Positions 1 through 64,000 of a stretch of DNA of 64,000 bases are shown piece by piece; position 1 is the stretch's first letter; every line of letters begins with the position of its first letter. The stretch is from Embleya scabrispora (GTDB lineage Bacteria; Actinomycetota; Actinomycetes; Streptomycetales; Streptomycetaceae). Location of the stretch: positions 806,001 to 870,000 of the forward strand of contig NZ_MWQN01000002.1 of the NCBI RefSeq assembly GCF_002024165.1, written 5' to 3'. Both the position numbers and the translations under genes were made by a program. Under the pieces are notes generated by a model. It was not told where the DNA came from. It ran no database searches and saw only the letters and a list, made by a program, of their open reading frames with translations.

Positions 1-132
1 ACATGTACCATGTCACAAATCACATTTTGCGTGAAGGGGTATCGAACACCGAGTGCGGCCAACGAAACGGCAGCGGGCCCGGGGGAGTTCGGGCGGGCCG
101 ATTTTGCCGGGACTTGCCGGCACCTCACTGCT

Positions 133-167
133 ACTGGTCTAGACCTTGATTATTGGTCCAGACCTTC
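133..167 (+). promoter_or_regulatory. Tandem DasR-type (dre) sites upstream of chitinase
   Basis: Two related 16-bp sites, ACTGGTCTAGACCTTG (133-148) and ATTGGTCCAGACCTTC (152-167), are centred 19 bp apart and lie 89-123 bp before the chitinase start. They closely match the DasR-responsive element, whose core is TGGTCTAGACCA, and the paired direct repeats long described in Streptomyces chitinase promoters. DasR is a GntR-family repressor released by glucosamine-6-phosphate. The inference is that this chitinase is repressed by DasR and induced by chitin breakdown products. The 130 bases before the sites show no gene. Confidence 0.8.
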
Positions 168-255
168 ATTACGCTCGCCCTACTGTGTGAGCCGGACAAC
201 CCGGCTCATTGTGGGGCACAGGTTCTCCGTCGGATCCCGAAATCCAGGAGCACCC

Positions 256-2577
256 ATGGCCATCGGAACCGTGAGGCGCACCAAACGCACCAAGCCAGGC
301 AAGAGATTCATCGCCATCTGTGCGAGCCTGCTCCTCCCGCTCGCCGCGATGGTCGGCCTGTCCGCCGCACCCGCGCAAGCCGCCGCAGGCGCCACCGCGA
401 CCTTCGCCAAAACCTCCGACTGGGGGGGCGGTTTCCAGGGGGAGTGGACGATCAAGAACACCGGTACCACCGCCGTCACGGCCTGGACCGTCGAGTGGGA
501 CTTCCCCGCCGGCACCTCCGTGGGCGCGTACTGGGACGCCTTGATCACCTCGTCCGGAACGCACTACACCGCCAAGAACCGTACCTACAACGGCTCGGTC
601 GCGCCCGGGGCGAGCGTCAAGTTCGGCTTCGTCGGCTCCGGCCCCGGAAGTCCCAGTGGCTGCAAGATCAACGGCGGCCCCTGTGACGGCGTACCGCCGA
701 CCGACAACCCGCCGAGCGCGCCCGGCCAGCCGAGCGCGACCGCGACCACCTCGACCTCCATCTCGCTGAGCTGGGGCGCGGCCACCGACGACCACGGCGT
801 CAAGAACTACGACGTCTACCGCGGCACTTCCGTGGTCGCCACGGTCACCGGCACCGCGTACACCGACACCGGTCTGAGCGCCGACACCGCGTACACGTAC
901 AAGATCGTGGCGCGGGACAGCATCGACCAGACCGGACCCGCGTCGCCGACGGCCACGCTGCGCACGGCCCCCGGCGGCGGTACCGACACACCCCCGACCG
1001 CCCCCGGCACACCGACGGCGAGCAGCGTGAACGACACGTCGCTCACCCTCAACTGGACGGCGGCCACCGACGACCACGGCGTCAAGAACTACGACGTCCT
1101 GCGCGGCGGCAGCAAGATCGCCACCGTCACCGGGACCACGTACAACGACACCGGCCTGACCGCGAACACCACCTACACGTACACCGTGGTGGCTCGCGAC
1201 ACCATCGACCAGACCGGTCCGGCCAGTGCGCCGCTCACCGTCAAGACCACCGGCGGCGGCACCCCGGGCGGCGAGTACTTCCGCGTGGGCTACTTCGTGC
1301 AGTGGGGCATCTACGGCCGCGCCTACACGATGAAGTCGCTGGACACCACCGGTGCCGCGGCCAAGCTCACGCACATCAACTACTCCTTCTCCAACATCGA
1401 CCCGGTCAACCTGACCTGCCTCAACGGCGTCACCAAGGCCACCACCCCGGGTCCGCAGGACCCGAACCAGGGTGACGGCGCGGGCGACTCGTGGGCGGAC
1501 TACGAAAAGGGCTTCAGCGCCGGGGAATCCGTCAACGGCACCACCGACACGTGGGACCAGCCGTTGGCCGGAAACTTCAACCAGCTCAAGCAACTCAAGG
1601 CGAAGTACCCGAAGTTGAAGGCGCTGATCTCGGTCGGCGGCTGGACGTACAGCCGGTACTTCTCCGACGTCGCCAAGACCGACGCGTCGCGGCAGAAGTT
1701 CGCCAAGTCCTGCGTGGACATGTACCTCAAGGGCAACCTGCCGGTGACCGGCGGACGCGGCGGCAACGGTGTCGCGGCCGGGATCTTCGACGGCTTCGAC
1801 CTCGACTGGGAGTGGCCGGGCGCCGAGGGTCACGCGGGCAACCACATCTCCGCGGACGACAAGAACAACCTGACCCTGCTGATGGCCGAGTTCCGCAAGC
1901 AGATGGACGCGTACGGCCAGACCACGGGCAAGCACTACCTGCTCACCGCGTTCACCCCCGCCGACCCCGGCAAGCTGGACGTGGGCTGGGACATCACCAC
2001 GCGCGACGGCACGCCCAGCGTGTTCGACTACATGGACTACGCCAACGTGCAGGGCTACGACTTCCACGGCTCCGGCAGCGACAACAGCTGGGAACCGAAC
2101 CGCACCGGGGACCAGGGCAACCTGTACCAGGACGCGGGGGACCCGTACCCGACCAAGTTCAGCGTGGAGACCACCGTCAACTACTACCTGAACCAGGGCG
2201 TGGACCCGCGCAAGCTCGCCCTCGGCCTCGCCTTCTACGGACGCGGCTGGCAGGGAGTGACCGACGGCGGGGCGCACGGCGAATGGCAGGACGCCCACGG
2301 CGCCGCACCGGGCCAGTTCCCGGAGGAATCCGGCACCAGGGGCTACTCCAACCTGATGTCGTCGGTACCGAACCTGACCGTCTACCACGACGAGCAGTCG
2401 GTCTCGACCTACGGCTTCACCGGCAACAACGGCCAGTGGTGGACCTTCGACGACGCGTGGTCCATCGGGAAGAAGACGGCCTGGCTCCGTTCGAAGAATC
2501 TCCTGGGCGCGATGATCTGGGAGATGAGCGGGGACACCGGGGTGTTGATGACCGCGGTCGACAACGGGCTGAAGTAA
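256..2577 (+). CDS. Secreted GH18 chitinase with CBM2 and two FN3 domains
   Basis: This 773-residue exochitinase/endochitinase-type enzyme hydrolyses beta-1,4-GlcNAc linkages outside the cell. In order it has a signal peptide (Arg/Lys-rich n-region, AxA cleavage near residue 42), a CBM2 carbohydrate-binding module (about 45-145), two fibronectin type III linkers (about 155-240 and 250-335), and a GH18 catalytic barrel (about 345-773). The catalytic signature DGFDLDWE spans residues 512-519, with Glu519 as proton donor. The ATG at 256 is chosen because AGGAG lies just before it (246-250) and the signal peptide starts there; the reading frame is open further upstream but runs through the operator sites. 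The module order matches known Streptomyces chitinases. Regulation is probably by DasR. Confidence 0.95.
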   Translation: MAIGTVRRTKRTKPGKRFIAICASLLLPLAAMVGLSAAPAQAAAGATATFAKTSDWGGGFQGEWTIKNTGTTAVTAWTVEWDFPAGTSVGAYWDALITSSGTHYTAKNRTYNGSVAPGASVKFGFVGSGPGSPSGCKINGGPCDGVPPTDNPPSAPGQPSATATTSTSISLSWGAATDDHGVKNYDVYRGTSVVATVTGTAYTDTGLSADTAYTYKIVARDSIDQTGPASPTATLRTAPGGGTDTPPTAPGTPTASSVNDTSLTLNWTAATDDHGVKNYDVLRGGSKIATVTGTTYNDTGLTANTTYTYTVVARDTIDQTGPASAPLTVKTTGGGTPGGEYFRVGYFVQWGIYGRAYTMKSLDTTGAAAKLTHINYSFSNIDPVNLTCLNGVTKATTPGPQDPNQGDGAGDSWADYEKGFSAGESVNGTTDTWDQPLAGNFNQLKQLKAKYPKLKALISVGGWTYSRYFSDVAKTDASRQKFAKSCVDMYLKGNLPVTGGRGGNGVAAGIFDGFDLDWEWPGAEGHAGNHISADDKNNLTLLMAEFRKQMDAYGQTTGKHYLLTAFTPADPGKLDVGWDITTRDGTPSVFDYMDYANVQGYDFHGSGSDNSWEPNRTGDQGNLYQDAGDPYPTKFSVETTVNYYLNQGVDPRKLALGLAFYGRGWQGVTDGGAHGEWQDAHGAAPGQFPEESGTRGYSNLMSSVPNLTVYHDEQSVSTYGFTGNNGQWWTFDDAWSIGKKTAWLRSKNLLGAMIWEMSGDTGVLMTAVDNGLK

Positions 2578-2590
2578 CGGCCCCCTGAAC

Positions 2591-2631
2591 GGAAGGCCGG
2601 GAGGCGGTGAGTGGCCGCCTTCCGGCCTTCC
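2591..2631. terminator. Bidirectional hairpin between convergent genes
   Basis: A 17-bp stem (2591-2607 with 2615-2631, one G-T pair) and a 7-nt loop lie between the chitinase and the convergent XRE regulator. It has the position and shape of a shared terminator. Confidence 0.75.
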
Positions 2632-2686
2632 TCGTCGTCCGCGCCTCGTCCCGGGCGACTCCTCCGGCAACCCCGCCGTCGCCCCG

Positions 2687-3562
2687 TCAGGCGCCGTGCG
2701 GGACGTCGGCGGTCGGGAGTTCGGGTGCGGTCCAGTCGGCGAGGATCCGCAGCGCCTCGGCCGTGGGGGAGGCCGGCTCGACGTTGTAGACGCACAACGT
2801 CTGCTCCGTATCGCCCGGGACCTGGAAGGACTCGTAGGCGAAGTGGAGGTCGCCGACGAGGGGATGGCGGTAGTGCTTGGCGCCGTGGGTGCGGCGCAGC
2901 ACCCGGTGGTCGTTCCACCAGCCGCTGAACTCGGGGGATGCGAGCGTCAGTTCGCCCACCAGATCGGCGAGCCGGCGATCGTTGGGGTAGCGGCCCGCCT
3001 CGAACCGGAGCATGGCGACCGTCTCGGCGGCGAGGCGTTCCCAGTCGCCGACGCGCTCGCGTGCCTCGGGGTCGAGGAGGTAGTACCGGGCCAGGTTGCG
3101 CCGGGTGGCGGGCAGCGCGTCGAAGTCGGTGAGCACGGCCCTGGCGAGCCGGTTGCCGGCCAACACGTCGGTCCGCCGGCCCAGGATGAACGCCGGCACC
3201 CGGTCGAGGGTCTCCAGCATCAGATACAGGCCCGGGCGCACCCGCTGGGCGGCCCCGGCCGGTGCGCGCCGTACGTCGCGGGCGTCGGCACCCAGCAGGT
3301 CGGTGAAGTGTTCGCGCTCGGTGTCGTCGAGCCGCAGCACGCGGGCGATCGCCGCCACGACCTCGGTGGAGGGGTTGTGCGCGCGTCCCTGCTCCAGGCG
3401 CGTGTAGTACTCCGTACTGACGCCGGCCAGGCGGGCCACCTCGTCGCGGCGCAGGCCGGGTACGCGGCGGACCCGGCCGTCGGCGGGCAGCCCGGCCTCC
3501 GCGGCCGTGATTCCGGCGCGGCGTGAGCGCAGGAACCCGGAGATCTCCTTGGTGCGGTCCAT
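2687..3562 (-). CDS. XRE-family regulator with MmyB-like ligand domain
   Basis: A 291-residue helix-turn-helix regulator. Residues about 8-85 form an XRE/cro HTH (ARLAGVSTEYYTRLEQGR is the recognition region). Residues about 100-280 match the MmyB-like PAS-type ligand-binding domain common in actinomycete HTH proteins (conserved stretches SGWWNDHRV and HPLVGDLHFAYE). The start is the ATG at 3562; the frame stays open further upstream, but that extension runs into the neighbouring gene. It is divergent from the short-chain dehydrogenase with 177 bp between them. In this family that arrangement usually means the regulator controls the neighbouring oxidoreductase. The ligand is unknown. Confidence 0.85.
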   Translation of the reverse strand: MDRTKEISGFLRSRRAGITAAEAGLPADGRVRRVPGLRRDEVARLAGVSTEYYTRLEQGRAHNPSTEVVAAIARVLRLDDTEREHFTDLLGADARDVRRAPAGAAQRVRPGLYLMLETLDRVPAFILGRRTDVLAGNRLARAVLTDFDALPATRRNLARYYLLDPEARERVGDWERLAAETVAMLRFEAGRYPNDRRLADLVGELTLASPEFSGWWNDHRVLRRTHGAKHYRHPLVGDLHFAYESFQVPGDTEQTLCVYNVEPASPTAEALRILADWTAPELPTADVPHGA

Positions 3563-3739
3563 GGGACCAGTGTGCGCGAGTCGGCGCTGCCGTATCCGCG
3601 CGGGGCCGGCCCTGTCGGTACCTGTTTCGGCAGGGCCATTTCCGGCGTCCGCACGGGCTCCTCGAGGTGGTGTGCTGGATGAGCGGTCGAGAGGAACCGG
3701 CCGCGACCCCGCTTCGCTCGCCCGTGGAGGGTACGCACC

Positions 3740-4516
3740 ATGTCCATGAACACCATCTCCCGCCCGTTGGCCCGCCGCGTCGCCGTCGTCACCGGCGCCT
3801 CCAGCGGTATCGGTGCGGCCTCCGCCGAGAAACTGGCCGCGCTCGGTGCCCGGGTCGTCGTCCTGGCCCGGCGGGCCGATCGGCTGGCGGATCTGGTCGC
3901 CCGCATCGAGCGCGACGGCGGCAGCGCGCTGGCGATCGCCGCCGACGTGACCGACGCGGCGGCCCTGGCGGACGCCGCGGCCCGGGTGGCGGCCGAGTTC
4001 GGCGGCGCCGACCTGCTCCTGAACAACGCCGGCGTCATGCTTCCCGCCCCGATCGAGGAGTTGGCGGTCGACCAATGGAAGCAGCAGATCGATCTGAACG
4101 TCACCGGGCTGATGAACACGATCGGCGCGTTCACTCCGCAACTGGTCGAGGCCGCCGCCGAGCGCGGGGTCGCCGACCTGATCAACACCTCGTCGATCGC
4201 GGCGCAGAACATCTTTCCGAATTTCGCCGTCTACTCCGGGACCAAGGCGTACGTCACCCACCTGTCCCGGCACCTGCGGGCCGAATTGGGCGCGCGGAAC
4301 GTGCGGGTCTCGGCCCTGGAACCGGGCATCGTCGGCACCGAGTTGCAGAGCCACGTCACCGACCCGGGAGCGCGGGAGTGGCTGGCGGGCGCCAAGGAGA
4401 GCATGGAGTGGCTCACGGCGGAGGACGTCGCGGAGACCGTCGGCTTCATCGCCGCGATGCCGCCGCGGGTGAACTTCCAGCAGGTCACCATCATGCCCAC
4501 CGGGCAGGCGGCCTGA
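3740..4516 (+). CDS. Short-chain dehydrogenase/reductase (SDR)
   Basis: A 258-residue classical SDR, an NAD(P)-dependent oxidoreductase. The cofactor motif TGASSGIG spans residues 18-25, NNAG follows near 95, and the catalytic Ser and YxxxK (YSGTK) lie near 148 and 163-167. Length is normal for the family. GGAGG precedes the ATG. The substrate cannot be told from sequence. The divergent XRE/MmyB regulator suggests a small inducible detoxification or quinone/aldehyde reduction unit, which is an inference from arrangement only. Confidence 0.9.
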   Translation: MSMNTISRPLARRVAVVTGASSGIGAASAEKLAALGARVVVLARRADRLADLVARIERDGGSALAIAADVTDAAALADAAARVAAEFGGADLLLNNAGVMLPAPIEELAVDQWKQQIDLNVTGLMNTIGAFTPQLVEAAAERGVADLINTSSIAAQNIFPNFAVYSGTKAYVTHLSRHLRAELGARNVRVSALEPGIVGTELQSHVTDPGAREWLAGAKESMEWLTAEDVAETVGFIAAMPPRVNFQQVTIMPTGQAA

Positions 4517-4521
4517 CCTGT

Positions 4522-4554
4522 CGTGCCGCGGCGGTGACACACCGCCGCGGCACG
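4522..4554. terminator. Perfect 15-bp hairpin between SDR and cold-shock genes
   Basis: The arms 4522-4536 and 4540-4554 pair perfectly over 15 bp with a 3-nt loop. The hairpin starts a few bases after the SDR stop and ends 10 bases before the end of the convergent cold-shock gene, so it probably terminates both. Confidence 0.85.
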
Positions 4555-4564
4555 AACGGGAGTA

Positions 4565-4768
4565 CTAGCCGGCGACGATGTTCTCCGCCTGCGGGCCCTT
4601 CTGGCCCTGGGTGACGTCGAACGTCACCTTCTGGCCCTCCTGCAGCTCGCGGTAACCGCTGCCGGAGATGTTCGAGTAGTGGGCGAAGACGTCGGGGCCG
4701 CCACCGTCCTGCTCGATGAAGCCGAAGCCCTTCTCACTGTTGAACCACTTCACGGTGCCACTGGCCAC
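4565..4768 (-). CDS. Cold-shock domain protein (CspA family)
   Basis: A 67-residue single cold-shock domain (OB fold) that binds single-stranded nucleic acid and acts as an RNA chaperone. RNP1 (KGFGFIEQ) and RNP2 (DVFAHYSNI) are present and length is typical. The start is a GTG at 4768, giving the usual N-terminus [20 protein letters not shown] sits 7 bases upstream. An ATG further upstream would add about 30 unrelated residues and is rejected. The gene is monocistronic, bounded by hairpins on both sides. Confidence 0.95.
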
Positions 4769-4860
4769 GCCGAACTCCTCGTTCAGAAAATGGAACCGTG
4801 CCGCGCACGATGCGGGCCCGGAGGTGCTCACCGGACCCGAAGCGGCTGTGCACAGCAAAA

Positions 4861-4886
4861 TCGCCCGTGATCGCGATCACGGGCGA
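4861..4886 (-). terminator. 26-bp perfect palindrome followed by T-run
   Basis: The whole 26-bp segment is self-complementary. On the minus strand it is followed by TTTT, the form of an intrinsic terminator for the acyl-CoA synthetase gene, which ends at 4973. It lies about 90 bases before the cold-shock start, so a role in the cold-shock 5' leader is possible too. Confidence 0.7.
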
Positions 4887-4972
4887 ACGAACTTCGGGCC
4901 ACGACTACTTGGGAACCGAAGGTACCCGAGCCCGCCCTCCCGCGCCACGCACCCACCCGAACTCGCCCCCGA

Positions 4973-6592
4973 CTACCGGGCGGCGGCCCCCGATGGCGGC
5001 GGTGTGGCGTCGCGCAGTGCCCGCTTGAGGATCTTGCCCGTCGGGCCCAGCGGGAGGGCCGACATCGGGTGGAAGACACGGGGATACTTGTGCCGGCCGA
5101 GGTGTTCGCGGGACCAGGCGATCAGGTCGTCGGGGGTGGGCGGCTCGGTGCCGGGCGCGGCGGGGCGCAGTACGACGGCCGCGTGGATCTCCTCGCCGAG
5201 CGCCTCGTGCGCCGCGCCGTAGACGGCGACCTGGGCGATCGCGGGGTGCCGGGCCAGGACCTCCTCGACCTCGCGCGGGTAGACGTTGTATCCGCCGCGG
5301 ATGACCAGGTCCTTCTTCCGGTCCACGATGCTCAGGAAGCCCTCGTCGTCGACCGCGCCGAGGTCGCCGGTGCGGAACCAGCCGTCCACGATCGCGGCGG
5401 CGGTGGCGGCCGGGTCGTCGAGGTAGCCGGCGAACACGTTGTGGCCCCGGACCACCACCTCGCCGACCGCCCCGGCGGGCAGCAGTTCGATGCGCTCGTC
5501 CACCTCGGCGGCGGCGATCGCGACCTCCACCCCGCGGATCGCATGGCCGACCGTGCCGGGCCGGCGGCCGAGCAGGCGCTGGTTGAACGTGGCCGCCGGA
5601 GACGTCTCGGTCAGCCCGTACCCCTCGAAGACGCGCGTTTCGAACGCGGCCTCGAAGCGCTCCAGGCCGGCGACGGGCAGCGCGGCGCCGCCGGACACGG
5701 CCAACCGCAGCGTCGGCGCGGTCGCGCCGGAGGCCCGCGCCGCCTCGGTGAGCGCGTGGAACATCGTCGGTACGCCCATGAACACGCTCACCCCCTCCGC
5801 GGCCATCAGTTCGAGCGCGGCGGCGGCGTCGAAGCGGGGCATCAGCACCAGGGTCGCGCCGGCCCGCAGCGCGGCGTTCATCGCGCACGTCTGGCCGTAG
5901 CTGTGGAACAGCGGCAGGCAGCCCAACACCACGTCCCCGGGCCCCAGTTCGTGCAGGTCCTGGGCGCAGACCGTGGCGTTGAGCACGATGTTGAGGTGGG
6001 TCAGCCGGGCACCCTTGGGCCGGCCGGTGGTGCCGGAGGTGTACAGGATGGCCGCGATGTCGTCGGCCGTGGTCGGGTGTGCGGCGGTCAGCGGCGCGCC
6101 GGGGTGTTCGTGGTCGGCGGCCAGCATCGGTATCCCGGCCGCGTCGGCGGCGGCCCGCGCGGTCGGCCACAGCGCGCCGCCGCTGATCGTGAGTACCGAC
6201 CCGCTGTGCCGCAGGACGAATTCGACCTCCTCGGCCACCAGCAGCCCGTGGACCGGCACGACAGTGGCGCCGGCCGCGATCACCGCGTGGTAGACGCGGG
6301 GGAACGCCGCGACGTTGGGCAGCATCACCGCGACCCGATTCCCGGGCCGCACCCCCCGTTCGCGCAGCGCCGCGGCGTAGCGCAGCACGTCGGCCCACAG
6401 GTCGCGGTAGGTGATCCGGCTGTCGCCCTCGACCACGGCGGTGCGGTCGGGGAAGCGCAGCGCGGTGTCGCTCAGCAGGGCGGACACGCCGAGGTGTTGG
6501 CGCACGAAGACTCCAAGGGCAGGCGGCGGGGTGGGCCGAAGGGCGGGCCGGGCGAGGCCGCCGCTCGGCTGGGCGCGGACGGACACGGGCAT
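4973..6592 (-). CDS. Long-chain fatty acid CoA ligase (AMP-binding, FadD-like)
   Basis: A 539-residue adenylate-forming enzyme that activates a carboxylic acid with ATP and joins it to CoA. Visible signatures are the phosphate loop YTSGTTGRPKG, the adenine-binding GYGLTETSP, the hinge region WFRTGDLG with DRKKDLVIRGGYNVYP, and the C-terminal catalytic Lys in GPTGKILKR. All are intact. The start is taken at the ATG at 6592; a TTG at 6646 is in frame but has no ribosome site. Substrate is probably a medium- or long-chain fatty acid but cannot be fixed. It is apparently monocistronic. Confidence 0.88.
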   Translation of the reverse strand: MPVSVRAQPSGGLARPALRPTPPPALGVFVRQHLGVSALLSDTALRFPDRTAVVEGDSRITYRDLWADVLRYAAALRERGVRPGNRVAVMLPNVAAFPRVYHAVIAAGATVVPVHGLLVAEEVEFVLRHSGSVLTISGGALWPTARAAADAAGIPMLAADHEHPGAPLTAAHPTTADDIAAILYTSGTTGRPKGARLTHLNIVLNATVCAQDLHELGPGDVVLGCLPLFHSYGQTCAMNAALRAGATLVLMPRFDAAAALELMAAEGVSVFMGVPTMFHALTEAARASGATAPTLRLAVSGGAALPVAGLERFEAAFETRVFEGYGLTETSPAATFNQRLLGRRPGTVGHAIRGVEVAIAAAEVDERIELLPAGAVGEVVVRGHNVFAGYLDDPAATAAAIVDGWFRTGDLGAVDDEGFLSIVDRKKDLVIRGGYNVYPREVEEVLARHPAIAQVAVYGAAHEALGEEIHAAVVLRPAAPGTEPPTPDDLIAWSREHLGRHKYPRVFHPMSALPLGPTGKILKRALRDATPPPSGAAAR

Positions 6593-6694
6593 CGTGTCCG
6601 CTTTTTCGTTACGCGTATTGTTAAGTTGGCGCGATGGAATCGTCAATGCCCGCGCGTCGAGATCCGGCCGGCCTCGACGCGCGGAGCGGGCCGC

Positions 6695-9220
6695 CTACGC
6701 GTCCGCCGGCAGCGCGGACAGGTCCGCGTCGAACGCGCCGGCGGGCCGCTCGGCGACGGTGCCGTCCGGGGCCACGAGTCGGACCGGGACCGGGGATTCG
6801 ACATGCACGCGGGTGCCCTCCACCGCGACGTGGACGAGGCCGTACGGGGTGGGGACCGCGCCCTCGGCCCAGTCCAGGTCGCCCAGGCGCGGGGCGATCC
6901 GGACCCTCGTGCAGCCGGGCTCGGCGGGGGTGATCCCGAGCGTGTACACCAGCAGGTCGCGGGTGGGCGTGGACGACCAGCCGTGGCAGTAGCTGCCGCC
7001 CTCCCAGGTCTCCCGCCACGCGGTGGGGCCGGAGGCGAGCAGGCGCCGCCAGTCGCGGCACAGGTCGGCGATCGTGTCCGCGGCGCCGAGCAGGGCCAGC
7101 GCGTCGTGCACCACGTAGCGGAAGAAGGGCTGTGCGCCGACCACCCGGCGCCGCGCGTCCCACGTCACGGCGGGCGGGGTGAAGCGGGCCACCTCGTGCC
7201 CGGTGGGCGCGCCGTCCGCGTCCGCGCCGTGCGCGGCGACCGGTGCCCGGGTGAACATCACGTCCCGCGCGAGCAGGAACGTGCGCACCCGATCCGCGCG
7301 TTCGGCGGGCACCAGGCCGGCGCAGACCGCCGCCGCGGTGGTGTGCTCGCTCATCGCGGGCCGCACCACGTCCTCCACCGCGTGATCCCGGTACCCACCC
7401 CGCTCCTCGTCCCAGAACACCTCGAAGCCGACCCGCACCGCGTCGTGCAACTCCCGAGCCCAGGCGGCCCGGTTGGCGTCGCCCAACCACTGCGCCATCT
7501 CCGCGAAGTCGCCCAGCGCCCGCGCCCAGAGCGCGTTCAGCGCCGCGCTGGTGCCCTCGACCTGCACCGGCGACCAGTCGATCAGCACCCAGCCGGTCAC
7601 GTCGTGCACCAGGCCGTCGGCGCCGAGGAAGGCGGTGAACCAGTCGAGCACCGTTTCGGCGGCGGGCAACAGCCGGGCGATCAGCGCCCGATCGCCGGTG
7701 TAGCGGTGGAGGTTGTACACCGAACGCACCCAGTGCAGCGCCCAGTCGGGAATGCCGACCAACTCCGGATCACCACCGTCACCGGCGGCCACCATCGGCA
7801 ACAGGCCGTCACCGCGCGGGTTCGCGGTGAGCACGGGTTGGTGCCGGGCCAGGCTCCAGTCCGGGTTGGTGACCAGGTCGACCGACTGGTGCACGACCGC
7901 GTCGCCGGTCCAGGCCCGCTGCTCTCGGCTGGGGCAGTCGATGTAGGCGTCGTGCGCGGTCAGGTCCACGGTGCGCAGGCCCACCCGGTGGATACGTTCC
8001 AACAGCGGGTCTGAGCAGGCGAAGTACGGTCCGGCCGGGCGCGGCCGCAGCCGTTCGAGCACGGCGGGCGCGAGCCGTACCGGTCCGGCGGCGTCCACCA
8101 CGAGGACCAGGTAGCGGCCGCCGGCCGGGTCGCCGAGCCGGAACCGCTCGCCCGCGTCGTCCCCGCGCGCTGTGTAGGCGAAGCACGCGGCACCGGCGAG
8201 CGCGGCCGGGGTCGGCGACTCGGCGAGCGCGCCGAACACCACGGTCCCCGGGGCCGCTTCGAGGTCGAGGCGCACCGTGCCGCTGACCATGCGCCCCAGA
8301 TCGGCGATCACCAGCCGGCGACCGGCGGGCAGCGCGAGGGTGGGCGAGGGGGCGCCGGCGGCCGGGTCGGGAACGGCGTCCGGGCGGGCCTCGGGTCGGA
8401 TCGCGGTGAGCGCGCCGAGCAGCGCGGCCCGTACGTCGGCGAACGTCAACGGGCCCTCGGGGCGCGGCGCGACGGGCAGCGACGCGGAGTCGAACGCGGC
8501 CGGAGTGCGGGTGGCGCCGCCGAGCGCCGGCAGCGGATTGGGCAGCAGCGCGCCGTACGGTTCGGCCGGCGGCCGGGTGCTGCCGGTGCTGCCGACATGG
8601 GCGGCGGGCACCACCGTCGCGGTGTCCCAGAGCGCGTCGTCGAAATCCGGCCCGGTCCACGCCGGGTCCAGCCGGCGGGCGTCCAGGATCTCCGGGATCT
8701 GCGGGGACACCGTGGACTGCGGGGCACACGGCGTCCAGGCGTCGGCGACCCGGCAGCGCCAGGCGGCGTCGGTACCGATCCAACGCTCCGCGCCGAGGTC
8801 GAACTCGGCGACCAGCGCACCGCCGCCGAGGCTGTACGTGGTCGGCGAGGGCACCCACCACGCGGTGCGGTGGCCGTAGAACCGGGCCAGTACGGCGATC
8901 ACGTTGCGCCCGGGGCGCAGCGCCGCCGCCGCGTCGCCGACGTCGAAGTACAGCCGCCGGCCGCCGTGCCGGATCGGACCGTGCGCGAGTTCGACGCCGT
9001 TGACGTAGAGCACGTGTCGCGAATCCGAGCTGATCCGGAACGGCGCGTGGTCGGGCACCTCGGCCAGTTCGAACGTGCGCCGGAACAGCACGCGGCAATC
9101 GAACCGCTCGGGATCGAGCGAGCCGTTCATCGGATTCTCCCGGGACGGCGCCCCCACCGCGGAGCGCTCCGTCCAGACCCAGTGGCCCCGCCATCGGCGG
9201 TTCGCGAACGTCTCTCGCAT
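6695..9220 (-). CDS. GH78-like alpha-L-rhamnosidase
   Basis: An 841-residue glycosidase. The N-terminal half holds beta-sandwich modules. The second half is an (alpha/alpha)6 barrel with the GH78 hallmark DCPSREQRAWTGD, which includes acidic active-site residues, and the late HGWSSTP motif followed by the C-terminal beta domain (LGITPAEPGCTRVRIAP). No signal peptide is seen, so it probably acts inside the cell on imported rhamnosides. The ATG at 9220 is preceded by GGAAGGA. It is divergent from a TetR regulator, which probably controls it. Related families of unsaturated rhamnogalacturonan or other six-hairpin hydrolases cannot be fully excluded. Confidence 0.82.
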   Translation of the reverse strand: MRETFANRRWRGHWVWTERSAVGAPSRENPMNGSLDPERFDCRVLFRRTFELAEVPDHAPFRISSDSRHVLYVNGVELAHGPIRHGGRRLYFDVGDAAAALRPGRNVIAVLARFYGHRTAWWVPSPTTYSLGGGALVAEFDLGAERWIGTDAAWRCRVADAWTPCAPQSTVSPQIPEILDARRLDPAWTGPDFDDALWDTATVVPAAHVGSTGSTRPPAEPYGALLPNPLPALGGATRTPAAFDSASLPVAPRPEGPLTFADVRAALLGALTAIRPEARPDAVPDPAAGAPSPTLALPAGRRLVIADLGRMVSGTVRLDLEAAPGTVVFGALAESPTPAALAGAACFAYTARGDDAGERFRLGDPAGGRYLVLVVDAAGPVRLAPAVLERLRPRPAGPYFACSDPLLERIHRVGLRTVDLTAHDAYIDCPSREQRAWTGDAVVHQSVDLVTNPDWSLARHQPVLTANPRGDGLLPMVAAGDGGDPELVGIPDWALHWVRSVYNLHRYTGDRALIARLLPAAETVLDWFTAFLGADGLVHDVTGWVLIDWSPVQVEGTSAALNALWARALGDFAEMAQWLGDANRAAWARELHDAVRVGFEVFWDEERGGYRDHAVEDVVRPAMSEHTTAAAVCAGLVPAERADRVRTFLLARDVMFTRAPVAAHGADADGAPTGHEVARFTPPAVTWDARRRVVGAQPFFRYVVHDALALLGAADTIADLCRDWRRLLASGPTAWRETWEGGSYCHGWSSTPTRDLLVYTLGITPAEPGCTRVRIAPRLGDLDWAEGAVPTPYGLVHVAVEGTRVHVESPVPVRLVAPDGTVAERPAGAFDADLSALPADA

Positions 9221-9262
9221 GGTGCGTGTCCTTCCGCTCGGCGGCACACACCATAACCACGT

Positions 9263-9286
9263 TTTTTACTGACCACTAGATAAAAA
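9263..9286. promoter_or_regulatory. AT-rich imperfect dyad between GH78 and TetR genes
   Basis: TTTTTA (9263-9268) and TAAAAA (9281-9286) form the outer arms of a dyad in the only AT-rich stretch of the 82-bp divergent intergenic region. It is a candidate TetR operator overlapping both promoters. The inner bases do not pair, so support is modest. Confidence 0.35.
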
Positions 9287-9302
9287 TGCTAGCCTGCGTT
9301 CC

Positions 9303-10019
9303 GTGACCCCGAGAACACGCGAAGACGACGACGAGCCAAGGCGGTCCCCCCGCCCGACCCGGCAACCCCGCAGAGGCCCGGGTCGCAGCGAGCGCGGCGC
9401 CCGTCGGCGCGAGGAACTGGTCACCATCGCCAGTGAGTTGTTCGCCCGCAGCGGCTTCCGGGGTACGGGCCTCGCGGAGGTGGCGGCCCGCGCCGGAATC
9501 ACCCAACCGGCGCTGCTCTACTACTTCGGCAGCAAGGAGGGCCTGCTCCAGGCGGTGATCGAGCACCGCGGCGCGCAGAGCATCGAGTTCGCGCGGGAGT
9601 CGGTGGCCATCGGTGGGCTGCGGGCGATCCGGGAGATGCCCGCCTCCGCGCACCGCAACGCGCGCGAACCGGGCCTCGCGCGCCTGCTCGCGGTGCTGAT
9701 CATGGAGAACCTGGACCCGCAGGACCCCGCCCACGACTACTTCGTGCAGCGCTACCGGCGGCTGCGCGAGTTGATCGCGCGGATCATCACCGACGCCCAG
9801 GCGACCGGCGAGATCCGCGCCGAGGTGGACCCGGGCCTGAAGGCCGCCGAACTGCTCGCCACCATGGACGGCCTGCAGATGCAGTGGCTCCTCGACCCGG
9901 GCGAGGTCGACCTGGTCACCGCCATCGAGTCCTACGCCCTGACCCTGATCCGCGACCTGGCCGCCGACCCGGCGGCCTACGCGACCACCGTCACGGGCGA
10001 GACCGCCGGCCACGAGTGA
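9303..10019 (+). CDS. TetR-family regulator
   Basis: A 238-residue repressor-type protein. After an Arg/Pro-rich tail of about 30 residues comes the TetR helix-turn-helix (about 37-83, with ITQPALLYYFGSKEGLL as recognition helix region), then an all-helical ligand domain. The start is GTG at 9303. Its divergence from the rhamnosidase gene suggests it senses a rhamnoside or its product. Confidence 0.85.
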   Translation: MTPRTREDDDEPRRSPRPTRQPRRGPGRSERGARRREELVTIASELFARSGFRGTGLAEVAARAGITQPALLYYFGSKEGLLQAVIEHRGAQSIEFARESVAIGGLRAIREMPASAHRNAREPGLARLLAVLIMENLDPQDPAHDYFVQRYRRLRELIARIITDAQATGEIRAEVDPGLKAAELLATMDGLQMQWLLDPGEVDLVTAIESYALTLIRDLAADPAAYATTVTGETAGHE

Positions 10020-10027
10020 GGTCGCGC

Positions 10028-10064
10028 CGGCGGGGCCGGGGGCACGACCGGCCCGGCCCCGCCG
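10028..10064. terminator. Hairpin between convergent TetR and membrane-protein genes
   Basis: A perfect 13-bp GC stem (10028-10040 with 10052-10064) and an 11-nt loop lie in the 57-bp gap between two converging genes. It is probably a shared terminator. Confidence 0.75.
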
Positions 10065-10076
10065 CGAGCCGTGTCG

Positions 10077-10709
10077 TTACGGGCACTTCACCCCGATCGC
10101 CTTGGCGGCCAGGTCCAATGGGCCGTTGGCCCGCGTGAGTTCGGTGTTCTCCTCGACCGTCGTGGACGCCCCCTCCGCGTCGCCGTTGTTGAACTGCTCG
10201 GTCATCGTGGCGACATACCCGGCCTGCCGCTTGTACAGGTCCCACCACGCCGTGACGTCGGCGTCGACACGACCGGGTCTGGGCAGCCCGTCGAGCTTGT
10301 CCATCAGCGCCCCGAGCGACAGGTCCAAGGCGCGGAAGCGCTGCTGCAGGGCGGCGACGTCGGTGGTCTCGGTGGAGGCGGCCACGTCGACGTCGTTGAG
10401 CTTGTCGGCGATGTTGTCGTACGACTCCGCGCAGGTGCGGTTGATGTCCTGGAGATACGACGCCCGGCTGACCGCGGTGCCCTTGTCGGAGAAGTCGAAG
10501 GGACCGACGCCCATGGCGATCAGCACGCTGACGACCGTCGCCACCGTGCCGACCAGGGTCAGGACCATCATCCACCTGCCGCCGCCCCCGCCTGCGCGGG
10601 GCGGTGGGGCCGACGGGTGGAGGGGCATCGGTGGATACGGCGCACCGGAGTTCGGCGGTCCGTACGGGCTGTGCGATGCCGGTGGTGTCCGGCGCACGTG
10701 GAAATCCAT
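10077..10709 (-). CDS. Small membrane-anchored protein, function unknown
   Basis: A 210-residue protein not assigned to a family. A Pro-rich cytoplasmic-type N-terminus (1-45) precedes one hydrophobic segment (about 46-66) and a helical outer region (about 75-205) with two cysteines (CAESYDNI and the C-terminal KCP) that could form a disulphide. The layout suggests an exported, anchored helical domain. It follows the 10755-11453 gene by 45 bases on the same strand, so the two are probably cotranscribed. Confidence 0.65.
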   Translation of the reverse strand: MDFHVRRTPPASHSPYGPPNSGAPYPPMPLHPSAPPPRAGGGGGRWMMVLTLVGTVATVVSVLIAMGVGPFDFSDKGTAVSRASYLQDINRTCAESYDNIADKLNDVDVAASTETTDVAALQQRFRALDLSLGALMDKLDGLPRPGRVDADVTAWWDLYKRQAGYVATMTEQFNNGDAEGASTTVEENTELTRANGPLDLAAKAIGVKCP

Positions 10710-10754
10710 CTCGGTGGGTGTCTTCGTTCCGTCGTCCGTCTCCTCGGTGCCGGC

Positions 10755-11453
10755 TCAGCGGGTGATGGTGCTCTTGCCGAAGGTCAGCCCAAGGCCCGCG
10801 ACCACCAGCCAGAACGGCATTGTCAGCGCGGGCATCCCGGGTACCGACATCACCGCCATGGCGACGGTCGGCGCACCCGCGGCAAGCACCGAGATCCAGC
10901 CGATCCACCGCGAGACGGTCCGCTCGCGCAGCGCCATCCAGGCGATCGCGAACGCGGCCACCAGCACACCCAGCCAGCCGATCCACGCCCCGAAGTCGTT
11001 GAGCACGTAGTACACATAGCGGGCGGTACGATCGAACTCCTCGTCCTCCGGGCCGCCTTCGCCATAGATGCCCATCGCGCCGCGCCACCCGTAGCCGAGG
11101 GTCAACGCCGCCGCCGAGGCACCCAGGCCCGCCGACACCACCCGCGCCGCCGTGCTCCCGGGCACCCGCGGCTCCACATGCCGCCGCCAGGCCGCGGCGA
11201 GCACGATCAGCAGGGCGACCACGACATACCCGACGGCGAAGCCGACCCGGGCCTTGACCACGCTCACGTCGTCGACCCGATCGAGCGTCATGCCGCCGTC
11301 GGCCTCGGCCACATGCACGTCCATCACGATCGTCGCGAACGCGCCCAGCACACCGGCCGCCACCGCGAGCAGCGGCCAGCGGGTTCGATGGCGCGCCGGG
11401 GCCTCCCCGACCTCGACGCGCCCGCCGACCGGGCTCACATCCGGATACCTCAT
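10755..11453 (-). CDS. Polytopic membrane protein, function unknown
   Basis: A 232-residue integral membrane protein with about five or six hydrophobic helices, for example near 28-45, 71-88, 105-120, 160-178 and 190-222. No family was recognised. The ATG at 11453 is chosen because GGGGGAG stands right before it; the frame continues upstream without a ribosome site. It is first of a probable two-gene unit with the anchored protein downstream and is divergent from the sensor kinase. A link to that two-component system is possible but rests only on position. Confidence 0.65.
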   Translation of the reverse strand: MRYPDVSPVGGRVEVGEAPARHRTRWPLLAVAAGVLGAFATIVMDVHVAEADGGMTLDRVDDVSVVKARVGFAVGYVVVALLIVLAAAWRRHVEPRVPGSTAARVVSAGLGASAAALTLGYGWRGAMGIYGEGGPEDEEFDRTARYVYYVLNDFGAWIGWLGVLVAAFAIAWMALRERTVSRWIGWISVLAAGAPTVAMAVMSVPGMPALTMPFWLVVAGLGLTFGKSTITR

Positions 11454-11656
11454 GTCTCCCCCTCCACATGTCCGCCGCCCCGCGTCGCCGTCCCCCGGCG
11501 GCTGCACGTCCCCCGTCGGGTGGCGCGTACCGGACTCCCTGCCCGTGCGGCACCGCCAGACTGGCGGGCCCGGAGTCCCGGGCTCCAGGGACATCGACAC
11601 CCTCTCTGCGGGATCCCCGCGGCGGGACGGGGTACGCCGCCACGGGGTAGGGCAGC

Positions 11657-13765
11657 ATGGGCGCGGTGACGACCCAGCCCGTTCCGCCACCGCTCGGCGC
11701 GTGTCCGCCGGACCGGCCCCCGCCCGCGCGTGTGCCCGCCTGGATCCGCGCGCTGCTGCTGCGCATTCCCGAGTCCCGACTGATCGTGTTCGCGGGCGTG
11801 TCGGCTACCGTCGGCATCGCGACGACCGCGGCGTACGTACCCGCCTACCACTGGGTCGCGGAGCGCACCGAGCTGCGTCCGATGTCGTGGGGCGACGTGG
11901 TGCTCGGATCGGCGTGGCCGCTGATCGGCGCGCTGATCGTGCGCGGGCGACCGCGGAACCCGGTGGGCTGGCTGCTCCTGGTGCCCGCGACGCTGGGCCC
12001 GTATCTGCTGCTGTCGCTGTACGCGGTCGGCTCCGCGCGGATCAGCGCCGAGCCGCTGCCGGGCGCGAATTTCGCGGCGTGGGTCGGCGCGTGGGGATTC
12101 GCCCAGTACTTCGTGGTGGTGCCGCTGCTGCTGATGGTGTTCCCCGACGGATACCTCACCGGCCCCCGATGGCGGTTCCCGGCATACGGGATCTGCGTCG
12201 TGGCGGCGATCGCGCTGTTCGGCGCGATGTTTCGGGACGGGTCGATCGACGTCAGCGAGGACGTGCACAATCCGTGGGCCGTTCCCGGCGCGTGGTGGCT
12301 GGGATACCTCACCATCGTCGGCGCGTTCGCGACCCTGGGCCCGGGACTGCTGACCGGGGTGGCGTCGCTGGTGGTGCGGACGCGCCGGGCGGTCGGCGTA
12401 CAGCGCGTCCAGCTCCAGTGGTTGCTGCTCGGCGGCCTGATGCTCGGCGCGAACATGCTGCTCGCGCTCGTGGTACCCGACCCCGGGCAGGACCTGTTCT
12501 TCGCCGTCGGGTTGCTCAGCCCGCCGGTCGGGATCGCCGTCGCGATGTTGCGGCACCGCCTGTTCGACGTGGTCCTCGTGCTCAACCGCACGATCGTCTA
12601 CGTCGTGCTGACGGCGATCCTGGTCGGCGTCTACACGGCGCTGGTGCTGGGCGTGGGGCGCGTCGCGCCGACCTCCACGAGCGGGATCCTCGCGGTGGCG
12701 GTGGTCGCCCTGCTCGCCGCGACGGGGCGCAGCGCCGTGCAGGTGGCGGTGGACCGCTGGTTGTTCGGACACCGGCACGACCCGTACGCCGTGCCGGCGC
12801 GGGTCGGCCGGCAGGTGGCGCCGGCGTCGGAGCCCGACGAGGCGCTGCACCGTCTGGTGGACGCGCTGCGCCGCGCCCTGCGGCTGCCGTACGCGGCGTT
12901 CCACAGCCATCTCCCGCAACACGGCGCCGCGTTGCCGGTGGAGAGCGGCAGTCCGGTCGCCGGCTGGCGGGCCGTTCCGGCGACTTCGTTGGGCCGCGAC
13001 ATGGGTGAACTGCGCGTCGGCCTGCGGCCCGGCGGCGAACGCTGGACGCCCGAGGAGTACGCCGCGATCGAGGAGGTCGCCGCCCGGGCCGCGACGTTGG
13101 CGTACGCGGCGGGGCTGGTCACCGACGTGGCCCGCAGCCGCGCCCGGATCGTCGTCGCGCGCGAGGAGGAGCGCCGCCGGCTGCGGGCGGACCTGCACGA
13201 CGGCGTGGGTCCGGCGCTCGCCGGCGCCGCGCACCAACTCGACGCGCTGGCCCGGCGGATCGCCGCCGCGGGACAGCCGGACCTGGCCGATCGGGCCCGA
13301 GGGGTGCGTGATCGGCTGCGCCAGACGGTGACCGACCTGCGCTCGGTGGTCCACGGGCTGCGTCCGCCCATCCTCGACCAACTCGGCCTCGCGGGAGCCC
13401 TGCGCGACGTGGTCGCCGGCTACGAGACACCGCACTGTACGGTCGAACTCGGTTCGGGACTCGACGAGTTGCCTGCCGCGGTGGAGGTCGCGGCCTACGC
13501 GATAGCCGCCGAGGCCGTCTCGAACGCGGTGCGGCACAGCGCCGCGAGCGAACTGCGCCTTTCGGCCGCGGTGGTGGACGCGAGGCTCCGGTTGGAGATA
13601 CGCGACAATGGCCGCGGCCTGCCCGCGCACCCGGCCGCCGGGGTGGGCCTGCGCGGCATGGGGGAACGCGCGGACGAGGTCGGCGGCCGCATGGAGATCC
13701 TGCCCGCGCCGGGCGGCGGGGTCGTCGTACGGGCGAGCCTGCCCGGCGGGTCGGAGAGGTCGTAG
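11657..13765 (+). CDS. NarL-type sensor histidine kinase, multi-TM input
   Basis: A 702-residue membrane kinase. About six to eight hydrophobic helices fill residues 35-330. A GAF-like region follows (about 370-490), then the HisKA_3 dimerisation domain with ADLHDGVG, the phosphorylated His being residue 514. The HATPase domain shows the N box (AAEAVSNAVRH) and G1 box (RDNGRGLP). It would phosphorylate the response regulator whose GTG start overlaps this gene's stop by one base. The stimulus is unknown. Confidence 0.88.
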   Translation: MGAVTTQPVPPPLGACPPDRPPPARVPAWIRALLLRIPESRLIVFAGVSATVGIATTAAYVPAYHWVAERTELRPMSWGDVVLGSAWPLIGALIVRGRPRNPVGWLLLVPATLGPYLLLSLYAVGSARISAEPLPGANFAAWVGAWGFAQYFVVVPLLLMVFPDGYLTGPRWRFPAYGICVVAAIALFGAMFRDGSIDVSEDVHNPWAVPGAWWLGYLTIVGAFATLGPGLLTGVASLVVRTRRAVGVQRVQLQWLLLGGLMLGANMLLALVVPDPGQDLFFAVGLLSPPVGIAVAMLRHRLFDVVLVLNRTIVYVVLTAILVGVYTALVLGVGRVAPTSTSGILAVAVVALLAATGRSAVQVAVDRWLFGHRHDPYAVPARVGRQVAPASEPDEALHRLVDALRRALRLPYAAFHSHLPQHGAALPVESGSPVAGWRAVPATSLGRDMGELRVGLRPGGERWTPEEYAAIEEVAARAATLAYAAGLVTDVARSRARIVVAREEERRRLRADLHDGVGPALAGAAHQLDALARRIAAAGQPDLADRARGVRDRLRQTVTDLRSVVHGLRPPILDQLGLAGALRDVVAGYETPHCTVELGSGLDELPAAVEVAAYAIAAEAVSNAVRHSAASELRLSAAVVDARLRLEIRDNGRGLPAHPAAGVGLRGMGERADEVGGRMEILPAPGGGVVVRASLPGGSERS

Positions 13766-14418
13766 TGGACACATCGGTAAGCGTGCTCGTCGTCGACGAC
13801 CACCCGGTCTTCCGGGCCGGCATGGTCGCGGTGCTGGAGGACCTGGCCGACCTCGACGTCGTCGGTCAGGCCGGCGACGGGGCCGAGGCGCTGGCCGAGG
13901 TGGCGGCGCTGCGGCCGGACGTGGTGCTGATGGACCTGCGGATGCCGGGCGTCGGCGGATTGGAGGCGACGGCGCGGATCACCACGACCCATCCGGACAC
14001 GGCGGTGATCGTGCTGACCATGGACGAGGACGAGGACACCGTCTTCGCGGCGCTGCGGGCCGGCGCGCGCGGCTACCTCCTCAAAGAGGCGGACGGGGAC
14101 GACATCCGCCGCGCGATCCTGGGCGTGGCGCGCGGCGAGGCCGTCTTCGGCCCGCGTGTGGCCCGGCGGGTGTTGTCGTTCTTCGCCTCGGCACCCGCAC
14201 ACGCGCGCGGCGCGGTGCCGTTCCCGCAGCTGACCGACCGCGAGCGCGAGGTCCTCGACCTGCTCGCGCAGGGGTTGGACAACGCGTCGATCGCGCGGCG
14301 GTTGATCCTGTCGGAGAAGACCGTACGCAATCGGGTGAGCGACGTGCTGACCAAGCTGCGCGCCCGCAGCCGCGCGGAGGCGGTGGCCATCGCCCGGGAC
14401 GCGGGGCTGGGCGGTTGA
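13765..14418 (+). CDS. NarL/LuxR response regulator
   Basis: A 217-residue regulator paired with the kinase before it (1-base overlap of TAG and GTG). The receiver domain has the acidic pair Asp11/Asp12 and phosphoacceptor Asp57 (VVLMDLRMPG). The C-terminal LuxR helix-turn-helix begins near 152 (LTDREREVLDLLAQG). All expected residues are present, so phosphorylation-dependent DNA binding is likely. Targets are unknown. Confidence 0.92.
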   Translation: MDTSVSVLVVDDHPVFRAGMVAVLEDLADLDVVGQAGDGAEALAEVAALRPDVVLMDLRMPGVGGLEATARITTTHPDTAVIVLTMDEDEDTVFAALRAGARGYLLKEADGDDIRRAILGVARGEAVFGPRVARRVLSFFASAPAHARGAVPFPQLTDREREVLDLLAQGLDNASIARRLILSEKTVRNRVSDVLTKLRARSRAEAVAIARDAGLGG

Positions 14419-14432
14419 GGGCGGACAGCGCG

Positions 14433-14476
14433 CACGGGTCGGGCCGCCCCCTGGTGAGGGGGCGACCCGACCCGTG
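14433..14476. terminator. Strong bidirectional hairpin
   Basis: A 19-bp stem with a single mismatch (14433-14451 with 14458-14476) and a 6-nt loop lies between the response regulator and the convergent PhnB-like gene. It is a probable shared terminator. Confidence 0.85.
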
Positions 14477-14511
14477 TCGGCACGCGGTGGGACACCGGGC
14501 GGCTCGCCCGA

Positions 14512-14994
14512 CTACGCGCCGTCGTACGCCTTGCGGATCGCGGCGATGTCCAGGCGCTTCATGGTGTACATGGCGTTGGTGGCCCGGGTCGCCTTCGCGC
14601 CGTCCGGGTCGCCGATCATGTCGATCACCTCGGTCGGCACGACCTGCCAGGACAGGCCGAACCTGTCCTTGAGCCAGCCGCAGGGCCCCTCCTCGCCGCC
14701 GTCTGCGGTGAGCAGGCCCCAGTAGTGGTCGACCTCGTCCTGGTCGGCGCAGTGGATCTGGAACGAGACGGCCTCGTTGAACGTGAACTGGGGCCCGCCG
14801 TTGAGCGCGACGAACTTTTGTCCGTTGATCTCGAACTCGACCACGAGCACCTGGCCGGCCTGGTCCGGGTTGGCCTCGTTGTAGTAGCCGACGCGGCCCT
14901 GCTTGCCGTCCTTGAACACGGACAGGTAGAAGTTCGCGGCCTCCTCGGCCTGGCCGTCGAACCACAGGCAGGTGGTGAATCCCTGGGCGGGCAT
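14512..14994 (-). CDS. PhnB-like VOC superfamily protein
   Basis: A 160-residue protein of the PhnB/3-demethylubiquinone methyltransferase-like group in the vicinal oxygen chelate fold. Paired beta-alpha-beta-beta-beta modules are seen, with typical stretches TTCLWFDGQAEEAANFY and GPCGWLKDRFGLSWQVVP. Members are small cytosolic proteins, mostly of unknown reaction, often with glyoxalase-like or resistance roles. GGAGG precedes the ATG. No operon partner is visible. Confidence 0.85.
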   Translation of the reverse strand: MPAQGFTTCLWFDGQAEEAANFYLSVFKDGKQGRVGYYNEANPDQAGQVLVVEFEINGQKFVALNGGPQFTFNEAVSFQIHCADQDEVDHYWGLLTADGGEEGPCGWLKDRFGLSWQVVPTEVIDMIGDPDGAKATRATNAMYTMKRLDIAAIRKAYDGA

Positions 14995-15106
14995 GGAAAC
15001 CTCCGGTATTCCGCAGTGGACGCTCTCACCAGTACCGACTTGCCCCGGCGCACAAACTCATCGGTGTCGGGCCAAGGATTTCCCGCTCGGGTCCGAGGGC
15101 GCCCGA

Positions 15107-15880
15107 TCAGCCCTTGCGCGCGGCGTCCAGCACGTCGCGGATGCCGTCGGCGGAGGTCACCCGGCGGGCGTACTCCGGCTGACGCAGCGCGCCGCCCATG
15201 TACGGGTTCGGGTTGCGGTGCGTGGCGGGGCTCTCCAGGATCGCGCCCGCCGCGAAGTGCACCTCGCGCGCGCCGGTGGCGGCCAGTACGCGGTCGATGT
15301 TGCGCGCGGTGATGCCGCCGCCGGGCATCACCACGATCCGGCCGGCCGCCTGGGTGATCAGGCGGGCGATCAGCGGCGCGCCCTCGAGCACGCTGCTGTC
15401 CTGCCCCGAGGTCAGCACCCGGTCGACGCCCAGCTCGATCAGCTCCTCCAGGGCCGCGTGCGGGTCGCGGGTCATGTCGAAGGCGCGGTGGAAGGTGACC
15501 GACAGGTCGCCGGCCGCGGCCAGCAACGCCTCGATCACCGGACGGTCCAGGTCGCCCTCGGGGGTCAGCGCGCCGATCACCACACCCTGCGCACCGGCCG
15601 CCCGGATCGCCTCCACGTCCCGACGCATCGCGGCGGCCTCGTACTCGTCGTAGACGAAGTCGCCTCCGCGCGGACGCACGATGACGTGGACCCGGATCGC
15701 CTCGACGGCGGCCAGGGTGGTCTCGATCAGGCCCAGGCTCGGCGTGATGCCGCCCTCGAACAGGTCCGCACACAGCTCGACGCGGTGCGCACCCACACGC
15801 TCCGCGGCGAGCGCCCCCGGCACGTCGTCGATGCAGATCTCGAAGGTGGGCGCGGGGGTGGGGCCGGCGTTGACGGTCAT
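15107..15880 (-). CDS. cutC: CutC copper-homeostasis family protein
   Basis: A 257-residue TIM-barrel protein of the CutC family (ADLFEGGITPS, DFVYDEYE, SVTFHRAFDM, LTSGQDSSV, VMPGGGI are family hallmarks). The role in copper tolerance was proposed from bacterial mutants, but the biochemical activity is unsettled. The ATG at 15880 is preceded by AGGAG. The frame stays open another 76 codons upstream through a Pro/Val/His-rich tandem repeat, which I do not count as part of the protein. It lies on the same strand as asparaginase, 155 bases downstream of it. Confidence 0.88.
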   Translation of the reverse strand: MTVNAGPTPAPTFEICIDDVPGALAAERVGAHRVELCADLFEGGITPSLGLIETTLAAVEAIRVHVIVRPRGGDFVYDEYEAAAMRRDVEAIRAAGAQGVVIGALTPEGDLDRPVIEALLAAAGDLSVTFHRAFDMTRDPHAALEELIELGVDRVLTSGQDSSVLEGAPLIARLITQAAGRIVVMPGGGITARNIDRVLAATGAREVHFAAGAILESPATHRNPNPYMGGALRQPEYARRVTSADGIRDVLDAARKG

Positions 15881-15929
15881 GACGCGAACTCCTGATGGTG
15901 CGAAGGGTTGTTCGAAGGGGGTGGCGGCG

Positions 15930-16055
15930 GGGATCGGTGCCGCACCGGGTGGGACGTGCGGTGCCTGGCGGGGTGGGACGTGCGGTGCCGGGCCGGCCGG
16001 GACGTGCGGTGCTGCCTCGGGTGGGACGGCCCGTGTTACCCCAGGTGGGACGTCA
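15930..16055. repeat. Imperfect tandem repeat upstream of cutC
   Basis: Four to five imperfect copies of a unit of about 25-30 bp, each carrying GGTGGGACGTGCGGTGC or a variant, fill most of the gap between asparaginase and cutC and extend slightly into the asparaginase 3' end. The repeat is GC-rich and has no recognised function. In one frame it would encode repeated HVPPGxAP-like peptides. Confidence 0.6.
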
Positions 16056-17019
16056 CGCGGACCTCGCCGACCGGCAGGCCGCCGCCCAGGACCGGTACGG
16101 TCGTCCATTCGGAGGCCGCCGAGACGTCCACGCCGAGCCTGTGCAGCGCGGCCAGGGCGAGTGCGGTGGTGGCCCGGGGGCTGCCGTCGATCACCTTGAC
16201 CGCGACCGCGTGTCCGGCGGTGGTCGCCGCCACGAACACGCCCTCCGCGCCGCCCTTGACCAGCACGCCCGGAAGCAGCCGCATCACCTCGGTGTTGGCC
16301 TGCCCGTCCCCGCCCACGTACGCCGGGTGCTCGCGCATCGCCTTGGCCACCACGCGCTCGGGCCCGGTGGTGGCGGTGGCCAACGCGCGTACGCCCCGGG
16401 CGAGTCCGGTCAGGGTCATCGCGAACACCGGTGCGCCGCAGCCGTCCACGGCGGTGTGCGCGACCGACTCGCCGGCCAGTTCCTCGATGCCCTCACGGAC
16501 CAGCACCTGCAGCGGATGCCCCGGGTCGAGGTAGCCCTCGGTCGGCCACCCCGACGCGACGCAGGCCGCCAGCATCGCGGCGTGTTTGCCCGAGCAGTTC
16601 ATCCGCTCGCGGGTGTTCTCCTCGCCGCGCGCGATCATCTCCTGATACGTGTCCTCGTCCTCCGGACGGCTGGGCGGACATCCCAGCGCGTCGAAGGTCA
16701 GCCCCGAACGGGTCAGGATGTCCTCGACCGCGTCCACGTGGAAGTCCTGCCCGGTGTGGCTGCCCGCCGCGATCGCCACGTGCGCCCCGGACAGCGGCGC
16801 GCCCGCCCGCAGGCAGGCCAGCGCCTGGAACGGCTTGGCCGAGGAGCGCGGTACCACGGGCTCGTTCGGAACGCCCAGTTCGAGCGCCGGCCGGCCGTCC
16901 GGCGCGAGTGCGACCAGGCTGCCGAAGTGCCGGCTCTCCACGAACCCGGACCGCACCACCTCGGCGAGTTCGGCGTAGCGGGTGGTCGATTCGTGGGGCA
17001 CGGTGTCCTCCGGTCGCAT
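16036..17019 (-). CDS. Type II (rhizobial-type) asparaginase family protein
   Basis: A 327-residue protein of the asparaginase II family (the Rhizobium AnsA type, unrelated to E. coli asparaginases). Family marks are PRSSAKPFQAL, NCSGKHAAML with the catalytic Ser/Lys/Cys cluster, and VDGCGAPVFAM. It would hydrolyse L-asparagine to aspartate and ammonia in the cytosol. ATG 17019 has GGAGGA six bases upstream; a GTG at 17001 also has a good site, so the true start may be 6 codons shorter. It follows the amino acid importer genes by 73 bases, which supports an asparagine-using operon. Confidence 0.85.
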   Translation of the reverse strand: MRPEDTVPHESTTRYAELAEVVRSGFVESRHFGSLVALAPDGRPALELGVPNEPVVPRSSAKPFQALACLRAGAPLSGAHVAIAAGSHTGQDFHVDAVEDILTRSGLTFDALGCPPSRPEDEDTYQEMIARGEENTRERMNCSGKHAAMLAACVASGWPTEGYLDPGHPLQVLVREGIEELAGESVAHTAVDGCGAPVFAMTLTGLARGVRALATATTGPERVVAKAMREHPAYVGGDGQANTEVMRLLPGVLVKGGAEGVFVAATTAGHAVAVKVIDGSPRATTALALAALHRLGVDVSAASEWTTVPVLGGGLPVGEVRVTSHLG

Positions 17020-17092
17020 GGGGTCCTCCGGGATGGGCCGATCGGTACGGCCGCCGAACAGGGAATTCGTCACAGGGGTCGGCGCGTCGCCG

Positions 17093-17956
17093 TCACAGTG
17101 GCTGGTCCGCCGCCGCCTTGGCCCGGACCAGTGTGCGCAGCCGGCGTCGGCCGACCGAGCGGAAGCCCTGCCGGGCCTCCAGGGTGCGGGCCAGCTTGGA
17201 CAGCGACGCGTTGAGCACGATGTAGACCAGCGCGATGATGATGTAGGTCTGGATCAGCAGCCGGTTGTAGGTGGCCAATACCCGGCCGCTGTACAGCAGT
17301 TCGGAGTAGCTCACGATGAAGCCGAGCGAGGTGTCCTTGAGCAGCCCGACGGACTGGCTGACCAGCGACGGCAACAACCGGCGGACCGCCTGCGGCAGCA
17401 CGATCAGCCGCATCGTCTGACCGTCGGTCAGCCCGACGGCGAGCCCCGCCTCGCGCTGCCCACGATCCAGGGACAGGATGCCCGCCCGGAAGATCTCCGC
17501 GAACACCGCCGACGCGGACACCGAGAGCGGCAGTACCAACTTCCAGAACAGCGGCAAATCCACGCCGTAGTGCGGCAGTCCGAACAGCACCAGGTAGACC
17601 AGGAGCAGCACCGGAACCGTGCGCATCACCTCGATGTACACGGTGGCCGACCAGCGCAGCGCCCGCTGCCGGGACAACCGGCCCAGGGCGAGCACGATGC
17701 CGCCGACCACGGACAGCGCGGTGGCCACGGCGGCGGCCCGGACGGTGGCCCACAACCCTTCCAGCAGATACCGCCACATCGGCCAGGTGGTGTACGGCCG
17801 CCACTTGTCCGCGTCCAACTGGCCGTGATCGGCGAACCGCTTCACGGCCACGGCCAGCAGCGCGGCCACCGCGACGCCGACCACGATCGTGGCGATCCGC
17901 ATCCGGCGCCGCGCGATCGGGCCGGGCTCGTCGAACAACACTCGGGACGCGCTCAT
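17093..17956 (-). CDS. Polar amino acid ABC transporter permease (GluD-like)
   Basis: A 287-residue inner-membrane permease of the HisMQ/GlnP family with about five or six helices. An N-terminal extension of about 70 residues includes one helix. The EAA loop for ATPase contact is seen as QREAGLAVGLTDGQTMRLIVLPQA. Its start overlaps the preceding permease stop (ATGA). With that partner it forms the channel of a glutamate/asparagine-type importer. Confidence 0.88.
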   Translation of the reverse strand: MSASRVLFDEPGPIARRRMRIATIVVGVAVAALLAVAVKRFADHGQLDADKWRPYTTWPMWRYLLEGLWATVRAAAVATALSVVGGIVLALGRLSRQRALRWSATVYIEVMRTVPVLLLVYLVLFGLPHYGVDLPLFWKLVLPLSVSASAVFAEIFRAGILSLDRGQREAGLAVGLTDGQTMRLIVLPQAVRRLLPSLVSQSVGLLKDTSLGFIVSYSELLYSGRVLATYNRLLIQTYIIIALVYIVLNASLSKLARTLEARQGFRSVGRRRLRTLVRAKAAADQPL

Positions 17957-18597
17957 CGAACGATCGCCACCTTCCGCTCGATCATGCCCGTGACGATCCC
18001 CGCCGTGGCGCAGATGAGCATGTAGCCGATGCCCGCGCCGACGAACACGGGGATGGGTTGTGCCTCCATGAGGTTGACCCGGTTGGCGGCGGAGGTCAGT
18101 TCGACCACGCCGACGGCGGCGGCGAGCGAGGTGTTCATGGTCAGCGCGATGAAGATGTTGCCGATCGGCTGCACCACGCCGCGCAGCGCCTGCGGCAGGA
18201 TCACCAGGCGCAACGACTGACCGAACGTCAGCCCCAGGGCCCGCGCCGCCTCGGCCTGGCCGATCGAGACGGTGTTGATCCCCGAGCGCACCGCCTCGGC
18301 GATGTAGGCCGCCTCGTAGAGCGCGATCACGATCACCGCCGTGGTGAACAGCGGGAAGATCACCCCGACTTCGGGCAGGCCGAAGACGAACAGCACGAGC
18401 AGGACCAGAAGCGGGGTGTTCTGGAAGGTCTCCACGTACACGGTGCCCACGCCGCGCAGGGCGGCGACGGGGGACACCCGCATGGCGGCCACCACGACGC
18501 CGATCAGCAGCGCGCCGAGGAACGAGAGCGCGGTGAGTTCGAGGGTGGTGACGATGCCGTCGGTGAAGGCGGAGAGATGTCGCAGCACGACATCCAT
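17953..18597 (-). CDS. Polar amino acid ABC transporter permease (GluC-like)
   Basis: A 214-residue permease of the HisMQ family, about five helices, with the EAA loop IGQAEAARALGLTFGQSLRLV. It is shorter than its partner and lacks the N-terminal extension, as in the GluC/GluD pair of corynebacteria. The ATG at 18597 has a weak AAGG site. A hairpin separates it from the binding-protein gene upstream. Confidence 0.88.
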   Translation of the reverse strand: MDVVLRHLSAFTDGIVTTLELTALSFLGALLIGVVVAAMRVSPVAALRGVGTVYVETFQNTPLLVLLVLFVFGLPEVGVIFPLFTTAVIVIALYEAAYIAEAVRSGINTVSIGQAEAARALGLTFGQSLRLVILPQALRGVVQPIGNIFIALTMNTSLAAAVGVVELTSAANRVNLMEAQPIPVFVGAGIGYMLICATAGIVTGMIERKVAIVR

Positions 18598-18742
18598 CGG
18601 CGAGGACCTTTCGCGAGGGGGTGGGCGGGGGCGAATCCGGGCGAAGCGGCGAGCGGAGGGCTCGGCGGGGGTGTGCGGCCGGCCCGGGCCCAGGGCTCCG
18701 GCGCGAGGGCCGCGAGGGCGGGGAGGGCTGCGAGGGCCACGA

Positions 18743-18775
18743 GGTTCGGGAGGGCACGTGGCGCCCTCCCGAACC
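18743..18775 (-). terminator. Intra-operon hairpin after the binding-protein gene
   Basis: A perfect 13-bp stem (18743-18755 with 18763-18775, 7-nt loop) starts directly after the binding-protein stop and lies before the permease genes on the same strand. Such partial terminators or 3' stabilisers give more binding protein than permease in many ABC operons. Confidence 0.7.
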
Positions 18776-18782
18776 GGGGGGC

Positions 18783-19748
18783 TCAGGAGCCGGGGACGCC
18801 GCCGATCGCGGGCGGCGTCGGCGGGTTGCCCTCGACGACCGTGCCGAGCGTCTGCTTCCAGACCGTCTGCCACGAGCCGTCCTGGCCGATCTTGCGCAGC
18901 CAGTCGTTGACGAACGTCTTGAACGCGGCGTCGTCCTTCTTGAGGCCGATGCCGTACGGGTCGGAGGTGAACGGCTCGCCCACGACGGTGGTGTCCGGGT
19001 TCTGCTTCACATCGGCCACCAGCAACGCCTGGTCCTGCACATACGCGTCGCCTCGGCCCTGACGCAGCGCCGTCACGCACTCGGGGTCGCTGCCGAAGGT
19101 GACCACCTTCGCGTCCGGCGCGACCTGCTTGATCGCGGCGATCGCGGGCGTGTTGGCGCCGGCGATCACGGTCTTGCCGTTCAGGTCGGCGGGCGTCTTG
19201 ATCCCGCTCGCGCCCTTCTTGGTCAGGATGGCCTGGCCGGAGGAGTAGTACGGGCCCGCGAAGGCGACCTGCTCGGCGCGCTTCGGGGTGATCGTGTACG
19301 TCTGGAAGACCACGTCGACGGTGCCGTTCTGCAGCAGCGCCTCACGGGTCTCGGTGGCCGAACTGACGATCTTCACCTCGGGCTTGCCGATGATGTACTT
19401 GGCCAGCAACCGGCCCATCTCGGCGTCGAACCCGTCGGTCTTGCCGGATATCGGGTTGAGCTGCGACCACAGGGGCGCGTCCTGGGAGCCGCCGACGATC
19501 AGGTAGCCGCGCTCCTTGATCTTGGCCATCGTGGAGCCGGGCAGGATCGCGGCGTCGGGCGCGCCCTCGGCCTTCTTGGCGACGTCCTCGCCGGCCGGCT
19601 TGCCGCCGGGCACGGCGTCGGACGAGGAGTCGCTGGAACAGGCGGCCAGCACGCTCAGGGACAACGCGGCCAAAACGGCCGGAACGGCGGTACGCAGCCG
19701 ACGCGATGACGCGCCGGAGCGCGGGCGACGCAGGGGGAAGCCGGACAT
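18783..19748 (-). CDS. Amino acid-binding lipoprotein of ABC importer (GluB-like)
   Basis: A 321-residue SBP_bac_3 family protein. A lipoprotein signal ends with the lipobox LAAC, the Cys being followed by an Ser/Asp linker. The mature part has the two-lobed fold (QDAPLWSQLNPISGKTDGFD, DVVFQTYTITPKRAE, GPYYSSGQAIL, ECVTALRQGRGDAY), matching glutamate/aspartate-binding members. It captures the amino acid outside the membrane. GGAAGG precedes the ATG. It lies between the ATPase and permease genes. Confidence 0.9.
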   Translation of the reverse strand: MSGFPLRRPRSGASSRRLRTAVPAVLAALSLSVLAACSSDSSSDAVPGGKPAGEDVAKKAEGAPDAAILPGSTMAKIKERGYLIVGGSQDAPLWSQLNPISGKTDGFDAEMGRLLAKYIIGKPEVKIVSSATETREALLQNGTVDVVFQTYTITPKRAEQVAFAGPYYSSGQAILTKKGASGIKTPADLNGKTVIAGANTPAIAAIKQVAPDAKVVTFGSDPECVTALRQGRGDAYVQDQALLVADVKQNPDTTVVGEPFTSDPYGIGLKKDDAAFKTFVNDWLRKIGQDGSWQTVWKQTLGTVVEGNPPTPPAIGGVPGS

Positions 19749-19819
19749 CGGGGCCTTCCTTTGCAGCTAGGCAGGGGTACAGAGGGGACGGGACGGACGG
19801 GCCCGAAGGAGCGCGGGCA

Positions 19820-20587
19820 TCAGTGGCTGAGCACCTTCGACAGGAAGTCGCGGGCGCGATCGGTGGTGGGGGCGGTGAAGAAGGTGTCGGGCGTGCCGAC
19901 CTCGACGATCTGACCGTCCGCCATGAACACGACGCGGTCGGCGGCCCGGCGGGCGAAGCCCATCTCGTGCGTGACCACGACCATGGTCATGCCCTCGCGG
20001 GCCAGGTCGACCATGACGTCCAGGACCTCGTTGACCATCTCCGGGTCGAGCGCGCTGGTCGGTTCGTCGAACAACATCACCTTGGGCTGCATGGCCAGGG
20101 CCCGGGCGATGGCGGCCCGCTGCTGCTGACCGCCGGAGAGCTGGGCCGGGTAATGGTCGGCCTTGTCGGCGATGCCGACCCGGTCCAGCAACTCCCGGGC
20201 CCGGCGCTCCGCGTCGGCGGCCGACAGGCCCTTGACCCGGGTCGGGCCGAGGGTGACGTTCTGTAGCACGGTCTTGTGGGCGAACAGGTTGAACGACTGG
20301 AAGACCATGCCCACTTCGGTGCGCAGCCGGGCCAAGGCCCGACCCTCGGCGGGCAGTTCCTCGCCGTCCAGCAGGACCACGCCCGAGTCGACGTTCTCCA
20401 GCCGGTTCAGGCAGCGGCACAGCGTCGACTTGCCGGCGCCCGAGGGGCCGATCAGTACGACGACTTCGCCGGCCGCGACGGTCAGGTCCACGTCGGTCAG
20501 CACGCGGACCGCGCCGAACGACTTGTTGATGGCCCGCGCCTCGACCATGGGCGTCACTACGGCGGAAGAAGGCGACGCGGGCTTCAT
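19820..20587 (-). CDS. Amino acid ABC transporter ATPase (GluA-like)
   Basis: A 255-residue ATPase that powers the importer. Walker A is GPSGAGKST, the Q loop FQSFNLF, signature LSGGQQQR, Walker [13 protein letters not shown] and the H loop VVTHEM. The start is ATG 20587 with GGAG upstream; an ATG 13 codons later is the alternative. It is the first gene of the ATPase-binding protein-permease-permease-asparaginase unit. A clear promoter stands 39-68 bases upstream. Confidence 0.92.
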
Positions 20588-20625
20588 CAACGCTCCATCT
20601 TTGTTCGGAATCGAAGTTTCAGGTG

Positions 20626-20655
20626 ACAGTAGAAGCGAAATTCGAATAAAGTCAA
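20626..20655 (-). promoter_or_regulatory. Housekeeping-type promoter of the amino acid importer
   Basis: On the minus strand TTGACT (20655-20650) and TACTGT (20631-20626) are separated by 18 bp, a good match to the principal sigma factor consensus of actinomycetes. It lies in an AT-rich gap facing the ATPase gene. The same gap serves the divergent ROK regulator and contains the 8-bp palindrome ATTCGAAT inside the spacer. Confidence 0.65.
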
Positions 20656-20735
20656 TGCCTTGCTGGTTATTACGGGGTGTGCTATTCCTGTCACTGCCGT
20701 ACCGCAGCAGGTGTGCCTCGAACGGGAGTGGGACG

Positions 20736-21890
20736 TTGGGTGGAAGCGCGGGTGACCTGGTGCGACTGGTGGCCAAGGGGCACGGTCGATCCCGGGCGGA
20801 ACTCGCCCGGTTGAGCGGCATGGCACCGTCGAGCGTGTCGCTGCGCGTCGAGGAGTTGATAGAGGCCGGCCTGCTCCGCGAGGACGGCGAGGGCGCCTCG
20901 CGAGGCGGGCGCCGGCCCCGACAGCTGCGCCTGCACGAGAACGCGGGCGTCGTGGTCGCCGTCGACGTCGGCACCCACCACGTGCGCATGGCGGTGCTCG
21001 ATCTGGCCGGCCGGGTGCTCCTGGAGCACGAACTCCCGGGTGAGATCGCCGAAGGCCCCGAGCGGGTGATCGAACGGCTCCTGGACAACCTGCGCATGAC
21101 GCTGCGTCAGGCCGAGGTGGCGCACCTGCCGCTGCTCGGCGTCGGCATCGGCATGCCCGGACCCGTGGACCCCGGCGATGCCAAGGTGGTCGCCCCGTCC
21201 CGGATGCCCGGCTGGAACGACTTCCCGATCGGCCGCCGGATGAGCGAACTGCTCGGCGTACGCGTGGTGGTGGAGAACGACGCCAATCTGATGGCGGTCG
21301 GCGAACACCGCTACGGCTGGCCCGACCGGGACAACCTGATGGCGGTCAAAGCCGGCACCGGCATCGGCTGCGGCATCATCGTCTCCGGCCGACTGCATCG
21401 CGGACGCGGCGCCGCCGGCGACATAAGCCACGTCCCCGTGCACGTGCCCGAACCGGTCACCTGCTCGTGCGGCCACTCCGACTGCCTGGAGGCGCACGCC
21501 AGCGGCGCGGCACTGCGCCGCATACTGCGCGGGCAGGGGATCGACGTCACTTCCTCGCGCCACCTGGTCGAACTGGTCAACGACGGCGTGCCGGAGGCGA
21601 CCACGCTGGTCCGCAACGCGGGCCGGCTGGCCGGGCAGGTGCTCGTCCCGCTGGTGAACTTCTTCAACCCCGACGTGCTCGTCCTGGGCGGCGGCCTGTC
21701 CGCCGCCGAGCCGTTCGTGGCCGCCGTACGCGGGGCGATCTACGAGCGCTGCCTCCCGCTGGCCACCCGTGACCTGGAGATCGCCACGGCGGTCACCGGC
21801 CGGGACGCGTGCATGCTCGGCGCCGGCAGTCTGGTCCTGGACGAGGTACTCGCGAGCGAGTGGGTGGACGACACGCTGGCCGCGCGCTGA
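20736..21890 (+). CDS. ROK-family transcriptional regulator
   Basis: A 384-residue NagC/XylR-type protein with a winged helix at 1-70 ([22 protein letters not shown]) and a sugar-kinase-like ROK domain ([27 protein letters not shown]). The zinc motif [10 protein letters not shown] is complete. The TTG at 20736 is the likely start: GGGAG precedes it and the helix begins at once, giving normal family length. It is divergent from the amino acid importer, which is unusual because ROK repressors normally sense sugars or amino sugars. Confidence 0.82.
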
Positions 21891-21917
21891 CCCGGGAATG
21901 GATCTTCTCAACCTCTG

Positions 21918-21962
21918 CATATAGAGCTACTGTGGCGTCCGTCAAATCCACGCCATATAGAG
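21918..21962 (+). repeat. 9-bp direct repeat CATATAGAG in hydrolase promoter region
   Basis: CATATAGAG occurs at 21918-21926 and again at 21954-21962, 36 bp apart, in an AT-rich stretch just before the cysteine hydrolase gene. An exact 9-mer pair in such GC-rich DNA suggests an activator or repressor binding pair. Confidence 0.45.
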
Positions 21963-21985
21963 ACGGTGTCGAGGAGGTCCGCGTC

Positions 21986-22630
21986 ATGGGCTACCAGGTG
22001 AGTACCGTCGATCCGGCGCGCACCGCGCTGATCGTCGTCGACGTCCAGCACGACTTCATCTCTCCCGGCGCGCCGCTCGAATCGCCCGCCGGGCGCGCCA
22101 TGTTGCCCACCCTCGCCGGCCTGCTCGACCTCTGTCGCAAGGCGGGGATCATGGTCGTCTACACCGCGCACGTGCACCGCGCCGACGGCTCCGACCGGGG
22201 GCGCTACGGCGACCTGTACCCGCCGATCGCGTCGGGCGAGGCGCTGGTCGACGGCACGCCCGGGAGCGAGATCCACCCCGATGTGGCGCCGGCCGAGGGC
22301 GAGGTGGTGGTCAAGAAGCACCGCTACAGCGGATTCCACGGCACCGACCTGGACATGCTGCTGCGCGGTCGGGGCATCACCACGGTCGCGGTGACCGGCG
22401 TGACCACCGAGGACTGCGTGCACGCCACCGCCCGGGACGCGATGTTCCGCGACTACTGGACGCTGGTGATCGCCGACGCCTGCGCCACCTACGACCACCC
22501 CGACCTGGGCTGGGGCGCGATGTCGGCCGAGGAGGTGCACCGCGCGGCGCTGGTGGTGCTGGCGCAGTCCACGGCCGACGTGGTCACCTCGGAGCAGTTC
22601 GCCGGACGGGTGCGCGAGGCGGGCGCCTAG
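21986..22630 (+). CDS. Isochorismatase-family cysteine hydrolase
   Basis: A 214-residue hydrolase of the isochorismatase/nicotinamidase superfamily. The catalytic triad is visible: Asp in VVDVQHDF, Lys in VVKKHRYSGFHGT and Cys in TEDCVHATARDA. The family splits amides or vinyl ethers of small molecules (nicotinamide, N-carbamoyl compounds, ureides); the substrate is not clear here. GAGGAGG precedes the ATG at 21986. It is alone on its strand, 95 bases after the ROK gene. Confidence 0.88.
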   Translation: MGYQVSTVDPARTALIVVDVQHDFISPGAPLESPAGRAMLPTLAGLLDLCRKAGIMVVYTAHVHRADGSDRGRYGDLYPPIASGEALVDGTPGSEIHPDVAPAEGEVVVKKHRYSGFHGTDLDMLLRGRGITTVAVTGVTTEDCVHATARDAMFRDYWTLVIADACATYDHPDLGWGAMSAEEVHRAALVVLAQSTADVVTSEQFAGRVREAGA

Positions 22631-23525
22631 GTCCGTTCGGAGAGGAACCCGCCGGGGTCGGGTCACCCTCGTCGGCGGCAGCCGCCCGGCCGTGATCGGC
22701 GGCGTGACGTTGTCCCCGGTCCTGTCGACCGCCGCCGGCGTCGGGCGCGGCGCCGGCACGGGCGACGGCTCCACGCCGTTCGCCGGCGCCGTGGTGAGCG
22801 GCCCGCTGCGGCCGGCCGCGCGGGAGGAGCGGGAGTTGCCGTTCTCGTTCCCGGTGCCCCGGCCGGCGCCGTTCACCACCATCGCGGGGCAACGTCTGGC
22901 GAACCCTGGGCCAGGAGGTCGCGTTCCACGCCGCGCTACGCCGACAGGTGCGCGGAGGTGGCGTTTTCCTTCCGCTCCACCCCGAACGCCACCTCCGTCT
23001 CGGTGCGGGTGGGCCCGCGCGGCGAAACGTTCGGCCTCGGCGACCGGCGCGGGGGGGCTTTCTCGTTGCCCCGAAGCCGCCGATTTATCGCGTTTGGTAC
23101 GCATGCGCGGCCGGGTGGCTCTACGGTCTGAGCGGGAGCTGGTGCGCGAAAGTCGATCAGGGGACCGACGATCGCATGCCGGGGTGGGGCGGAAGACGGC
23201 CATGGGCCGGGGGTCGGGGTGCCGGACGGTTGTGCGGCAGAGGGAGCGGGCGATGGGTCGACACGTTGCGTGCCGGCGCCGGTTCCCGGTCCGCGTCCCC
23301 GCTCGGTGGTGTACGCGACGTCCCCCTCGGTGTCCGAAGTTCTTCGAACCCTCGGTCGATAGCGGCCCGGTTCGATCATGGTTCGACAGGAGACGAGAAC
23401 CCGGGATCCGAATGTCGCATAAAAGAATCATCCGATTACGGGTAGTGCTGAGACTCTCGGGACGGGGTACCTATCGACGTGCTTGGCGGGCATCCCAGGC
23501 GCGTCGGCACAGACTGGGGGCGGAC
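22631..23525. other. 895-bp gap with no recognised gene; one long-loop hairpin
   Basis: No reading frame here has recognisable homology or a convincing ribosome site. It contains an inverted repeat with a perfect 13-bp stem (22953-22965 with 22985-22997, 19-nt loop). The hairpin may terminate the hydrolase transcript or belong to an untranslated RNA. The last 120 bases are less GC-rich and probably hold the promoter of the ramR-like gene. Confidence 0.5.
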
Positions 23526-24113
23526 ATGATCAGGGTTCTCTTGGTGCACGACACGGAGTTGATGAGATCGGCGCTGACCGCGCTGCTCGATCGGGAGGAG
23601 GACATCGACGTCGTCGCCGAGAGTTGGGAGAGCGCTCCCGACCGGGCTCGAGCCCAACGTCCGCACGTATGCGTGGTGGACGTGGACTGTCCCGGCGCCT
23701 CCCGTTTACCGAGTCGACCCGTCGATCGGGACTGCGCGCTGTTGGTACTGGCCACCACCGCGCGGCCGGGCAGCCTGCGCCGGGCGGCGGAGGCCAGGGC
23801 GCTGGGCTTCGTGGACAAGGACGCCCAACCGTCGCAACTGCCGCGCGCGATAAGACTCATGGCCACCGGCCGCCGCTACGTGGACGGTACGCTCGCGCTC
23901 GACCTGCTGCGTGCCGCGACCGCGCCGTTGACCCCTCGCGAACTGGGTGTGCTCTCGCTCGCCGCGAAGGGCGCCTCGGCCCCGGAGATCGCCCGCAGTC
24001 TGCGGCTGAGCATCGGGACGGTACGGAACTACATGTGCGCGATCACCCGCAAGACCGGTGCCCGCAACCGGATCGACGCGATCCGCATCTCGCGCGACGC
24101 CGGGTGGGTCTAG
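23526..24113 (+). CDS. ramR: RamR/AmfR-like orphan response regulator
   Basis: A 195-residue NarL/LuxR-type regulator with no partner kinase nearby. The receiver domain is partly degenerate: the acidic pocket has one Asp (residue 9, in LLVHDTE) where most have two, but Asp52 stands at the phosphoacceptor position and a Lys follows in FVDKDAQ. The LuxR helix-turn-helix spans about 130-190 (LTPRELGVLSLAAKG). Its place next to the lanthipeptide export and biosynthesis genes matches RamR/AmfR, the direct activator of the ram/amf operon. Here it is convergent with the operon. Symbol by position and type. Confidence 0.75.
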   Translation: MIRVLLVHDTELMRSALTALLDREEDIDVVAESWESAPDRARAQRPHVCVVDVDCPGASRLPSRPVDRDCALLVLATTARPGSLRRAAEARALGFVDKDAQPSQLPRAIRLMATGRRYVDGTLALDLLRAATAPLTPRELGVLSLAAKGASAPEIARSLRLSIGTVRNYMCAITRKTGARNRIDAIRISRDAGWV

Positions 24114-24214
24114 CAACCTGCCCGTCCGGCGGATCCGGCGGGGCCACGCCTCCTGGCCCCGCACTCCGCCGCCGCACTCGGGGCCCGTACGGCCGGTCGG
24201 ACGCCTTCCGCGGT

Positions 24215-25954
24215 TCAGATGCGTTCCGCGTGCCAGTGGCCGACCAGGTCGCGGTACAGCGGTGACCGGTCCAGGAGTTCCCGATGTGTCCCGCACACGG
24301 CGTGCACCCCGTCCAGCACCAGGATCCGGTCCGCCCGCTGCGCCGAACTGATCCGGTGGGCCACCACGATGAGTGTCCCGGGCCGTTCGGCGAAGGCCCG
24401 TTCGGCCCGATCCTCCGCCGCCGGATCGAGATGGCAGGTGGCCTCGTCCAGCATCACCAGGGGCGCGGGTGACAGGTGCGCCCGGCCGAGCGCGATCAAC
24501 TGGCGCTCGCCCTGGGACAGGGCGGCGGGGTCCACCGGCGCGTCGAAGCCGCCCAGTCGGTGGACCAGGGGCAGCAGACCGACCTCGGCCGCGGTCGCGG
24601 TCAGCGCGGCGGGCGACGCGCCGTCCGGGCACAGGTACAGCAGGTTCTCCCGGACGCTGCCGCTGAACACGTACGCCTGCTGCGGGATGAGCACCCGTCG
24701 GCGGGAGGGTTCGCCGGCGATCGGCGCGACCGGTCGCCCCGCCACCCGGATCGCGCCCCGGTCGGGTTCGAGCAGGCCGGCGACCAGCGCGGTCAGCGTC
24801 GACTTGCCGATCCCGCTGGGGCCGACCACCACGAGGTGCTCGCCGGGTTCGACGGTCAGATCCAGATCGCGCAGGACCGGTTGGGCGTTGGGGCCGTACG
24901 CGAAGGTCAGCCCGCGTATCTCGACCCCGGCGGGGGCGCCGCGCTCGGCCGAGGGGCCGCCGTGCTCGGCAACCGACGGACCGGGCAGGGTACTTCGCGA
25001 CTGGGACGTCAGTCGATCGAGCACCACCAGCAGCCGCGTCCCCGCCGCGCCGAGCGCGTTCATCAGGGTGTGCAGGGCCGGCAGCAGGGCCTGGGTCAGG
25101 TAGGTCAGCGCGCCCAGCAGGGCGCCGGCGGTCAGTCCCCTCCGCACCAACCAGGGCGCGCTGACCAGGAGCAGCAACACCGGCAACTGCCCGGCCACGC
25201 CCAGCGCGACGGTACGCGCCGCGGCCCACCGGGCCAGCACGCGCGCCGCGCGGGCCTCGGCCTCGATCAGGGCGTGCGTCCGAGCCGCGACCGACTGCCC
25301 CGCCCCCGCCGCCAGTACGTCGCGCAGACCCTCGGCGACCGCGCCGAGCTGCGTCGACAACGCCTCGTCGGCATCGAGGAACACCCGCTGCCGGGCCGCC
25401 ATCGGCGCCAGCGTGGCCAGGAACAACGCCAGGCCGAGCACCAGCGGCGGCAGCACCACGATCAGCAACTCCGGAGCCAGCGCGCCGAGTCCGAGCAGCA
25501 CGCCGAGCATGGTGAAGACGAACGAGCGGGCCACCAGGACCAGTCCGGCGAAGCTGTCCCGGGCGAGTTCGGTCTGATTGGTCAACCGCGACACCACCGC
25601 GCCGTCCGCCGCGCGCGACGGGGCCTCGATCGCCTCGGTCAGGGCCCGGTCGGCCACCCGGCGGATCAGCCCGTCGCGCAACGGCTCGACCAGGTCGGCC
25701 AGTCCGCGAAACACCCCGCCGGTGGCCGCCCCGCCGCAGATCACCGCCAGTGCCGCGACCGCCAGCCAGGCGAGGCCGACGCCGGTGCGGCCGGCCAGGA
25801 AACCGGAGTCGAGCGCCATCGCCACGCCGTAGCCGCCGAGGAAGGTCTGCGCCGATTCCAGAAGGGACCACGCGCCGAGCCGGACCAGCACTCGCTTGCG
25901 CCGGGCCAGGAAACGCCGACCCAGGGCGGGCACCCCGGAACGCTCCTCGGTCAT
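24215..25954 (-). CDS. ramB: Lanthipeptide ABC exporter half-transporter (RamB-like)
   Basis: A 579-residue fused permease-ATPase. Six helices fill about 30-310; the ATPase follows with Walker A GPSGIGKST, signature LSQGE (a variant of LSGGQ), Walker B PLVMLDEATCHLD and the H loop VVAHR. The start overlaps the stop of the other exporter gene (ATGA), so they are translationally coupled and probably form a heterodimer that exports the mature lanthipeptide. It is the last gene of the leftward operon. Confidence 0.82.
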   Translation of the reverse strand: MTEERSGVPALGRRFLARRKRVLVRLGAWSLLESAQTFLGGYGVAMALDSGFLAGRTGVGLAWLAVAALAVICGGAATGGVFRGLADLVEPLRDGLIRRVADRALTEAIEAPSRAADGAVVSRLTNQTELARDSFAGLVLVARSFVFTMLGVLLGLGALAPELLIVVLPPLVLGLALFLATLAPMAARQRVFLDADEALSTQLGAVAEGLRDVLAAGAGQSVAARTHALIEAEARAARVLARWAAARTVALGVAGQLPVLLLLVSAPWLVRRGLTAGALLGALTYLTQALLPALHTLMNALGAAGTRLLVVLDRLTSQSRSTLPGPSVAEHGGPSAERGAPAGVEIRGLTFAYGPNAQPVLRDLDLTVEPGEHLVVVGPSGIGKSTLTALVAGLLEPDRGAIRVAGRPVAPIAGEPSRRRVLIPQQAYVFSGSVRENLLYLCPDGASPAALTATAAEVGLLPLVHRLGGFDAPVDPAALSQGERQLIALGRAHLSPAPLVMLDEATCHLDPAAEDRAERAFAERPGTLIVVAHRISSAQRADRILVLDGVHAVCGTHRELLDRSPLYRDLVGHWHAERI

Positions 25955-27774
25955 CTGCCCTCCCGGGCCGAATCCCCGGCCGGGCCATACTTCGACGTCC
26001 CGGACGAGCCCCGGGGCGAACCGGGCCCCGGCGTCTCGTGGCCCGCTTCGGCGGCGACGAACACCGCCCGGTAGTCCGCCTCTTCCCACAACCGTTCGTG
26101 GGTGCCGACCGCGCGCACCCGGCCCGCCTCCAGCCACGCGACCAGATCGGCCCGAGCCGCCGAGGACACCCGGTGGGCGATCAGCAGCCGGGTACCCGCG
26201 CGGACATCGTGGACCAGGGCCCGATCCACCCGCAGTTCGGTGACGCTGTCCAGGCTGGAGGTCGCGTCGTCCAGTATGAGCAAGCGGCCCGCGTGCGCGA
26301 ACGCTCGCGCCAGGCCCAGGCGTTGCAGTTCGCCGCCGGACAGCGGCGCGGTCGCACGCGGTGCTGCGTACCCGCCGGGCAGCAGTCGGATGAAGGTGTC
26401 CGCGCCGGCCGCCGCGGCGGCGGCCTCGATCGCGGCGGGCTGCGGTCGGTAGGGCCCGAAGGCGATGCCGTCGGCGATCGTCTCGCCGAACAGGGCGGGT
26501 CGTTCGAAGGCGTAGCCGACCTCGCGGCGCAACCGCGCCGGATCGATCTCGGTCAGCGGCACGCCGTCGAGCAGCACCACGCCCGCGTCCACGTCGCACA
26601 ACCGCCCGGCGACCGCGGCGAGCGTCGACTTACCCGCGCCGGAGCGGCCGACCACGGCCATCGTGGCGCCGCCGGGAACGACCAGATCCACGCCGCGCAA
26701 CACCGGCTCGCCGCCCCGGAACACGGTGACCCCGCACAGTTCGAGCCGACCCGGACCGTACGCCGGCAACGCCCGGTCGCCGTGCCGCATCGGCGGGATC
26801 GCCAGCAGTTCGGCGGTGCGCCGCGCGGCCGAACGGCTGCGCACCAGCGCGTCGAGGCCGCCGACCGCCACGCCGAGACCGGCCGCGAGCGCGGTGTAGC
26901 GCGAGGCGGCGAGCAGTTCGCCCACGGTCAGGTGCCCGCCGGCCAGCCGTACGCCGCCGACCGCGAGCACCGCCGTGCTCAACAGCGGGACCAGGATGCC
27001 CGCACCCGCCATGGCCCGCCCGTACACCTGCCACATCCGCCGCCCCTGCGCGTTCAGTCGCGGCAACGGGTCCAGGATCCGGCCGAGTTCGCGGGTCGCA
27101 CCGCCGGCCGCGGCGATGCTCCGGGCGCCGCCCAGCGCCTCCACCAGTCGGGTGGCGATCTCGCCCTGCACCCGCTGGTAGCCGGAGACGCTCTCCGAGG
27201 AACCGCGGGCGAAGGCGCGCAACAGCCAGATCAGCAGCGGTACACCGGCCAGGAACACCGCGAGCAGCCACGGGTCGATCACGCCCAGCGCGACCAGACC
27301 GCCGATCGGGACGAACAGCGAGGCCAGGCCGGCGGCCGCGGTGGTCGGCGCGGTACTCGCCTCCGCCACGTTGCCGGTCAGCCGGGTGACCAGATCGCCC
27401 GGCGCGTGTTCACCGGCCCGGTGCGGGGCGAGCGAGAGCAGGTGGTCCACGCCGAGTCGGCGCAACCAGGCGGCACTTCGGGCGGTGACGACCCCGCCGA
27501 GCAGGGCCTCCAGGGCGGTGCAGACGATCTCGGCGACGATCAGCACCGCGCACAGGACGACCGCGCCGTGCAGACCGTCGGCGTCGTCGAGCAGCAGGTC
27601 GAGGGTGTGGCCCAGGACGGCCGGGAGCACGATCGCCACGCCGGCGGCGACCGCGCTGCACAGGAACACGGCCGCGGTGCGGCCCGGGCTATGGCGCACG
27701 GCGCCGGCCAGCAGATGGGCGGTTCCGGGGGGCGCGGCCGATGCGCGATCGGGGGTGCGGTCCGTGGCGGCCAT
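25951..27774 (-). CDS. ramA: Lanthipeptide ABC exporter half-transporter (RamA-like)
   Basis: A 607-residue permease-ATPase fusion. The membrane domain spans about 20-320, the ATPase about 345-560 with Walker A GRSGAGKST, signature LSGGE, Walker B LLILDDATSSLD and H loop LIAHR. The C-terminal tail of about 30 residues is Gly/Ser/Pro-rich. It is paired with the gene after it (4-base overlap). Position directly behind the precursor gene matches ramA/amfB in ram/amf loci. Confidence 0.82.
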   Translation of the reverse strand: MAATDRTPDRASAAPPGTAHLLAGAVRHSPGRTAAVFLCSAVAAGVAIVLPAVLGHTLDLLLDDADGLHGAVVLCAVLIVAEIVCTALEALLGGVVTARSAAWLRRLGVDHLLSLAPHRAGEHAPGDLVTRLTGNVAEASTAPTTAAAGLASLFVPIGGLVALGVIDPWLLAVFLAGVPLLIWLLRAFARGSSESVSGYQRVQGEIATRLVEALGGARSIAAAGGATRELGRILDPLPRLNAQGRRMWQVYGRAMAGAGILVPLLSTAVLAVGGVRLAGGHLTVGELLAASRYTALAAGLGVAVGGLDALVRSRSAARRTAELLAIPPMRHGDRALPAYGPGRLELCGVTVFRGGEPVLRGVDLVVPGGATMAVVGRSGAGKSTLAAVAGRLCDVDAGVVLLDGVPLTEIDPARLRREVGYAFERPALFGETIADGIAFGPYRPQPAAIEAAAAAAGADTFIRLLPGGYAAPRATAPLSGGELQRLGLARAFAHAGRLLILDDATSSLDSVTELRVDRALVHDVRAGTRLLIAHRVSSAARADLVAWLEAGRVRAVGTHERLWEEADYRAVFVAAEAGHETPGPGSPRGSSGTSKYGPAGDSAREGR

Positions 27775-27819
27775 GCCGGCGCGGTTCCTCGCTTTCGTCG
27801 CGGGGGTACTGCACGAATA

Positions 27820-27854
27820 GCGGTCCCGGGCGGAATGCCGCCGCCCGGGACCGC
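27820..27854 (-). terminator. Intra-operon hairpin between ramS and the exporter genes
   Basis: A perfect 14-bp stem (27820-27833 with 27841-27854) and a 7-nt loop lie 70 bases after the precursor stop and 46 bases before the exporter start. It probably attenuates transcription so that precursor mRNA exceeds exporter mRNA, a common feature of lanthipeptide operons. Confidence 0.7.
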
Positions 27855-27923
27855 CGTCGACTCGTCCTGACTACTCAGGGGTGCTCAGAGGCGTGCTCGG
27901 AGCCTCCCGAGGAGGGGCAGGGG

Positions 27924-28055
27924 TCAGCGGCACTGAAGCAGGCTCAGGCTGCTGTTGCCGCAGAGCAGGAGGCTCACGTTGCTGCCGCCGCCGTGGCCGC
28001 CGCCGCCGAGCTCGGTCTCCTCCGCCGCCATCGTCTGCAGGTCGAGAAGTGCCAT
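27924..28055 (-). CDS. ramS: SapB/AmfS-type class III lanthipeptide precursor
   Basis: A 43-residue precursor peptide. The leader begins MALLDLQTM, which holds the LLDLQ motif recognised by class III synthetases, and contains an unusual GGGGHGGG stretch (17-24). The core has two copies of Ser-x2-Ser-x3-Cys: Ser25, Ser28, Cys32 and Ser35, Ser38, Cys42, the same spacing as SapB and AmfS (SLLLCG and SSLS are shared). Modification would give two lanthionine or labionin rings. The product should be a surface-active peptide that helps aerial hyphae form. AGAGGA lies 8 bases before the ATG. It is encoded between the synthetase and exporter genes. Confidence 0.9.
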   Translation of the reverse strand: MALLDLQTMAAEETELGGGGHGGGSNVSLLLCGNSSLSLLQCR

Positions 28056-28094
28056 GGTGATCATTCCTCTCGGTAGTGGAACAGGATGGTGCCG

Positions 28095-28117
28095 CGGCCC
28101 GCCCGAAGGGTGGGCCG
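28095..28117 (-). terminator. Short hairpin between ramC and ramS
   Basis: A 10-bp stem with one G-T pair (28095-28104 with 28108-28117) and a 3-nt loop lies in the 97-bp gap between the synthetase and precursor genes. It may be a weak terminator or an mRNA stabiliser at the ramS 5' end. Confidence 0.5.
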
Positions 28118-28152
28118 GTTCTGCCTCGGTCCGCGAATGAACGGGACCGGCT

Positions 28153-30857
28153 TCAGGGCCGCCGAGGCGGCGGGAGGAAGGGCAGGTGCACGGGATGGTC
28201 GTGCAGGGAGCTGCCCAGTGCGAGCAGGCAACCGGCGGTGCCGGTGCCCAGGTCCATGGAGAGCCGCATCATCTGGTCTCCGGCGAAAGCGAGTTCGCCC
28301 CGGTAGGGAATCGCGCCCCAGGACAGCGTGTCGGTCAGCCGGCGCAGGTCGGCGGCACGTGTGTCGGGTTCGTCGGCGGGGGTGCGGCTCAGGTGCAGGA
28401 TCATCCCCGCGGTGCCCCGGAACAGGCCGGGGTGGGCGTAGAACCGGGCCCGGGCGGCACGGGCGATCTCCAGCCGGGCGGCGGCGAATTGCTCGTCGGG
28501 CCGGTGCGCGAGGTAGTCGTCGAGGACCATGGCGATGCCGACACTGCCGGCGCCGACGTAGGGCATCGTACGGCGGCCCTCGCTCACGTGCAGGGCGCCG
28601 CCGATGGCGACCACACAGCGGGCCAGGTCGCTGCGCAGCGCGTCCGCGGCGGCATCCAACAGGCCCGGGTCACGCAGCCGTTCGTACAGGCGCAGGAAGA
28701 GGAGGGCGCCGCCGGTGGCGCCGTACAGGAGGCCGGCTCGGGTCGACGGGGGACCGGTGCGGATGCGGTCGGCGACCTGCTCGGCCCAGGCCAACGTCCG
28801 GTCGTGCAGGGCGTTCTCGCCGGTGGTACGGGCGAGGTCGTCCAGCGCGAGGCCGAGCCCGGCCAGTCCGCTGTGCAGGTCCACGCCGAGGCCGTGCCGG
28901 TTCTGACCGAGGATCAGGTCGACCAGGTCCAGGGCGCGGTCGCGGTGTCCCAGGCGCTCCATCACCCACGCCACGCCGGACAGGCCGTCGTAGAAGCCGG
29001 GCGGGTTGCCGGCGGGCGGGTTCTTGGTCGCGCGCAACAGCCATTCCTCGCCCGCCGGGTGGCGTTCGGCGCCGGTCTCGGCCAGCGCGTACAGCACGCC
29101 GGCGGCCCCGGAGCCGAGGCACGCGCCGCCGCCCGGGACGGCGAACTGGGCGATGTCGCCTGGGTAGCAGCGGTCCTCGCGGTCGGGGTGGCGGACAGGG
29201 TGATCGCCCGGGCCATCGAGTCGCGGCTGCGCGGCCAGTCGGTGAGGGATACGGGGAGGTAGCCGGCGGAAGGGTCGGCGGAAGGGGCGGCGGTGGGCGG
29301 GTGCGAACGGCGCGACTGGGCGGACCGGTTCGGCTCGGGGCTCGGGGCGTTGGCGCGGGCGTGTTCGGGCTTGGGGACGTCGGCCCGGGCGTGCTCGGGG
29401 GGCGTACCGGATTCGTGCTCGGGCGCCGGGTCGTACCCGCGCAGGATCTCCTCGACCGCCGGGTCCAGCCAGCCGGCCGGGATCGGGAACTCCGCGAGCG
29501 CGACGCGGGCCAGGTGCCGGGCCTTGTTCCGGTCCACCACGAACAGGCTGGTGAGCGGCAGGAACAGGGCGATCCGCAGGCAGGCGAGCGCGTAGCGGTC
29601 GATGTCGAAGCCGCGCCGGTCGGCGGGTGCCACGAAGCCGGGGCTGGCGACCACCTGACGTCGCGTGTCGTCGTCGATCGCGGCGGCCTCGAAGTCGAGG
29701 AGCGTCACCGACTGTTCGTCCTCGGGGATCATGATGTTGAACAGGTGCAGGTCGTTGAAGACCACGCCCCGCGCGTGGATCGCCTCGACGGCGTCGGCCA
29801 CGAGGCCGTAGATCCGCATGGCCCACACGGTGTAGTCGGCCAGGGACTCCGGTGTGGGGTCCGTCTCGATCAGCGGGTGGCGGAGCGCGAAGAGGGTGTT
29901 CAGCGGGCGGCCCTCGACGAACTCCAGGACCAGGAAACGGTGATCACCGAGGGTGAACCAGTCGCGCACCTCGGGCGTGCAGGCCAGTCCGCTCAACCGG
30001 CGCAGCGCGTCGCGCTCGCGTTCGAGGCGGGTGACCGCGTCCGCGCCGTCGGCGCCCAGTCCGGCGTGCGGGCGGGCCTCCTTGAGCACGACCTGCTCGT
30101 CGGTGCGCGGATCCCGACCCAGGTAGACCCCGCCGCCGTTGGAGAAGTGCAGCGCGCGCTCGATCCGGTACGGGAGTTCGCCGACCGTGGTCGCGGTGCG
30201 GGCGGCCAGATGGGGTTCCAGGAACGCGGGCAGGTCCAGCCACGGCGGTACCTGGAACGTGGGTTCGCGCCGATCCGGGACGAGCGTGCCGGTGTCGTCC
30301 TCGATCGCCGGACACAACTCGCCGCGCGCGTCATGGCAGTTGCGCTCGGTGAAGCTGCCGTAGCGCAGGAACACCGGCCCCTCGCCCCAGCGCAGGTCGC
30401 TCAGGATGTACGGCCCCGGCTCACCGGCCAGCAGGGCGGACAGCTCCTCCGCGACCACCCGACACTGCTCGTCGTCGGCGGGGTAGACGGTGACGAACTT
30501 GCCGCTGGCGGCGCGGTCGGCGTACTTGCCGTTGCGGTTGTGCAGCAGATACGGGCTCGGCATGCACTTGAACGCGATGCCGCGCGGGACGCAGTAGTCC
30601 CAGACGACGGTCAACACCCGCTCGGCGTTGGCGTGTACGGCGGAGACGTGGATCTTCCAGCCCTGCTCCGGCAGTTCGCACGGCTCGGGCCGGAACGCGA
30701 GCCAGTCACCGGAGGTGTTGCGCAGCCAGCCTTCGGGGAGTTCGCGACTCAGCGTGGCGTAGTGCGTGGCCAGGTCGGCGTCGTCCGCGCGGAGTCGATA
30801 CGGCGCGTCGTAGAACAGCCGATCGGCGTCGCAGAAGACCGCGTATCCCTGATTCAT
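28153..30857 (-). pseudogene. ramC: RamC-like class III lanthipeptide synthetase with one-base frameshift
   Basis: The gene encodes a lyase-kinase-cyclase of 901 residues if one base is restored. In the first frame are the lyase-like N-domain (1-220) and the Ser/Thr kinase (220-510: GVYLGRD, QVVLKEARPHAG, GVVFNDLHLFNIMI, LLDFEAAAI). This frame runs to SATP near residue 556. The next family-typical residues (DREDRCYPGDIAQF) and the cyclase (GAAGVLYALAETGA to the C-terminus) are in the next frame. The shift falls at about 29184-29188 in a CCCCG run and fits one lost base. Read as given, translation ends at 28962 with a scrambled tail and no cyclase. The cyclase lacks zinc ligands, as usual for class III. 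GGGAG precedes ATG 30857. A sequencing error is as likely as true loss. Confidence 0.85.
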
Positions 30858-30924
30858 CGCACTCCCATTCCGGAAGACCTGGTGCCAACCGGAACACTGC
30901 CGGCCTCCCGAGATCGCCGAAAGT

Positions 30925-30943
30925 CGCATTCGTCATCAATGCG
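30925..30943. promoter_or_regulatory. Inverted repeat upstream of ramC
   Basis: CGCATT (30925-30930) and AATGCG (30938-30943) flank a 7-bp spacer 68-86 bases before the ramC start, in a locally AT-richer stretch. It is a candidate binding site for the pathway regulator. The match to any known RamR site was not established. Confidence 0.4.
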
Positions 30944-31174
30944 GAGTGAGGAATTCATGGCCGAGGGTGTGATGAACTCACAGACAAAACGGGCGAGTCG
31001 CTGGCCGAGTGGGGGTGATGTGCAAGCGGCTGGGCGAGGCCGGGCAAGCACCCCCGGGGCTGCTACCGGCGAGTAGGCGCCCGGGAGGGGGATGCCGTGA
31101 CGCGGTGAGGGAGGGGCCGCGAGGGCGATGGTGCCGCGGTGCGGGTGTCGGCGGCGGCGGTTGCGTCTCGCTCG

Positions 31175-31560
31175 GGTGGCGCCGGTGCGGGGCCGGTCGC
31201 AGTCGCCGGGTGGGTGCGGCGGCGCCGGCGTTTGGGGCTGCGTGGCCTGGGGTGCGTGGTGAGACGCGCGCTTTGCTTGGCAGATAGCCGGGCGGCAGCG
31301 CGGGACGGCGGGCCGGCGATGCGGTTGGGCCCGCCGGGGGGCTTTCCCGAGTGGGTCGGGCGTCCCGGCGGGGGTTGCGCCTTGGTCGGGTGGTGCCTGT
31401 GCCGGGACCGGTGCCGGTGTGGTGCCGGTGCGGGGCCGGTCGGAGTTGTCGGGTGGGTGCGGCGGCGCCGGCGTTTGGGGCTCTGTGGCCTGGGGCGTGT
31501 GGTGGGGCGTGGGCTTTGCTTGGCGGAAGGCCGGGCGGCGGCGGTGGTGTCTTGGCCGGG
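31175..31560. repeat. Diverged GC-rich repeat units (family of the 40- and 50-kb elements)
   Basis: Two direct copies of about 120 bp (31181-31302 and 31424-31545) share GCCGGTGCGGGGCCGGTCG, GGTGCGGCGGCGCCGGCGTT, a GGCTTTGCTTGGC-like stretch and more. Between them lies CTTTCCCGAGTGGGTCGGGC. These blocks also occur, in the same order, in the left arms of the elements at 40.2 and 50.0 kb. No core or inverted arm is present here. The stretch 31076-31610 holds no convincing gene. Confidence 0.7.
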
Positions 31561-31610
31561 GGCATTCGGGCGGCCCGTTCGCGGGGAACGGGCCGTGTGG
31601 GGTGGGGGGT

Positions 31611-32657
31611 TCAGTGGCCGGTGGGGGTGAATCTGACCGGGGTGCCCGGGGTTGCCTGGGCGGCGGCGGCCAGGTGGTCTTCGGGGACGACGCCGATCAC
31701 CGGGTAGCCGCCGGTGACCGGGTGGTCGGCCAGGAAGAGCACCGGGCGGCCGTCTGGGGGCACCTGTACCGCGCCCAGCACCATGCCCTCGCTGGGGAGT
31801 TCGTCGGTGCGTGCCCAGGTCAGGGCGGGGCCGTCGGTGCGGAGTCCGATGCGGTTGCTTGCCGAGGCCACGGTGTAGTGGGCGGCGCCGAGGGAGTTTC
31901 GGGCGGCGGCGGTGAACCAGTCCTGCCGGGGGCCGAGCACCAGGGGGAGCACCAGTTCGGTGGGCGGACCCGATCGGCGGTGGACGTCCGCGCCCGGCGG
32001 GGTGGGTCCGGTGGGCTCGCCCAGCGGGAGCAGGTCGCCATCGGCGAGTGGGGGCGGCCCGAGTCCGGACAGGAGGTCGGTGGATCGGCTGCCCAGGACC
32101 GGTTCGACCGCCACGCCGCCGGCGAGTGCCACGTAGGTGCGCAGGCCGGCGGTGGCCGGGCCGATCTCGAGGACGGCGCCGGCCGGTACGCGGATCGCCG
32201 CCCCCCAGGCGACGGGGCGACCGGCGACGCGGACCGGGCAGGGTGCACCGACCACCGCGGCCACGGTGGTTCGGCGCACCCGCACGGCGGTGCCGGTCAG
32301 AGTGGTCTCCAGGGTTGCCGCCTCGGGGGGATTGCCGACCAGGCGATTGGCGAGGCGGTGGGCCGGCTGATCGAGTGCGCCCGAGCGGGGTACGCCCAGG
32401 TGGGCGAAGCCGATGCGGCCCAGGTCCTGGACGGTGGTGAGCGCGCCGGCCCGAATCACCTCGACCGTGCGCGATGCGTCACTCGCGTGGGTGACCCGAG
32501 ACCCCTCCGCCCCCGAATCGCGCCGCACCGCCTCACCCCGACCGGCCTCCCGCCGGCGATCCTCGCCCCGCTCCGCCTTGACCCGACCCGGCTCGCTCCG
32601 CTCCGCCCGAACCCGCCTGGCCTCGGCTCCGCCCACGCCGCCGCGTCCCGCGCTCAC
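31611..32657 (-). CDS. pxpC: 5-oxoprolinase subunit C (biotin-dependent carboxyltransferase-like)
   Basis: A 348-residue subunit of the ATP-dependent PxpABC 5-oxoprolinase, related to the KipA/urea-amidolyase C region (GALTTVQDLGRIGFAHLGVPRSGALD, NPPEAATLE, LGPRQDWF, SNRIGLRTDG, LFLADHPVTGGYPVIG). GTG 32657 overlaps the pxpB stop (GTGA). This start gives an N-terminal tail of about 45 residues rich in Arg, Glu and Gly with no counterpart in the family, because no later start codon comes before the conserved VEVIRAG. It works with PxpA and PxpB to open 5-oxoproline to glutamate. Confidence 0.88.
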   Translation of the reverse strand: MSAGRGGVGGAEARRVRAERSEPGRVKAERGEDRRREAGRGEAVRRDSGAEGSRVTHASDASRTVEVIRAGALTTVQDLGRIGFAHLGVPRSGALDQPAHRLANRLVGNPPEAATLETTLTGTAVRVRRTTVAAVVGAPCPVRVAGRPVAWGAAIRVPAGAVLEIGPATAGLRTYVALAGGVAVEPVLGSRSTDLLSGLGPPPLADGDLLPLGEPTGPTPPGADVHRRSGPPTELVLPLVLGPRQDWFTAAARNSLGAAHYTVASASNRIGLRTDGPALTWARTDELPSEGMVLGAVQVPPDGRPVLFLADHPVTGGYPVIGVVPEDHLAAAAQATPGTPVRFTPTGH

Positions 32658-33271
32658 GGCCCCACCGCCACGAAGCGGACCCGGACCCCGGGAGCGAACA
32701 GGGCGGCCGGTTCGCGGTCGGCGTCCCACAGGACCGCGTCGGTGCTGCCGACCAGTTGCCAGCCGCCGGGCGACGAGCGCGGATACACACCCGCGTACTC
32801 GCCGGCGAACCCCACCGAGCCGACCGGGACCGCGGTGCGCGGGGTGGCCCGGCGAGCCAGGTGATATCGCTCGGGCAGGCCGGTCAGATAGCCGAAACCG
32901 GGCGCGAAGCCGCAGAACGCCACCCGGAAAGTGATCGCTCCGACGATCTCGGGGACACGCTCGACCGGCTCCCGCCACAGTTCGGCGATCTCGGCCAGGT
33001 CGGGCCCGTCGTAGCGGACCGCGATCTCGATGTGTTCGCCCGCCTCCGGCGACAGCGGCGGGATGCGCCAGCCCGTGACGTCCGCGGCCAGCGCGGCGGG
33101 GTCGGCGAGCCCGTCGAGCAGGACGGTGCGGGCCGCCGGGACGATCTCCCGGACGGCCGGCAGCGTACCCGCCGCCCGCCGGCGCAGCAGTTCGGCGTGC
33201 AGCGCCTCGGCCCGGTCGGCCGTGTCCACCTCCAGGAGCAGTGCGTGTCGGCCCACCGGCAAGGTCCTCAC
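32654..33271 (-). CDS. pxpB: 5-oxoprolinase subunit B (KipI/allophanate hydrolase subunit 1 family)
   Basis: A 205-residue PxpB/KipI family protein (VRYDGPDLAEIAE, FCGFAPGFGYLTGLP, VPVGSVGFAGEYAGVYPRSSPGGW). With PxpC it forms the ATP-using kinase-like part of the oxoprolinase. The GTG start at 33271 overlaps the pxpA stop, and its own stop overlaps the pxpC start, so the three subunits are translationally coupled. Length is normal. Confidence 0.9.
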   Translation of the reverse strand: MRTLPVGRHALLLEVDTADRAEALHAELLRRRAAGTLPAVREIVPAARTVLLDGLADPAALAADVTGWRIPPLSPEAGEHIEIAVRYDGPDLAEIAELWREPVERVPEIVGAITFRVAFCGFAPGFGYLTGLPERYHLARRATPRTAVPVGSVGFAGEYAGVYPRSSPGGWQLVGSTDAVLWDADREPAALFAPGVRVRFVAVGP

Positions 33272-34143
33272 GCGAACGGCTCCAGGGACACATCGGCGGC
33301 CAGCAGCGCGCGGCGAACCCGCAGCGCCAACTCGGCCGCGCCCGGGGTGTCGCCGTGCAGGCACAGCGACCGGGCCGAGACGGCGACCCGCTCTCCAGTG
33401 ATGGCGACGACGGCGCCCTCACGCGCCATCGTCAACGAGCGGGACACGACCCGGTCGCCGTCGTGAACGACGGCACCGGGCTCCGCGCGCGGCACCAGGG
33501 TGCCCCGCGCGGTGTATGCGCGATCCGCGAACGCCTCGGGTACACAAGGAAGTTCGGCGGATTCGGCGGCTTCGAGCAGGCGCGAGCCCGGCAGTCCCAG
33601 GACCGGCAAAGCGCCGCCGGCCAGGAGGACGCCGGCCACCACCGCGCCGGCTTGGTCGGCATCCCACACGGTGCGGTTGTACAGCGCGCCGTGCGGCTTG
33701 ACATAGGACACGCGCGAACCGGCGGCGCGCGCGAAGACCTCCAACGCGCCGATCTGGTACGCGACTTCGGCGGCCAGTTCGGCGGCCGGCACGTCCATCG
33801 CCCGGCGCCCGAAGCCGGCCAGGTCGCGGTAGGAGACCTGCGCGCCGATCCGCACGCCGCGCTCGGCGGCCAGCTCGCACACCCGGCGCATGGTGACCGG
33901 ATCCCCGGCGTGGAAGCCGCATGCGACGTTGGCGCTGGTGACCACCGAGAGCAGCGCCGCGTCGTCGGTGAGCTGCCACCGCCCGAAGCCCTCACCGAGA
34001 TCGGCGTTGAGGTCGATCACGACGGAGTCCGAGCCCGAGTTGGAGCCCGAGTTGGAGCCCGAGCGGGAGCCCGAGTCCGAGCCCGAGTTGGAGCTCGAAT
34101 CCGAGCCCTCGCCCGTCGCGGCCACATCGGCGTTCACGTTCAT
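33268..34143 (-). CDS. pxpA: 5-oxoprolinase subunit A (LamB/YcsF family)
   Basis: A 291-residue PxpA protein that catalyses ring opening of 5-oxoproline with PxpBC. The family part begins at about residue 42 (VIDLNADLGEGFGRW) and shows SANVACGFHAGDP, VKPHGALYN and LCLHGDTPGA. Ahead of it is an abnormal 40-residue Ser/Gly/Asp/Asn tail encoded by a short tandem repeat. ATG 34143 overlaps the stop of the GntR gene (ATGA), which supports this start, although family members usually start at the conserved domain. First of the three pxp genes. Confidence 0.9.
   Translation of the reverse strand: MNVNADVAATGEGSDSSSNSGSDSGSRSGSNSGSNSGSDSVVIDLNADLGEGFGRWQLTDDAALLSVVTSANVACGFHAGDPVTMRRVCELAAERGVRIGAQVSYRDLAGFGRRAMDVPAAELAAEVAYQIGALEVFARAAGSRVSYVKPHGALYNRTVWDADQAGAVVAGVLLAGGALPVLGLPGSRLLEAAESAELPCVPEAFADRAYTARGTLVPRAEPGAVVHDGDRVVSRSLTMAREGAVVAITGERVAVSARSLCLHGDTPGAAELALRVRRALLAADVSLEPFA
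34025..34106. repeat. Short tandem repeat within pxpA 5' end
   Basis: Units of 6-12 bp of the form GAGCCCGAGTTG are repeated with variation over about 80 bp and encode an SGSNSGSDS-type tail on the minus strand. Copy number of such tracts often varies between strains. Confidence 0.75.
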
Positions 34144-34862
34144 GCGCCGTCCATTCGCATCGCGGCGCAGATCATCTCGCACGCGTCGTCGAGATACCGG
34201 TCCAGAACCACCCTCGCGCCGTCGAAGTCGCCGCCCGCGAGCAGGTCCACGATCTCCCGGTTGCGCCGCAGAAACGGTTCGTGCAGCGCTCTGGCCGAGG
34301 GCATGGCCAGGAAGGCCAGGCGCAGTTCGGCGATCAGGCGGGTCATGTACTCGTCGAGCCGCGGACTGCCCGCGAGCGCCACCAGGGCCCGGTGGAAACG
34401 CAGGTCGGCGGTGCCCACCTCGGCCCAGTCGCCCACCTCGGCCGCCGCCTCGCCGCCCGCGACCGCGGCGTGCAGGGCCGCGATCCGCTCCGGCGCCGCC
34501 GTACAGACCGCCCGCAGGCCGGTGCCCTCGAGGGCGCGCCGGACGGCGTAGATGTCGGTCACGTCGTCGGGGTCGAGCATCCGGACGAAGACGCCCCGAT
34601 TCATCTCGTGCACCACCAGGCGATTGTCGACCAGCGTGCGGAACGCCTCGCGCAGCGTGTTGCGGGAGACGCCGAGGGCGGCGCCCAGGGCCTGTTCGGA
34701 GAGTCGGGTGCCGGGTGGCAGGGCGCCCTCGGCGATCCGATCCCGCAACACCTCCGCGACGCGCTGCGCGGTGCCGGCGCGACCGAGGAGGTCGCGGTCG
34801 GCGGCCAGACGGCTGAGTGTATCGTCGCCGGAAGTCCGGGCAAGGTCGACATCTTGGGTCAT
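34140..34862 (-). CDS. GntR/FadR-family regulator of the 5-oxoproline cluster
   Basis: A 240-residue regulator with a winged helix (about 30-95: LSEQALGAALGVSRNTLREAFRTL) and an all-helical FCD ligand domain (about 105-225). It overlaps pxpA by 4 bases and is divergent from the transporter genes. Two palindromes lie in the intergenic region between its start and the transporter. It probably senses 5-oxoproline or a related acid and controls both arms of the cluster. Confidence 0.85.
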   Translation of the reverse strand: MTQDVDLARTSGDDTLSRLAADRDLLGRAGTAQRVAEVLRDRIAEGALPPGTRLSEQALGAALGVSRNTLREAFRTLVDNRLVVHEMNRGVFVRMLDPDDVTDIYAVRRALEGTGLRAVCTAAPERIAALHAAVAGGEAAAEVGDWAEVGTADLRFHRALVALAGSPRLDEYMTRLIAELRLAFLAMPSARALHEPFLRRNREIVDLLAGGDFDGARVVLDRYLDDACEMICAAMRMDGA

Positions 34863-34926
34863 ACGGTGGAGTCCCCCAGAGTGCGACGAGCGGTGCGGGA
34901 GGAGTACACCAATTTCCCGCGCCGTT

Positions 34927-34955
34927 CACAAGGTCTTGTGGGATTGTTCAACAAT
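34927..34955. promoter_or_regulatory. Two palindromes, candidate GntR operators
   Basis: CACAAGGTCTTGTG (34927-34940) and ATTGTTCAACAAT (34943-34955) are both perfect dyads, 2 bp apart, in the divergent region between the GntR regulator and the DUF969 transporter gene. The TTGTnnnACAA-like core fits FadR-subfamily operators. Confidence 0.65.
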
Positions 34956-35019
34956 AGCCTAGCCTCCTCGGCACCTCCTCGTCCCCCTGTTCGAGGACCC
35001 GAGCGTGGAAGGCTGCGCA

Positions 35020-35763
35020 ATGATTGTGCTCCTCGGCGTCCTACTGGTGATCGTAGGGTTCGCCACCCGACGCAACCCCCTGTTGGTGGTCGGTGTCTCC
35101 GGTGTGGCCACCGGCCTGCTGGGCGACCTGTCGCCGCGTGAAGTGCTGGCCGCCTTCGGCAACGGCTTCGCGTCCAGTCGCGGCGTGACGATCTTCGCGA
35201 TCACCCTGCCCGTCATCGGGCTCCTGGAACGCAACGGCCTCCAGGAACAGGCCCGTACGCTGATCGCGCGCTTCGGCAAGCTGACCACCGGCCGCTTCCT
35301 GGTGCTGTACCTGGGACTGCGCCAAATCACCGCCGCCGTGGGCCTGGTCAGCCTGGGCGGCCCGGCCCAGACGGTGCGCCCGCTCGTGGTGCCCATGGCC
35401 GAGGGCGCCGCCGAGCGCAGCCACGGCCCGCTGCCCGAGAAGACGCGCGAGAAGATCCGCTCGCACTCGGCGGGCGCGGACAACGTCGGCCTGTTCTTCG
35501 GTGAGGACTGCTTCCTGGCGGTCGGCTCCATCCTGCTGATCACGGGCTTCGTGAACACCACGTACCACCAGCACATCGAGCCGCTGCACGTGGCGCTGTG
35601 GGCGATCCCCACCGCCGTCTTCGCGTTCCTCATCCACGGCGCCCGACTGCTGCGCCTGGACCGCACGTTGGCCCGCGACTTCGCCGCGGCGCCGGCCGGT
35701 GCGGGGGCCGTCCCCGCCATGGCGTCCGCCGTCGACTCCGCCGCCGAGGAGAAGCTCAAGTGA
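35020..35763 (+). CDS. 5-oxoproline transporter subunit, DUF969 family
   Basis: A 247-residue membrane protein of the DUF969 family with about five or six helices and conserved stretches RRNPLLVVGVSG, FASSRGVTIF, GLRQITAAVGLVSLGGPAQTVRP and HSAGADNVGLFFGEDCF. DUF969/DUF979 pairs are annotated as 5-oxoproline transporters where they sit beside pxp or pcp genes. The ATG at 35020 is preceded by GGAAGG. The next gene starts on the overlapping GTGA. Confidence 0.85.
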   Translation: MIVLLGVLLVIVGFATRRNPLLVVGVSGVATGLLGDLSPREVLAAFGNGFASSRGVTIFAITLPVIGLLERNGLQEQARTLIARFGKLTTGRFLVLYLGLRQITAAVGLVSLGGPAQTVRPLVVPMAEGAAERSHGPLPEKTREKIRSHSAGADNVGLFFGEDCFLAVGSILLITGFVNTTYHQHIEPLHVALWAIPTAVFAFLIHGARLLRLDRTLARDFAAAPAGAGAVPAMASAVDSAAEEKLK

Positions 35764-36728
35764 TCAAGGTCGAATGGTTCTTCTGGCTGGTAGGCGCCGT
35801 CTTCCTGGTGATGGCCGCGCAGATGTTGGTGGATCGCAGCAATCCCAAGCGCTTCGGCAGCGCCGCGTTCTGGGGCCTGCTCGGTGCGGGCTTCATCTAC
35901 AGCACCCGGGTCGTGGAGAAGACCTCCCCGGCCGAACCGCTGGGCGTGGCCGTGCTGGTGATGGTGTGTCTGGCCGGCTTCGGCTTCACCGGCAAGGGCA
36001 CCGTGCCCACCACCAGCCGTGAGCAGCGGGTCGCCATCGCGTCCCGGCTCGGCAGCCGCATCTTCATCCCGGCACTGACCATCCCGGTGGTGGCGATGGT
36101 GTGCGCGGTGTTCGTGAAGAAGTGGCACATCGGCACCGAACCGGTGCTGCAGAAGGGCAGCGAGACCATCCTCGGGCTCGGCGTCGGCGCGATCGTCGCG
36201 CTCGTGGTGGGCATGCTGGTGGTCCGGGAGAAGCGGATCAGCGTCCCCGTGCACGAGGGCCGGTCGATGCTGGAGGCGATGGGCTGGGCGCTGCTGCTGC
36301 CCCAACTGCTGGCCACACTCGGCTCGATCTTCCAGGTGTCGGGGGTGGGCAAGCAGGTCGGCGTGATCACCTCGAAGGTGCTGCCGGACGGCAAGATCTA
36401 CGTCGCGGTGATCGTGTACTGCCTGGGCATGTTCCTGTTCACCATGATCATGGGCAACGCCTTCGCGGCCTTCCCGGTGATGACCGCGGCGATCGGCTGG
36501 CCGGTGCTCGTGGTCGAGGGCGGCGGCGACCCGGCCGTGGTGCTCGCGCTCGGTATGCTCGCCGGCTTCTGCGGCACGCTGTGCACCCCCATGGCCGCCA
36601 ACTTCAACATCGTGCCCGCGGCGTTGCTCGGGCTGAAGGACCAATACGGGCCGATCAAGGCGCAGTTGCCGACGGCGGGTGCGCTGCTTGTGGTCAACAT
36701 CGGCATCATGTCGGCCTTCGCGTTCTGA
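35760..36728 (+). CDS. 5-oxoproline transporter subunit, DUF979 family
   Basis: A 322-residue membrane protein of the DUF979 family with eight to ten helices (RLGSRIFIPALTIPV, YVAVIVYCLGMFLFTMIMGNAFAAFPVMTAAIG, GFCGTLCTPMAANFNIVP in part). It is obligately paired with DUF969. The start GTG overlaps the preceding stop, so the two subunits are coupled. The pair would import 5-oxoproline for PxpABC. Confidence 0.86.
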   Translation: MIKVEWFFWLVGAVFLVMAAQMLVDRSNPKRFGSAAFWGLLGAGFIYSTRVVEKTSPAEPLGVAVLVMVCLAGFGFTGKGTVPTTSREQRVAIASRLGSRIFIPALTIPVVAMVCAVFVKKWHIGTEPVLQKGSETILGLGVGAIVALVVGMLVVREKRISVPVHEGRSMLEAMGWALLLPQLLATLGSIFQVSGVGKQVGVITSKVLPDGKIYVAVIVYCLGMFLFTMIMGNAFAAFPVMTAAIGWPVLVVEGGGDPAVVLALGMLAGFCGTLCTPMAANFNIVPAALLGLKDQYGPIKAQLPTAGALLVVNIGIMSAFAF

Positions 36729-36730
36729 TC

Positions 36731-36791
36731 TCGCGTTCCGGCTTCGCTTACGTCCTCGCGTTCCGGCTTCGCCTTCCGTCCTCGCGTTCCG
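36731..36791. repeat. 25-bp direct repeats before pcp
   Basis: TCGCGTTCCGGCTTCGC occurs at 36731-36747 and 36756-36772; a shorter copy starts at 36782. The repeats fill the gap between the transporter stop and the pcp ribosome site. No function recognised. Confidence 0.55.
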
Positions 36792-36843
36792 ATCGAGGGC
36801 TCCCGTTACTCGCTTTGCTCCGCCGCTCCAGGAGGCATCACCG

Positions 36844-37491
36844 ATGACCCGCGTACTCCTCACCGGATTCGACACTTTCGCCGGCGAGGCGAGCAATCCC
36901 TCGTGGGAGGCGGTCCGACTGGTGGCGGCGGAACCCGGGGGGACGGACCTGGAGGTGACGGCGGTGCGGTTGTCCTGTGTATATGGGATCGCGCTCGACG
37001 AACTGCGGTCCGCCGTGGAGCGGGTCGACCCGGACCTGGTGGTGTGCGTGGGTCAGGCCGGGGGCCGGCCTGACGTCACCGTGGAGCGGATCGCGATCAA
37101 CGTCGACGACGCCCGCATCCCGGACAACGCCGGCCGGCAACCGATCGACGTGCCCATCGTCGAGGCCGGGCCCGCCGCCTACTTCGCCGGCCTGCCGGTC
37201 AAGGCGTGCGTCGCGGCGGCGCGCGCGGCGGGCGTACCGGCGTCGGTGTCCTCGACGGCGGGCACGTTCGTCTGCAACCACGTCTTCTACGGCCTGATGC
37301 ACCTGATCGCCACCGAACGCCCCACCACCCGGGGCGGCTTCGTACACGTCCCCTTCGCCTCCGAGCAGGTGGCCGACCGCGCTGTCGCCTCGCTCCCGCT
37401 GCCCGCCATCGCCGACGCGCTGCGGGCGATCGTGACCACCGCCGCCACCCGTACCACCGACATCAGCGCCGAGGGCGGAAGCACCCACTGA
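36844..37491 (+). CDS. pcp: Pyroglutamyl-peptidase I
   Basis: A 215-residue cysteine peptidase (family C15) that removes N-terminal 5-oxoproline from peptides. The fold signature LLTGFDTFAGEASNPSWEAV is at the start; the triad is Glu in VERIAIN, Cys in AGTFVCNHVFYG and His in GGFVHVPF. GGAGG lies upstream of the ATG. It completes the salvage route: Pcp frees 5-oxoproline, the DUF969/979 pair imports it and PxpABC converts it to glutamate. The enzyme itself has no signal peptide. Confidence 0.93.
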   Translation: MTRVLLTGFDTFAGEASNPSWEAVRLVAAEPGGTDLEVTAVRLSCVYGIALDELRSAVERVDPDLVVCVGQAGGRPDVTVERIAINVDDARIPDNAGRQPIDVPIVEAGPAAYFAGLPVKACVAAARAAGVPASVSSTAGTFVCNHVFYGLMHLIATERPTTRGGFVHVPFASEQVADRAVASLPLPAIADALRAIVTTAATRTTDISAEGGSTH

Positions 37492-37503
37492 CGCCTCCGG
37501 ATG

Positions 37504-37559
37504 CGAGCCGTCGCGGCGTCATCCCACACACGGGGGTGGGATGACGCCGCGACGGCTCG
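37504..37559. terminator. 24-bp perfect-stem terminator after pcp
   Basis: The arms 37504-37527 and 37536-37559 are perfectly complementary over 24 bp with an 8-nt loop, 12 bases after the pcp stop. This is the strongest hairpin terminator in the window. Confidence 0.9.
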
Positions 37560-37802
37560 GGCCCGGCCACGCACCCGGGTCACCCGTTCGGGTAGGCGGG
37601 AGCGGAAATGTGTGACCGGTTCGTCGGGGCGGTGTGGGCGGGGAAAACCGAGAATCCCGTGCTCACGGAGCGTGGCCAGGCGACTCCGTTTCGGGTGATT
37701 TCGGCATGCGCGGCGGTGTCCGCCCGGCTTTCCTGGAAGTCGCGAGCCCGGCTGTCCCAGCGGTAGGTCGCTACCGCGCCCGCGCTCGCCGGAGGTCCCA
37801 TC

Positions 37803-38357
37803 ATGCGTTCGATCCACAGGCTCCTCGGTCCGCCGCTGCTCGGCGCGAGTCTCGCCCTGGCCGCCCCGGCGCTCGCCTACGCCGCCCCCGCCGCGCCCCA
37901 GGGCAACCCGGCGGACTGCGCAAAGGCGGTCGCCGCCGCCGCGAAGGCGCAATTGGCGTACGACGCGGCCGTCGCCGACTACGCCAAGGACGCCGCCGCG
38001 GCCGCCGGCCGACCCGACAAGTCCCGACAGGAGCAACTCGAACGCGCCAAGAACGAAATGACGACCTCCGCCTCGACGGCCGCCAAACAATGCCCGGACG
38101 TCAAGGCCGCTGACGACAAGGGCGCGGATGCCAAGGCCGCCGACGCCAAGGGTGAGTCGGCACACGGCAACGCCCCCGGCCACGAGGACGCCCACGCCGC
38201 CGCCCCCTCGGGCAGCATGCACACCGGCACGGGCGGTACGTCCGACGGATCCGGCGACACCGATACCGACACCGACGTCGCCCTCGGCGCCGGCCTGTTC
38301 GCCGCCGGCGCGGGCCTGATCGTGCTGCACCGCCGCCGCAACACAGGCAACCTTTGA
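37803..38357 (+). CDS. Ala-rich exported protein with C-terminal membrane anchor
   Basis: A 184-residue protein. A signal peptide (1-27, cleavage near AYAA) precedes an Ala/Lys/Asp-rich helical region (35-120) with two cysteines, a Gly/Thr/Asp spacer, and a C-terminal hydrophobic helix (about 158-175) ending in HRRRN. The layout resembles a sortase substrate, but no LPxTG or LAxTG motif is seen before the helix, so it may simply stay membrane-anchored. GGAGG precedes the ATG. It lies upstream of a class F sortase. No specific family recognised. Confidence 0.75.
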   Translation: MRSIHRLLGPPLLGASLALAAPALAYAAPAAPQGNPADCAKAVAAAAKAQLAYDAAVADYAKDAAAAAGRPDKSRQEQLERAKNEMTTSASTAAKQCPDVKAADDKGADAKAADAKGESAHGNAPGHEDAHAAAPSGSMHTGTGGTSDGSGDTDTDTDVALGAGLFAAGAGLIVLHRRRNTGNL

Positions 38358-39073
38358 CCGCCCAGCACCAGGCGCCCGCGCCGCCGACCGCCATCGGCGA
38401 CGCGGGCACTCGGACAGCGGCGAACGCGGAGGGGGCGACAGGTGCGGCAGCAGATCGGCGAGCTGGTGGGCGCATCGGTCGGCGGGGGCGGGGCCGGGCG
38501 GCGGCGTGGCACGCGTTTGCACGGGTGGGGCTGCGCCCGCCGATGGCACGTCACCCGCTTGCGTCACCGCAGGAGCTATCAAGGGCGTGGCTGCGGCCGT
38601 GGCTGCGACCCTTGCTCGGGTCGACAGAAGGTTGCCATCGATGGTGCTTCGCGCGCCCCGTCGCCGAGTGCCCGCGCCACCGGCGCTACTTTGCCCATTC
38701 GACTCGGCTGGAGTGCGCCGCCGACAGCGCCCTACCACCCGGGTCGCTGGGTCGGTGCCACGGAGAGTGTGCAGCCCACCTTGTGGGGCCTGCACCAGGG
38801 ACGGTGCGTTACGCGTGCATCGTGGCGGGGCGGCATGCCGGCAGGGGTGCGTCACCCACCTACGTGGCCAAGCCTCCGTCATCACCGACGGCGTGGCACG
38901 TGTCTGCGGCGGGGAGTCCTGCACGGCTGATGGCGCGGCACCCACCTCAATCGGCGGCGGCCGACGCACCCCGCCGACCGTGCGTCGCCCACTCGCGCGG
39001 CGCGTGACGGCTTGCATCACCAGAAACCCCGGGTCGGTGTCGACCCACCTCGATCGCGGTGGCGGGAGGTTTT
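38358..39073. other. 716-bp gap with degenerate repeats, no recognised gene
   Basis: No frame has a ribosome site and recognisable protein. The sequence holds diverged short repeats: GTGGCACG(C/T)GT(T/C)TGC is followed by a GATGGC(A/G)CG block near 38500 and again near 38893. ACCCACCT-type words recur four times between 38770 and 39050. It could be a decayed repeat tract. The end carries the sortase ribosome site. Confidence 0.4.
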
Positions 39074-39742
39074 GTGGAGCCAGAGGTCGTGGCCGAGGAG
39101 CGTGTGGCGAAGCGGAGGATCGGGCCGGTCGGTGTGGGGGTGGCGGCGATGTGTCTGGGTGTCGCGTTGCTCGTCAACGGCACCGGGACTCCGGGGCCGC
39201 CACCGCAGCCCGGTGTCGCGGACGTGTACCCGGACGAGGCCCGACCCGCGCCGCACGATCCGCCGCCGCTCGCCCCGTTGCCCGCCGCCGCGCCGACCCG
39301 CGTGCGGATCCCGGCCATCGGCGTGGACGCCCCGCTGACCGGCCTGGACCTGGAAGGCGGCGGCAGGCTCGCGGCCCCACCCACCGACGAGTCCAACCTC
39401 GCAGGCTGGTACCGAAAAGGCACGCCGCCCGGCGCCGGCGGCACCGCGATCGTGGCCGGACATGTGGACACCGACCAGGGCCCGGCCGTCTTCTACCACC
39501 TCGGTGCGCTTCATCGCGGCAACACAGTCGAGGTCGATCGCGCCGACGGCGACACCGCGGTCTTCACGATCGACGCCATCGAGGTCTACCGCGCCGAGCA
39601 CTTCCCCGACCGACGGGTCTACGGCGCCTCCAAGGCGGCGGAACTCCGCCTGATCACATGCGGCGGCGGCTTCGACCAAACCGCACAGCGCTACCTGGGC
39701 AACGTCGTCGCCTTTGCCCACCTCACCGCTCACCACACGTAA
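39074..39742 (+). CDS. Class F sortase
   Basis: A 222-residue membrane-anchored transpeptidase. One N-terminal helix (about 22-36) and a Pro-rich linker precede the sortase barrel. The catalytic His is in VAGHVDT, the Cys in LITCGGGFD, and the Arg in AQRYLGNVV. Class F enzymes of actinomycetes usually act on LPxTG-like proteins, but no such motif was found nearby. The GTG at 39074 directly follows GGGAGG; a GTG 5 codons earlier is possible. Confidence 0.88.
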   Translation: MEPEVVAEERVAKRRIGPVGVGVAAMCLGVALLVNGTGTPGPPPQPGVADVYPDEARPAPHDPPPLAPLPAAAPTRVRIPAIGVDAPLTGLDLEGGGRLAAPPTDESNLAGWYRKGTPPGAGGTAIVAGHVDTDQGPAVFYHLGALHRGNTVEVDRADGDTAVFTIDAIEVYRAEHFPDRRVYGASKAAELRLITCGGGFDQTAQRYLGNVVAFAHLTAHHT

Positions 39743-40184
39743 CCACCAACGCGGCCTTCCAGCCTCCAGCCGCACAACACCGCCCCGAGGCCACCCGCAG
39801 CGGCGGCCTCGACCATTTGCCGGCACCCGCACGCCGCTCACGGTGCATCGCGGGACTACCCGGGGAGGGGCAGAGGATCACCCGTCGACGAGACGGCGCC
39901 CCGATGACCACCAGTGGCGGCGGGCGCGACCCGTCCACAACGCTGCTCGGCCAACGTGACAGCCTTCGCCCACAATCACCAACCGCGCCGAGCACAGCTG
40001 CCAGCGGGGGTGTGGAAGTCCCACCGGCGCAGCGACACCGCCCCGACAATCACCGGCCGGCGTGTGCGGTCACCGGTGGCAGGTGCGGGCTGCTCCCGTT
40101 GGCGGTGAAGCGCTCTGATATCCGCCGTCGACGGCGACCCGAACCTGGCCGATAGCACTGCCTACCGAGGCTTCCGCGTGTGGT
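39743..40184. other. Intergenic stretch between sortase and repeat element
   Basis: About 440 bases with no convincing coding frame on either strand and no hairpin comparable to the neighbouring terminators. Nothing recognisable was seen apart from the transition into the repeat element. Confidence 0.5.
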
Positions 40185-41335
40185 TACGGGTGGCAGGTGC
40201 GGGGTTGGTCCGAGTCGATGGTGGGCCGCCGCCAGCGTTCGGGGCTCCAAGACGGGGGCTTCCGGCGAGGCGGCCGCGTTGCTTACCGAAAACCGGCTGG
40301 CAGCGGGGGCTGGGAGGGAGGTTGGGTCGAGTCGTCCGAGGGGCCTTTCCGAGTGGGTCGGGAGTTTCCGGCGGGCGTTGGGCTTGTGGTGGCGGAGTGC
40401 TGGCGCGGAGCCGGGGCGCGAAATCGGATTGCGATCGGTGGTTGTGGCCTTTGGGTTTCGGTGACCTGCGGTTTTGTGGGATCAGAGAGGAGAGATGGGC
40501 GTCGTGTACCGGTTTCGTCCGCTCCGACCCCCTCAATGCCGGAGCGGAGACAGAAATCGCCCGATCGGGTCGGCTTCGGGTCCTGCGACCCTTCAGATGC
40601 CGTCGGGGAGGCCAAAAGTGCCCACCAAGCGCCGAAACCGGATCCCGAGGCGTTCGAAACGGCTTCTTTTCCCGCTGACCTGCGGTTTTCTCTCGCATCG
40701 AGGCTGCGGTGCGTAACGCCGTCCGGTTTCCTGAACTCTCGCCACCCAGCCGCCGACCGTCTCTCGAAACGCCCTGCCCGACCCACTCGGAAAGGCCCCT
40801 CGGGCGACTCGACCGGGCTCCTCACCCGCTCCCCCGTTGCCGGCCGGTTTTCGCCGAGCAAGGCGCCTGTCTCGTCGGGGCCCTTGAGTCTTGGAGCCCC
40901 GAACGCCGGCGGCGGCCCATCATCGACTCGGACGGGCCCCGGACCGGCCACCCGCAACCGAAGGCGAACGCGCGCCGCAAGCGCCCGGCCCGCTCGGAAA
41001 GGCTCCCCGGACGACTCGACCCGAGCACCCTCCCCGCCCCCGTTGCCAGCCGGTTTCGGTGAGCAACGCGGCCATCTTGCCGGAAGCCCGGGTCTTGGAG
41101 CCCCGAACGCTGGCGGCGGCCCATCATCGACTCGGACGGGCCCCGGACCGGCCACCCGCAACCGAAGGCGAACGCGCGCCGCAAGCGCCCGGCCCGCTCG
41201 GAAAGGCTCCCCGGACGACTCGACCCGAGCACCCTCCCTGCCCCCGTTGCCAGCCGGTTTTCGCCGAGCAAGGCGCCTGTCTCGTCGGGGCCCTGGGTGC
41301 AACGTGCGGTGCACGCGCCCGGCCCGCTCGGGTCG
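40185..41335. repeat. Composite repeat element A (inverted units around a core)
   Basis: One forward unit (40190-40395) and about three reverse units (40770-41335) face each other across a core of about 370 bp. Marker words in the forward unit include ACCGAAAACCGGCTGGCAGC, CCTTTCCGAGTGGGTCGGG and GGTGGGCCGCCGCCAGCG; their reverse complements appear in the right arm. The last two reverse units are direct tandem copies with a 204-bp period (40977-41180, 41181 on), nearly identical where both are present. Frames stay open on several strands only because of the composition. The element occupies the gap between two convergent genes. Confidence 0.85.
40395..40770. repeat. Core of composite element A
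   Basis: The core is homologous to that of element B (50650-51045). Shared blocks include GGTGACCTGCGGTTTTGTG, GCCGAAACCGGATCCCGAGG and GCCGTCCGGTTTC with TGAACTCTCGCC. TGACCTGCGGTTTT occurs twice inside this core (at about 40461 and 40676) in direct orientation. Confidence 0.8.
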
Positions 41336-41523
41336 GTTGCCTGCTTGTCGGCCGGGGCTGGGAGGACTTGTGGAGACATACGGCTCGGCCGGCGTTCGAG
41401 GCCGACCGGGTTGCCGGTGGCGAATGTGCGTTCGAGGCCAATTGGACCGACTGATGCGACGACGCCCCGACGGCGGGCGGGCCGTCGGGGCGTCGTGACG
41501 CGAGATCGTCCAGGTGCGGGAGG

Positions 41524-43206
41524 TCAGTGGGCCGCCGCAGTACGGACGCGGGCGCGCTCAGCCGACGCCGGTTCGGCCGATGCCGGCTGGGCTTCGCCGC
41601 CCGTTTGGCTCGCAGCGGCGCCCTCGGCTCCTGCGGCCACAGCCCCCGCCCCCGCGGCCTCGGCTCCCGAGTCCTTGCCCTCGGCCTCTGTCTCCGGGTC
41701 CGTGCCCTCCGTCTCCGCCCCAATACCCGCGGCCGCCGGGCTTCCCGCCGGGTTGCGGAGCAGGAGCAGCGCGAGTGCGGCGGCGGTCAGGATTCCGGCT
41801 GCGGCGGTCCAGAAGCCGGCCGACATTGCGGTGGTGAAGGCCTCGCGGGCAGCGGTCGCCAAGTGGTGGTCGCCTGTGGTGTCGGCCACGGCGAGTGCGT
41901 CCGAGATCGACTGCTTGGCCTGTTCGGGGGCCTCTTCGGGCATGGCGCCGGTGTAGGTGCCGGACAGGATGCTGCCGAGGACGGCCACCCCGAGCGCCGC
42001 GCCCGCCTGCTGCACCGTGTCGTTGAGCGCTGAGCCGACGCCGGCGTGCTCGGCCGGTACCGCGCCCATCAGAGCCGCCGTCGCCGCGGGCATCGCCAGC
42101 CCGCTGCCGATCCCGATCAGCACGGTCGCGGCGGAGAGCAGTCCGAAGCCGGCGTCCGACGGCAGGCTCGCCACGGTGCCGAAGCCGACCGCGATGACCA
42201 CCAGGCCGACCGCCGTCATGGGCCGGTTGCCGATCCTGTTGCCGAGCGTGGCGCCGATGCCGTTGAAGAGCAGCGAGGCGATGGCCAGCGGGGCGAAGGC
42301 CAGGCCGGTCTTGCTCGGCGAGTAGCCCAGGACGAACTGGAGGTACTGGGTCAGGATCAGCATCAGCCCGCCGTTGGCGAACGTCAGCAGGACGAGCGAG
42401 AAACTGGCACCGCTGAACACCCGGTTCCGGAACAGCGCGAGCGGAACCATCGGGTGCGCGGTACGGATCTCCCAGAAGCCGAACGCCACCAGCGAGACGA
42501 CCGCGACCACGAGCGAGATCTGCGTACCGGGGTGCGACAGACCGCCGTTGGCCGACTCGATGATCGTCCACACCAGCGCGGTCATGCCGACCATCGACAG
42601 CACCATGCCCAGCGGGTCGGACCTGCGCCACGGCCCCTTCGACTCCGGCATCAGCACGAGCGCGGCGATGATCGCGACGATCGCGATCGGCACGTTGATC
42701 AGGAACACCGCGCCCCACCAGAAGTGCGCGATCAGCACGCCGCCGACCACCGGCCCGCCGACCAGACCCACCATGGCCACCGCACTCCACGCGGTGATCG
42801 CCTTCCGCCGCTCCTCGTCGTCGAACACGGTGATCAGGATCGACAGCGTGCTCGGCATGATCAACGCCCCGCCGACACCCATCAGCACCCGACCGGCGAT
42901 CAACTGCTCAGGGTTGGCGGCGAACGTCGCGGCCAGCGAGGCGCCGCCGAAGATCGCCAACCCGACGATCATGATCCGCCTTCGACCGAACCGGTCGGAC
43001 AGGCTGCCTGCGGTCAGCAACAGGCCGGCGAACACCAGTACGTACGACTCGATGATCCATTGGATCTCCTGGGCGTCCGCCCCCAGGTCGGTCGCGATCG
43101 GCGGGACCGAAACGGTCAGCACCATGTTGTCCACGACCAGCACCAGCGTGCTCAGGCACAACACGATCAGGATCAGCCAGCGGCGCGGATTGTGGCGGTT
43201 CTCCAT
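41524..43206 (-). CDS. DHA2-family multidrug efflux MFS transporter
   Basis: A 560-residue proton-driven exporter of the EmrB/QacA type with 14 helices. Motif A-like SDRFGRRRIMIVG and motif C-like GGPVVGGVLI are present. A C-terminal tail of about 60 residues is Ala/Gly/Glu-rich and without predicted structure. The ATG at 43206 follows GAGGGG. It is divergent from a TetR regulator with paired operator-like sites between, so it is probably induced by its drug substrate. Confidence 0.92.
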   Translation of the reverse strand: MENRHNPRRWLILIVLCLSTLVLVVDNMVLTVSVPPIATDLGADAQEIQWIIESYVLVFAGLLLTAGSLSDRFGRRRIMIVGLAIFGGASLAATFAANPEQLIAGRVLMGVGGALIMPSTLSILITVFDDEERRKAITAWSAVAMVGLVGGPVVGGVLIAHFWWGAVFLINVPIAIVAIIAALVLMPESKGPWRRSDPLGMVLSMVGMTALVWTIIESANGGLSHPGTQISLVVAVVSLVAFGFWEIRTAHPMVPLALFRNRVFSGASFSLVLLTFANGGLMLILTQYLQFVLGYSPSKTGLAFAPLAIASLLFNGIGATLGNRIGNRPMTAVGLVVIAVGFGTVASLPSDAGFGLLSAATVLIGIGSGLAMPAATAALMGAVPAEHAGVGSALNDTVQQAGAALGVAVLGSILSGTYTGAMPEEAPEQAKQSISDALAVADTTGDHHLATAAREAFTTAMSAGFWTAAAGILTAAALALLLLRNPAGSPAAAGIGAETEGTDPETEAEGKDSGAEAAGAGAVAAGAEGAAASQTGGEAQPASAEPASAERARVRTAAAH

Positions 43207-43299
43207 GGTGGACCCCTCGAGTTCTCGGCTTCGCGTGGTCGGGTCTTCACGTCTTCTTGGCGCGGAGGATGGTGCGTGACGCGTACGCCGTGCCCTCGC

Positions 43300-43316
43300 T
43301 GCGAACACTGTACGCA
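43300..43316. promoter_or_regulatory. Operator-like site 1 (TetR/MFS pair)
   Basis: TGCGAACACTGTACGCA is an imperfect dyad that recurs nearly unchanged at 43384. It lies 94 bases upstream of the MFS start. A weaker third version (GGAACGGTGTGCGCA) stands at 43321-43335. Confidence 0.6.
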
Positions 43317-43383
43317 TCACGGAACGGTGTGCGCAACTGGTGAACGATGTCCCCATGCACTCCTGGATCAGGCGTACGCAGAA

Positions 43384-43399
43384 TGCGAACGCTGTGCGC
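43384..43399. promoter_or_regulatory. Operator-like site 2 (TetR/MFS pair)
   Basis: TGCGAACGCTGTGCGC matches site 1 at 14 of 16 positions and lies 68 bases upstream of the TetR start. Paired sites over both divergent promoters fit a self-regulating TetR repressor. Confidence 0.6.
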
Positions 43400-43466
43400 T
43401 ACGGTGGCCCAAAACAGTGATCAAGCGATACGCGCGGTTCACGCGGTACGGACAGAGAGGGGCGCC

Positions 43467-44201
43467 ATGGCAGCCGACGACAAGCCGTTCGAATCCGTAT
43501 GGACACGCCCGCGTCGCCAACGCGAGCAGCTGAGCCGGGAGCAGATCGTTGCCGAGGCGGTGCGGCTGCTCGACATCGAGGGGCTGGAGGCGCTGAGCAT
43601 GCGGCGCCTGGGTACCCGCCTGGGCGCCGGGGCCACCTCGCTGTACCGGCACGTGGCCAACAAGGACGAGCTGATCGAGCTGGTCGTCGACGAGGTCTAC
43701 GGCGAGTTGACCGTGCCGGAGCCGGGCGATCCGGCGAACTGGCGGGCCACAATCGAAAGTTGCGCGTACAGCGTGCGTGCGATGGTGCTGCGCCACCCCT
43801 GGGTGGCCGTGGTGCTCGGCCAGGTGGGTCTGGCCTACCTGGGGCCGAACGTGATCCGGCTGTCCGAGCGCATGCTCGCCGTGGTCGAGGGTGCGGGCTT
43901 CGCCGTCGAGGAGAGCGATCGGGTGATGAGTACGGTCCTGGCCTATGTGATCGGGATGGCCACCAGCGAGGCGGCCTACCTGTCCATGCTCGCGCGCAGC
44001 GGTCGGACCGAACAGGAGCTGATGGAGAGCCTGCAACCCAGTGCCGAGGAGGCGATGCGCGACCATCCCCGGGTCCGGGAGAGTCAGTCGGCGATGCGCG
44101 GCAGGGATCCCGAGCAACTGCGTGAGGCGAACTTCGACTATGGCCTCCAGCGGATGCTGGACGGCCTGGCGGTCCGCCTCGAACATCTCGCAACCGGCTG
44201 A
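43467..44201 (+). CDS. TetR-family regulator of the MFS pump
   Basis: A 244-residue repressor. The helix-turn-helix is at about 20-65 (SMRRLGTRLGAGATSLYRHVANKDELIELV). The rest fits the TetR_C ligand domain of tetracycline-repressor-like proteins. AGAGAGGGG precedes the ATG at 43467; the frame is open upstream but without a site. Divergent from the DHA2 pump. Confidence 0.88.
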   Translation: MAADDKPFESVWTRPRRQREQLSREQIVAEAVRLLDIEGLEALSMRRLGTRLGAGATSLYRHVANKDELIELVVDEVYGELTVPEPGDPANWRATIESCAYSVRAMVLRHPWVAVVLGQVGLAYLGPNVIRLSERMLAVVEGAGFAVEESDRVMSTVLAYVIGMATSEAAYLSMLARSGRTEQELMESLQPSAEEAMRDHPRVRESQSAMRGRDPEQLREANFDYGLQRMLDGLAVRLEHLATG

Positions 44202-44362
44202 CTCCACGGGGGAGTTCGCGGCGGCTGTGAACCCGCCGTGCCGGAGGTGCCGGTGAGCGGAGGGTGGGGCTCGGGTTTCGGCGGCTATCCTGGCCGCTCC
44301 GGCCTCCGGTCGAGCGGGTCGGGAATCGAGCTCCTGGTCGCTCGGCCGGTCTGGGGAACCCC

Positions 44363-45088
44363 TTGTCGTCGTTACAGTCGTCGGCGGACATCAAGTCCGA
44401 GCAGATCGCGGCGGAGATCCGCGACGCGATCCGGCTCGGCACACTCCGGCGCGGGACGCTGTACTCCGCACGGGAGTTGGGCGAGCGGTTCGGTGCCTCC
44501 CGGACGCCGGTACGGGAGGCCCTGCTCAAACTGGCGGACCTGGGACTGGTCCGGATCGAACGCAATCGCGGCGCGCGCGTGCTCGGCCCGGACGGGCGCG
44601 GCGTGGTCGAACTGTGCAGTCTGCGCGTGTTGTTGGAGCCGCCGGCGTGCCGCAGCGCCGCGGCGGTGATGACCACCCGCGATGACGAGGAACTGGCCGC
44701 CCAACTGGCGATCATGGCCGCGCACCCCGACGCCGGCCCCGAGTACTTCGCCGCCGACGAGAAGCTGCACGACGTGATCCTGCGGGCCGGCGGGAACCGG
44801 CGACTGGCCAAGTTCGTCGGTGAGTTGCGTCAGACGCTGGCCCTGGACGGGCGACTCAGCGTACCGAGATACCAGTCGGTGGAGACCGCGCTCCGGGAAC
44901 ACACCGACATCGTCGAGGCGCTGCGCCGGCGCGACGGGGTGGCCGCCGAGAGCGCGATGCGCAAACACGTCGTGCGCTCGGGGGAGTTGCTGGTGTCCAA
45001 CACCGGCGAGGACAGCTGGGGCCTGGTCGCGGAGTGGCGCCGCTGGGTGGGGATCGCGGAGACGACGGGCGAGCGCCCGCTTTCCTGA
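44363..45088 (+). CDS. GntR-family regulator (FCD domain)
   Basis: A 241-residue regulator: winged helix at about 10-75 (SARELGERFGASRTPVREALLKL) and an FCD helical domain with metal-binding acidic and His residues (EKLHDVIL, EHTDIVEAL, RKHVV). The TTG at 44363 is taken as start because GGGGA precedes it and the helix begins soon after; the start is uncertain. No obvious target is adjacent, since both neighbours are separated by terminator-like sequences. Confidence 0.8.
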   Translation: MSSLQSSADIKSEQIAAEIRDAIRLGTLRRGTLYSARELGERFGASRTPVREALLKLADLGLVRIERNRGARVLGPDGRGVVELCSLRVLLEPPACRSAAAVMTTRDDEELAAQLAIMAAHPDAGPEYFAADEKLHDVILRAGGNRRLAKFVGELRQTLALDGRLSVPRYQSVETALREHTDIVEALRRRDGVAAESAMRKHVVRSGELLVSNTGEDSWGLVAEWRRWVGIAETTGERPLS

Positions 45089-45406
45089 TCGGAGGTGTGC
45101 AACCGGGTGTGCCGTTGGGGGATGCCGCTGGGCGGCACACCTCCGGCCGGGTTCCGGCCTCGACCCGATTCCCCAGACCTGGTTGCGCGGACAACCGTGC
45201 GCCACCCCGACCGGCGCCGTGCGACTGCTCGCCGGTAACCAGGACGGGGGCGATCGGACTGGCACCTGGATCACCCCGCCCGTCGTCGCGGCTGCCAACT
45301 CATGTGCTTCCGCGCCGAGTTACTAGCCGCGACCGCGACCCCGAACGCACGGTCCGGCTCGCCGATCGGATCGGGCACCCGCCGCGAACCGGGCCCTGCC
45401 GGCGGC

Positions 45407-45438
45407 GGGGTCGACGTCCGACAAGGGACGTCGACCCC
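45407..45438. terminator. Hairpin between GntR and metallohydrolase genes
   Basis: A perfect 13-bp stem (45407-45419 with 45426-45438) with a 6-nt loop stands 26 bases beyond the end of the convergent metallohydrolase gene. The rest of the 375-bp gap (45089-45406) shows no gene. Confidence 0.8.
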
Positions 45439-45463
45439 ACCCCCCCCACCAACCCCCCCGGGG

Positions 45464-47248
45464 TCAGTCCCCCCAGTGCGAAGACTTGACGTCGACGAAG
45501 ATCGGGTTGCTGTAGAACCAGATGTCGCGCCACGGGTCGCCGTCGTTGTTCGGGTGCTGGATCGGGCCCGCCGGGTCGACGCGTGCGCCGAACGGGCCGA
45601 CGCCGTGCCGGTTGCCGTCGCTGCCTCGGAGTCGGACGTAGTACGGCTTGTTCCGGCGCGGCAGTTGCACCTTCAGGGTGTAGGTGCCGGTACGGCCGGC
45701 CACGTCGATGCGCTTGGTCACCCGGGCGTCGGGGGCCTGCCAGGCGTCGGCGTCGCGGGACTTGCCGGTGACCGTGCCGGTGATCACGTCGACGTGCGCC
45801 AGGGTCGGCACCACACCGTGGTAGTTGGGCCGGCTCGCGGTGGTGACCCGGATGTAGAGCGTGGCGCCCCGGTTCGCCGACAGCGGCAATCGGCCGCCCA
45901 GGGTGACCGGTTCGCTGCGGCCGTTGTCCGCGACCATCCACACGTCGAGGCCGTCGAGCAACTGGCCGTGGTCGACCCACACGCGCCCGGCACGCAGGCC
46001 GTTCATCACGTCGCGGTAGCCGAACCGCTCCACGCCCACGTGGGTGCGGCTGAACTGCCCGGGCCAGAAGTCGCTGCCGGGCTGCGGGACACCGGTGTCC
46101 TTGGGCAGCGGCTTGGAGCCGAGGTCGTCGAAGCCCCTGCCGGGCGGGTAGTCGCCGTCGGCGTAGGTGTCGAACATGGTGCGGTGGTTGTCCGAGTTCG
46201 AGGTGACCGACCACAGCCGGCCCTCGGACAGCAGCGCGTCCCACATGCCGCCGACCGTCGCGGTCATCCAGTCGAAGCCGCCGAACGTGCGGTAGCTCTC
46301 GATCGGGTAGCGCGGCCAGCTCTGCGGCGACGGCGCGTTCTGGTATTCGCCGCGCTGGAAGGTGCCCGGACCCGACTGGCCCTCGCGATACTTCACCCAC
46401 GCCGGGTCGGCGTTGGCCTGCGAGCCGGGAGCGCCCTCGAAGCCGAGGAAGATCGACGGGTCGGCGTCGTGCCAGGCGCGCAGCTCGTGCGGGGAGACGA
46501 TGCCGAGCCGGCTGGGGTGGTTGGCCAGCACCAGGACGTCTTCGACGAAGCCCTCGCGGCGGCGCTGTCCGAGCCAGCGGATCGCCTCCACCGCCTTGGC
46601 CTCGTTGGCGGGGGTCTTCGGGTCGCCCACCGCGCCCACGTCGAACTTGTTCAGCTTGGCGTCGAACGTCAGCTCGAACTGCCGGAGCAGTTCCACCTCG
46701 TTGCGGCCCGGCGCGACCATGATGGTGGCGTGCTCGGCGGCGGGGACGTACCACTCCAGGCCCTGGAAGATCAGCACCCGCGGGTTTTCCTGACGGGCCT
46801 TGAGGATCTCCGCGTGTTCGCGCTCCGCGCCACCGGCGTTGGCGTGGCCGAAGTTGGCGTGCTCGGTGTAGACGATCCAGTCCAGGCCGAACTGCCGCCC
46901 CTGCGCCGCCGACTGGGCGAAGCCGTACTTGGCGTCGTGGCTGTAGACGGTGTGCACGTGGTGGTCGCCCACGAGGTAGACGTACTTGCTCGGCGGGCCG
47001 TCCTGGCCCGGGCGCGAACTCGCCTGCACCGCGTCGTCGGACTCGGCCGCCGCCGCCACGCCCGCGCCGGTCATACCGAGCGCCGAGGCACCCAGGAATC
47101 CGGCCCCGAACAGCCCGGCTCGACCGATCAGCCCTCGGCGCGACACGCCCTGCGCGTCGAGCCGGTCCTCGGCCACCTCCGGGTCGGCCCACTCGGGCAA
47201 CTGCGGTAGGGGCCGATCGGCCGGAAGCGAGTGGTCCTCGGTCGCCAT
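45464..47248 (-). CDS. Tat-exported PHP-domain metallohydrolase (CehA/McbA-like)
   Basis: A 594-residue secreted hydrolase. A twin-arginine signal (SRRGLIGRAGLFGAG) at about 36-70 is followed by a PHP metal-binding domain: GDHHVHTVYSHD, YTEHANFGH, FQGLEW, LANHPSR and SNSDNH supply His/Asp/Glu ligands. A C-terminal beta domain follows (about 420-594). CehA/McbA relatives hydrolyse carbaryl-type esters, but most family members have unknown phosphoesterase-like roles. Export through Tat fits folding with metal inside the cell. It appears monocistronic. Confidence 0.85.
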   Translation of the reverse strand: MATEDHSLPADRPLPQLPEWADPEVAEDRLDAQGVSRRGLIGRAGLFGAGFLGASALGMTGAGVAAAAESDDAVQASSRPGQDGPPSKYVYLVGDHHVHTVYSHDAKYGFAQSAAQGRQFGLDWIVYTEHANFGHANAGGAEREHAEILKARQENPRVLIFQGLEWYVPAAEHATIMVAPGRNEVELLRQFELTFDAKLNKFDVGAVGDPKTPANEAKAVEAIRWLGQRRREGFVEDVLVLANHPSRLGIVSPHELRAWHDADPSIFLGFEGAPGSQANADPAWVKYREGQSGPGTFQRGEYQNAPSPQSWPRYPIESYRTFGGFDWMTATVGGMWDALLSEGRLWSVTSNSDNHRTMFDTYADGDYPPGRGFDDLGSKPLPKDTGVPQPGSDFWPGQFSRTHVGVERFGYRDVMNGLRAGRVWVDHGQLLDGLDVWMVADNGRSEPVTLGGRLPLSANRGATLYIRVTTASRPNYHGVVPTLAHVDVITGTVTGKSRDADAWQAPDARVTKRIDVAGRTGTYTLKVQLPRRNKPYYVRLRGSDGNRHGVGPFGARVDPAGPIQHPNNDGDPWRDIWFYSNPIFVDVKSSHWGD

Positions 47249-47335
47249 GTGGGTTCCTTGCGCTCGGGGGGAGGGGCGAATACCGGCCAGACGTTATGAG
47301 GCAAAGGTGGCGGGCGGGCGACGTGCAGACCTTGA

Positions 47336-48019
47336 TCACATGACGGGCGGGATGATCTTTCGGGACGCGCGGGAGCGGAGGAGCCATTCGACCACGATCA
47401 GGTTGGGCACCCAGCACAGAAAGGGAACGAACGTGTACGCACGGTCGAAGTCGCCGGTCAGCGGGACCAGCAGGATCAGCCACAGCCGCAGCGTCACCGC
47501 CGCGTAGGTGAACGCGAAGGCCCGGTGCATCCAGCGGCGATGCAGGGTCGGATCGCCGCGCCGGATCGCCCGCAACCCGAAGCCGGCGCAGCCCACCCAC
47601 AACACCGCGAGCATGCCGAAGCCGGCGGTGCCCACCGCGCCCGCGTGGTTCATCGGCGCGAGCACCAGGCCGGCGACCCCGCCCACGGCGATGCACAGCA
47701 GCACGAGCCGGCCGCAGGCCCGGTGCAGGCGGGGTGCGCGCAGCCGTATTCGGCTCGCGAGCTGGGCGGGGGACAGCAGCAGGGCGAGGCCGGCGGCCAC
47801 GATGTGCGTGTAGAAGAAGGCCTGCTGCCACTTCGGCCGGTACGCGTAGTTGCTCGCTATGTCGGCGTCGTCGCGGGCGAGGGCGACCAGGGACTCGGTC
47901 AGGTAGGGCAGCGGGGCGAACACGGCGATCGCCAGAGCGCTCAGCGCGAGCCACCAGACGCCTACCGTGCGGCGTCGGGTGGAGTCGGGTCGGTGCGCGG
48001 TGGTGGTGGTCGTGGTCAT
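47336..48019 (-). CDS. DUF2306 membrane protein
   Basis: A 227-residue protein with six hydrophobic helices and conserved features of DUF2306 (YTHIVAAGLALLLSPAQL, RLHRACGRLVLL, GDPTLHRRWMHRAFAF). Paired His residues inside helices suggest heme or metal binding, but the role is unknown. AAAGGA precedes the ATG. It is divergent from a sensor kinase gene 155 bases away. Confidence 0.85.
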   Translation of the reverse strand: MTTTTTTAHRPDSTRRRTVGVWWLALSALAIAVFAPLPYLTESLVALARDDADIASNYAYRPKWQQAFFYTHIVAAGLALLLSPAQLASRIRLRAPRLHRACGRLVLLCIAVGGVAGLVLAPMNHAGAVGTAGFGMLAVLWVGCAGFGLRAIRRGDPTLHRRWMHRAFAFTYAAVTLRLWLILLVPLTGDFDRAYTFVPFLCWVPNLIVVEWLLRSRASRKIIPPVM

Positions 48020-48174
48020 GTCGGGGCGTCCTTTCGCGGCATGTCACCACGCTAGGAAGCGAAGGGGTGCGCCCTCGCCCCCCGGAACGGGGAAACCCCT
48101 CCCTCGTGCGAGGGAGATGGTTCTCCGCCGCGCGGGGGTGGACCGGGGCGGGGCTCGCCGGTGCAGGATGGGGC

Positions 48175-49221
48175 ATGCGCACTTCCGACGTCTGGCTGAC
48201 GCCTGCGTTCGTGGCGGGCGCGGTCGCGGTGACCGTGCTCGCCCCCGCCGACCCGCCCTACCGGGGGCTGGACGCGGTCGGTCTGAGCCTCGCCGTCGGG
48301 TCCACGCTGTGTCTGTTCCCGCGCCGGGTCGCGCCGATGTGGGTGGTGGTCGCCACGTCGCTGCTCGTGGTGGTCAATGCGGCGGCCGGCTATTCCACCA
48401 CGGTGACCCAGTGGCCGGCGTGGATCTCGCTGTTCACCCTGTTCTCGTTGCGCGGGACCGGCGCCCGGGTGGTCGGCGCGGCCGTGATGGTCGCCGCGGT
48501 GGGCGGCTACTTCGCGGTCGACCGGGCGCCGGTGGGGCCCACCGACGTGTTCGGCGTGGCGGTGTGCTTCCTGCTCGCGATGGTCGCGGGCGACGCCGCG
48601 CGCAGCCGGCGGGCCGCGGCGCTCGCCGAGCACGCCCGGGTCCGGGCCGAGGAGCGCACCGAGCTGGCCCGCGAACTGCACGACTCGATCGGGCACGCGG
48701 TCAACGTGATGGTGATGCAGGCCGGGGTCGGACGCCGGGTGTTCGTCGACGACCCGACCTTCGCCCGGGAGGCGCTGGGCAACATCGAGAGCGTCGGCCG
48801 CGACGCGCTGGGGGAGTTGGACCGGCTGGTCCGGGTGATGCACACCGACCGGCCGACCACCGACCTGTCCGCGCTGGTCGACCGGGTCCGGGCCGCGGGC
48901 CGCGAACTGCGGCTGACCACGGAGGAGATACAGGTGGGTGCCACGGTCGCGCAGGCGCTGCACCGGATCGTCCAGGAAGCGCTGACCAATGCGCTGCGGC
49001 ACACCGACAGCGGCCGGATCGACGTCGAATTGGCCCAGGTCGACGACACCGTGGTGCTCGAAGTGGTCAACGAGGGGCGCCAGTTGCGGGTGGGTCGGCC
49101 CGGGCGCGGGCTGGCCAACATGCGCGAGCGGGCCCGGTCGGTCGGCGGTGAGGTGGAGGCCGGCCCGGTCGCGGCGGGCTTTCGGGTACGGGCGACGCTG
49201 CCGGCGCAGGTGCGTTCGTGA
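48175..49221 (+). CDS. NarL-type sensor histidine kinase
   Basis: A 348-residue kinase with four to six N-terminal helices (about 8-145), a HisKA_3 domain with ARELHDSIGH (His169) and an HATPase domain (VQEALTNALRH; GRGLANMRER). The response regulator follows with a GTGA overlap. The divergent DUF2306 gene may be a target of the pair, as often in this arrangement, but this is inference. Confidence 0.9.
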   Translation: MRTSDVWLTPAFVAGAVAVTVLAPADPPYRGLDAVGLSLAVGSTLCLFPRRVAPMWVVVATSLLVVVNAAAGYSTTVTQWPAWISLFTLFSLRGTGARVVGAAVMVAAVGGYFAVDRAPVGPTDVFGVAVCFLLAMVAGDAARSRRAAALAEHARVRAEERTELARELHDSIGHAVNVMVMQAGVGRRVFVDDPTFAREALGNIESVGRDALGELDRLVRVMHTDRPTTDLSALVDRVRAAGRELRLTTEEIQVGATVAQALHRIVQEALTNALRHTDSGRIDVELAQVDDTVVLEVVNEGRQLRVGRPGRGLANMRERARSVGGEVEAGPVAAGFRVRATLPAQVRS

Positions 49222-49880
49222 TCCGGGTGCTGCTGGCCGATGACGACGCGCTGGTCCGGAGCGGATTGAAGGCGCTGCTGCGGGCCGAGCCCGGGATCAC
49301 TGTGGTGGGGGAGGCGGCCGATGGTGCCGAGGCGGTGCGTGCCGCGCTGGAACTTCGCCCCGACGTGGTGGTGATGGACATCCGGATGCCGGTCCGCGAC
49401 GGCGTTTCCGCCACTCGGGACCTGATGGCGGTGCCGGACCGGCCGCGTGTCCTGGTGCTCACCACGTTCGACCTTGACGAGGTGGTCGACGACGCGATCG
49501 CGGCCGGCGCCGACGGCTTCCTGCTCAAGCGGGCCACGCCGGAGGAGCTGATCGCCGGGATCCACGCGGTCGCGGCCGGCGACGCGGTGGTCTCGCCGGC
49601 GGTCGCCCGCCGCCTCTTCGCCTCGCACGCCGCCCGAATCGGCCCCGACCACATGCGCGCGGGCCGCCTCACCGACCGCGAGGCCGACGTGCTGCGCGCG
49701 ATGGCCCGCGGCCTGTCCAACACCGAAATCGCCCGCACACTGCACCTGTCGGTGGAAACGGTCAAAACCCACGTCAAACACATCCTGGCCAAACTCGAAG
49801 TCCGCGACCGCACCCAAGCCGTCGTCTGGTCCTACCGCACAGGCTTCGCCTACCGAAACGCCCCACCGCCCAGAGACTGA
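49218..49880 (+). CDS. NarL/LuxR response regulator
   Basis: A 220-residue regulator. Receiver residues Asp8-Asp10 and phosphoacceptor Asp54 (VVVMDIRMPV) are intact, and the LuxR helix-turn-helix starts near 150 (LTDREADVLRAMARGLSNTEIA). GTG start overlaps the kinase stop. The repeat element B begins about 45 bases after its stop. Confidence 0.92.
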   Translation: MIRVLLADDDALVRSGLKALLRAEPGITVVGEAADGAEAVRAALELRPDVVVMDIRMPVRDGVSATRDLMAVPDRPRVLVLTTFDLDEVVDDAIAAGADGFLLKRATPEELIAGIHAVAAGDAVVSPAVARRLFASHAARIGPDHMRAGRLTDREADVLRAMARGLSNTEIARTLHLSVETVKTHVKHILAKLEVRDRTQAVVWSYRTGFAYRNAPPPRD

Positions 49881-50261
49881 ACGGCACGAGCGGCGGGCGC
49901 GCGTCGGGCGCCCCCGTCGAGCGCCGCGCTTGCGGCGGCGGGCCGGCCGGTGCGGGCTCTGTCCGAGTCGCCGGCGGGCCGCCTCCGGCGTTCGGAGCTC
50001 CAGGACTCCGGCTTCCGGCGAGGCAGGTGCGGGGTCGGGCCGAGCCCGCCGGAGAGCCTTCCCGACTGAGCCGAGCGCTTCCGGCGGGCTTTGCGCTTCT
50101 GGCTGGAGGTGACCGGTGCGGGGCCGGCCCGGGTCGGTGGTGGGCCGCCGCCGGCGTTCGGGGCTCTGAGACCCGGGCTTCCGGCGAGAGGGGAGCATTG
50201 GTCGGCGAAAACCGGCCGGCGGCGGGGAGTTGGAGAGCGCCCGGGTCGAGTTGCCCGAGGG

Positions 50262-50645
50262 GCCTTTCCGAATGGGTCGGGCGGTTTCGGCGGGCGTTGC
50301 GCTTGTGGTTGCGGGTGGCCGGTGCGGGGTTTGTCCGAGTCGGTGGTGGGCCGCCGCCGGCGTTCGGGGCTCCGAGACTGGGGAGTCTCGACGAGGCGGG
50401 GGCGTTGGTCGGCGAAAACCGGCTGGCAGCGGGGGGCGGGGAGGGCGGTCGGGTCGAGTCCGCCGGAGGGCCTTCCCGAGTGGGTCGGGCGTTCCCGGCG
50501 GGCGCTGCGCCTTGGGTTGCGTGAGCTGGGGCGGGGTTGGTCCGCGTCGGTGGTGGGCCGCCGTCGGCGAAAAAGCGGCCTGCAGCGGCGGGTCGGGAGG
50601 GGGCTCGGGTCGAGGCTGCCGGGCTTGCGTTCCTGAGTGGGTCGG
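50262..50645 (+). repeat. Left arm of near-perfect inverted repeat (element B)
   Basis: This arm is the reverse complement of 51047-51430 with only a handful of substitutions and no evident gaps over about 385 bp (position x pairs with 51692-x). It spans nearly two repeat units plus a short innermost unit with GGCGAAAAAGCGGCCTGCAG. Confidence 0.85.
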
Positions 50646-50649
50646 CGCG

Positions 50650-51045
50650 CTTCGAGGGCGTTGGGGGAGGAGGTTGGGGCTCGAAGCCGGATCGCGATGG
50701 GCGATTTCGGGCTATGAGCTTCGGTGACCTGCGGTTTTGTGAGGTCGGGGTGAAAAGGCGGGGGTCGAGTGCCGGTGTCGTGTGTTCTGGCCTCTTCGGC
50801 GTGAGTGGGGAGGCCGAAACTGCCCGGTCGGGGTCGCCTTCGGGCGTTGCGACCTCGCTGAGGTCGTCGTCGGGAGACCGAGAGTGCCCACTAGAAGCCG
50901 AAACCGGATCCCGAGGCGCCCGGAACCGCCGTCCACTCGCGCCGACCTGGGGTTTTCTCTCACACCGAGACCACGACACCCCACGCCGTCCGGTTTCGTG
51001 AACTCTCGCCCCTCACACGTCCACCGCACCTCGAAATGCCCTGAG
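50650..51045. repeat. Core of composite element B
   Basis: The core separates the inverted arms and is homologous to 40395-40770. Conserved blocks are CTTCGGTGACCTGCGG, GCCGAAACCGGATCCCGAGG, GGGGTTTTCTCTCAC-like and GCCGTCCGGTTTCGTGAACT. The middle third differs between the two cores. Confidence 0.8.
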
Positions 51046-51046
51046 C

Positions 51047-51430
51047 CCGACCCACTCGGGAACGCAAGCCCGGCAGCCTCGACCCGAGCCCCCTCCCGAC
51101 CCGCCGCTGCAGGCCGCTTTTTCGCCGACGGCGGCCCACCACCGACGCGGACCAACCCCGCCCCAGCTCACGCAACCCAAGGCGCAGCGCCCGCCGGGAA
51201 CGCCCGACCCACTCGGGAAGGCCCTCCGGCGGACTCGACCCGACCGCCCTCCCCGCCCCCCGCTGCCAGCCGGTTTTCGCCGACCAACGCCCCCGCCTCG
51301 TCGAGACTCCCCAGTCTCGGAGCCCCGCACGCCGGCGGCGGCCCACCACCGACTCGGACAAACCCCGCACCAGCCACCCGCAACCACAAGCGCAACGCCC
51401 GCCGAAACCGCCCGACCCACACGGAAAGGC
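51047..51430 (-). repeat. Right arm of near-perfect inverted repeat (element B)
   Basis: Reverse-complement partner of 50262-50645. Such near identity of arms within an otherwise diverged array points to recent duplication or gene conversion between the arms. Confidence 0.85.
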
Positions 51431-52081
51431 TCCCCAGCGAACTCGACCCAAGCACCCTCCCGCTGCCGGCCGGGTTTCGCCGAGCAGCGCACTCGTCTCG
51501 TCGAGGGCTTCGCGTCTTGGAGTTCCGAGCGTTGGCGGCGGCCCACTACCGACTTGGGCGGGCCTCGGACCGGCTACCTCGCAGCCATGGGCGCAACGCT
51601 CGCCGGAGCGTTCGGCCCAGTCGGGAGCATTCCTGGTGGACTCGACCCGACCGCCCTCCCGTTTCCCGCTGCCGGCCGGGCTCGCCGAGCAGCGCGCTCG
51701 TCTAGTCAAGGGCTTCGAGTCCTGGAGTTCTGAGCGTTGGCGGCGGCCCACCATCGACTCGGACGAGACTCGGATTGGGTGCCGGCCGCCAAGGGCGCAG
51801 CGCCCGCCGGAAGCCGGTCGATCCACTCGGGAAGGTTCCCTGGCGGACTTGACCCCGCGCCTCATCCTCGCCCGCCGCTGCCGGCCGGGTTTTGCCGAGC
51901 AATGCATCTGCACCCATCTCGCCGGAAGCCCCGGATCTTGGAGCCCTGAACGTCGGTGGCGGGCGGTCCACCATCGACTCGGGCCGGCGCCGGGGCGGCC
52001 GCTCCGCAGGCGAAAGCGCACGCGCGCCGGAAACGCCCCGATCCATCGGGAAGGCCCCGGCCCGGTCCGCGACCGCAAGGG

Positions 52082-52123
52082 CCCCGCCCGCCGCCCGGGA
52101 CGGGTCCCGGGCGGCGGGCGGGG
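52082..52123. terminator. 20-bp perfect-stem hairpin after EF-G gene
   Basis: The arms 52082-52101 and 52104-52123 pair perfectly over 20 bp with a 2-base centre. It lies 7 bases past the EF-G stop and separates that gene from repeat element B. Confidence 0.85.
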
Positions 52124-52130
52124 GTGGGAG

Positions 52131-54257
52131 CTATGCCGTGGTTGGGCCTGTGGGGATTTCGGGGGTCAGGTGGGGTGGGACCCTTGTGTAGGAGTGGAAT
52201 TCCATTGTGTAGCTTGCTCGGCCGGAGGTTCGGCTGCGTAGGTCGCCTACGTAGCCGAACATTTCGGCGAGTGGGACCAGTGCGGTGATCACCTTTGCGC
52301 CGGAGCGGTCCGTCAGGGCCTCGACCTGGCCGCGTCTGGCGTTGAGGTTGCCGATGACGTCGCCCAAGTGGTCCTCGGGTGTGGTCACCTCCACCGCCAT
52401 CACCGGTTCGAGCAGGGTGGGGCGGGCCAGTCGGGCGGCCTCCTTGAAGGCCAGCGAGCCGGCGATTCGGAAGGCCGTTTCGGATGAGTCGATCTCGTGG
52501 AACGCGCCGTCGAGCAGGGTCACCCGCAGACCCGTGAGCGGGTAGCCCGCGAGGACCCCGAGTTCCATCGCCGCTCGGCAGCCCGCGTCCACCGACGGGA
52601 TGAACTCCTTCGGGATGCGGCCGCCCACGACCTTGTCGACGAACTCGTAGCCGTCTCCCTCCAGTGGTTCGATGGCGATGCGGACCTTGGCGAACTGGCC
52701 CTTGCCGCCGTTTTGTTTGCGGTAGGTGTAGTCGTGTCCGGGCACCGGCGCGCTCACCGTCTCGCGGTAGGCGACTCGCGGTCGACCCACCGAGGCGGCC
52801 ACGTCGAACTCCAGTCGCATACGGTCGACCAGCACCTCCAAGTGCAGTTCGCCCATGCCGGAGACGATGGTCTGCCCGCTCTCGCGGTCGGTCTTGACCC
52901 GGAAGGACGGGTCCTCCTCGGCCAGTCGTTGGATCGCGACGCCCAGCCGCTCCTGGTCGGCCCGGGACGCGGGTTCGATGGCCACCTCGATCACCGGGAC
53001 CGGGAAGTCCATCGACTCCAGCACCACCGGGTGCGCCGGATCGCACAGGGTTTCGCCGGTGGTGGTCCGGCGCAACCCCATCACCGCGACGATGTCGCCC
53101 GCGCCCACGGCGGCGATCTCCTCTCGCTTGTCGGCGTGCATGCGGTAGATCTTGCCCACACGTTCGGTGCGGCCCTTGATCGAGTTCTGCACCTGGTCGC
53201 CGGCGGTCAGGCTGCCCGAGTACAGCCGCAGGAACGTCAGCCTGCCCAGATGCGGATCACTCGCGATCTTGAACGCCAGTGCCGCGAGCGGCTGTTCGGG
53301 CGACGGTGTGCGTACGACGGCCGTCTCCGGCGCGCCGACCGCGTGCCCCTGGATCGCACCCACATCCAGAGGCGACGGCAGATAGCGCGCCACGGCGTCG
53401 AGCAGCGGCTGAACTCCCTTGTTTCGGAAGGCGGTTCCGCAAAGAACGGGCGTGACGGTGGGGCCGTCGCCGCGACCGGAGGCGATGGTGATCCGCCGGA
53501 TCGCGGCGTGCAGTTGTGCCTCGGTGGGTTCGCTGCCCGCCAGGTACGCCTCCATCATCGCGTCGTCGTGCTCGGCGACCGTCTCGAGGAGCCGGTCGCG
53601 CCATCGGAGGGCGTCCGCGAGGTACGCGGCCGGGATGTCGACGTCGTCGTACGCCTCGCCGAGTCCGGTGTCCGCCGACCAGACCAGTGCGCGCATCCGG
53701 ACCAGGTCGACCACCCCGCGAAAGTCCGCTTCGGCGCCGATCGGCACCTGTACGACCATGGCCACCGCGCCCAGTCGTTCGCCGATCATCTCGACGCAGC
53801 GATGGAACTCGGCTCCGGTGCGGTCGAGTTTGTTGACGAAGCAGATTCGGGGTACGCGATAGCGGTCGGCCTGGCGCCACACCGTCTCGGACTGCGGCTC
53901 GACGCCCGCGACGCCGTCGAACACGGTGACCGCGCCGTCGAGGACGCGCAGGCAACGTTCGACCTCGACGGTGAAGTCGACGTGTCCCGGCGTGTCGATG
54001 AGGTTGATCCGGTGTGCGACGCCGTCGAGCGTCCAGTCGCAGGAGATCGCGGCGGAGGTGATGGTGATGCCGCGATCGCGCTCCTGGGGCATCCAGTCGG
54101 TGGTCGCGGCGCCGTCGTGTACCTCGCCGATCTTGTACGAGACACCTGTGTAGAACAGGATCCGCTCGGTGGTGGTGGTCTTGCCCGCGTCGATGTGGGC
54201 CATGATCCCGATGTTGCGGACGGTGGCGAGGTCGAGGTGGCGTGCGGTTCTGGTCAT
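52131..54257 (-). CDS. Elongation factor G paralogue
   Basis: A 708-residue translational GTPase of normal EF-G length. G1 is [10 protein letters not shown]2 includes [10 protein letters not shown]3 DTPGHVDF, G4 NKLD; domains II-V follow with conserved GMGELHLEV and [13 protein letters not shown]. It is not next to rpsL, rpsG or tuf, so it is probably a second copy rather than the str-operon fusA. Such extra copies can give fusidic-acid tolerance or act in ribosome recycling or stress. ATG 54257 is preceded by GAGAGGG. Confidence 0.9.
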
Positions 54258-55097
54258 GACGGCCTGAAGCCCTCTCTCATACAAAGGGATGGGACGGGTG
54301 GTGCCGAATCCGGGCAGCACACGGCGATCCGTCGACACCGCACGGGTGTTCGCACACCACGCACAGGGACAGCGGAGAGCACCGGTGGGTACACCAGGGA
54401 TGGATGGCGAACGGCCGCCGGGACCGGTCGAGTTGCGACCGGGCACACCCCATCGACCCATGGGCGCACCGCGCGCAGGGTTTCGACGGCACCCGGCCCG
54501 CCGAGGAAGGGCGGCATGAAGGCGCGCCGAACCGCTGCGGCGCGAGGGCGCGGCATGGGCGGATCGGTGGGGGATCGGCGTGCGACGGGCGGAGCCGAAC
54601 GGATCGGACTCGGCGCGCGTCGGCGGCCTTTGGGTCGGCTCGGGGGCGGCGGCGATACGGCCGCGCGTCGTCGGGTGGGTCGACGGTCGCCGACCCACCT
54701 ACCTACGGCCGGGACCGTTTCCGGTCACGACACAACGACACACCGGCAACGCAACGGTGACGCGATGGCGACGCGACGACACGACGACGTACCGACGCGG
54801 CAGCACGAGAGCGCAGCCGTGCACCAACGCGACAGTGCGTCGAAGCGACGGTGCGGCACCTCGTCCATGCGTCGAACACGACGGTGCCCAACGGCGCAGG
54901 CGCGGCTCAGCCGCGAGGCGACCCGGAGCGATCGGGCCAACGGCCCTTCCACGGCTCCCGGTTCGACGTCGGATGGGCGCTCCGCGGTCGGGTGCCGAAC
55001 GCGTGGCGCCGCGCACCGATTCGCTTGAACGTGACATCCATGCGCCCACCGTAGATCACGAACTCGCTCGCGGTCACCCGGATTTCCCGCACCCGGA
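54258..55097. other. 840-bp gap with ACG-rich low-complexity tract, no gene seen
   Basis: No convincing gene was found on either strand. From about 54720 to 54860 the plus strand is dominated by CGACA/CGACG words, giving a purine/pyrimidine-alternating, low-complexity tract unlike the flanking genes. The right end (before 54300 on the minus strand) should hold the EF-G promoter. Confidence 0.5.
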
Positions 55098-56546
55098 TCA
55101 GACCAGGTCGCGCATCCGCCGGATCGGGCTCGCACCCAACACCACCGGAGTCAGCAGCGCGATACCGAACATCGTGCCCAGCGCGCCCCGATTGCCCAGC
55201 CAGGTGGCGGCCAGCCCGGCGGTCAGCGCCCCGAACGGGATCGCACCCCAGGACACGAAGCGGACGGTTGCCATCACCCGAGGCAGCAACTCCGGCGGGG
55301 TCACGGTCTGCCGGTGGGTGCGGGTGACGATGCTCATCATCACGACGGCGGCGCCGAACGCGGCGTTGGCCGCGGCGAAGACGAGCAGCCCGAGCCCGCC
55401 CCCGGCGAACGGTACGCAGCCGACCGCGACGGGCGTCAGGAGCGCGGCCCCGAGCAGCGTCCGGGCGCTGCCGAAGCGGACGACCAGGCGCGTGGTCAAC
55501 GCGGCGCCGATCAGGCTGCCGACGCCCTCGCTCGCGATCAGTACGCCCACCAGCGCGGTCGGCGCGTGCAACGTGCGCACGAGCAGGGCCGGGACGAGCG
55601 CCATCAACGCCCCGCAGACGAAGTTCACGGCCGTCACCGCCGCGACGCACGGCCGGATCGCCGGATGCCGGCGCACGTAGCGCAGGCCCTCGGCCATCCG
55701 CGCCCGCAACGAGGGCCCGCCGTCCGAGGGCGCCTGCCGGGCCGGGCGGGGCAGCGTGCGCAGCAGGACCGCGGAAAGCAGGTAGCTGACCGCGTCCACC
55801 AGCAAACCGCTCGCCGCGCCGCACAGTTGCACCAGTACACCGGCCAGTGAAGGGCCGCCGAGCTGCGTGGCGGCGACCGAGCCGGAGGCGAGGCTGTTGC
55901 GGGACGTCAGCTCCTCCTTGCCCACGATCGACGGCAGCAGCGTCGAGTTGCCCACGTCGAACACCACGCTCGCCAGGCCGACCACGAACGCGACCACCAC
56001 CAGCTGCCACAGGCCCAGCACGTCCAGTGCCCAGGCGATCGGGACGGAGGCGATCGCGACCGCGCGCACCACGTCCATCGCGACCTGGGTCCCGCGCAGC
56101 GGCAGGCGCTGCACGATCACCCCGGCGGGCAGCCCGATCAGGATCCAGGCGGTGTACTGCGCGGCGGTGATCAGACTGACCTGGAGACTCGTCGCGTGCA
56201 GGCCGCGAAGCGCGATCAGCGGGAGGGCGACGGCGGTCACCGCGTCACCGGCATGACTGATCGTCAGCGCGGCCCAGTAGCGCCAGAACGCACCGCCCCC
56301 ACCGCCCGGCCCACTCCCGCGACCCGAACCGACCGCCGCCACGCCGCTCACCGCGCCCGAGCCGCCGGCCCGCCTGTCGCCCGGCCCGCCACCTGCCCCG
56401 CCGCCCACCCCACCCGAACCCGAGCCCGCCCCCGCGCCGATCGCCGCACCCGCCAGCGCAGCGCCATCCGCCCCGGCGGCAACCACCGAGCCCGCCGTCG
56501 CCCCCATCGCCCCCGCCGAACCCGTCGCCTCCACGCCGCCCGACAT
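55098..56546 (-). CDS. MFS transporter with long Gly/Ala-rich N-terminal tail
   Basis: A 482-residue MFS protein of the enterobactin-exporter-like (MFS_3) type with about 12 helices from residue 85 onward (WRYWAALTISHAGDAVTAVALPL; RNSLASGSVAATQLGGPSLAG). The first 80 residues are almost only Gly, Ala, Ser and Val, which is abnormal. The ATG at 56546 is used; a start nearer the first helix has no clear site. It is divergent from the HxlR-peroxiredoxin gene across an 88-bp gap with a perfect palindrome. Confidence 0.82.
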   Translation of the reverse strand: MSGGVEATGSAGAMGATAGSVVAAGADGAALAGAAIGAGAGSGSGGVGGGAGGGPGDRRAGGSGAVSGVAAVGSGRGSGPGGGGGAFWRYWAALTISHAGDAVTAVALPLIALRGLHATSLQVSLITAAQYTAWILIGLPAGVIVQRLPLRGTQVAMDVVRAVAIASVPIAWALDVLGLWQLVVVAFVVGLASVVFDVGNSTLLPSIVGKEELTSRNSLASGSVAATQLGGPSLAGVLVQLCGAASGLLVDAVSYLLSAVLLRTLPRPARQAPSDGGPSLRARMAEGLRYVRRHPAIRPCVAAVTAVNFVCGALMALVPALLVRTLHAPTALVGVLIASEGVGSLIGAALTTRLVVRFGSARTLLGAALLTPVAVGCVPFAGGGLGLLVFAAANAAFGAAVVMMSIVTRTHRQTVTPPELLPRVMATVRFVSWGAIPFGALTAGLAATWLGNRGALGTMFGIALLTPVVLGASPIRRMRDLV

Positions 56547-56592
56547 CCGCACCCCCGTCCCCCGCAGCCACCAAGTGAGTAACCAATCGAAA

Positions 56593-56606
56593 CTCACTAT
56601 AGTGAG
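56593..56606. promoter_or_regulatory. 14-bp perfect palindrome, candidate HxlR operator
   Basis: CTCACTATAGTGAG is fully self-complementary and lies midway between the divergent MFS and HxlR-type genes, overlapping a likely -10 region (TATAGT). HxlR-family regulators bind ACT/AGT-type dyads, so this fits an auto-operator that can act on both promoters. Confidence 0.65.
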
Positions 56607-56634
56607 CGCATCGACGCAGGCAAGACGAGGTGAC

Positions 56635-57555
56635 ATGCGATATACCGATCTGGCGGACGCCGACTGCGCCATCACCCAGGCGCTCGGCGTCGTCGGCGAC
56701 TGGTGGACCCTGCTGCTCGTGCGCGATGTGGCAGCGGGCGTACATCAGTTCGGCGCGCTCCACGAACAGGTCGGGATCAGCCGCAAGGTGCTGGCCCAGC
56801 GGCTCAAGGCCCTGGTCGAACACGGTGTGTTGGAGAAGCGGCTCTACCACCCGCACCCGCCGCGGTACGAATACCACCTCACCGACGCCGGGCGCGGCCT
56901 GCTCCCGGTCCTGGTCGCCCTGCAGAACTGGGGTACGCAGTTCGTGCTCGGCGACGGCACGCTCACCGCCACCGGCGAGGCCGATTCCGCCGAGGCCCGC
57001 CGGGCGCACGCCCTGGTCGGCACCAAACTGCCCGCGCTCACCCTGCGCCCCGCCGCCCAGGCCGGCGCCGCGACCGCCACCGCCGAGCGCGTCGACCCGA
57101 TCGCCGACACTCCGTGGACGGTCCTGTACTGCTTCCCCGGCGCCTACGCCCCCGGCGTCCAGGGGCATCCCCCCGGCTGGGACCAAATCCCCGGCGCCCC
57201 CGGCTGCACCCTGGAATCCGCCACCTACCGCGACCGCCTCACCGAATTCACCGCCCGCGGCGCCACCGTGCTCGGCGTGAGCACCCAACGCCCCGACCAA
57301 TTGGCCGCGTTCGCCGCGCACGCGAACATCCCGTTCCCACTCCTGTCCGACGCCGACCTCGAACTGGCCGCCGCACTACGCCTGCCCACCTTCCGAGCCG
57401 CGGGCGTCGACCGCCTCAAGCGGCTCACCCTGCTCCTCGACGACACCCGCACCGTGCGCGGCGTCCTGTACCCGCTCCCCGACCCGGCCGGCTCGGTCGC
57501 CGACGCCCTGGCCCTGATCGACACCCGAACCCGCCCCGCCTCCGCCACCGGGTAG
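56635..57555 (+). CDS. HxlR winged-helix regulator fused to a peroxiredoxin-like domain
   Basis: A 306-residue two-domain protein. Residues 1-110 are a complete HxlR winged helix (CAITQALGVVGDWWTLLLVRD, GISRKVLAQRLKALVEHGVLE, YHLTDAGRGLLPV). Residues about 125-300 resemble AhpC/TSA-Bcp thiol peroxidases (TVLYCFPGAYAPG, APGCTLESATYRD with the peroxidatic Cys, TVLGVSTQRPDQLAAFA, PFPLLSD). The HxlR part has the Cys of redox-sensing members near residue 11. The fusion suggests peroxide or thiol sensing coupled to transcription. ATG 56635 has AGGTGA upstream. Divergent from the MFS pump. Confidence 0.85.
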   Translation: MRYTDLADADCAITQALGVVGDWWTLLLVRDVAAGVHQFGALHEQVGISRKVLAQRLKALVEHGVLEKRLYHPHPPRYEYHLTDAGRGLLPVLVALQNWGTQFVLGDGTLTATGEADSAEARRAHALVGTKLPALTLRPAAQAGAATATAERVDPIADTPWTVLYCFPGAYAPGVQGHPPGWDQIPGAPGCTLESATYRDRLTEFTARGATVLGVSTQRPDQLAAFAAHANIPFPLLSDADLELAAALRLPTFRAAGVDRLKRLTLLLDDTRTVRGVLYPLPDPAGSVADALALIDTRTRPASATG

Positions 57556-57689
57556 GAGGCGCCGACTCCACCCCAGGGCCGATCCGCAATCGCCGCCGAC
57601 ACCTGCGGCCTAGTGCCCACGCAGGACGTATCGGCCGAACGATGCTCCTAGTCTCGCGGCATGCGACCACGATCTTCGCGAGCGCCCGC

Positions 57690-59228
57690 ATGAGGGCGAA
57701 CTCGCCGCGCAGGCAACGGTTCTGGCACCCACCGCGCGGACGCACACGCGGATCGAAAGCGCTCGCGATGGTCCTCGCCGCCGTGAGCGTCGCCGCCGCC
57801 GCGCCTTCGGCACGCCCCGCCCGGGCCGACCTCGCCGCCGCCCCGACCTCCCGCCCGATCGCCTGGCAACCGTGCGCCCAGGACCCCACCGCCGACTGCG
57901 GCACGCTCACCCTGCCCGTCGACTGGACCCGACCGCACGGCGCGACCTTCGAGATGGCCGTGGCCCGACGCAAGGCGACCGACCCCGCCCGCCGCATCGG
58001 CTCCCTCGTGCTGAACTACGGCGGCCCCGGCTCGCTCGGCGTCGACGACGTGGTCGGCACCTACAAGAACTTTTTCTCGGCGGAGATCGACGCCCGGTTC
58101 GACCGGGTCGGCTTCGATCCGCGTGGCTGGGGCCGCAGCGCCCCGCTCGACTGCCCGCAGGCCGGCCCCCGGCCCACCGTCGACCCCACCACCGCGGCCG
58201 GCTTCGCCGCGTTCGCCGCCGACAACCGCCGGTTGGCGGACGGTTGCCGGGTCGCCACCGGCCCGCTGTACGACCACCTCGACACACTCGCCGTGGTCCG
58301 CGACATCGACGCGCTGCGGGCCGCGCTCGGCGACGCGCGACTGAGCTTCTGGGGTGTGTCCTACGGCACGCTGATGGCACAGCAGTACGCCGAACTCTTC
58401 CCGCACCGCTTCCGCGCACTGGTGGCCGACAGCAACATGGACCACTCGATCGACGGCGCCGAATTCCTGGAATCCGAGGCCGCGAACGCCGAGGACTCCT
58501 TCACCGAATTCGTGAAGTGGTGCGCGGGCAGCGCCGATTGCTCCCTGCACGGCCGCGACGTCGAGGTCCTGTTCGAACGGCTCTACGCCCGCGCCCGGGC
58601 CGGCACCCTGTACGTGCCCGGCGACCCGACACACGGCCTCGGGCCGGACAACCTGCTGTCGGGCGTGCAGTTCCTGATGTCCTACCTGAAACACGATCCC
58701 GCCGAGACGCTCACCGCGGCCCGGAACCGGGTCGCCGACCTGCTCGCCGGCATGGACGCCGCCCCACCGCTGCCCGCGCCGCCCCCGCCGTACGTCCCCG
58801 ATCTCGACGCCCGCACCTCGCAGGCCGTGCTCTGCTCCGACTGGAGCCTGGACATCCCCGACCCCGGCGCGCTCGCCGCCGTGGACCGCCGGTCGAAGGC
58901 GGTCGCGCCGCACATGCGCCGCAACATCCAGGCCTGGAACGCGATGACGTACTGCCTGGGCCGGCCCACCCCCGTGACCAACCCGCCGCGCCCCTACCGG
59001 GTGGCCGGCGCCGCACCGATCCTGCTGGTCAACAACCGGCACGACCCGCAGACACCGCTGTCCTGGGCCGTGCACGCGGCGCGGCGGATCCGCGGCGCGA
59101 CCCTGGTCACCGCGGCCGGCTGGGGGCACATGAGCTACGACAAGAACCGCTGCGCGGCGGCACTCACCGACCGCTACCTGATCGACCCGCGCACACCCGT
59201 GCCGACCACCCACTGCGCACCCGATTGA
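57690..59228 (+). CDS. Secreted alpha/beta-hydrolase, S33 tripeptidyl aminopeptidase-like
   Basis: A 512-residue exported hydrolase of the SlpD/SlpE or Tap type common in Streptomyces. An Arg-rich signal peptide ends near PARAD (about residue 47). The fold shows GGPGSLGVDD (oxyanion), GVSYGT (nucleophile Ser), NNRHDPQTP (Asp) and GWGHMSYDK (His); the C-terminal TAP-like domain is present. It probably removes short peptides from the N-termini of secreted proteins. ATG 57690 lacks a clear ribosome site; ATG 57642 is an alternative. Confidence 0.85.
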   Translation: MRANSPRRQRFWHPPRGRTRGSKALAMVLAAVSVAAAAPSARPARADLAAAPTSRPIAWQPCAQDPTADCGTLTLPVDWTRPHGATFEMAVARRKATDPARRIGSLVLNYGGPGSLGVDDVVGTYKNFFSAEIDARFDRVGFDPRGWGRSAPLDCPQAGPRPTVDPTTAAGFAAFAADNRRLADGCRVATGPLYDHLDTLAVVRDIDALRAALGDARLSFWGVSYGTLMAQQYAELFPHRFRALVADSNMDHSIDGAEFLESEAANAEDSFTEFVKWCAGSADCSLHGRDVEVLFERLYARARAGTLYVPGDPTHGLGPDNLLSGVQFLMSYLKHDPAETLTAARNRVADLLAGMDAAPPLPAPPPPYVPDLDARTSQAVLCSDWSLDIPDPGALAAVDRRSKAVAPHMRRNIQAWNAMTYCLGRPTPVTNPPRPYRVAGAAPILLVNNRHDPQTPLSWAVHAARRIRGATLVTAAGWGHMSYDKNRCAAALTDRYLIDPRTPVPTTHCAPD

Positions 59229-59258
59229 CCGGGGACGAGGCGAAGGTGAGCGCTCCGA

Positions 59259-60062
59259 CTACAGTCCCATCCGACTCACCCGCGCGGACAGCTCCGCCGC
59301 CGAGGCGCGGACCGCCGTCACGTAGTGCGGCACCTGCTCGTCGGGGATGCGGTGGGACAGCGCGGCGATGCTGACCGCCGCGACGATCGTGCCGTCCTCG
59401 CGGTGTACCGGGGCGCCGATGCCGAGCAGGTCCGGGTCGAACTCGCCGCGGGCCACCGCGTAGCCCCGGGCCCGGATGCCGGCCAGGCGTACCCGCAGTT
59501 CGTCCGGGTGGGTGATGGTCGCGTCGGTGAAGCGCGGGAGCGGGCGGGCCAGTACCCGTTCGATGTCGGCGTCGGGCGCCCACGCCAGCAGCGTCAGCGC
59601 GGCGGCGCCGGCGTTGACGGGGAACACCTGGCCGCGCTCGTAGGACAGGCGCAACGTATGCAGCGCCTCCTCGCGCTCCAGACACACCACCGAATCGCCG
59701 GTGCGCCGGGTCAGCAACACCGGCTGGCCGACCGCGAGCGCCAGTTCGCGCATCACCGGGCGGGCCAGCTCCGACAGCCCGACCCCCTTGCGGGCCAGCC
59801 GGGCCAGATCGAGCACCCGCGGCCCGAGCCGAAAGCCGACACCGCCGTCGTTCTCCTCCAGGAACCCGCTGGTGGTCAGGCTCTGCAGATAGCGGTACGC
59901 GGTGGACCGGGCCACCCCCAGATGCCCGGCGACCTGCGACGCGGTCAGCGCGAGCCGGTCGTCGCGGAACAGCAGCAGGATGTCGAGGGCGCGGTCGGCC
60001 GTGGAGTTGCGCCCACGATGGCCCGACCCGTGGTCGGCGTCCCGGGGGGTGGTTCCTGGCAT
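59259..60062 (-). CDS. IclR-family regulator
   Basis: A 267-residue regulator with a winged helix (about 20-85: TASQVAGHLGVARSTAYRYLQSL) and an IclR effector domain (about 95-260: GDSVVCLER, FPVNAGAAALTLLAW, GYAVARGEFDPDLLGIGAPV). It sits between the secreted peptidase (convergent, 30 bases) and a SpoIIE phosphatase. Its targets are not evident. Confidence 0.88.
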   Translation of the reverse strand: MPGTTPRDADHGSGHRGRNSTADRALDILLLFRDDRLALTASQVAGHLGVARSTAYRYLQSLTTSGFLEENDGGVGFRLGPRVLDLARLARKGVGLSELARPVMRELALAVGQPVLLTRRTGDSVVCLEREEALHTLRLSYERGQVFPVNAGAAALTLLAWAPDADIERVLARPLPRFTDATITHPDELRVRLAGIRARGYAVARGEFDPDLLGIGAPVHREDGTIVAAVSIAALSHRIPDEQVPHYVTAVRASAAELSARVSRMGL

Positions 60063-60139
60063 CCGGGAACGCTATCAGGGGCCGCCGACACGGGCCGGGG
60101 ACGGCCGCCCGTACCCGATGCGGGCAGCACGGCGCGTGC

Positions 60140-62296
60140 TCATTCCGGTCCGGACAGCAGCAATTCCGCCCAGATCGTCTTGCCGTCGGTGGTGTAGCGG
60201 GTGCCCCAGCGCTGGGTGAACTGGGCGACCAGGAACAACCCGCGCCCGCCCTCGTCGGTGGTCCGCGCGTGCCGCAACCGAGGTGTGGTGCTGGTCGCGT
60301 CGGACACCTCGCAGATCAGCGTGGCGTCGCGGATCAGCCGCACCCGGATCGGCCCGGAGGCGTAGCGGATGGCGTTGGTGACCAGTTCGCTGACCACCAG
60401 TTCGGTGGTGAAGGCGATCTCGTCCAGCCCCCATTCGGCGAGCTGCCGGCCCGCCAGGGTGCGTGCCTCGGCGACGAAGGCGGGGTCGGCCGGGAGGTCC
60501 CAGGACACCACCTTCGAGGAGTCCAGTTTGCGGGTACGGGCGATCAGCAGCGCCACGTCGTCCTGCGGCGGGTTCTGCGGCAGGATGCCCAGCACCGACC
60601 GGCACAACTCGTCCAACGGCCGGTCGGGATCGGCCAGCGAGGCGCGCAGCCGGTCCATCCCCGACTCGACGTCGCGATCGCGCCCCTCGACCAGGCCGTC
60701 GGTGTAGAGCACGAGCAGGCTGCCCTCGGGCAGTTCCAGTTCGGCCGCCTCGAACGGCAGTCCGCCCAGCCCGAGCGGCGGCCCGGCGGGCAGGTCCGGG
60801 AACTCCACCGTGCCGTCGGGGTGGACCAGCGCGGGCGGCGGATGCCCGGCACGGGCCATCGTGCACAGCCGGCTCACCGGGTCGTAGACCGCGTACAGGC
60901 AGCTCGCGCCCAGCGCGGTGGTGTCCACGCCGCCCTCGCCGGTGCCCTCCTCGTCGACGAACCGGATGACCAAATCGTCCAGGTGGGCGAGCAGTTCGTC
61001 GGGGGACATGTCCAGGTCGGCCAGGGTGTGTACGGACGCGCGCAGCCGGCCCATCGTCGCCGCCGCGTGCGTGCCGTGCCCGGCCACGTCGCCGACCACG
61101 AGCGCGACGCGCGCGCCGGACAGCGGGATCACGTCGAACCAGTCGCCGCCCACCCCGGCCCGGTCGTCGGCGGGCAGATAGCGGCTGGCCACCTCGACCG
61201 CGGTCTGCCGGGGCAGCCCGTGCGGGAGCAGGCTGCGCTGCAGGGCCAGCGCGGCGGCGTGCTCATGGGTGAAGCGCCGCGCGTTGTCGATGCACACCGC
61301 GGCGCGGGAGACGAACTCCTCGGCCAGGATCAGGTCGTCGCTCTCGAACGGGTCGGGGGTGTCGCGGCGGAAGAAGTGCGTCACGCCGAGGATGGTGCCG
61401 CGGGCCCGAATCGGGACGACCATCATCGAGTGCAGGCCCACCCGGCGGGTGCGGTCGGTGGAGACGCGGTCCTCGGCGAGCCACGGCAGCAGGTCCGGAT
61501 CCAAAAGCGGTTCGAGGACGGCCTTGCCGTCGACGAGGCAGCGGGCGCCGGGGGAGTTGCGGGCCACGGGGGCGCGTTCGCCGATCCGGGCGATCGATTC
61601 GACGAGGTCGTCGTCCGCGCCGCCGTGCCGGCCCTCGCGCACCGAGCGCTGGCCGACCCGGATCAGGTCGGGGTTGGCCCGGCGGACCGGGCCCGGTTCG
61701 GGCTCGACGCCGCCGAGCACCGGTTCGAGCAGGTCCACCGCGACGAAGTCGGCCAGGTCGGGGACGGCGACGTCGGCCAGTTCCTGGGCGGTGCGCGCCA
61801 CGTCGAGGGTGGTGCCGATCCGGGCGCCGATGTCGCTCAGCAGGGCCAGCCGTTGCCTGGCCCGCCACCGGTCGGTGACGTCGATGACCAGGTAGCAGAC
61901 CCCGGCCGGGCGTCCTTCGCCGTCCTCCAGGCGGAAGAAGGAGGTCGAATAGGCGTGCACGTGCTCCGGATCGCCGGCGGTGCGGCCCTGGTACTCGTGG
62001 TCGATCAGCGGCACCCCGGTGGTCAGGACCTCGCGCATCTGCGCCTCGATGTGGTCCGCCGGCAGCCCGGGCAGCACCTCGCTGAGCCGCCGGCCCAGGC
62101 GTTTGTCGCGCGGGATGCCGCCCCGCACCTCCAATTGGTCGTTGATCCACACGCAGCGCAGGTCGCGGTCGACCACCGCCATGCCGATGGGCGCCCGGTT
62201 GAGCAGATGGTCGAGGAGTGCCCGGTCCGCGCCCCAGGGCACGGCGGACGAGGGATCGCCGGCGTCGTCGGCACCGGCGGTGTGCGGTGTGCCCAT
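60140..62296 (-). CDS. SpoIIE-type phosphatase with PAS, GAF and HATPase domains
   Basis: A 718-residue signalling protein. In order: PAS (about 25-145), GAF (about 150-345), PP2C-type SpoIIE phosphatase (about 370-585; GGDWFDVIPL, GDVAGHG, LLVLYTDGLVEGRD give the metal-binding Asp residues) and an anti-sigma-type HATPase (about 605-715; ELVTNAIRYA). Such proteins set the phosphorylation state of anti-sigma-factor antagonists. Start is ATG 62296, just after GGAGGG; a TTG one codon earlier is possible. A second phosphatase lies 44 bases upstream on the same strand. Confidence 0.9.
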   Translation of the reverse strand: MGTPHTAGADDAGDPSSAVPWGADRALLDHLLNRAPIGMAVVDRDLRCVWINDQLEVRGGIPRDKRLGRRLSEVLPGLPADHIEAQMREVLTTGVPLIDHEYQGRTAGDPEHVHAYSTSFFRLEDGEGRPAGVCYLVIDVTDRWRARQRLALLSDIGARIGTTLDVARTAQELADVAVPDLADFVAVDLLEPVLGGVEPEPGPVRRANPDLIRVGQRSVREGRHGGADDDLVESIARIGERAPVARNSPGARCLVDGKAVLEPLLDPDLLPWLAEDRVSTDRTRRVGLHSMMVVPIRARGTILGVTHFFRRDTPDPFESDDLILAEEFVSRAAVCIDNARRFTHEHAAALALQRSLLPHGLPRQTAVEVASRYLPADDRAGVGGDWFDVIPLSGARVALVVGDVAGHGTHAAATMGRLRASVHTLADLDMSPDELLAHLDDLVIRFVDEEGTGEGGVDTTALGASCLYAVYDPVSRLCTMARAGHPPPALVHPDGTVEFPDLPAGPPLGLGGLPFEAAELELPEGSLLVLYTDGLVEGRDRDVESGMDRLRASLADPDRPLDELCRSVLGILPQNPPQDDVALLIARTRKLDSSKVVSWDLPADPAFVAEARTLAGRQLAEWGLDEIAFTTELVVSELVTNAIRYASGPIRVRLIRDATLICEVSDATSTTPRLRHARTTDEGGRGLFLVAQFTQRWGTRYTTDGKTIWAELLLSGPE

Positions 62297-62340
62297 CAAG
62301 CCCTCCTGTCCTCCTCATTCCATGGTCGCGCGTTTGCCGC

Positions 62341-64000
62341 TCAGCGCAGATCGGCGGGTCCCGGGCCCGCGGCGGGTGCGCCGTTCGGGGCGGACCCCAT
62401 GCCCGGGATCGGCCGCAGCCGGCGGGTGAGCAGTACGGCCACGTCGTCGGCCCGCTCGGTCAGCCGGCCCGCGTCGCGCAACATGCGGTCGGCCAGGTCG
62501 GAGAGGTTGGTGTCGGCGGCGTGTGAGAGGGAGGCGCGCATGCGGTCGATGCCCCGATCCAGGTCCACGCCCACCTCCTCGACGAGGCCGTCGGTGTACA
62601 GCGCCAGGACCGAACCGGGCTCCAGGGCCATTCGGGTCACCGGGTATTCGGCGGCCCGGTCCACCCCGAGCAGCGGGCCGCCGGGCAGTTCGACCACGCG
62701 GGTACGGCCGTCGGCACCGCGCAGCAGCGGCGGTGGATGACCCGCCCGGACGGCCTCGGCCCGCCCGCTCTCCGGGTCGAGTTCGATGTAGCAGCAGCTG
62801 GCGAACAGGCCGGGGTCCAGATCGGCGAGCAGTCGATTGGTACAGCTCACCACCTCGTCGGGCCGCTGCCCCCCGGTGGCGAACGCCCGTACCGCGCTCC
62901 GCAGTTGGCCCATGGTGCCGGCCGCGGCCACGCTGTGCCCCTCGACGTCGCCGATCACCAGGGCGACGGCCCGCCCGGTGTCGATCACGTCGTACCAGTC
63001 GCCGCCGATCTCCATGCCCTGGGTGCCGGGCAGGTAGCGGGCCACCACCTCCAGGTTCGGCAGTGTCGGCAGCCGGTGCGGGAGCAGCGCGTGTTGCAGG
63101 CCGCGGGCGAGGGCGAATTCCGCGTCGTAGAGCCGGGCCCGTTCCAGGGCCTGGGCGATCAGGCCGCTCAGCGCGGTGAGTACCGAGCGCTCCTCGGGGG
63201 TGAACGCGTGCCGCCGGTCGAAGCCGAGGATGCAGCTGCCCACCGCCCGGTCGGAGGCGATCAGCGGCAGGAAGGCCCACGCGGACATCTCGTCCAGCGG
63301 GATCCCGGGGTACGCGGCGCTCAGCTCCTCCGCCGATTCGATGAAGATCGGCACGCCCCGGGTCAGCGCCTCCACACCGGGCAGCGCCGCGTCCAGCGCG
63401 ACACCCTCGAAGTGGTCCAGGAACCCCTCGGGATAGCCGCTCTCCAGGGCCAGGAAGAAACGTTTGTCACGGACCACGTAGATGGCCAGCTCCCGGCCGC
63501 CGAAGGCGGGCAGGATCTGGTCGGCGACGACCTCGCACACCTCGCCGACGGACACCGCCTCGGTGAGCGCGCCGGCCATCTGGAGTACGTGGTAGATCGC
63601 GCCGAGCCGGGGCGGGGCGGCCTCGGTCTCCGGCGCGCCGGTCGGCCGGGCGGCCGCGGTGGCGTCCGCCGCGTCGCTCGCGCCGGGCGGCGGGGCGACC
63701 GGGACCACCTTGCCGGTCAGGCCGTACGGGTCGGGGTAGAGCGAGAACGCCAACCAGCGGTCGCGCGGGGTGCGGGCCAGGAACGAGCCGGGTTGTTGGG
63801 AGAGCATCGCGGCCCGGTAGCGGTCCTCGTACGCGGGATCGGCGAGCCAGGGCAGCGCGTCCCAGGGGGCGCGGCCGAGTACGTCCTCCAGGCGCACTCC
63901 GAGCAGGTCGGCCAGGTTGCGGCTGGCGTAGGTGACCCGGCCCTCGCCGTCGAGCGAGAAGACGCCGTCGCGCAGCCGCTCCACGGCCTCCGCGGCGGCT
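62341..64000 (-). CDS. SpoIIE-type phosphatase with PAS and GAF domains (5' end outside window)
   Basis: The 3' 553 codons of a gene that continues beyond the window edge. Visible are a PAS domain (VFSLDGEGRVTYASRNLADLLG), a GAF domain (VADQILPAFGG, CILGFDRRHAFTPEERSVL) and a SpoIIE PP2C domain (GGDWYDVID, GDVEGHS, LALYTDGLVEE). Unlike its neighbour it ends after the phosphatase and lacks HATPase. The two probably form an operon acting on the same or related anti-sigma antagonists. Confidence 0.88.
   Translation of the reverse strand, partial: AAAEAVERLRDGVFSLDGEGRVTYASRNLADLLGVRLEDVLGRAPWDALPWLADPAYEDRYRAAMLSQQPGSFLARTPRDRWLAFSLYPDPYGLTGKVVPVAPPPGASDAADATAAARPTGAPETEAAPPRLGAIYHVLQMAGALTEAVSVGEVCEVVADQILPAFGGRELAIYVVRDKRFFLALESGYPEGFLDHFEGVALDAALPGVEALTRGVPIFIESAEELSAAYPGIPLDEMSAWAFLPLIASDRAVGSCILGFDRRHAFTPEERSVLTALSGLIAQALERARLYDAEFALARGLQHALLPHRLPTLPNLEVVARYLPGTQGMEIGGDWYDVIDTGRAVALVIGDVEGHSVAAAGTMGQLRSAVRAFATGGQRPDEVVSCTNRLLADLDPGLFASCCYIELDPESGRAEAVRAGHPPPLLRGADGRTRVVELPGGPLLGVDRAAEYPVTRMALEPGSVLALYTDGLVEEVGVDLDRGIDRMRASLSHAADTNLSDLADRMLRDAGRLTERADDVAVLLTRRLRPIPGMGSAPNGAPAAGPGPADLR

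Follow-up and report, generated by a model that had tools for sequence, protein, structure and literature searches.

What are the two large inverted-repeat elements that lie between genes in a 64,000-nucleotide stretch of the Embleya scabrispora genome (the window), and how did they come to be there? An earlier note, made from the letters alone, described GC-rich units facing inward around a homologous core, and offered three guesses: a non-autonomous mobile element, an RNA or multi-stem termination element, or a chromosome-structure site. The first of these is strengthened by the discovery of around 50 loci, terminal inverted repeats and presence/absence between species, while the second finds no support. 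In our assessment, the Embleya palindromes are probably non-autonomous foldback-type DNA transposons, moved by a putative transposase and reshaped by recombination. The relevant features of the window are as follows.

40163..41331, + strand: element 1, ~1.17 kb; own-only copy, absent from E. hyalina
40163..40179, + strand: left terminal inverted-repeat motif of element 1, TACCGAGGCTTCCGCGT, 15/17; its first two letters are the putative target TA
40172..40373, - strand: left-arm unit of element 1 (one unit), from the unit-profile annotation
40401..40766, + strand: core of element 1, profile match
40776..41293, + strand: right arm of element 1, three unit matches, the last partial
49945..52057, + strand: element 2, ~2.1 kb; old copy without the terminal motif, E. 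hyalina site also occupied
49959..50652, - strand: left arm of element 2, five unit matches including partial ones
50644..51034, + strand: core of element 2, profile annotation
51045..52057, + strand: right arm of element 2, six unit matches including partial ones
31180..31544, - strand: one-armed remnant consisting of two left-arm unit matches; lacks core, right arm and terminal motif

Both elements hold up as inverted repeats. In element 2, arms of 426 nt each (50220-50645 and 51047-51472) are 96% complementary across a 401-nt spacer, against at most 42% in 1000 mononucleotide shuffles of one arm, while element 1 has inverted pairs of which the longest four span 84-124 nt at 81-85%. Annotation with unit and core profiles confirms the common plan of inward units around a homologous core; the two cores align in three segments, with matches of 71, 74 and 81%, and the right units of element 2 give profile matches to 52020, with homology continuing to ~52057. 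The flanking genes are convergent in both cases: element 1 is bordered by a predicted gene and an MFS transporter, element 2 by a LuxR-type response regulator and an EF-G-like protein. The earlier note saw no recognisable ends. Element 1 does have one on its left side, where position 40163 begins the single match to the terminal motif at ≥14/17 in the whole window; on its right side the same scan of the window found none.

The core is not confined to the window, as the genome search that the note had proposed uncovered ~50 dispersed loci. At least 50 loci of the host genome (Streptomycetaceae) carry all or part of it: 40 core places (43 matches) and ten further loci with complete or partial cores, to which unit-only remnants are added. 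A typical copy consists of an arm of one to seven 205-bp units, a ~390-bp core and an inverted arm. Unit/core annotation places left units facing inward, core, and right units facing inward in 39 core-bearing regions, two of which (L094 and L099) lack the left arm. The unit of ~205 bp is represented by a model of 204 positions, and elements range from 124 bp to 2.5 kb, with short forms of 124-324 bp. The motifs CGAAACCGGATC and TGACCTGCGGTTTT are conserved across core alignments, with two copies of TGACCTGCGGTTTT in the core flanked by inverted CGAAACCGG motifs. KOPS-like GGGNAGGG strings were spotted by eye in the arms.

The ends of many copies coincide with a unit boundary and carry the terminal inverted motif TRCYGAGGYTTGCGCTT (the family end sequence is also given as TACYGAGGYTTGCGCTT), with TA-CYGAGGYTTGCGCTT on the left and its inverse on the right. 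Outer ends fall at unit-model positions 196-204 in 40 of 76 cases; 33 of these 40 do not continue into another unit, and roughly 18 of the 33, judged by eye, continue as RCCTCRGYA. The sequence CCTCGGTA is matched at ≥6/8 by 20 host-genome ends, although those of L076 and L080 are probably chance. With at most one mismatch, terminal motifs number 14 in the host genome versus 1, 0 and 0 in three other Embleya. When two mismatches are allowed there is no excess over a reversed control (27 versus 26), which we count against transposition.

Comparison with E. hyalina gives a partial answer on the target site, whose duplication the note had suggested looking for. At L071, the host sequence GCT-TA-[element]-TA-GGTCAGG faces an empty site GCT-TG-GGTGAGG, in a region whose poor conservation between species (70-73% identity) weakens the comparison. 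At L074, GAC-[insert] in the host faces GAC-TA-GCACTCC, and the right junction of L218 reads TA-ATGTC in both species. The two full empty sites, reading TG at L071 and TA at L074, and the half site at L218 with its TA fit a TA target. TA-type junctions are confined to these three loci; other sites are not clean, and the junctions at L227, L069, L078 and L090 could not be read. Two further observations count against a transposon: the stretch missing from E. hyalina exceeds the element length at L067, L069, L216 and L227, and some copies (L063, L087) have a terminal TG..CA and no plain direct duplication.

Twenty-five loci have a readable state in E. hyalina, of which 14 are occupied, with flanks 89-96% identical, and 11 empty. 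The terminal motif is found at 0/14 shared loci versus 7/8 own-only loci tested, a set chosen non-randomly (L071 for its two good ends, L216 through an end-motif search). Outside these eight, L062, L218 and L228 are also empty in E. hyalina, with best end scores of 13, 16 and 15 of 17; L218 and L228 likewise came from the end-motif search. Conversely, 9/20 E. hyalina element regions lack a counterpart among the 40 host regions. Beyond this species pair, the core gave no match in two other Embleya genomes (40 candidates scored per genome), and among 150 Streptomycetaceae genomes (four candidates scored each) it was matched in four, in two of which the match spans just 25 and 58 nt. A core-pattern scan of genome contigs returned 36 stretches in which only E. 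hyalina appears many times; we take the remaining single matches, from taxa unrelated by title, as chance. Plasmid and phage collections contained no match to the elements. The family varies in presence and absence between species and in size, and a host-type gene lies between two of its ends.

The note's description of the elements as lacking a transposase or supported protein applies to the elements examined across the family: no ORF was predicted over 40 elements at three gene-finder thresholds, and no coding or transposase-bearing copy was seen among the copies read. Inserts in L069, L095 and L176 yielded seven ORFs, all without a Pfam match, and L074 contains a 3.9 kb insert carrying an M1 peptidase gene. 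At L227 a closer look did not bear out a suspected nested insertion. A genome-wide search for PF13358 (IS630-type) gave two genes, which have other ends or none. L229 ends in TA-CTGACGTTTTCG..., unlike the family ends, and L230 is degraded with no matching ends; an IS630 partner is therefore not supported.

Units are most alike within a locus, at 83.5% for facing first units, 83.0% for same-arm neighbours and 79.3% for other pairs, compared with 75.9% between loci. Closely similar cores occur at three pairs of old loci (L064/L066 96.1%, L065/L088 92.8%, L082/L086 87.6%). Own-only copies at L067 (76% best identity), L069 and L071 (both 75%) have no close relative among the other copies, which is not what a recent jump would predict. 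Each element forms a large palindrome, whose terminal inverted repeats are arrays of the 205-bp unit facing inward around the ~390-bp core. We propose that a transposase encoded at another place in the genome would recognise the ends, and perhaps the repeated units too, and that insertion would take place between genes, at a TA dinucleotide. Once inserted, the palindrome would be unstable: its arms may gain and lose units, the arms of one copy become alike, the ends erode, and whole cores may be copied between loci, as the 88-96% identity of the three old-locus pairs suggests. Arm change, core copying and end erosion are, as far as sequence comparison can indicate, probably recombination steps.

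A different explanation is that the elements are mobile in origin but now serve as host-adopted DNA sites, with the core retained for the putative binding of a protein that has a chromosome-organising or regulatory role. The most conserved core columns are matched at 92.8% by 11 shared host copies without ends and at 93.3% by 16 cores of E. hyalina, whether shared or not, versus 89.6% by 14 host copies that are own-only or retain an end. End-less old copies thus keep their core as well as young ones do, which counts against transposition and means that a chromosome-structure role, the note's third guess, may apply. The 14 loci occupied in both species point the same way, as does the intergenic placement of the copies, nearer to gene 3' ends (median distance 121 bp) than to 5' ends (486 bp). 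However, the core's absence from the matches scored in two other Embleya and its rarity among Streptomycetaceae argue against such a site, core orientation is kept in just 7/10 ortholog pairs, and gene conversion among copies could equally keep cores alike. We consider this explanation unlikely. More tentatively than our main conclusion, we envisage a foldback family with a host-captured core, in which old ends decay and the core is kept, possibly for putative protein binding, at dozens of fixed intergenic sites. If so, the recombination-homogenised arms would act as a self-repairing frame.

Shared loci might instead reflect independent insertion or expansion at hot spots. Orthologous cores in six pairs average 77.6% identity and rank 2-18 of 37, barely above non-orthologous ones, as this would lead one to expect. 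Nonetheless, the closely similar flanks of the 14 shared sites, a weak excess for true ortholog pairing (matched by 6/720 permutations of the six pairs) and the lack, in shared copies, of the intact ends typical of fresh insertions make it very improbable that these loci were not inherited. Among 592 host-E. hyalina core pairs (16 E. hyalina cores) none exceeds 84.8%, while fourfold sites of the two species are 90.7% identical (alignment blocks ≥85% only). Hypermutation as the cause of lost orthology is weakened, part of the effect being explicable by copying between loci; some excess core change relative to neutral sites appears to remain.

Placement between convergent genes, true of elements 1 and 2, does not extend to the family. 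Gene orientation around 40 elements is convergent in 11, tandem in 22 and divergent in 7 (home-made gene finder, threshold 18), alongside 57, 183 and 46 in 286 element-free neighbouring gene pairs; a weaker finder, which missed a comEA-like gene, gave 13, 22 and 6, with one unread, for 42. We accordingly dropped the convergent-gene rule. A structured non-coding RNA or multi-stem terminator, for which one might cite the long complementary arms that would fold upon transcription and the many copies shortly downstream of genes, is highly doubtful: 29/40 copies lie outside convergent pairs, which removes termination as a general role, arm mismatches show no RNA-strand bias (G-U 531 versus A-C 536 in 44 stretch pairs beside the core), the covariation check gave almost nothing (-1.5 of -13.6 kcal/mol in the consensus fold of 49 cores), and an Rfam search returned no match.

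If they are foldback-type transposons, these elements would offer a haploid host in which to measure gene capture, the stability of palindromes and the homogenisation of arms. They also break assemblies, with seven E. hyalina contigs beginning within ~210 bp of a core.

How do they compare with known systems? MITEs of TA-inserting IS of the IS630/Tc1/mariner type are gene-free and intergenic, with inverted ends and a TA junction. The Embleya elements are likewise gene-free and intergenic with inverted ends, and a TA is suggested at some of their junctions, but they differ in having arms of 205-bp tandem units, lengths up to 2.5 kb and ends unlike those of the genome's IS630. They resemble REP/REPIN sequences as dispersed extragenic palindromes (PMC3116915, PMC3733652), although REPs, in the available parts of these accounts, measure 20-40 bp, whereas Embleya units are ~205 bp and accompanied by a separate core and terminal motif. 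MITEs are given a length of 50-1000 bp (PMC4596501, seen in part), which 27/40 core-bearing elements exceed at >1 kb while sharing the absence of coding capacity, inverted ends and multiple copies. BrickBuilt, a MITE of Porphyromonas gingivalis, is likewise bacterial and intergenic, with internal tandem repeats and short inverted ends that are commonly eroded, both being intact in 4/19 (PMC4596501). It differs in its 23-nt tandem direct repeats between leader and tail, and repeat-built inverted arms around a core are not among the features described in the available part of that account (PMC4596501).

Long terminal inverted repeats composed of tandem subrepeats, variable in length and homogenised inside a copy, are features that the family shares with foldback elements. 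Our literature search found no bacterial description of a foldback plan with arms of 205-bp repeats, and the foldback elements it found were eukaryotic. The closest, Galileo, is a foldback-like transposon of Drosophila whose long terminal inverted repeats can hold tandem repeats (~210 bp in subfamily F), as far as the available part of its description goes (PMC3573991). That description also includes variable arm length, arms 98-100% alike within one copy, many transposase-less copies, solo arms and a proposed arm/copy repair (PMC3573991). Galileo differs in that some copies are nearly complete and have a P-type transposase (PMC3573991, in part), whereas no coding copy was found in Embleya. 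Arms of up to seven unit matches and a bacterial host further separate the Embleya elements from it. P elements make 8-bp target duplications, whereas the Embleya junctions suggest TA. The same plan in bacteria, its 205-bp units compared with ~210 bp for Galileo F, would point to a separate origin of the design.

At 11 of the 25 E. scabrispora loci whose occupancy could be read in E. hyalina NBRC 13850, the flanks are present in the relative and the palindromic element is missing. No element was found in these counterparts by profile search, or, for L067, by pairwise comparison only. The loci and the DNA that E. hyalina has between the matching blocks are as follows.

L067, L069, L074, L216, L227: empty in E. 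hyalina, 0 to ~100 bp between blocks
L062, L071, L078, L090, L218, L228: empty in E. hyalina, 176-1302 bp between blocks
L074, 5905-9789 (E. scabrispora genome, G000 C3:1101904-1105788): 3.9-kb insert with family ends and an M1 peptidase gene

The E. scabrispora genome has additional sequence besides the element at L067, L069, L216 and L227, and the junction comparison gave no clean junction at L227, L069, L078 or L090. At L074, E. hyalina reads GAC-TA-GCACTCC, and the 3.9-kb insert found there in E. scabrispora starts with CAGTGAGG and ends with CCTCGGTG; it comprises a left arm, a core, a 2.5-kb segment bearing the M1 peptidase gene, and a second end. The 2.5-kb segment also occurs in E. hyalina at a different place, and either place could be ancestral. 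At L071, with flanks only 70-73% identical, GCT-TA-CCGAGG ... CCTCGG-TA-GGTCAGG in E. scabrispora corresponds to GCT-TG-GGTGAGG in E. hyalina, and at L218 a TA begins the right flank in both genomes. The end dinucleotides TG..CA of L063 and of the second element of L087 are mirror images, not direct copies, and we infer that a TA may have changed in one arm and the change been copied to the other.

Profile searches of 40 E. scabrispora regions returned a single plan of inward-facing left-arm units, a core of ~390 nt and inward-facing right-arm units. The arm-unit consensus, built from 181 units, is 203 nt long. Arms hold 0 to 7 unit matches, partial ones included (none in the left arms of L094 and L099), and the core is broken or partial in L070, L095 and L097 and absent by profile search from L100, which retains units. 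Within the core, CGAAACCGGATC and TGACCTGCGGTTTT are present twice in the same direction, ~215 nt apart, both copies being followed by an inverted CCGG(T)TTCG motif. Two adjacent elements occupy L227 4165-5559, the left arm of the second being truncated, and do not form a clean nested insertion. At L097 7302-8132, a comEA-like gene with helix-hairpin-helix and SLBB domains lies directly downstream of an element.

The outer limits of the arms are also recurrent. Forty of 76 outer arm ends fall at model positions 196-204 of the 204-position unit; on extension, seven of the 40 run into another unit and 33 do not, a following unit of less than ~40 nt being one that the profile would miss. Judged by eye, ~18 of these ends carry on outward as RCCTCRGYA, and CCTCGGTA is matched at six or more of eight positions at 20 E. 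scabrispora ends, although chance probably accounts for a few of these. When up to one mismatch is allowed, TRCYGAGGYTTGCGCTT occurs at 14 places in E. scabrispora, one in E. hyalina and none in two further Embleya genomes (G002 and G003). Only near-exact matches are taken as evidence for the terminal motif, because with two mismatches allowed the E. scabrispora count is 27 against 26 for the reversed control (a total over all mismatch levels). Element 1 (40163-41331) supplies, at its left end, the single match of at least 14/17 in the window. An IS630-type transposase gene at L229 1363-2526 lies between inverted ends CTGACGTTTTCGTCGTGATG with TA on each side; these are unlike the family ends, and an IS630 partner for the family was not supported.

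These ends separate two classes of locus. An element, or part of one, is present in both species at 14 loci, comprising 11 from a first comparison together with L066, L064 and L077, the E. hyalina contigs stopping within the element at L066 and L064. Above-background ends were found in 0/14 shared E. scabrispora copies versus 7/8 loci occupied only in E. scabrispora (Fisher 4.7e-5), the latter not being a random sample, as L071 was picked for its two good ends and L216 through an end-motif search. Element 1 belongs to the E. scabrispora-only class and element 2 (49945-52057) to the shared class.

Flanks of the shared loci are 89-95% identical between the species (counting matches of at least 80%) and fourfold sites 90.7%, yet orthologous cores are 74.9-79.2% identical in the six pairs with both cores complete, ranking 2-18 among 37 E. 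scabrispora cores. Column-wise, their identity is near that expected from column composition alone, with a weak excess for true ortholog pairs that was reached in 6/720 permutations. Units within a locus are more alike than units across loci, and three pairs of old E. scabrispora loci stand out at 96.1, 92.8 and 87.6% identity. Likeness in these pairs peaks within the core or immediately beside it and fades outward, a pattern that points to copying between loci. Old cores appear to be kept either by host use of the core or by ongoing renewal through conversion. A simple dead-transposon history fits poorly, because at the most conserved core columns old copies match slightly better than copies with ends.

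The elements hold no predicted gene, and the RNA element that the earlier note had listed among its options is not supported. At each of three thresholds, a codon-based gene finder predicted no ORFs across the 40 core-bearing elements. Selection for an RNA duplex should leave more G-U than A-C mismatches, and the well-aligned stretches beside the core (44 pairs, 37 from E. scabrispora and 7 from E. hyalina) would give 531 G-U and 536 A-C mismatches. Across 49 cores the consensus structure is weak, and covariation contributes -1.5 kcal/mol to it.

In the 10.96-Mb E. scabrispora genome, whose contig 2 includes the window, a copy search scoring 40 candidates found 40 places with a core, and ten further loci bearing a complete or partial core came from a search of the genus, a pattern search and regions examined later; the resulting 50 core loci are therefore a lower bound. 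Profile searches also identified unit-only remnants.

L100, L215, L217, L218, L221: arm units only
Window 31180-31544: third family member, a one-armed remnant with two left-arm unit matches and no core
Window 31611-32459, minus strand: predicted gene adjoining this remnant

The core was matched in neither G002 nor G003, with 40 candidates scored in each. A lone ~85-nt match to the arm unit in G003 (C450:17984-18070) is possibly a relic of older presence, or chance. Among 150 genomes of the taxonomic family, the genus included and four candidates scored per genome, four match the core: E. scabrispora, E. hyalina and two further genomes, in which the match spans only 25 nt and 58 nt, respectively. 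Seven E. hyalina contigs (C36, C38, C45, C57, C58, C66, C76) start within ~210 bp of a core, which indicates that the palindromes break assemblies; E. hyalina copy numbers are probably underestimates.

We found no paper on Embleya repeats or transposable elements, nor does such a family feature in the titles and abstracts listed on bacterial foldback elements or on MITEs of Streptomyces and actinobacteria. Among the literature consulted, the closest bacterial case appears to be BrickBuilt of P. gingivalis, in which short inverted ends enclose 23-nt direct repeats (PMC4596501). The closest design overall appears to be Galileo of Drosophila, whose F subfamily has ~210-bp tandem repeats within its inverted arms (PMC3573991).
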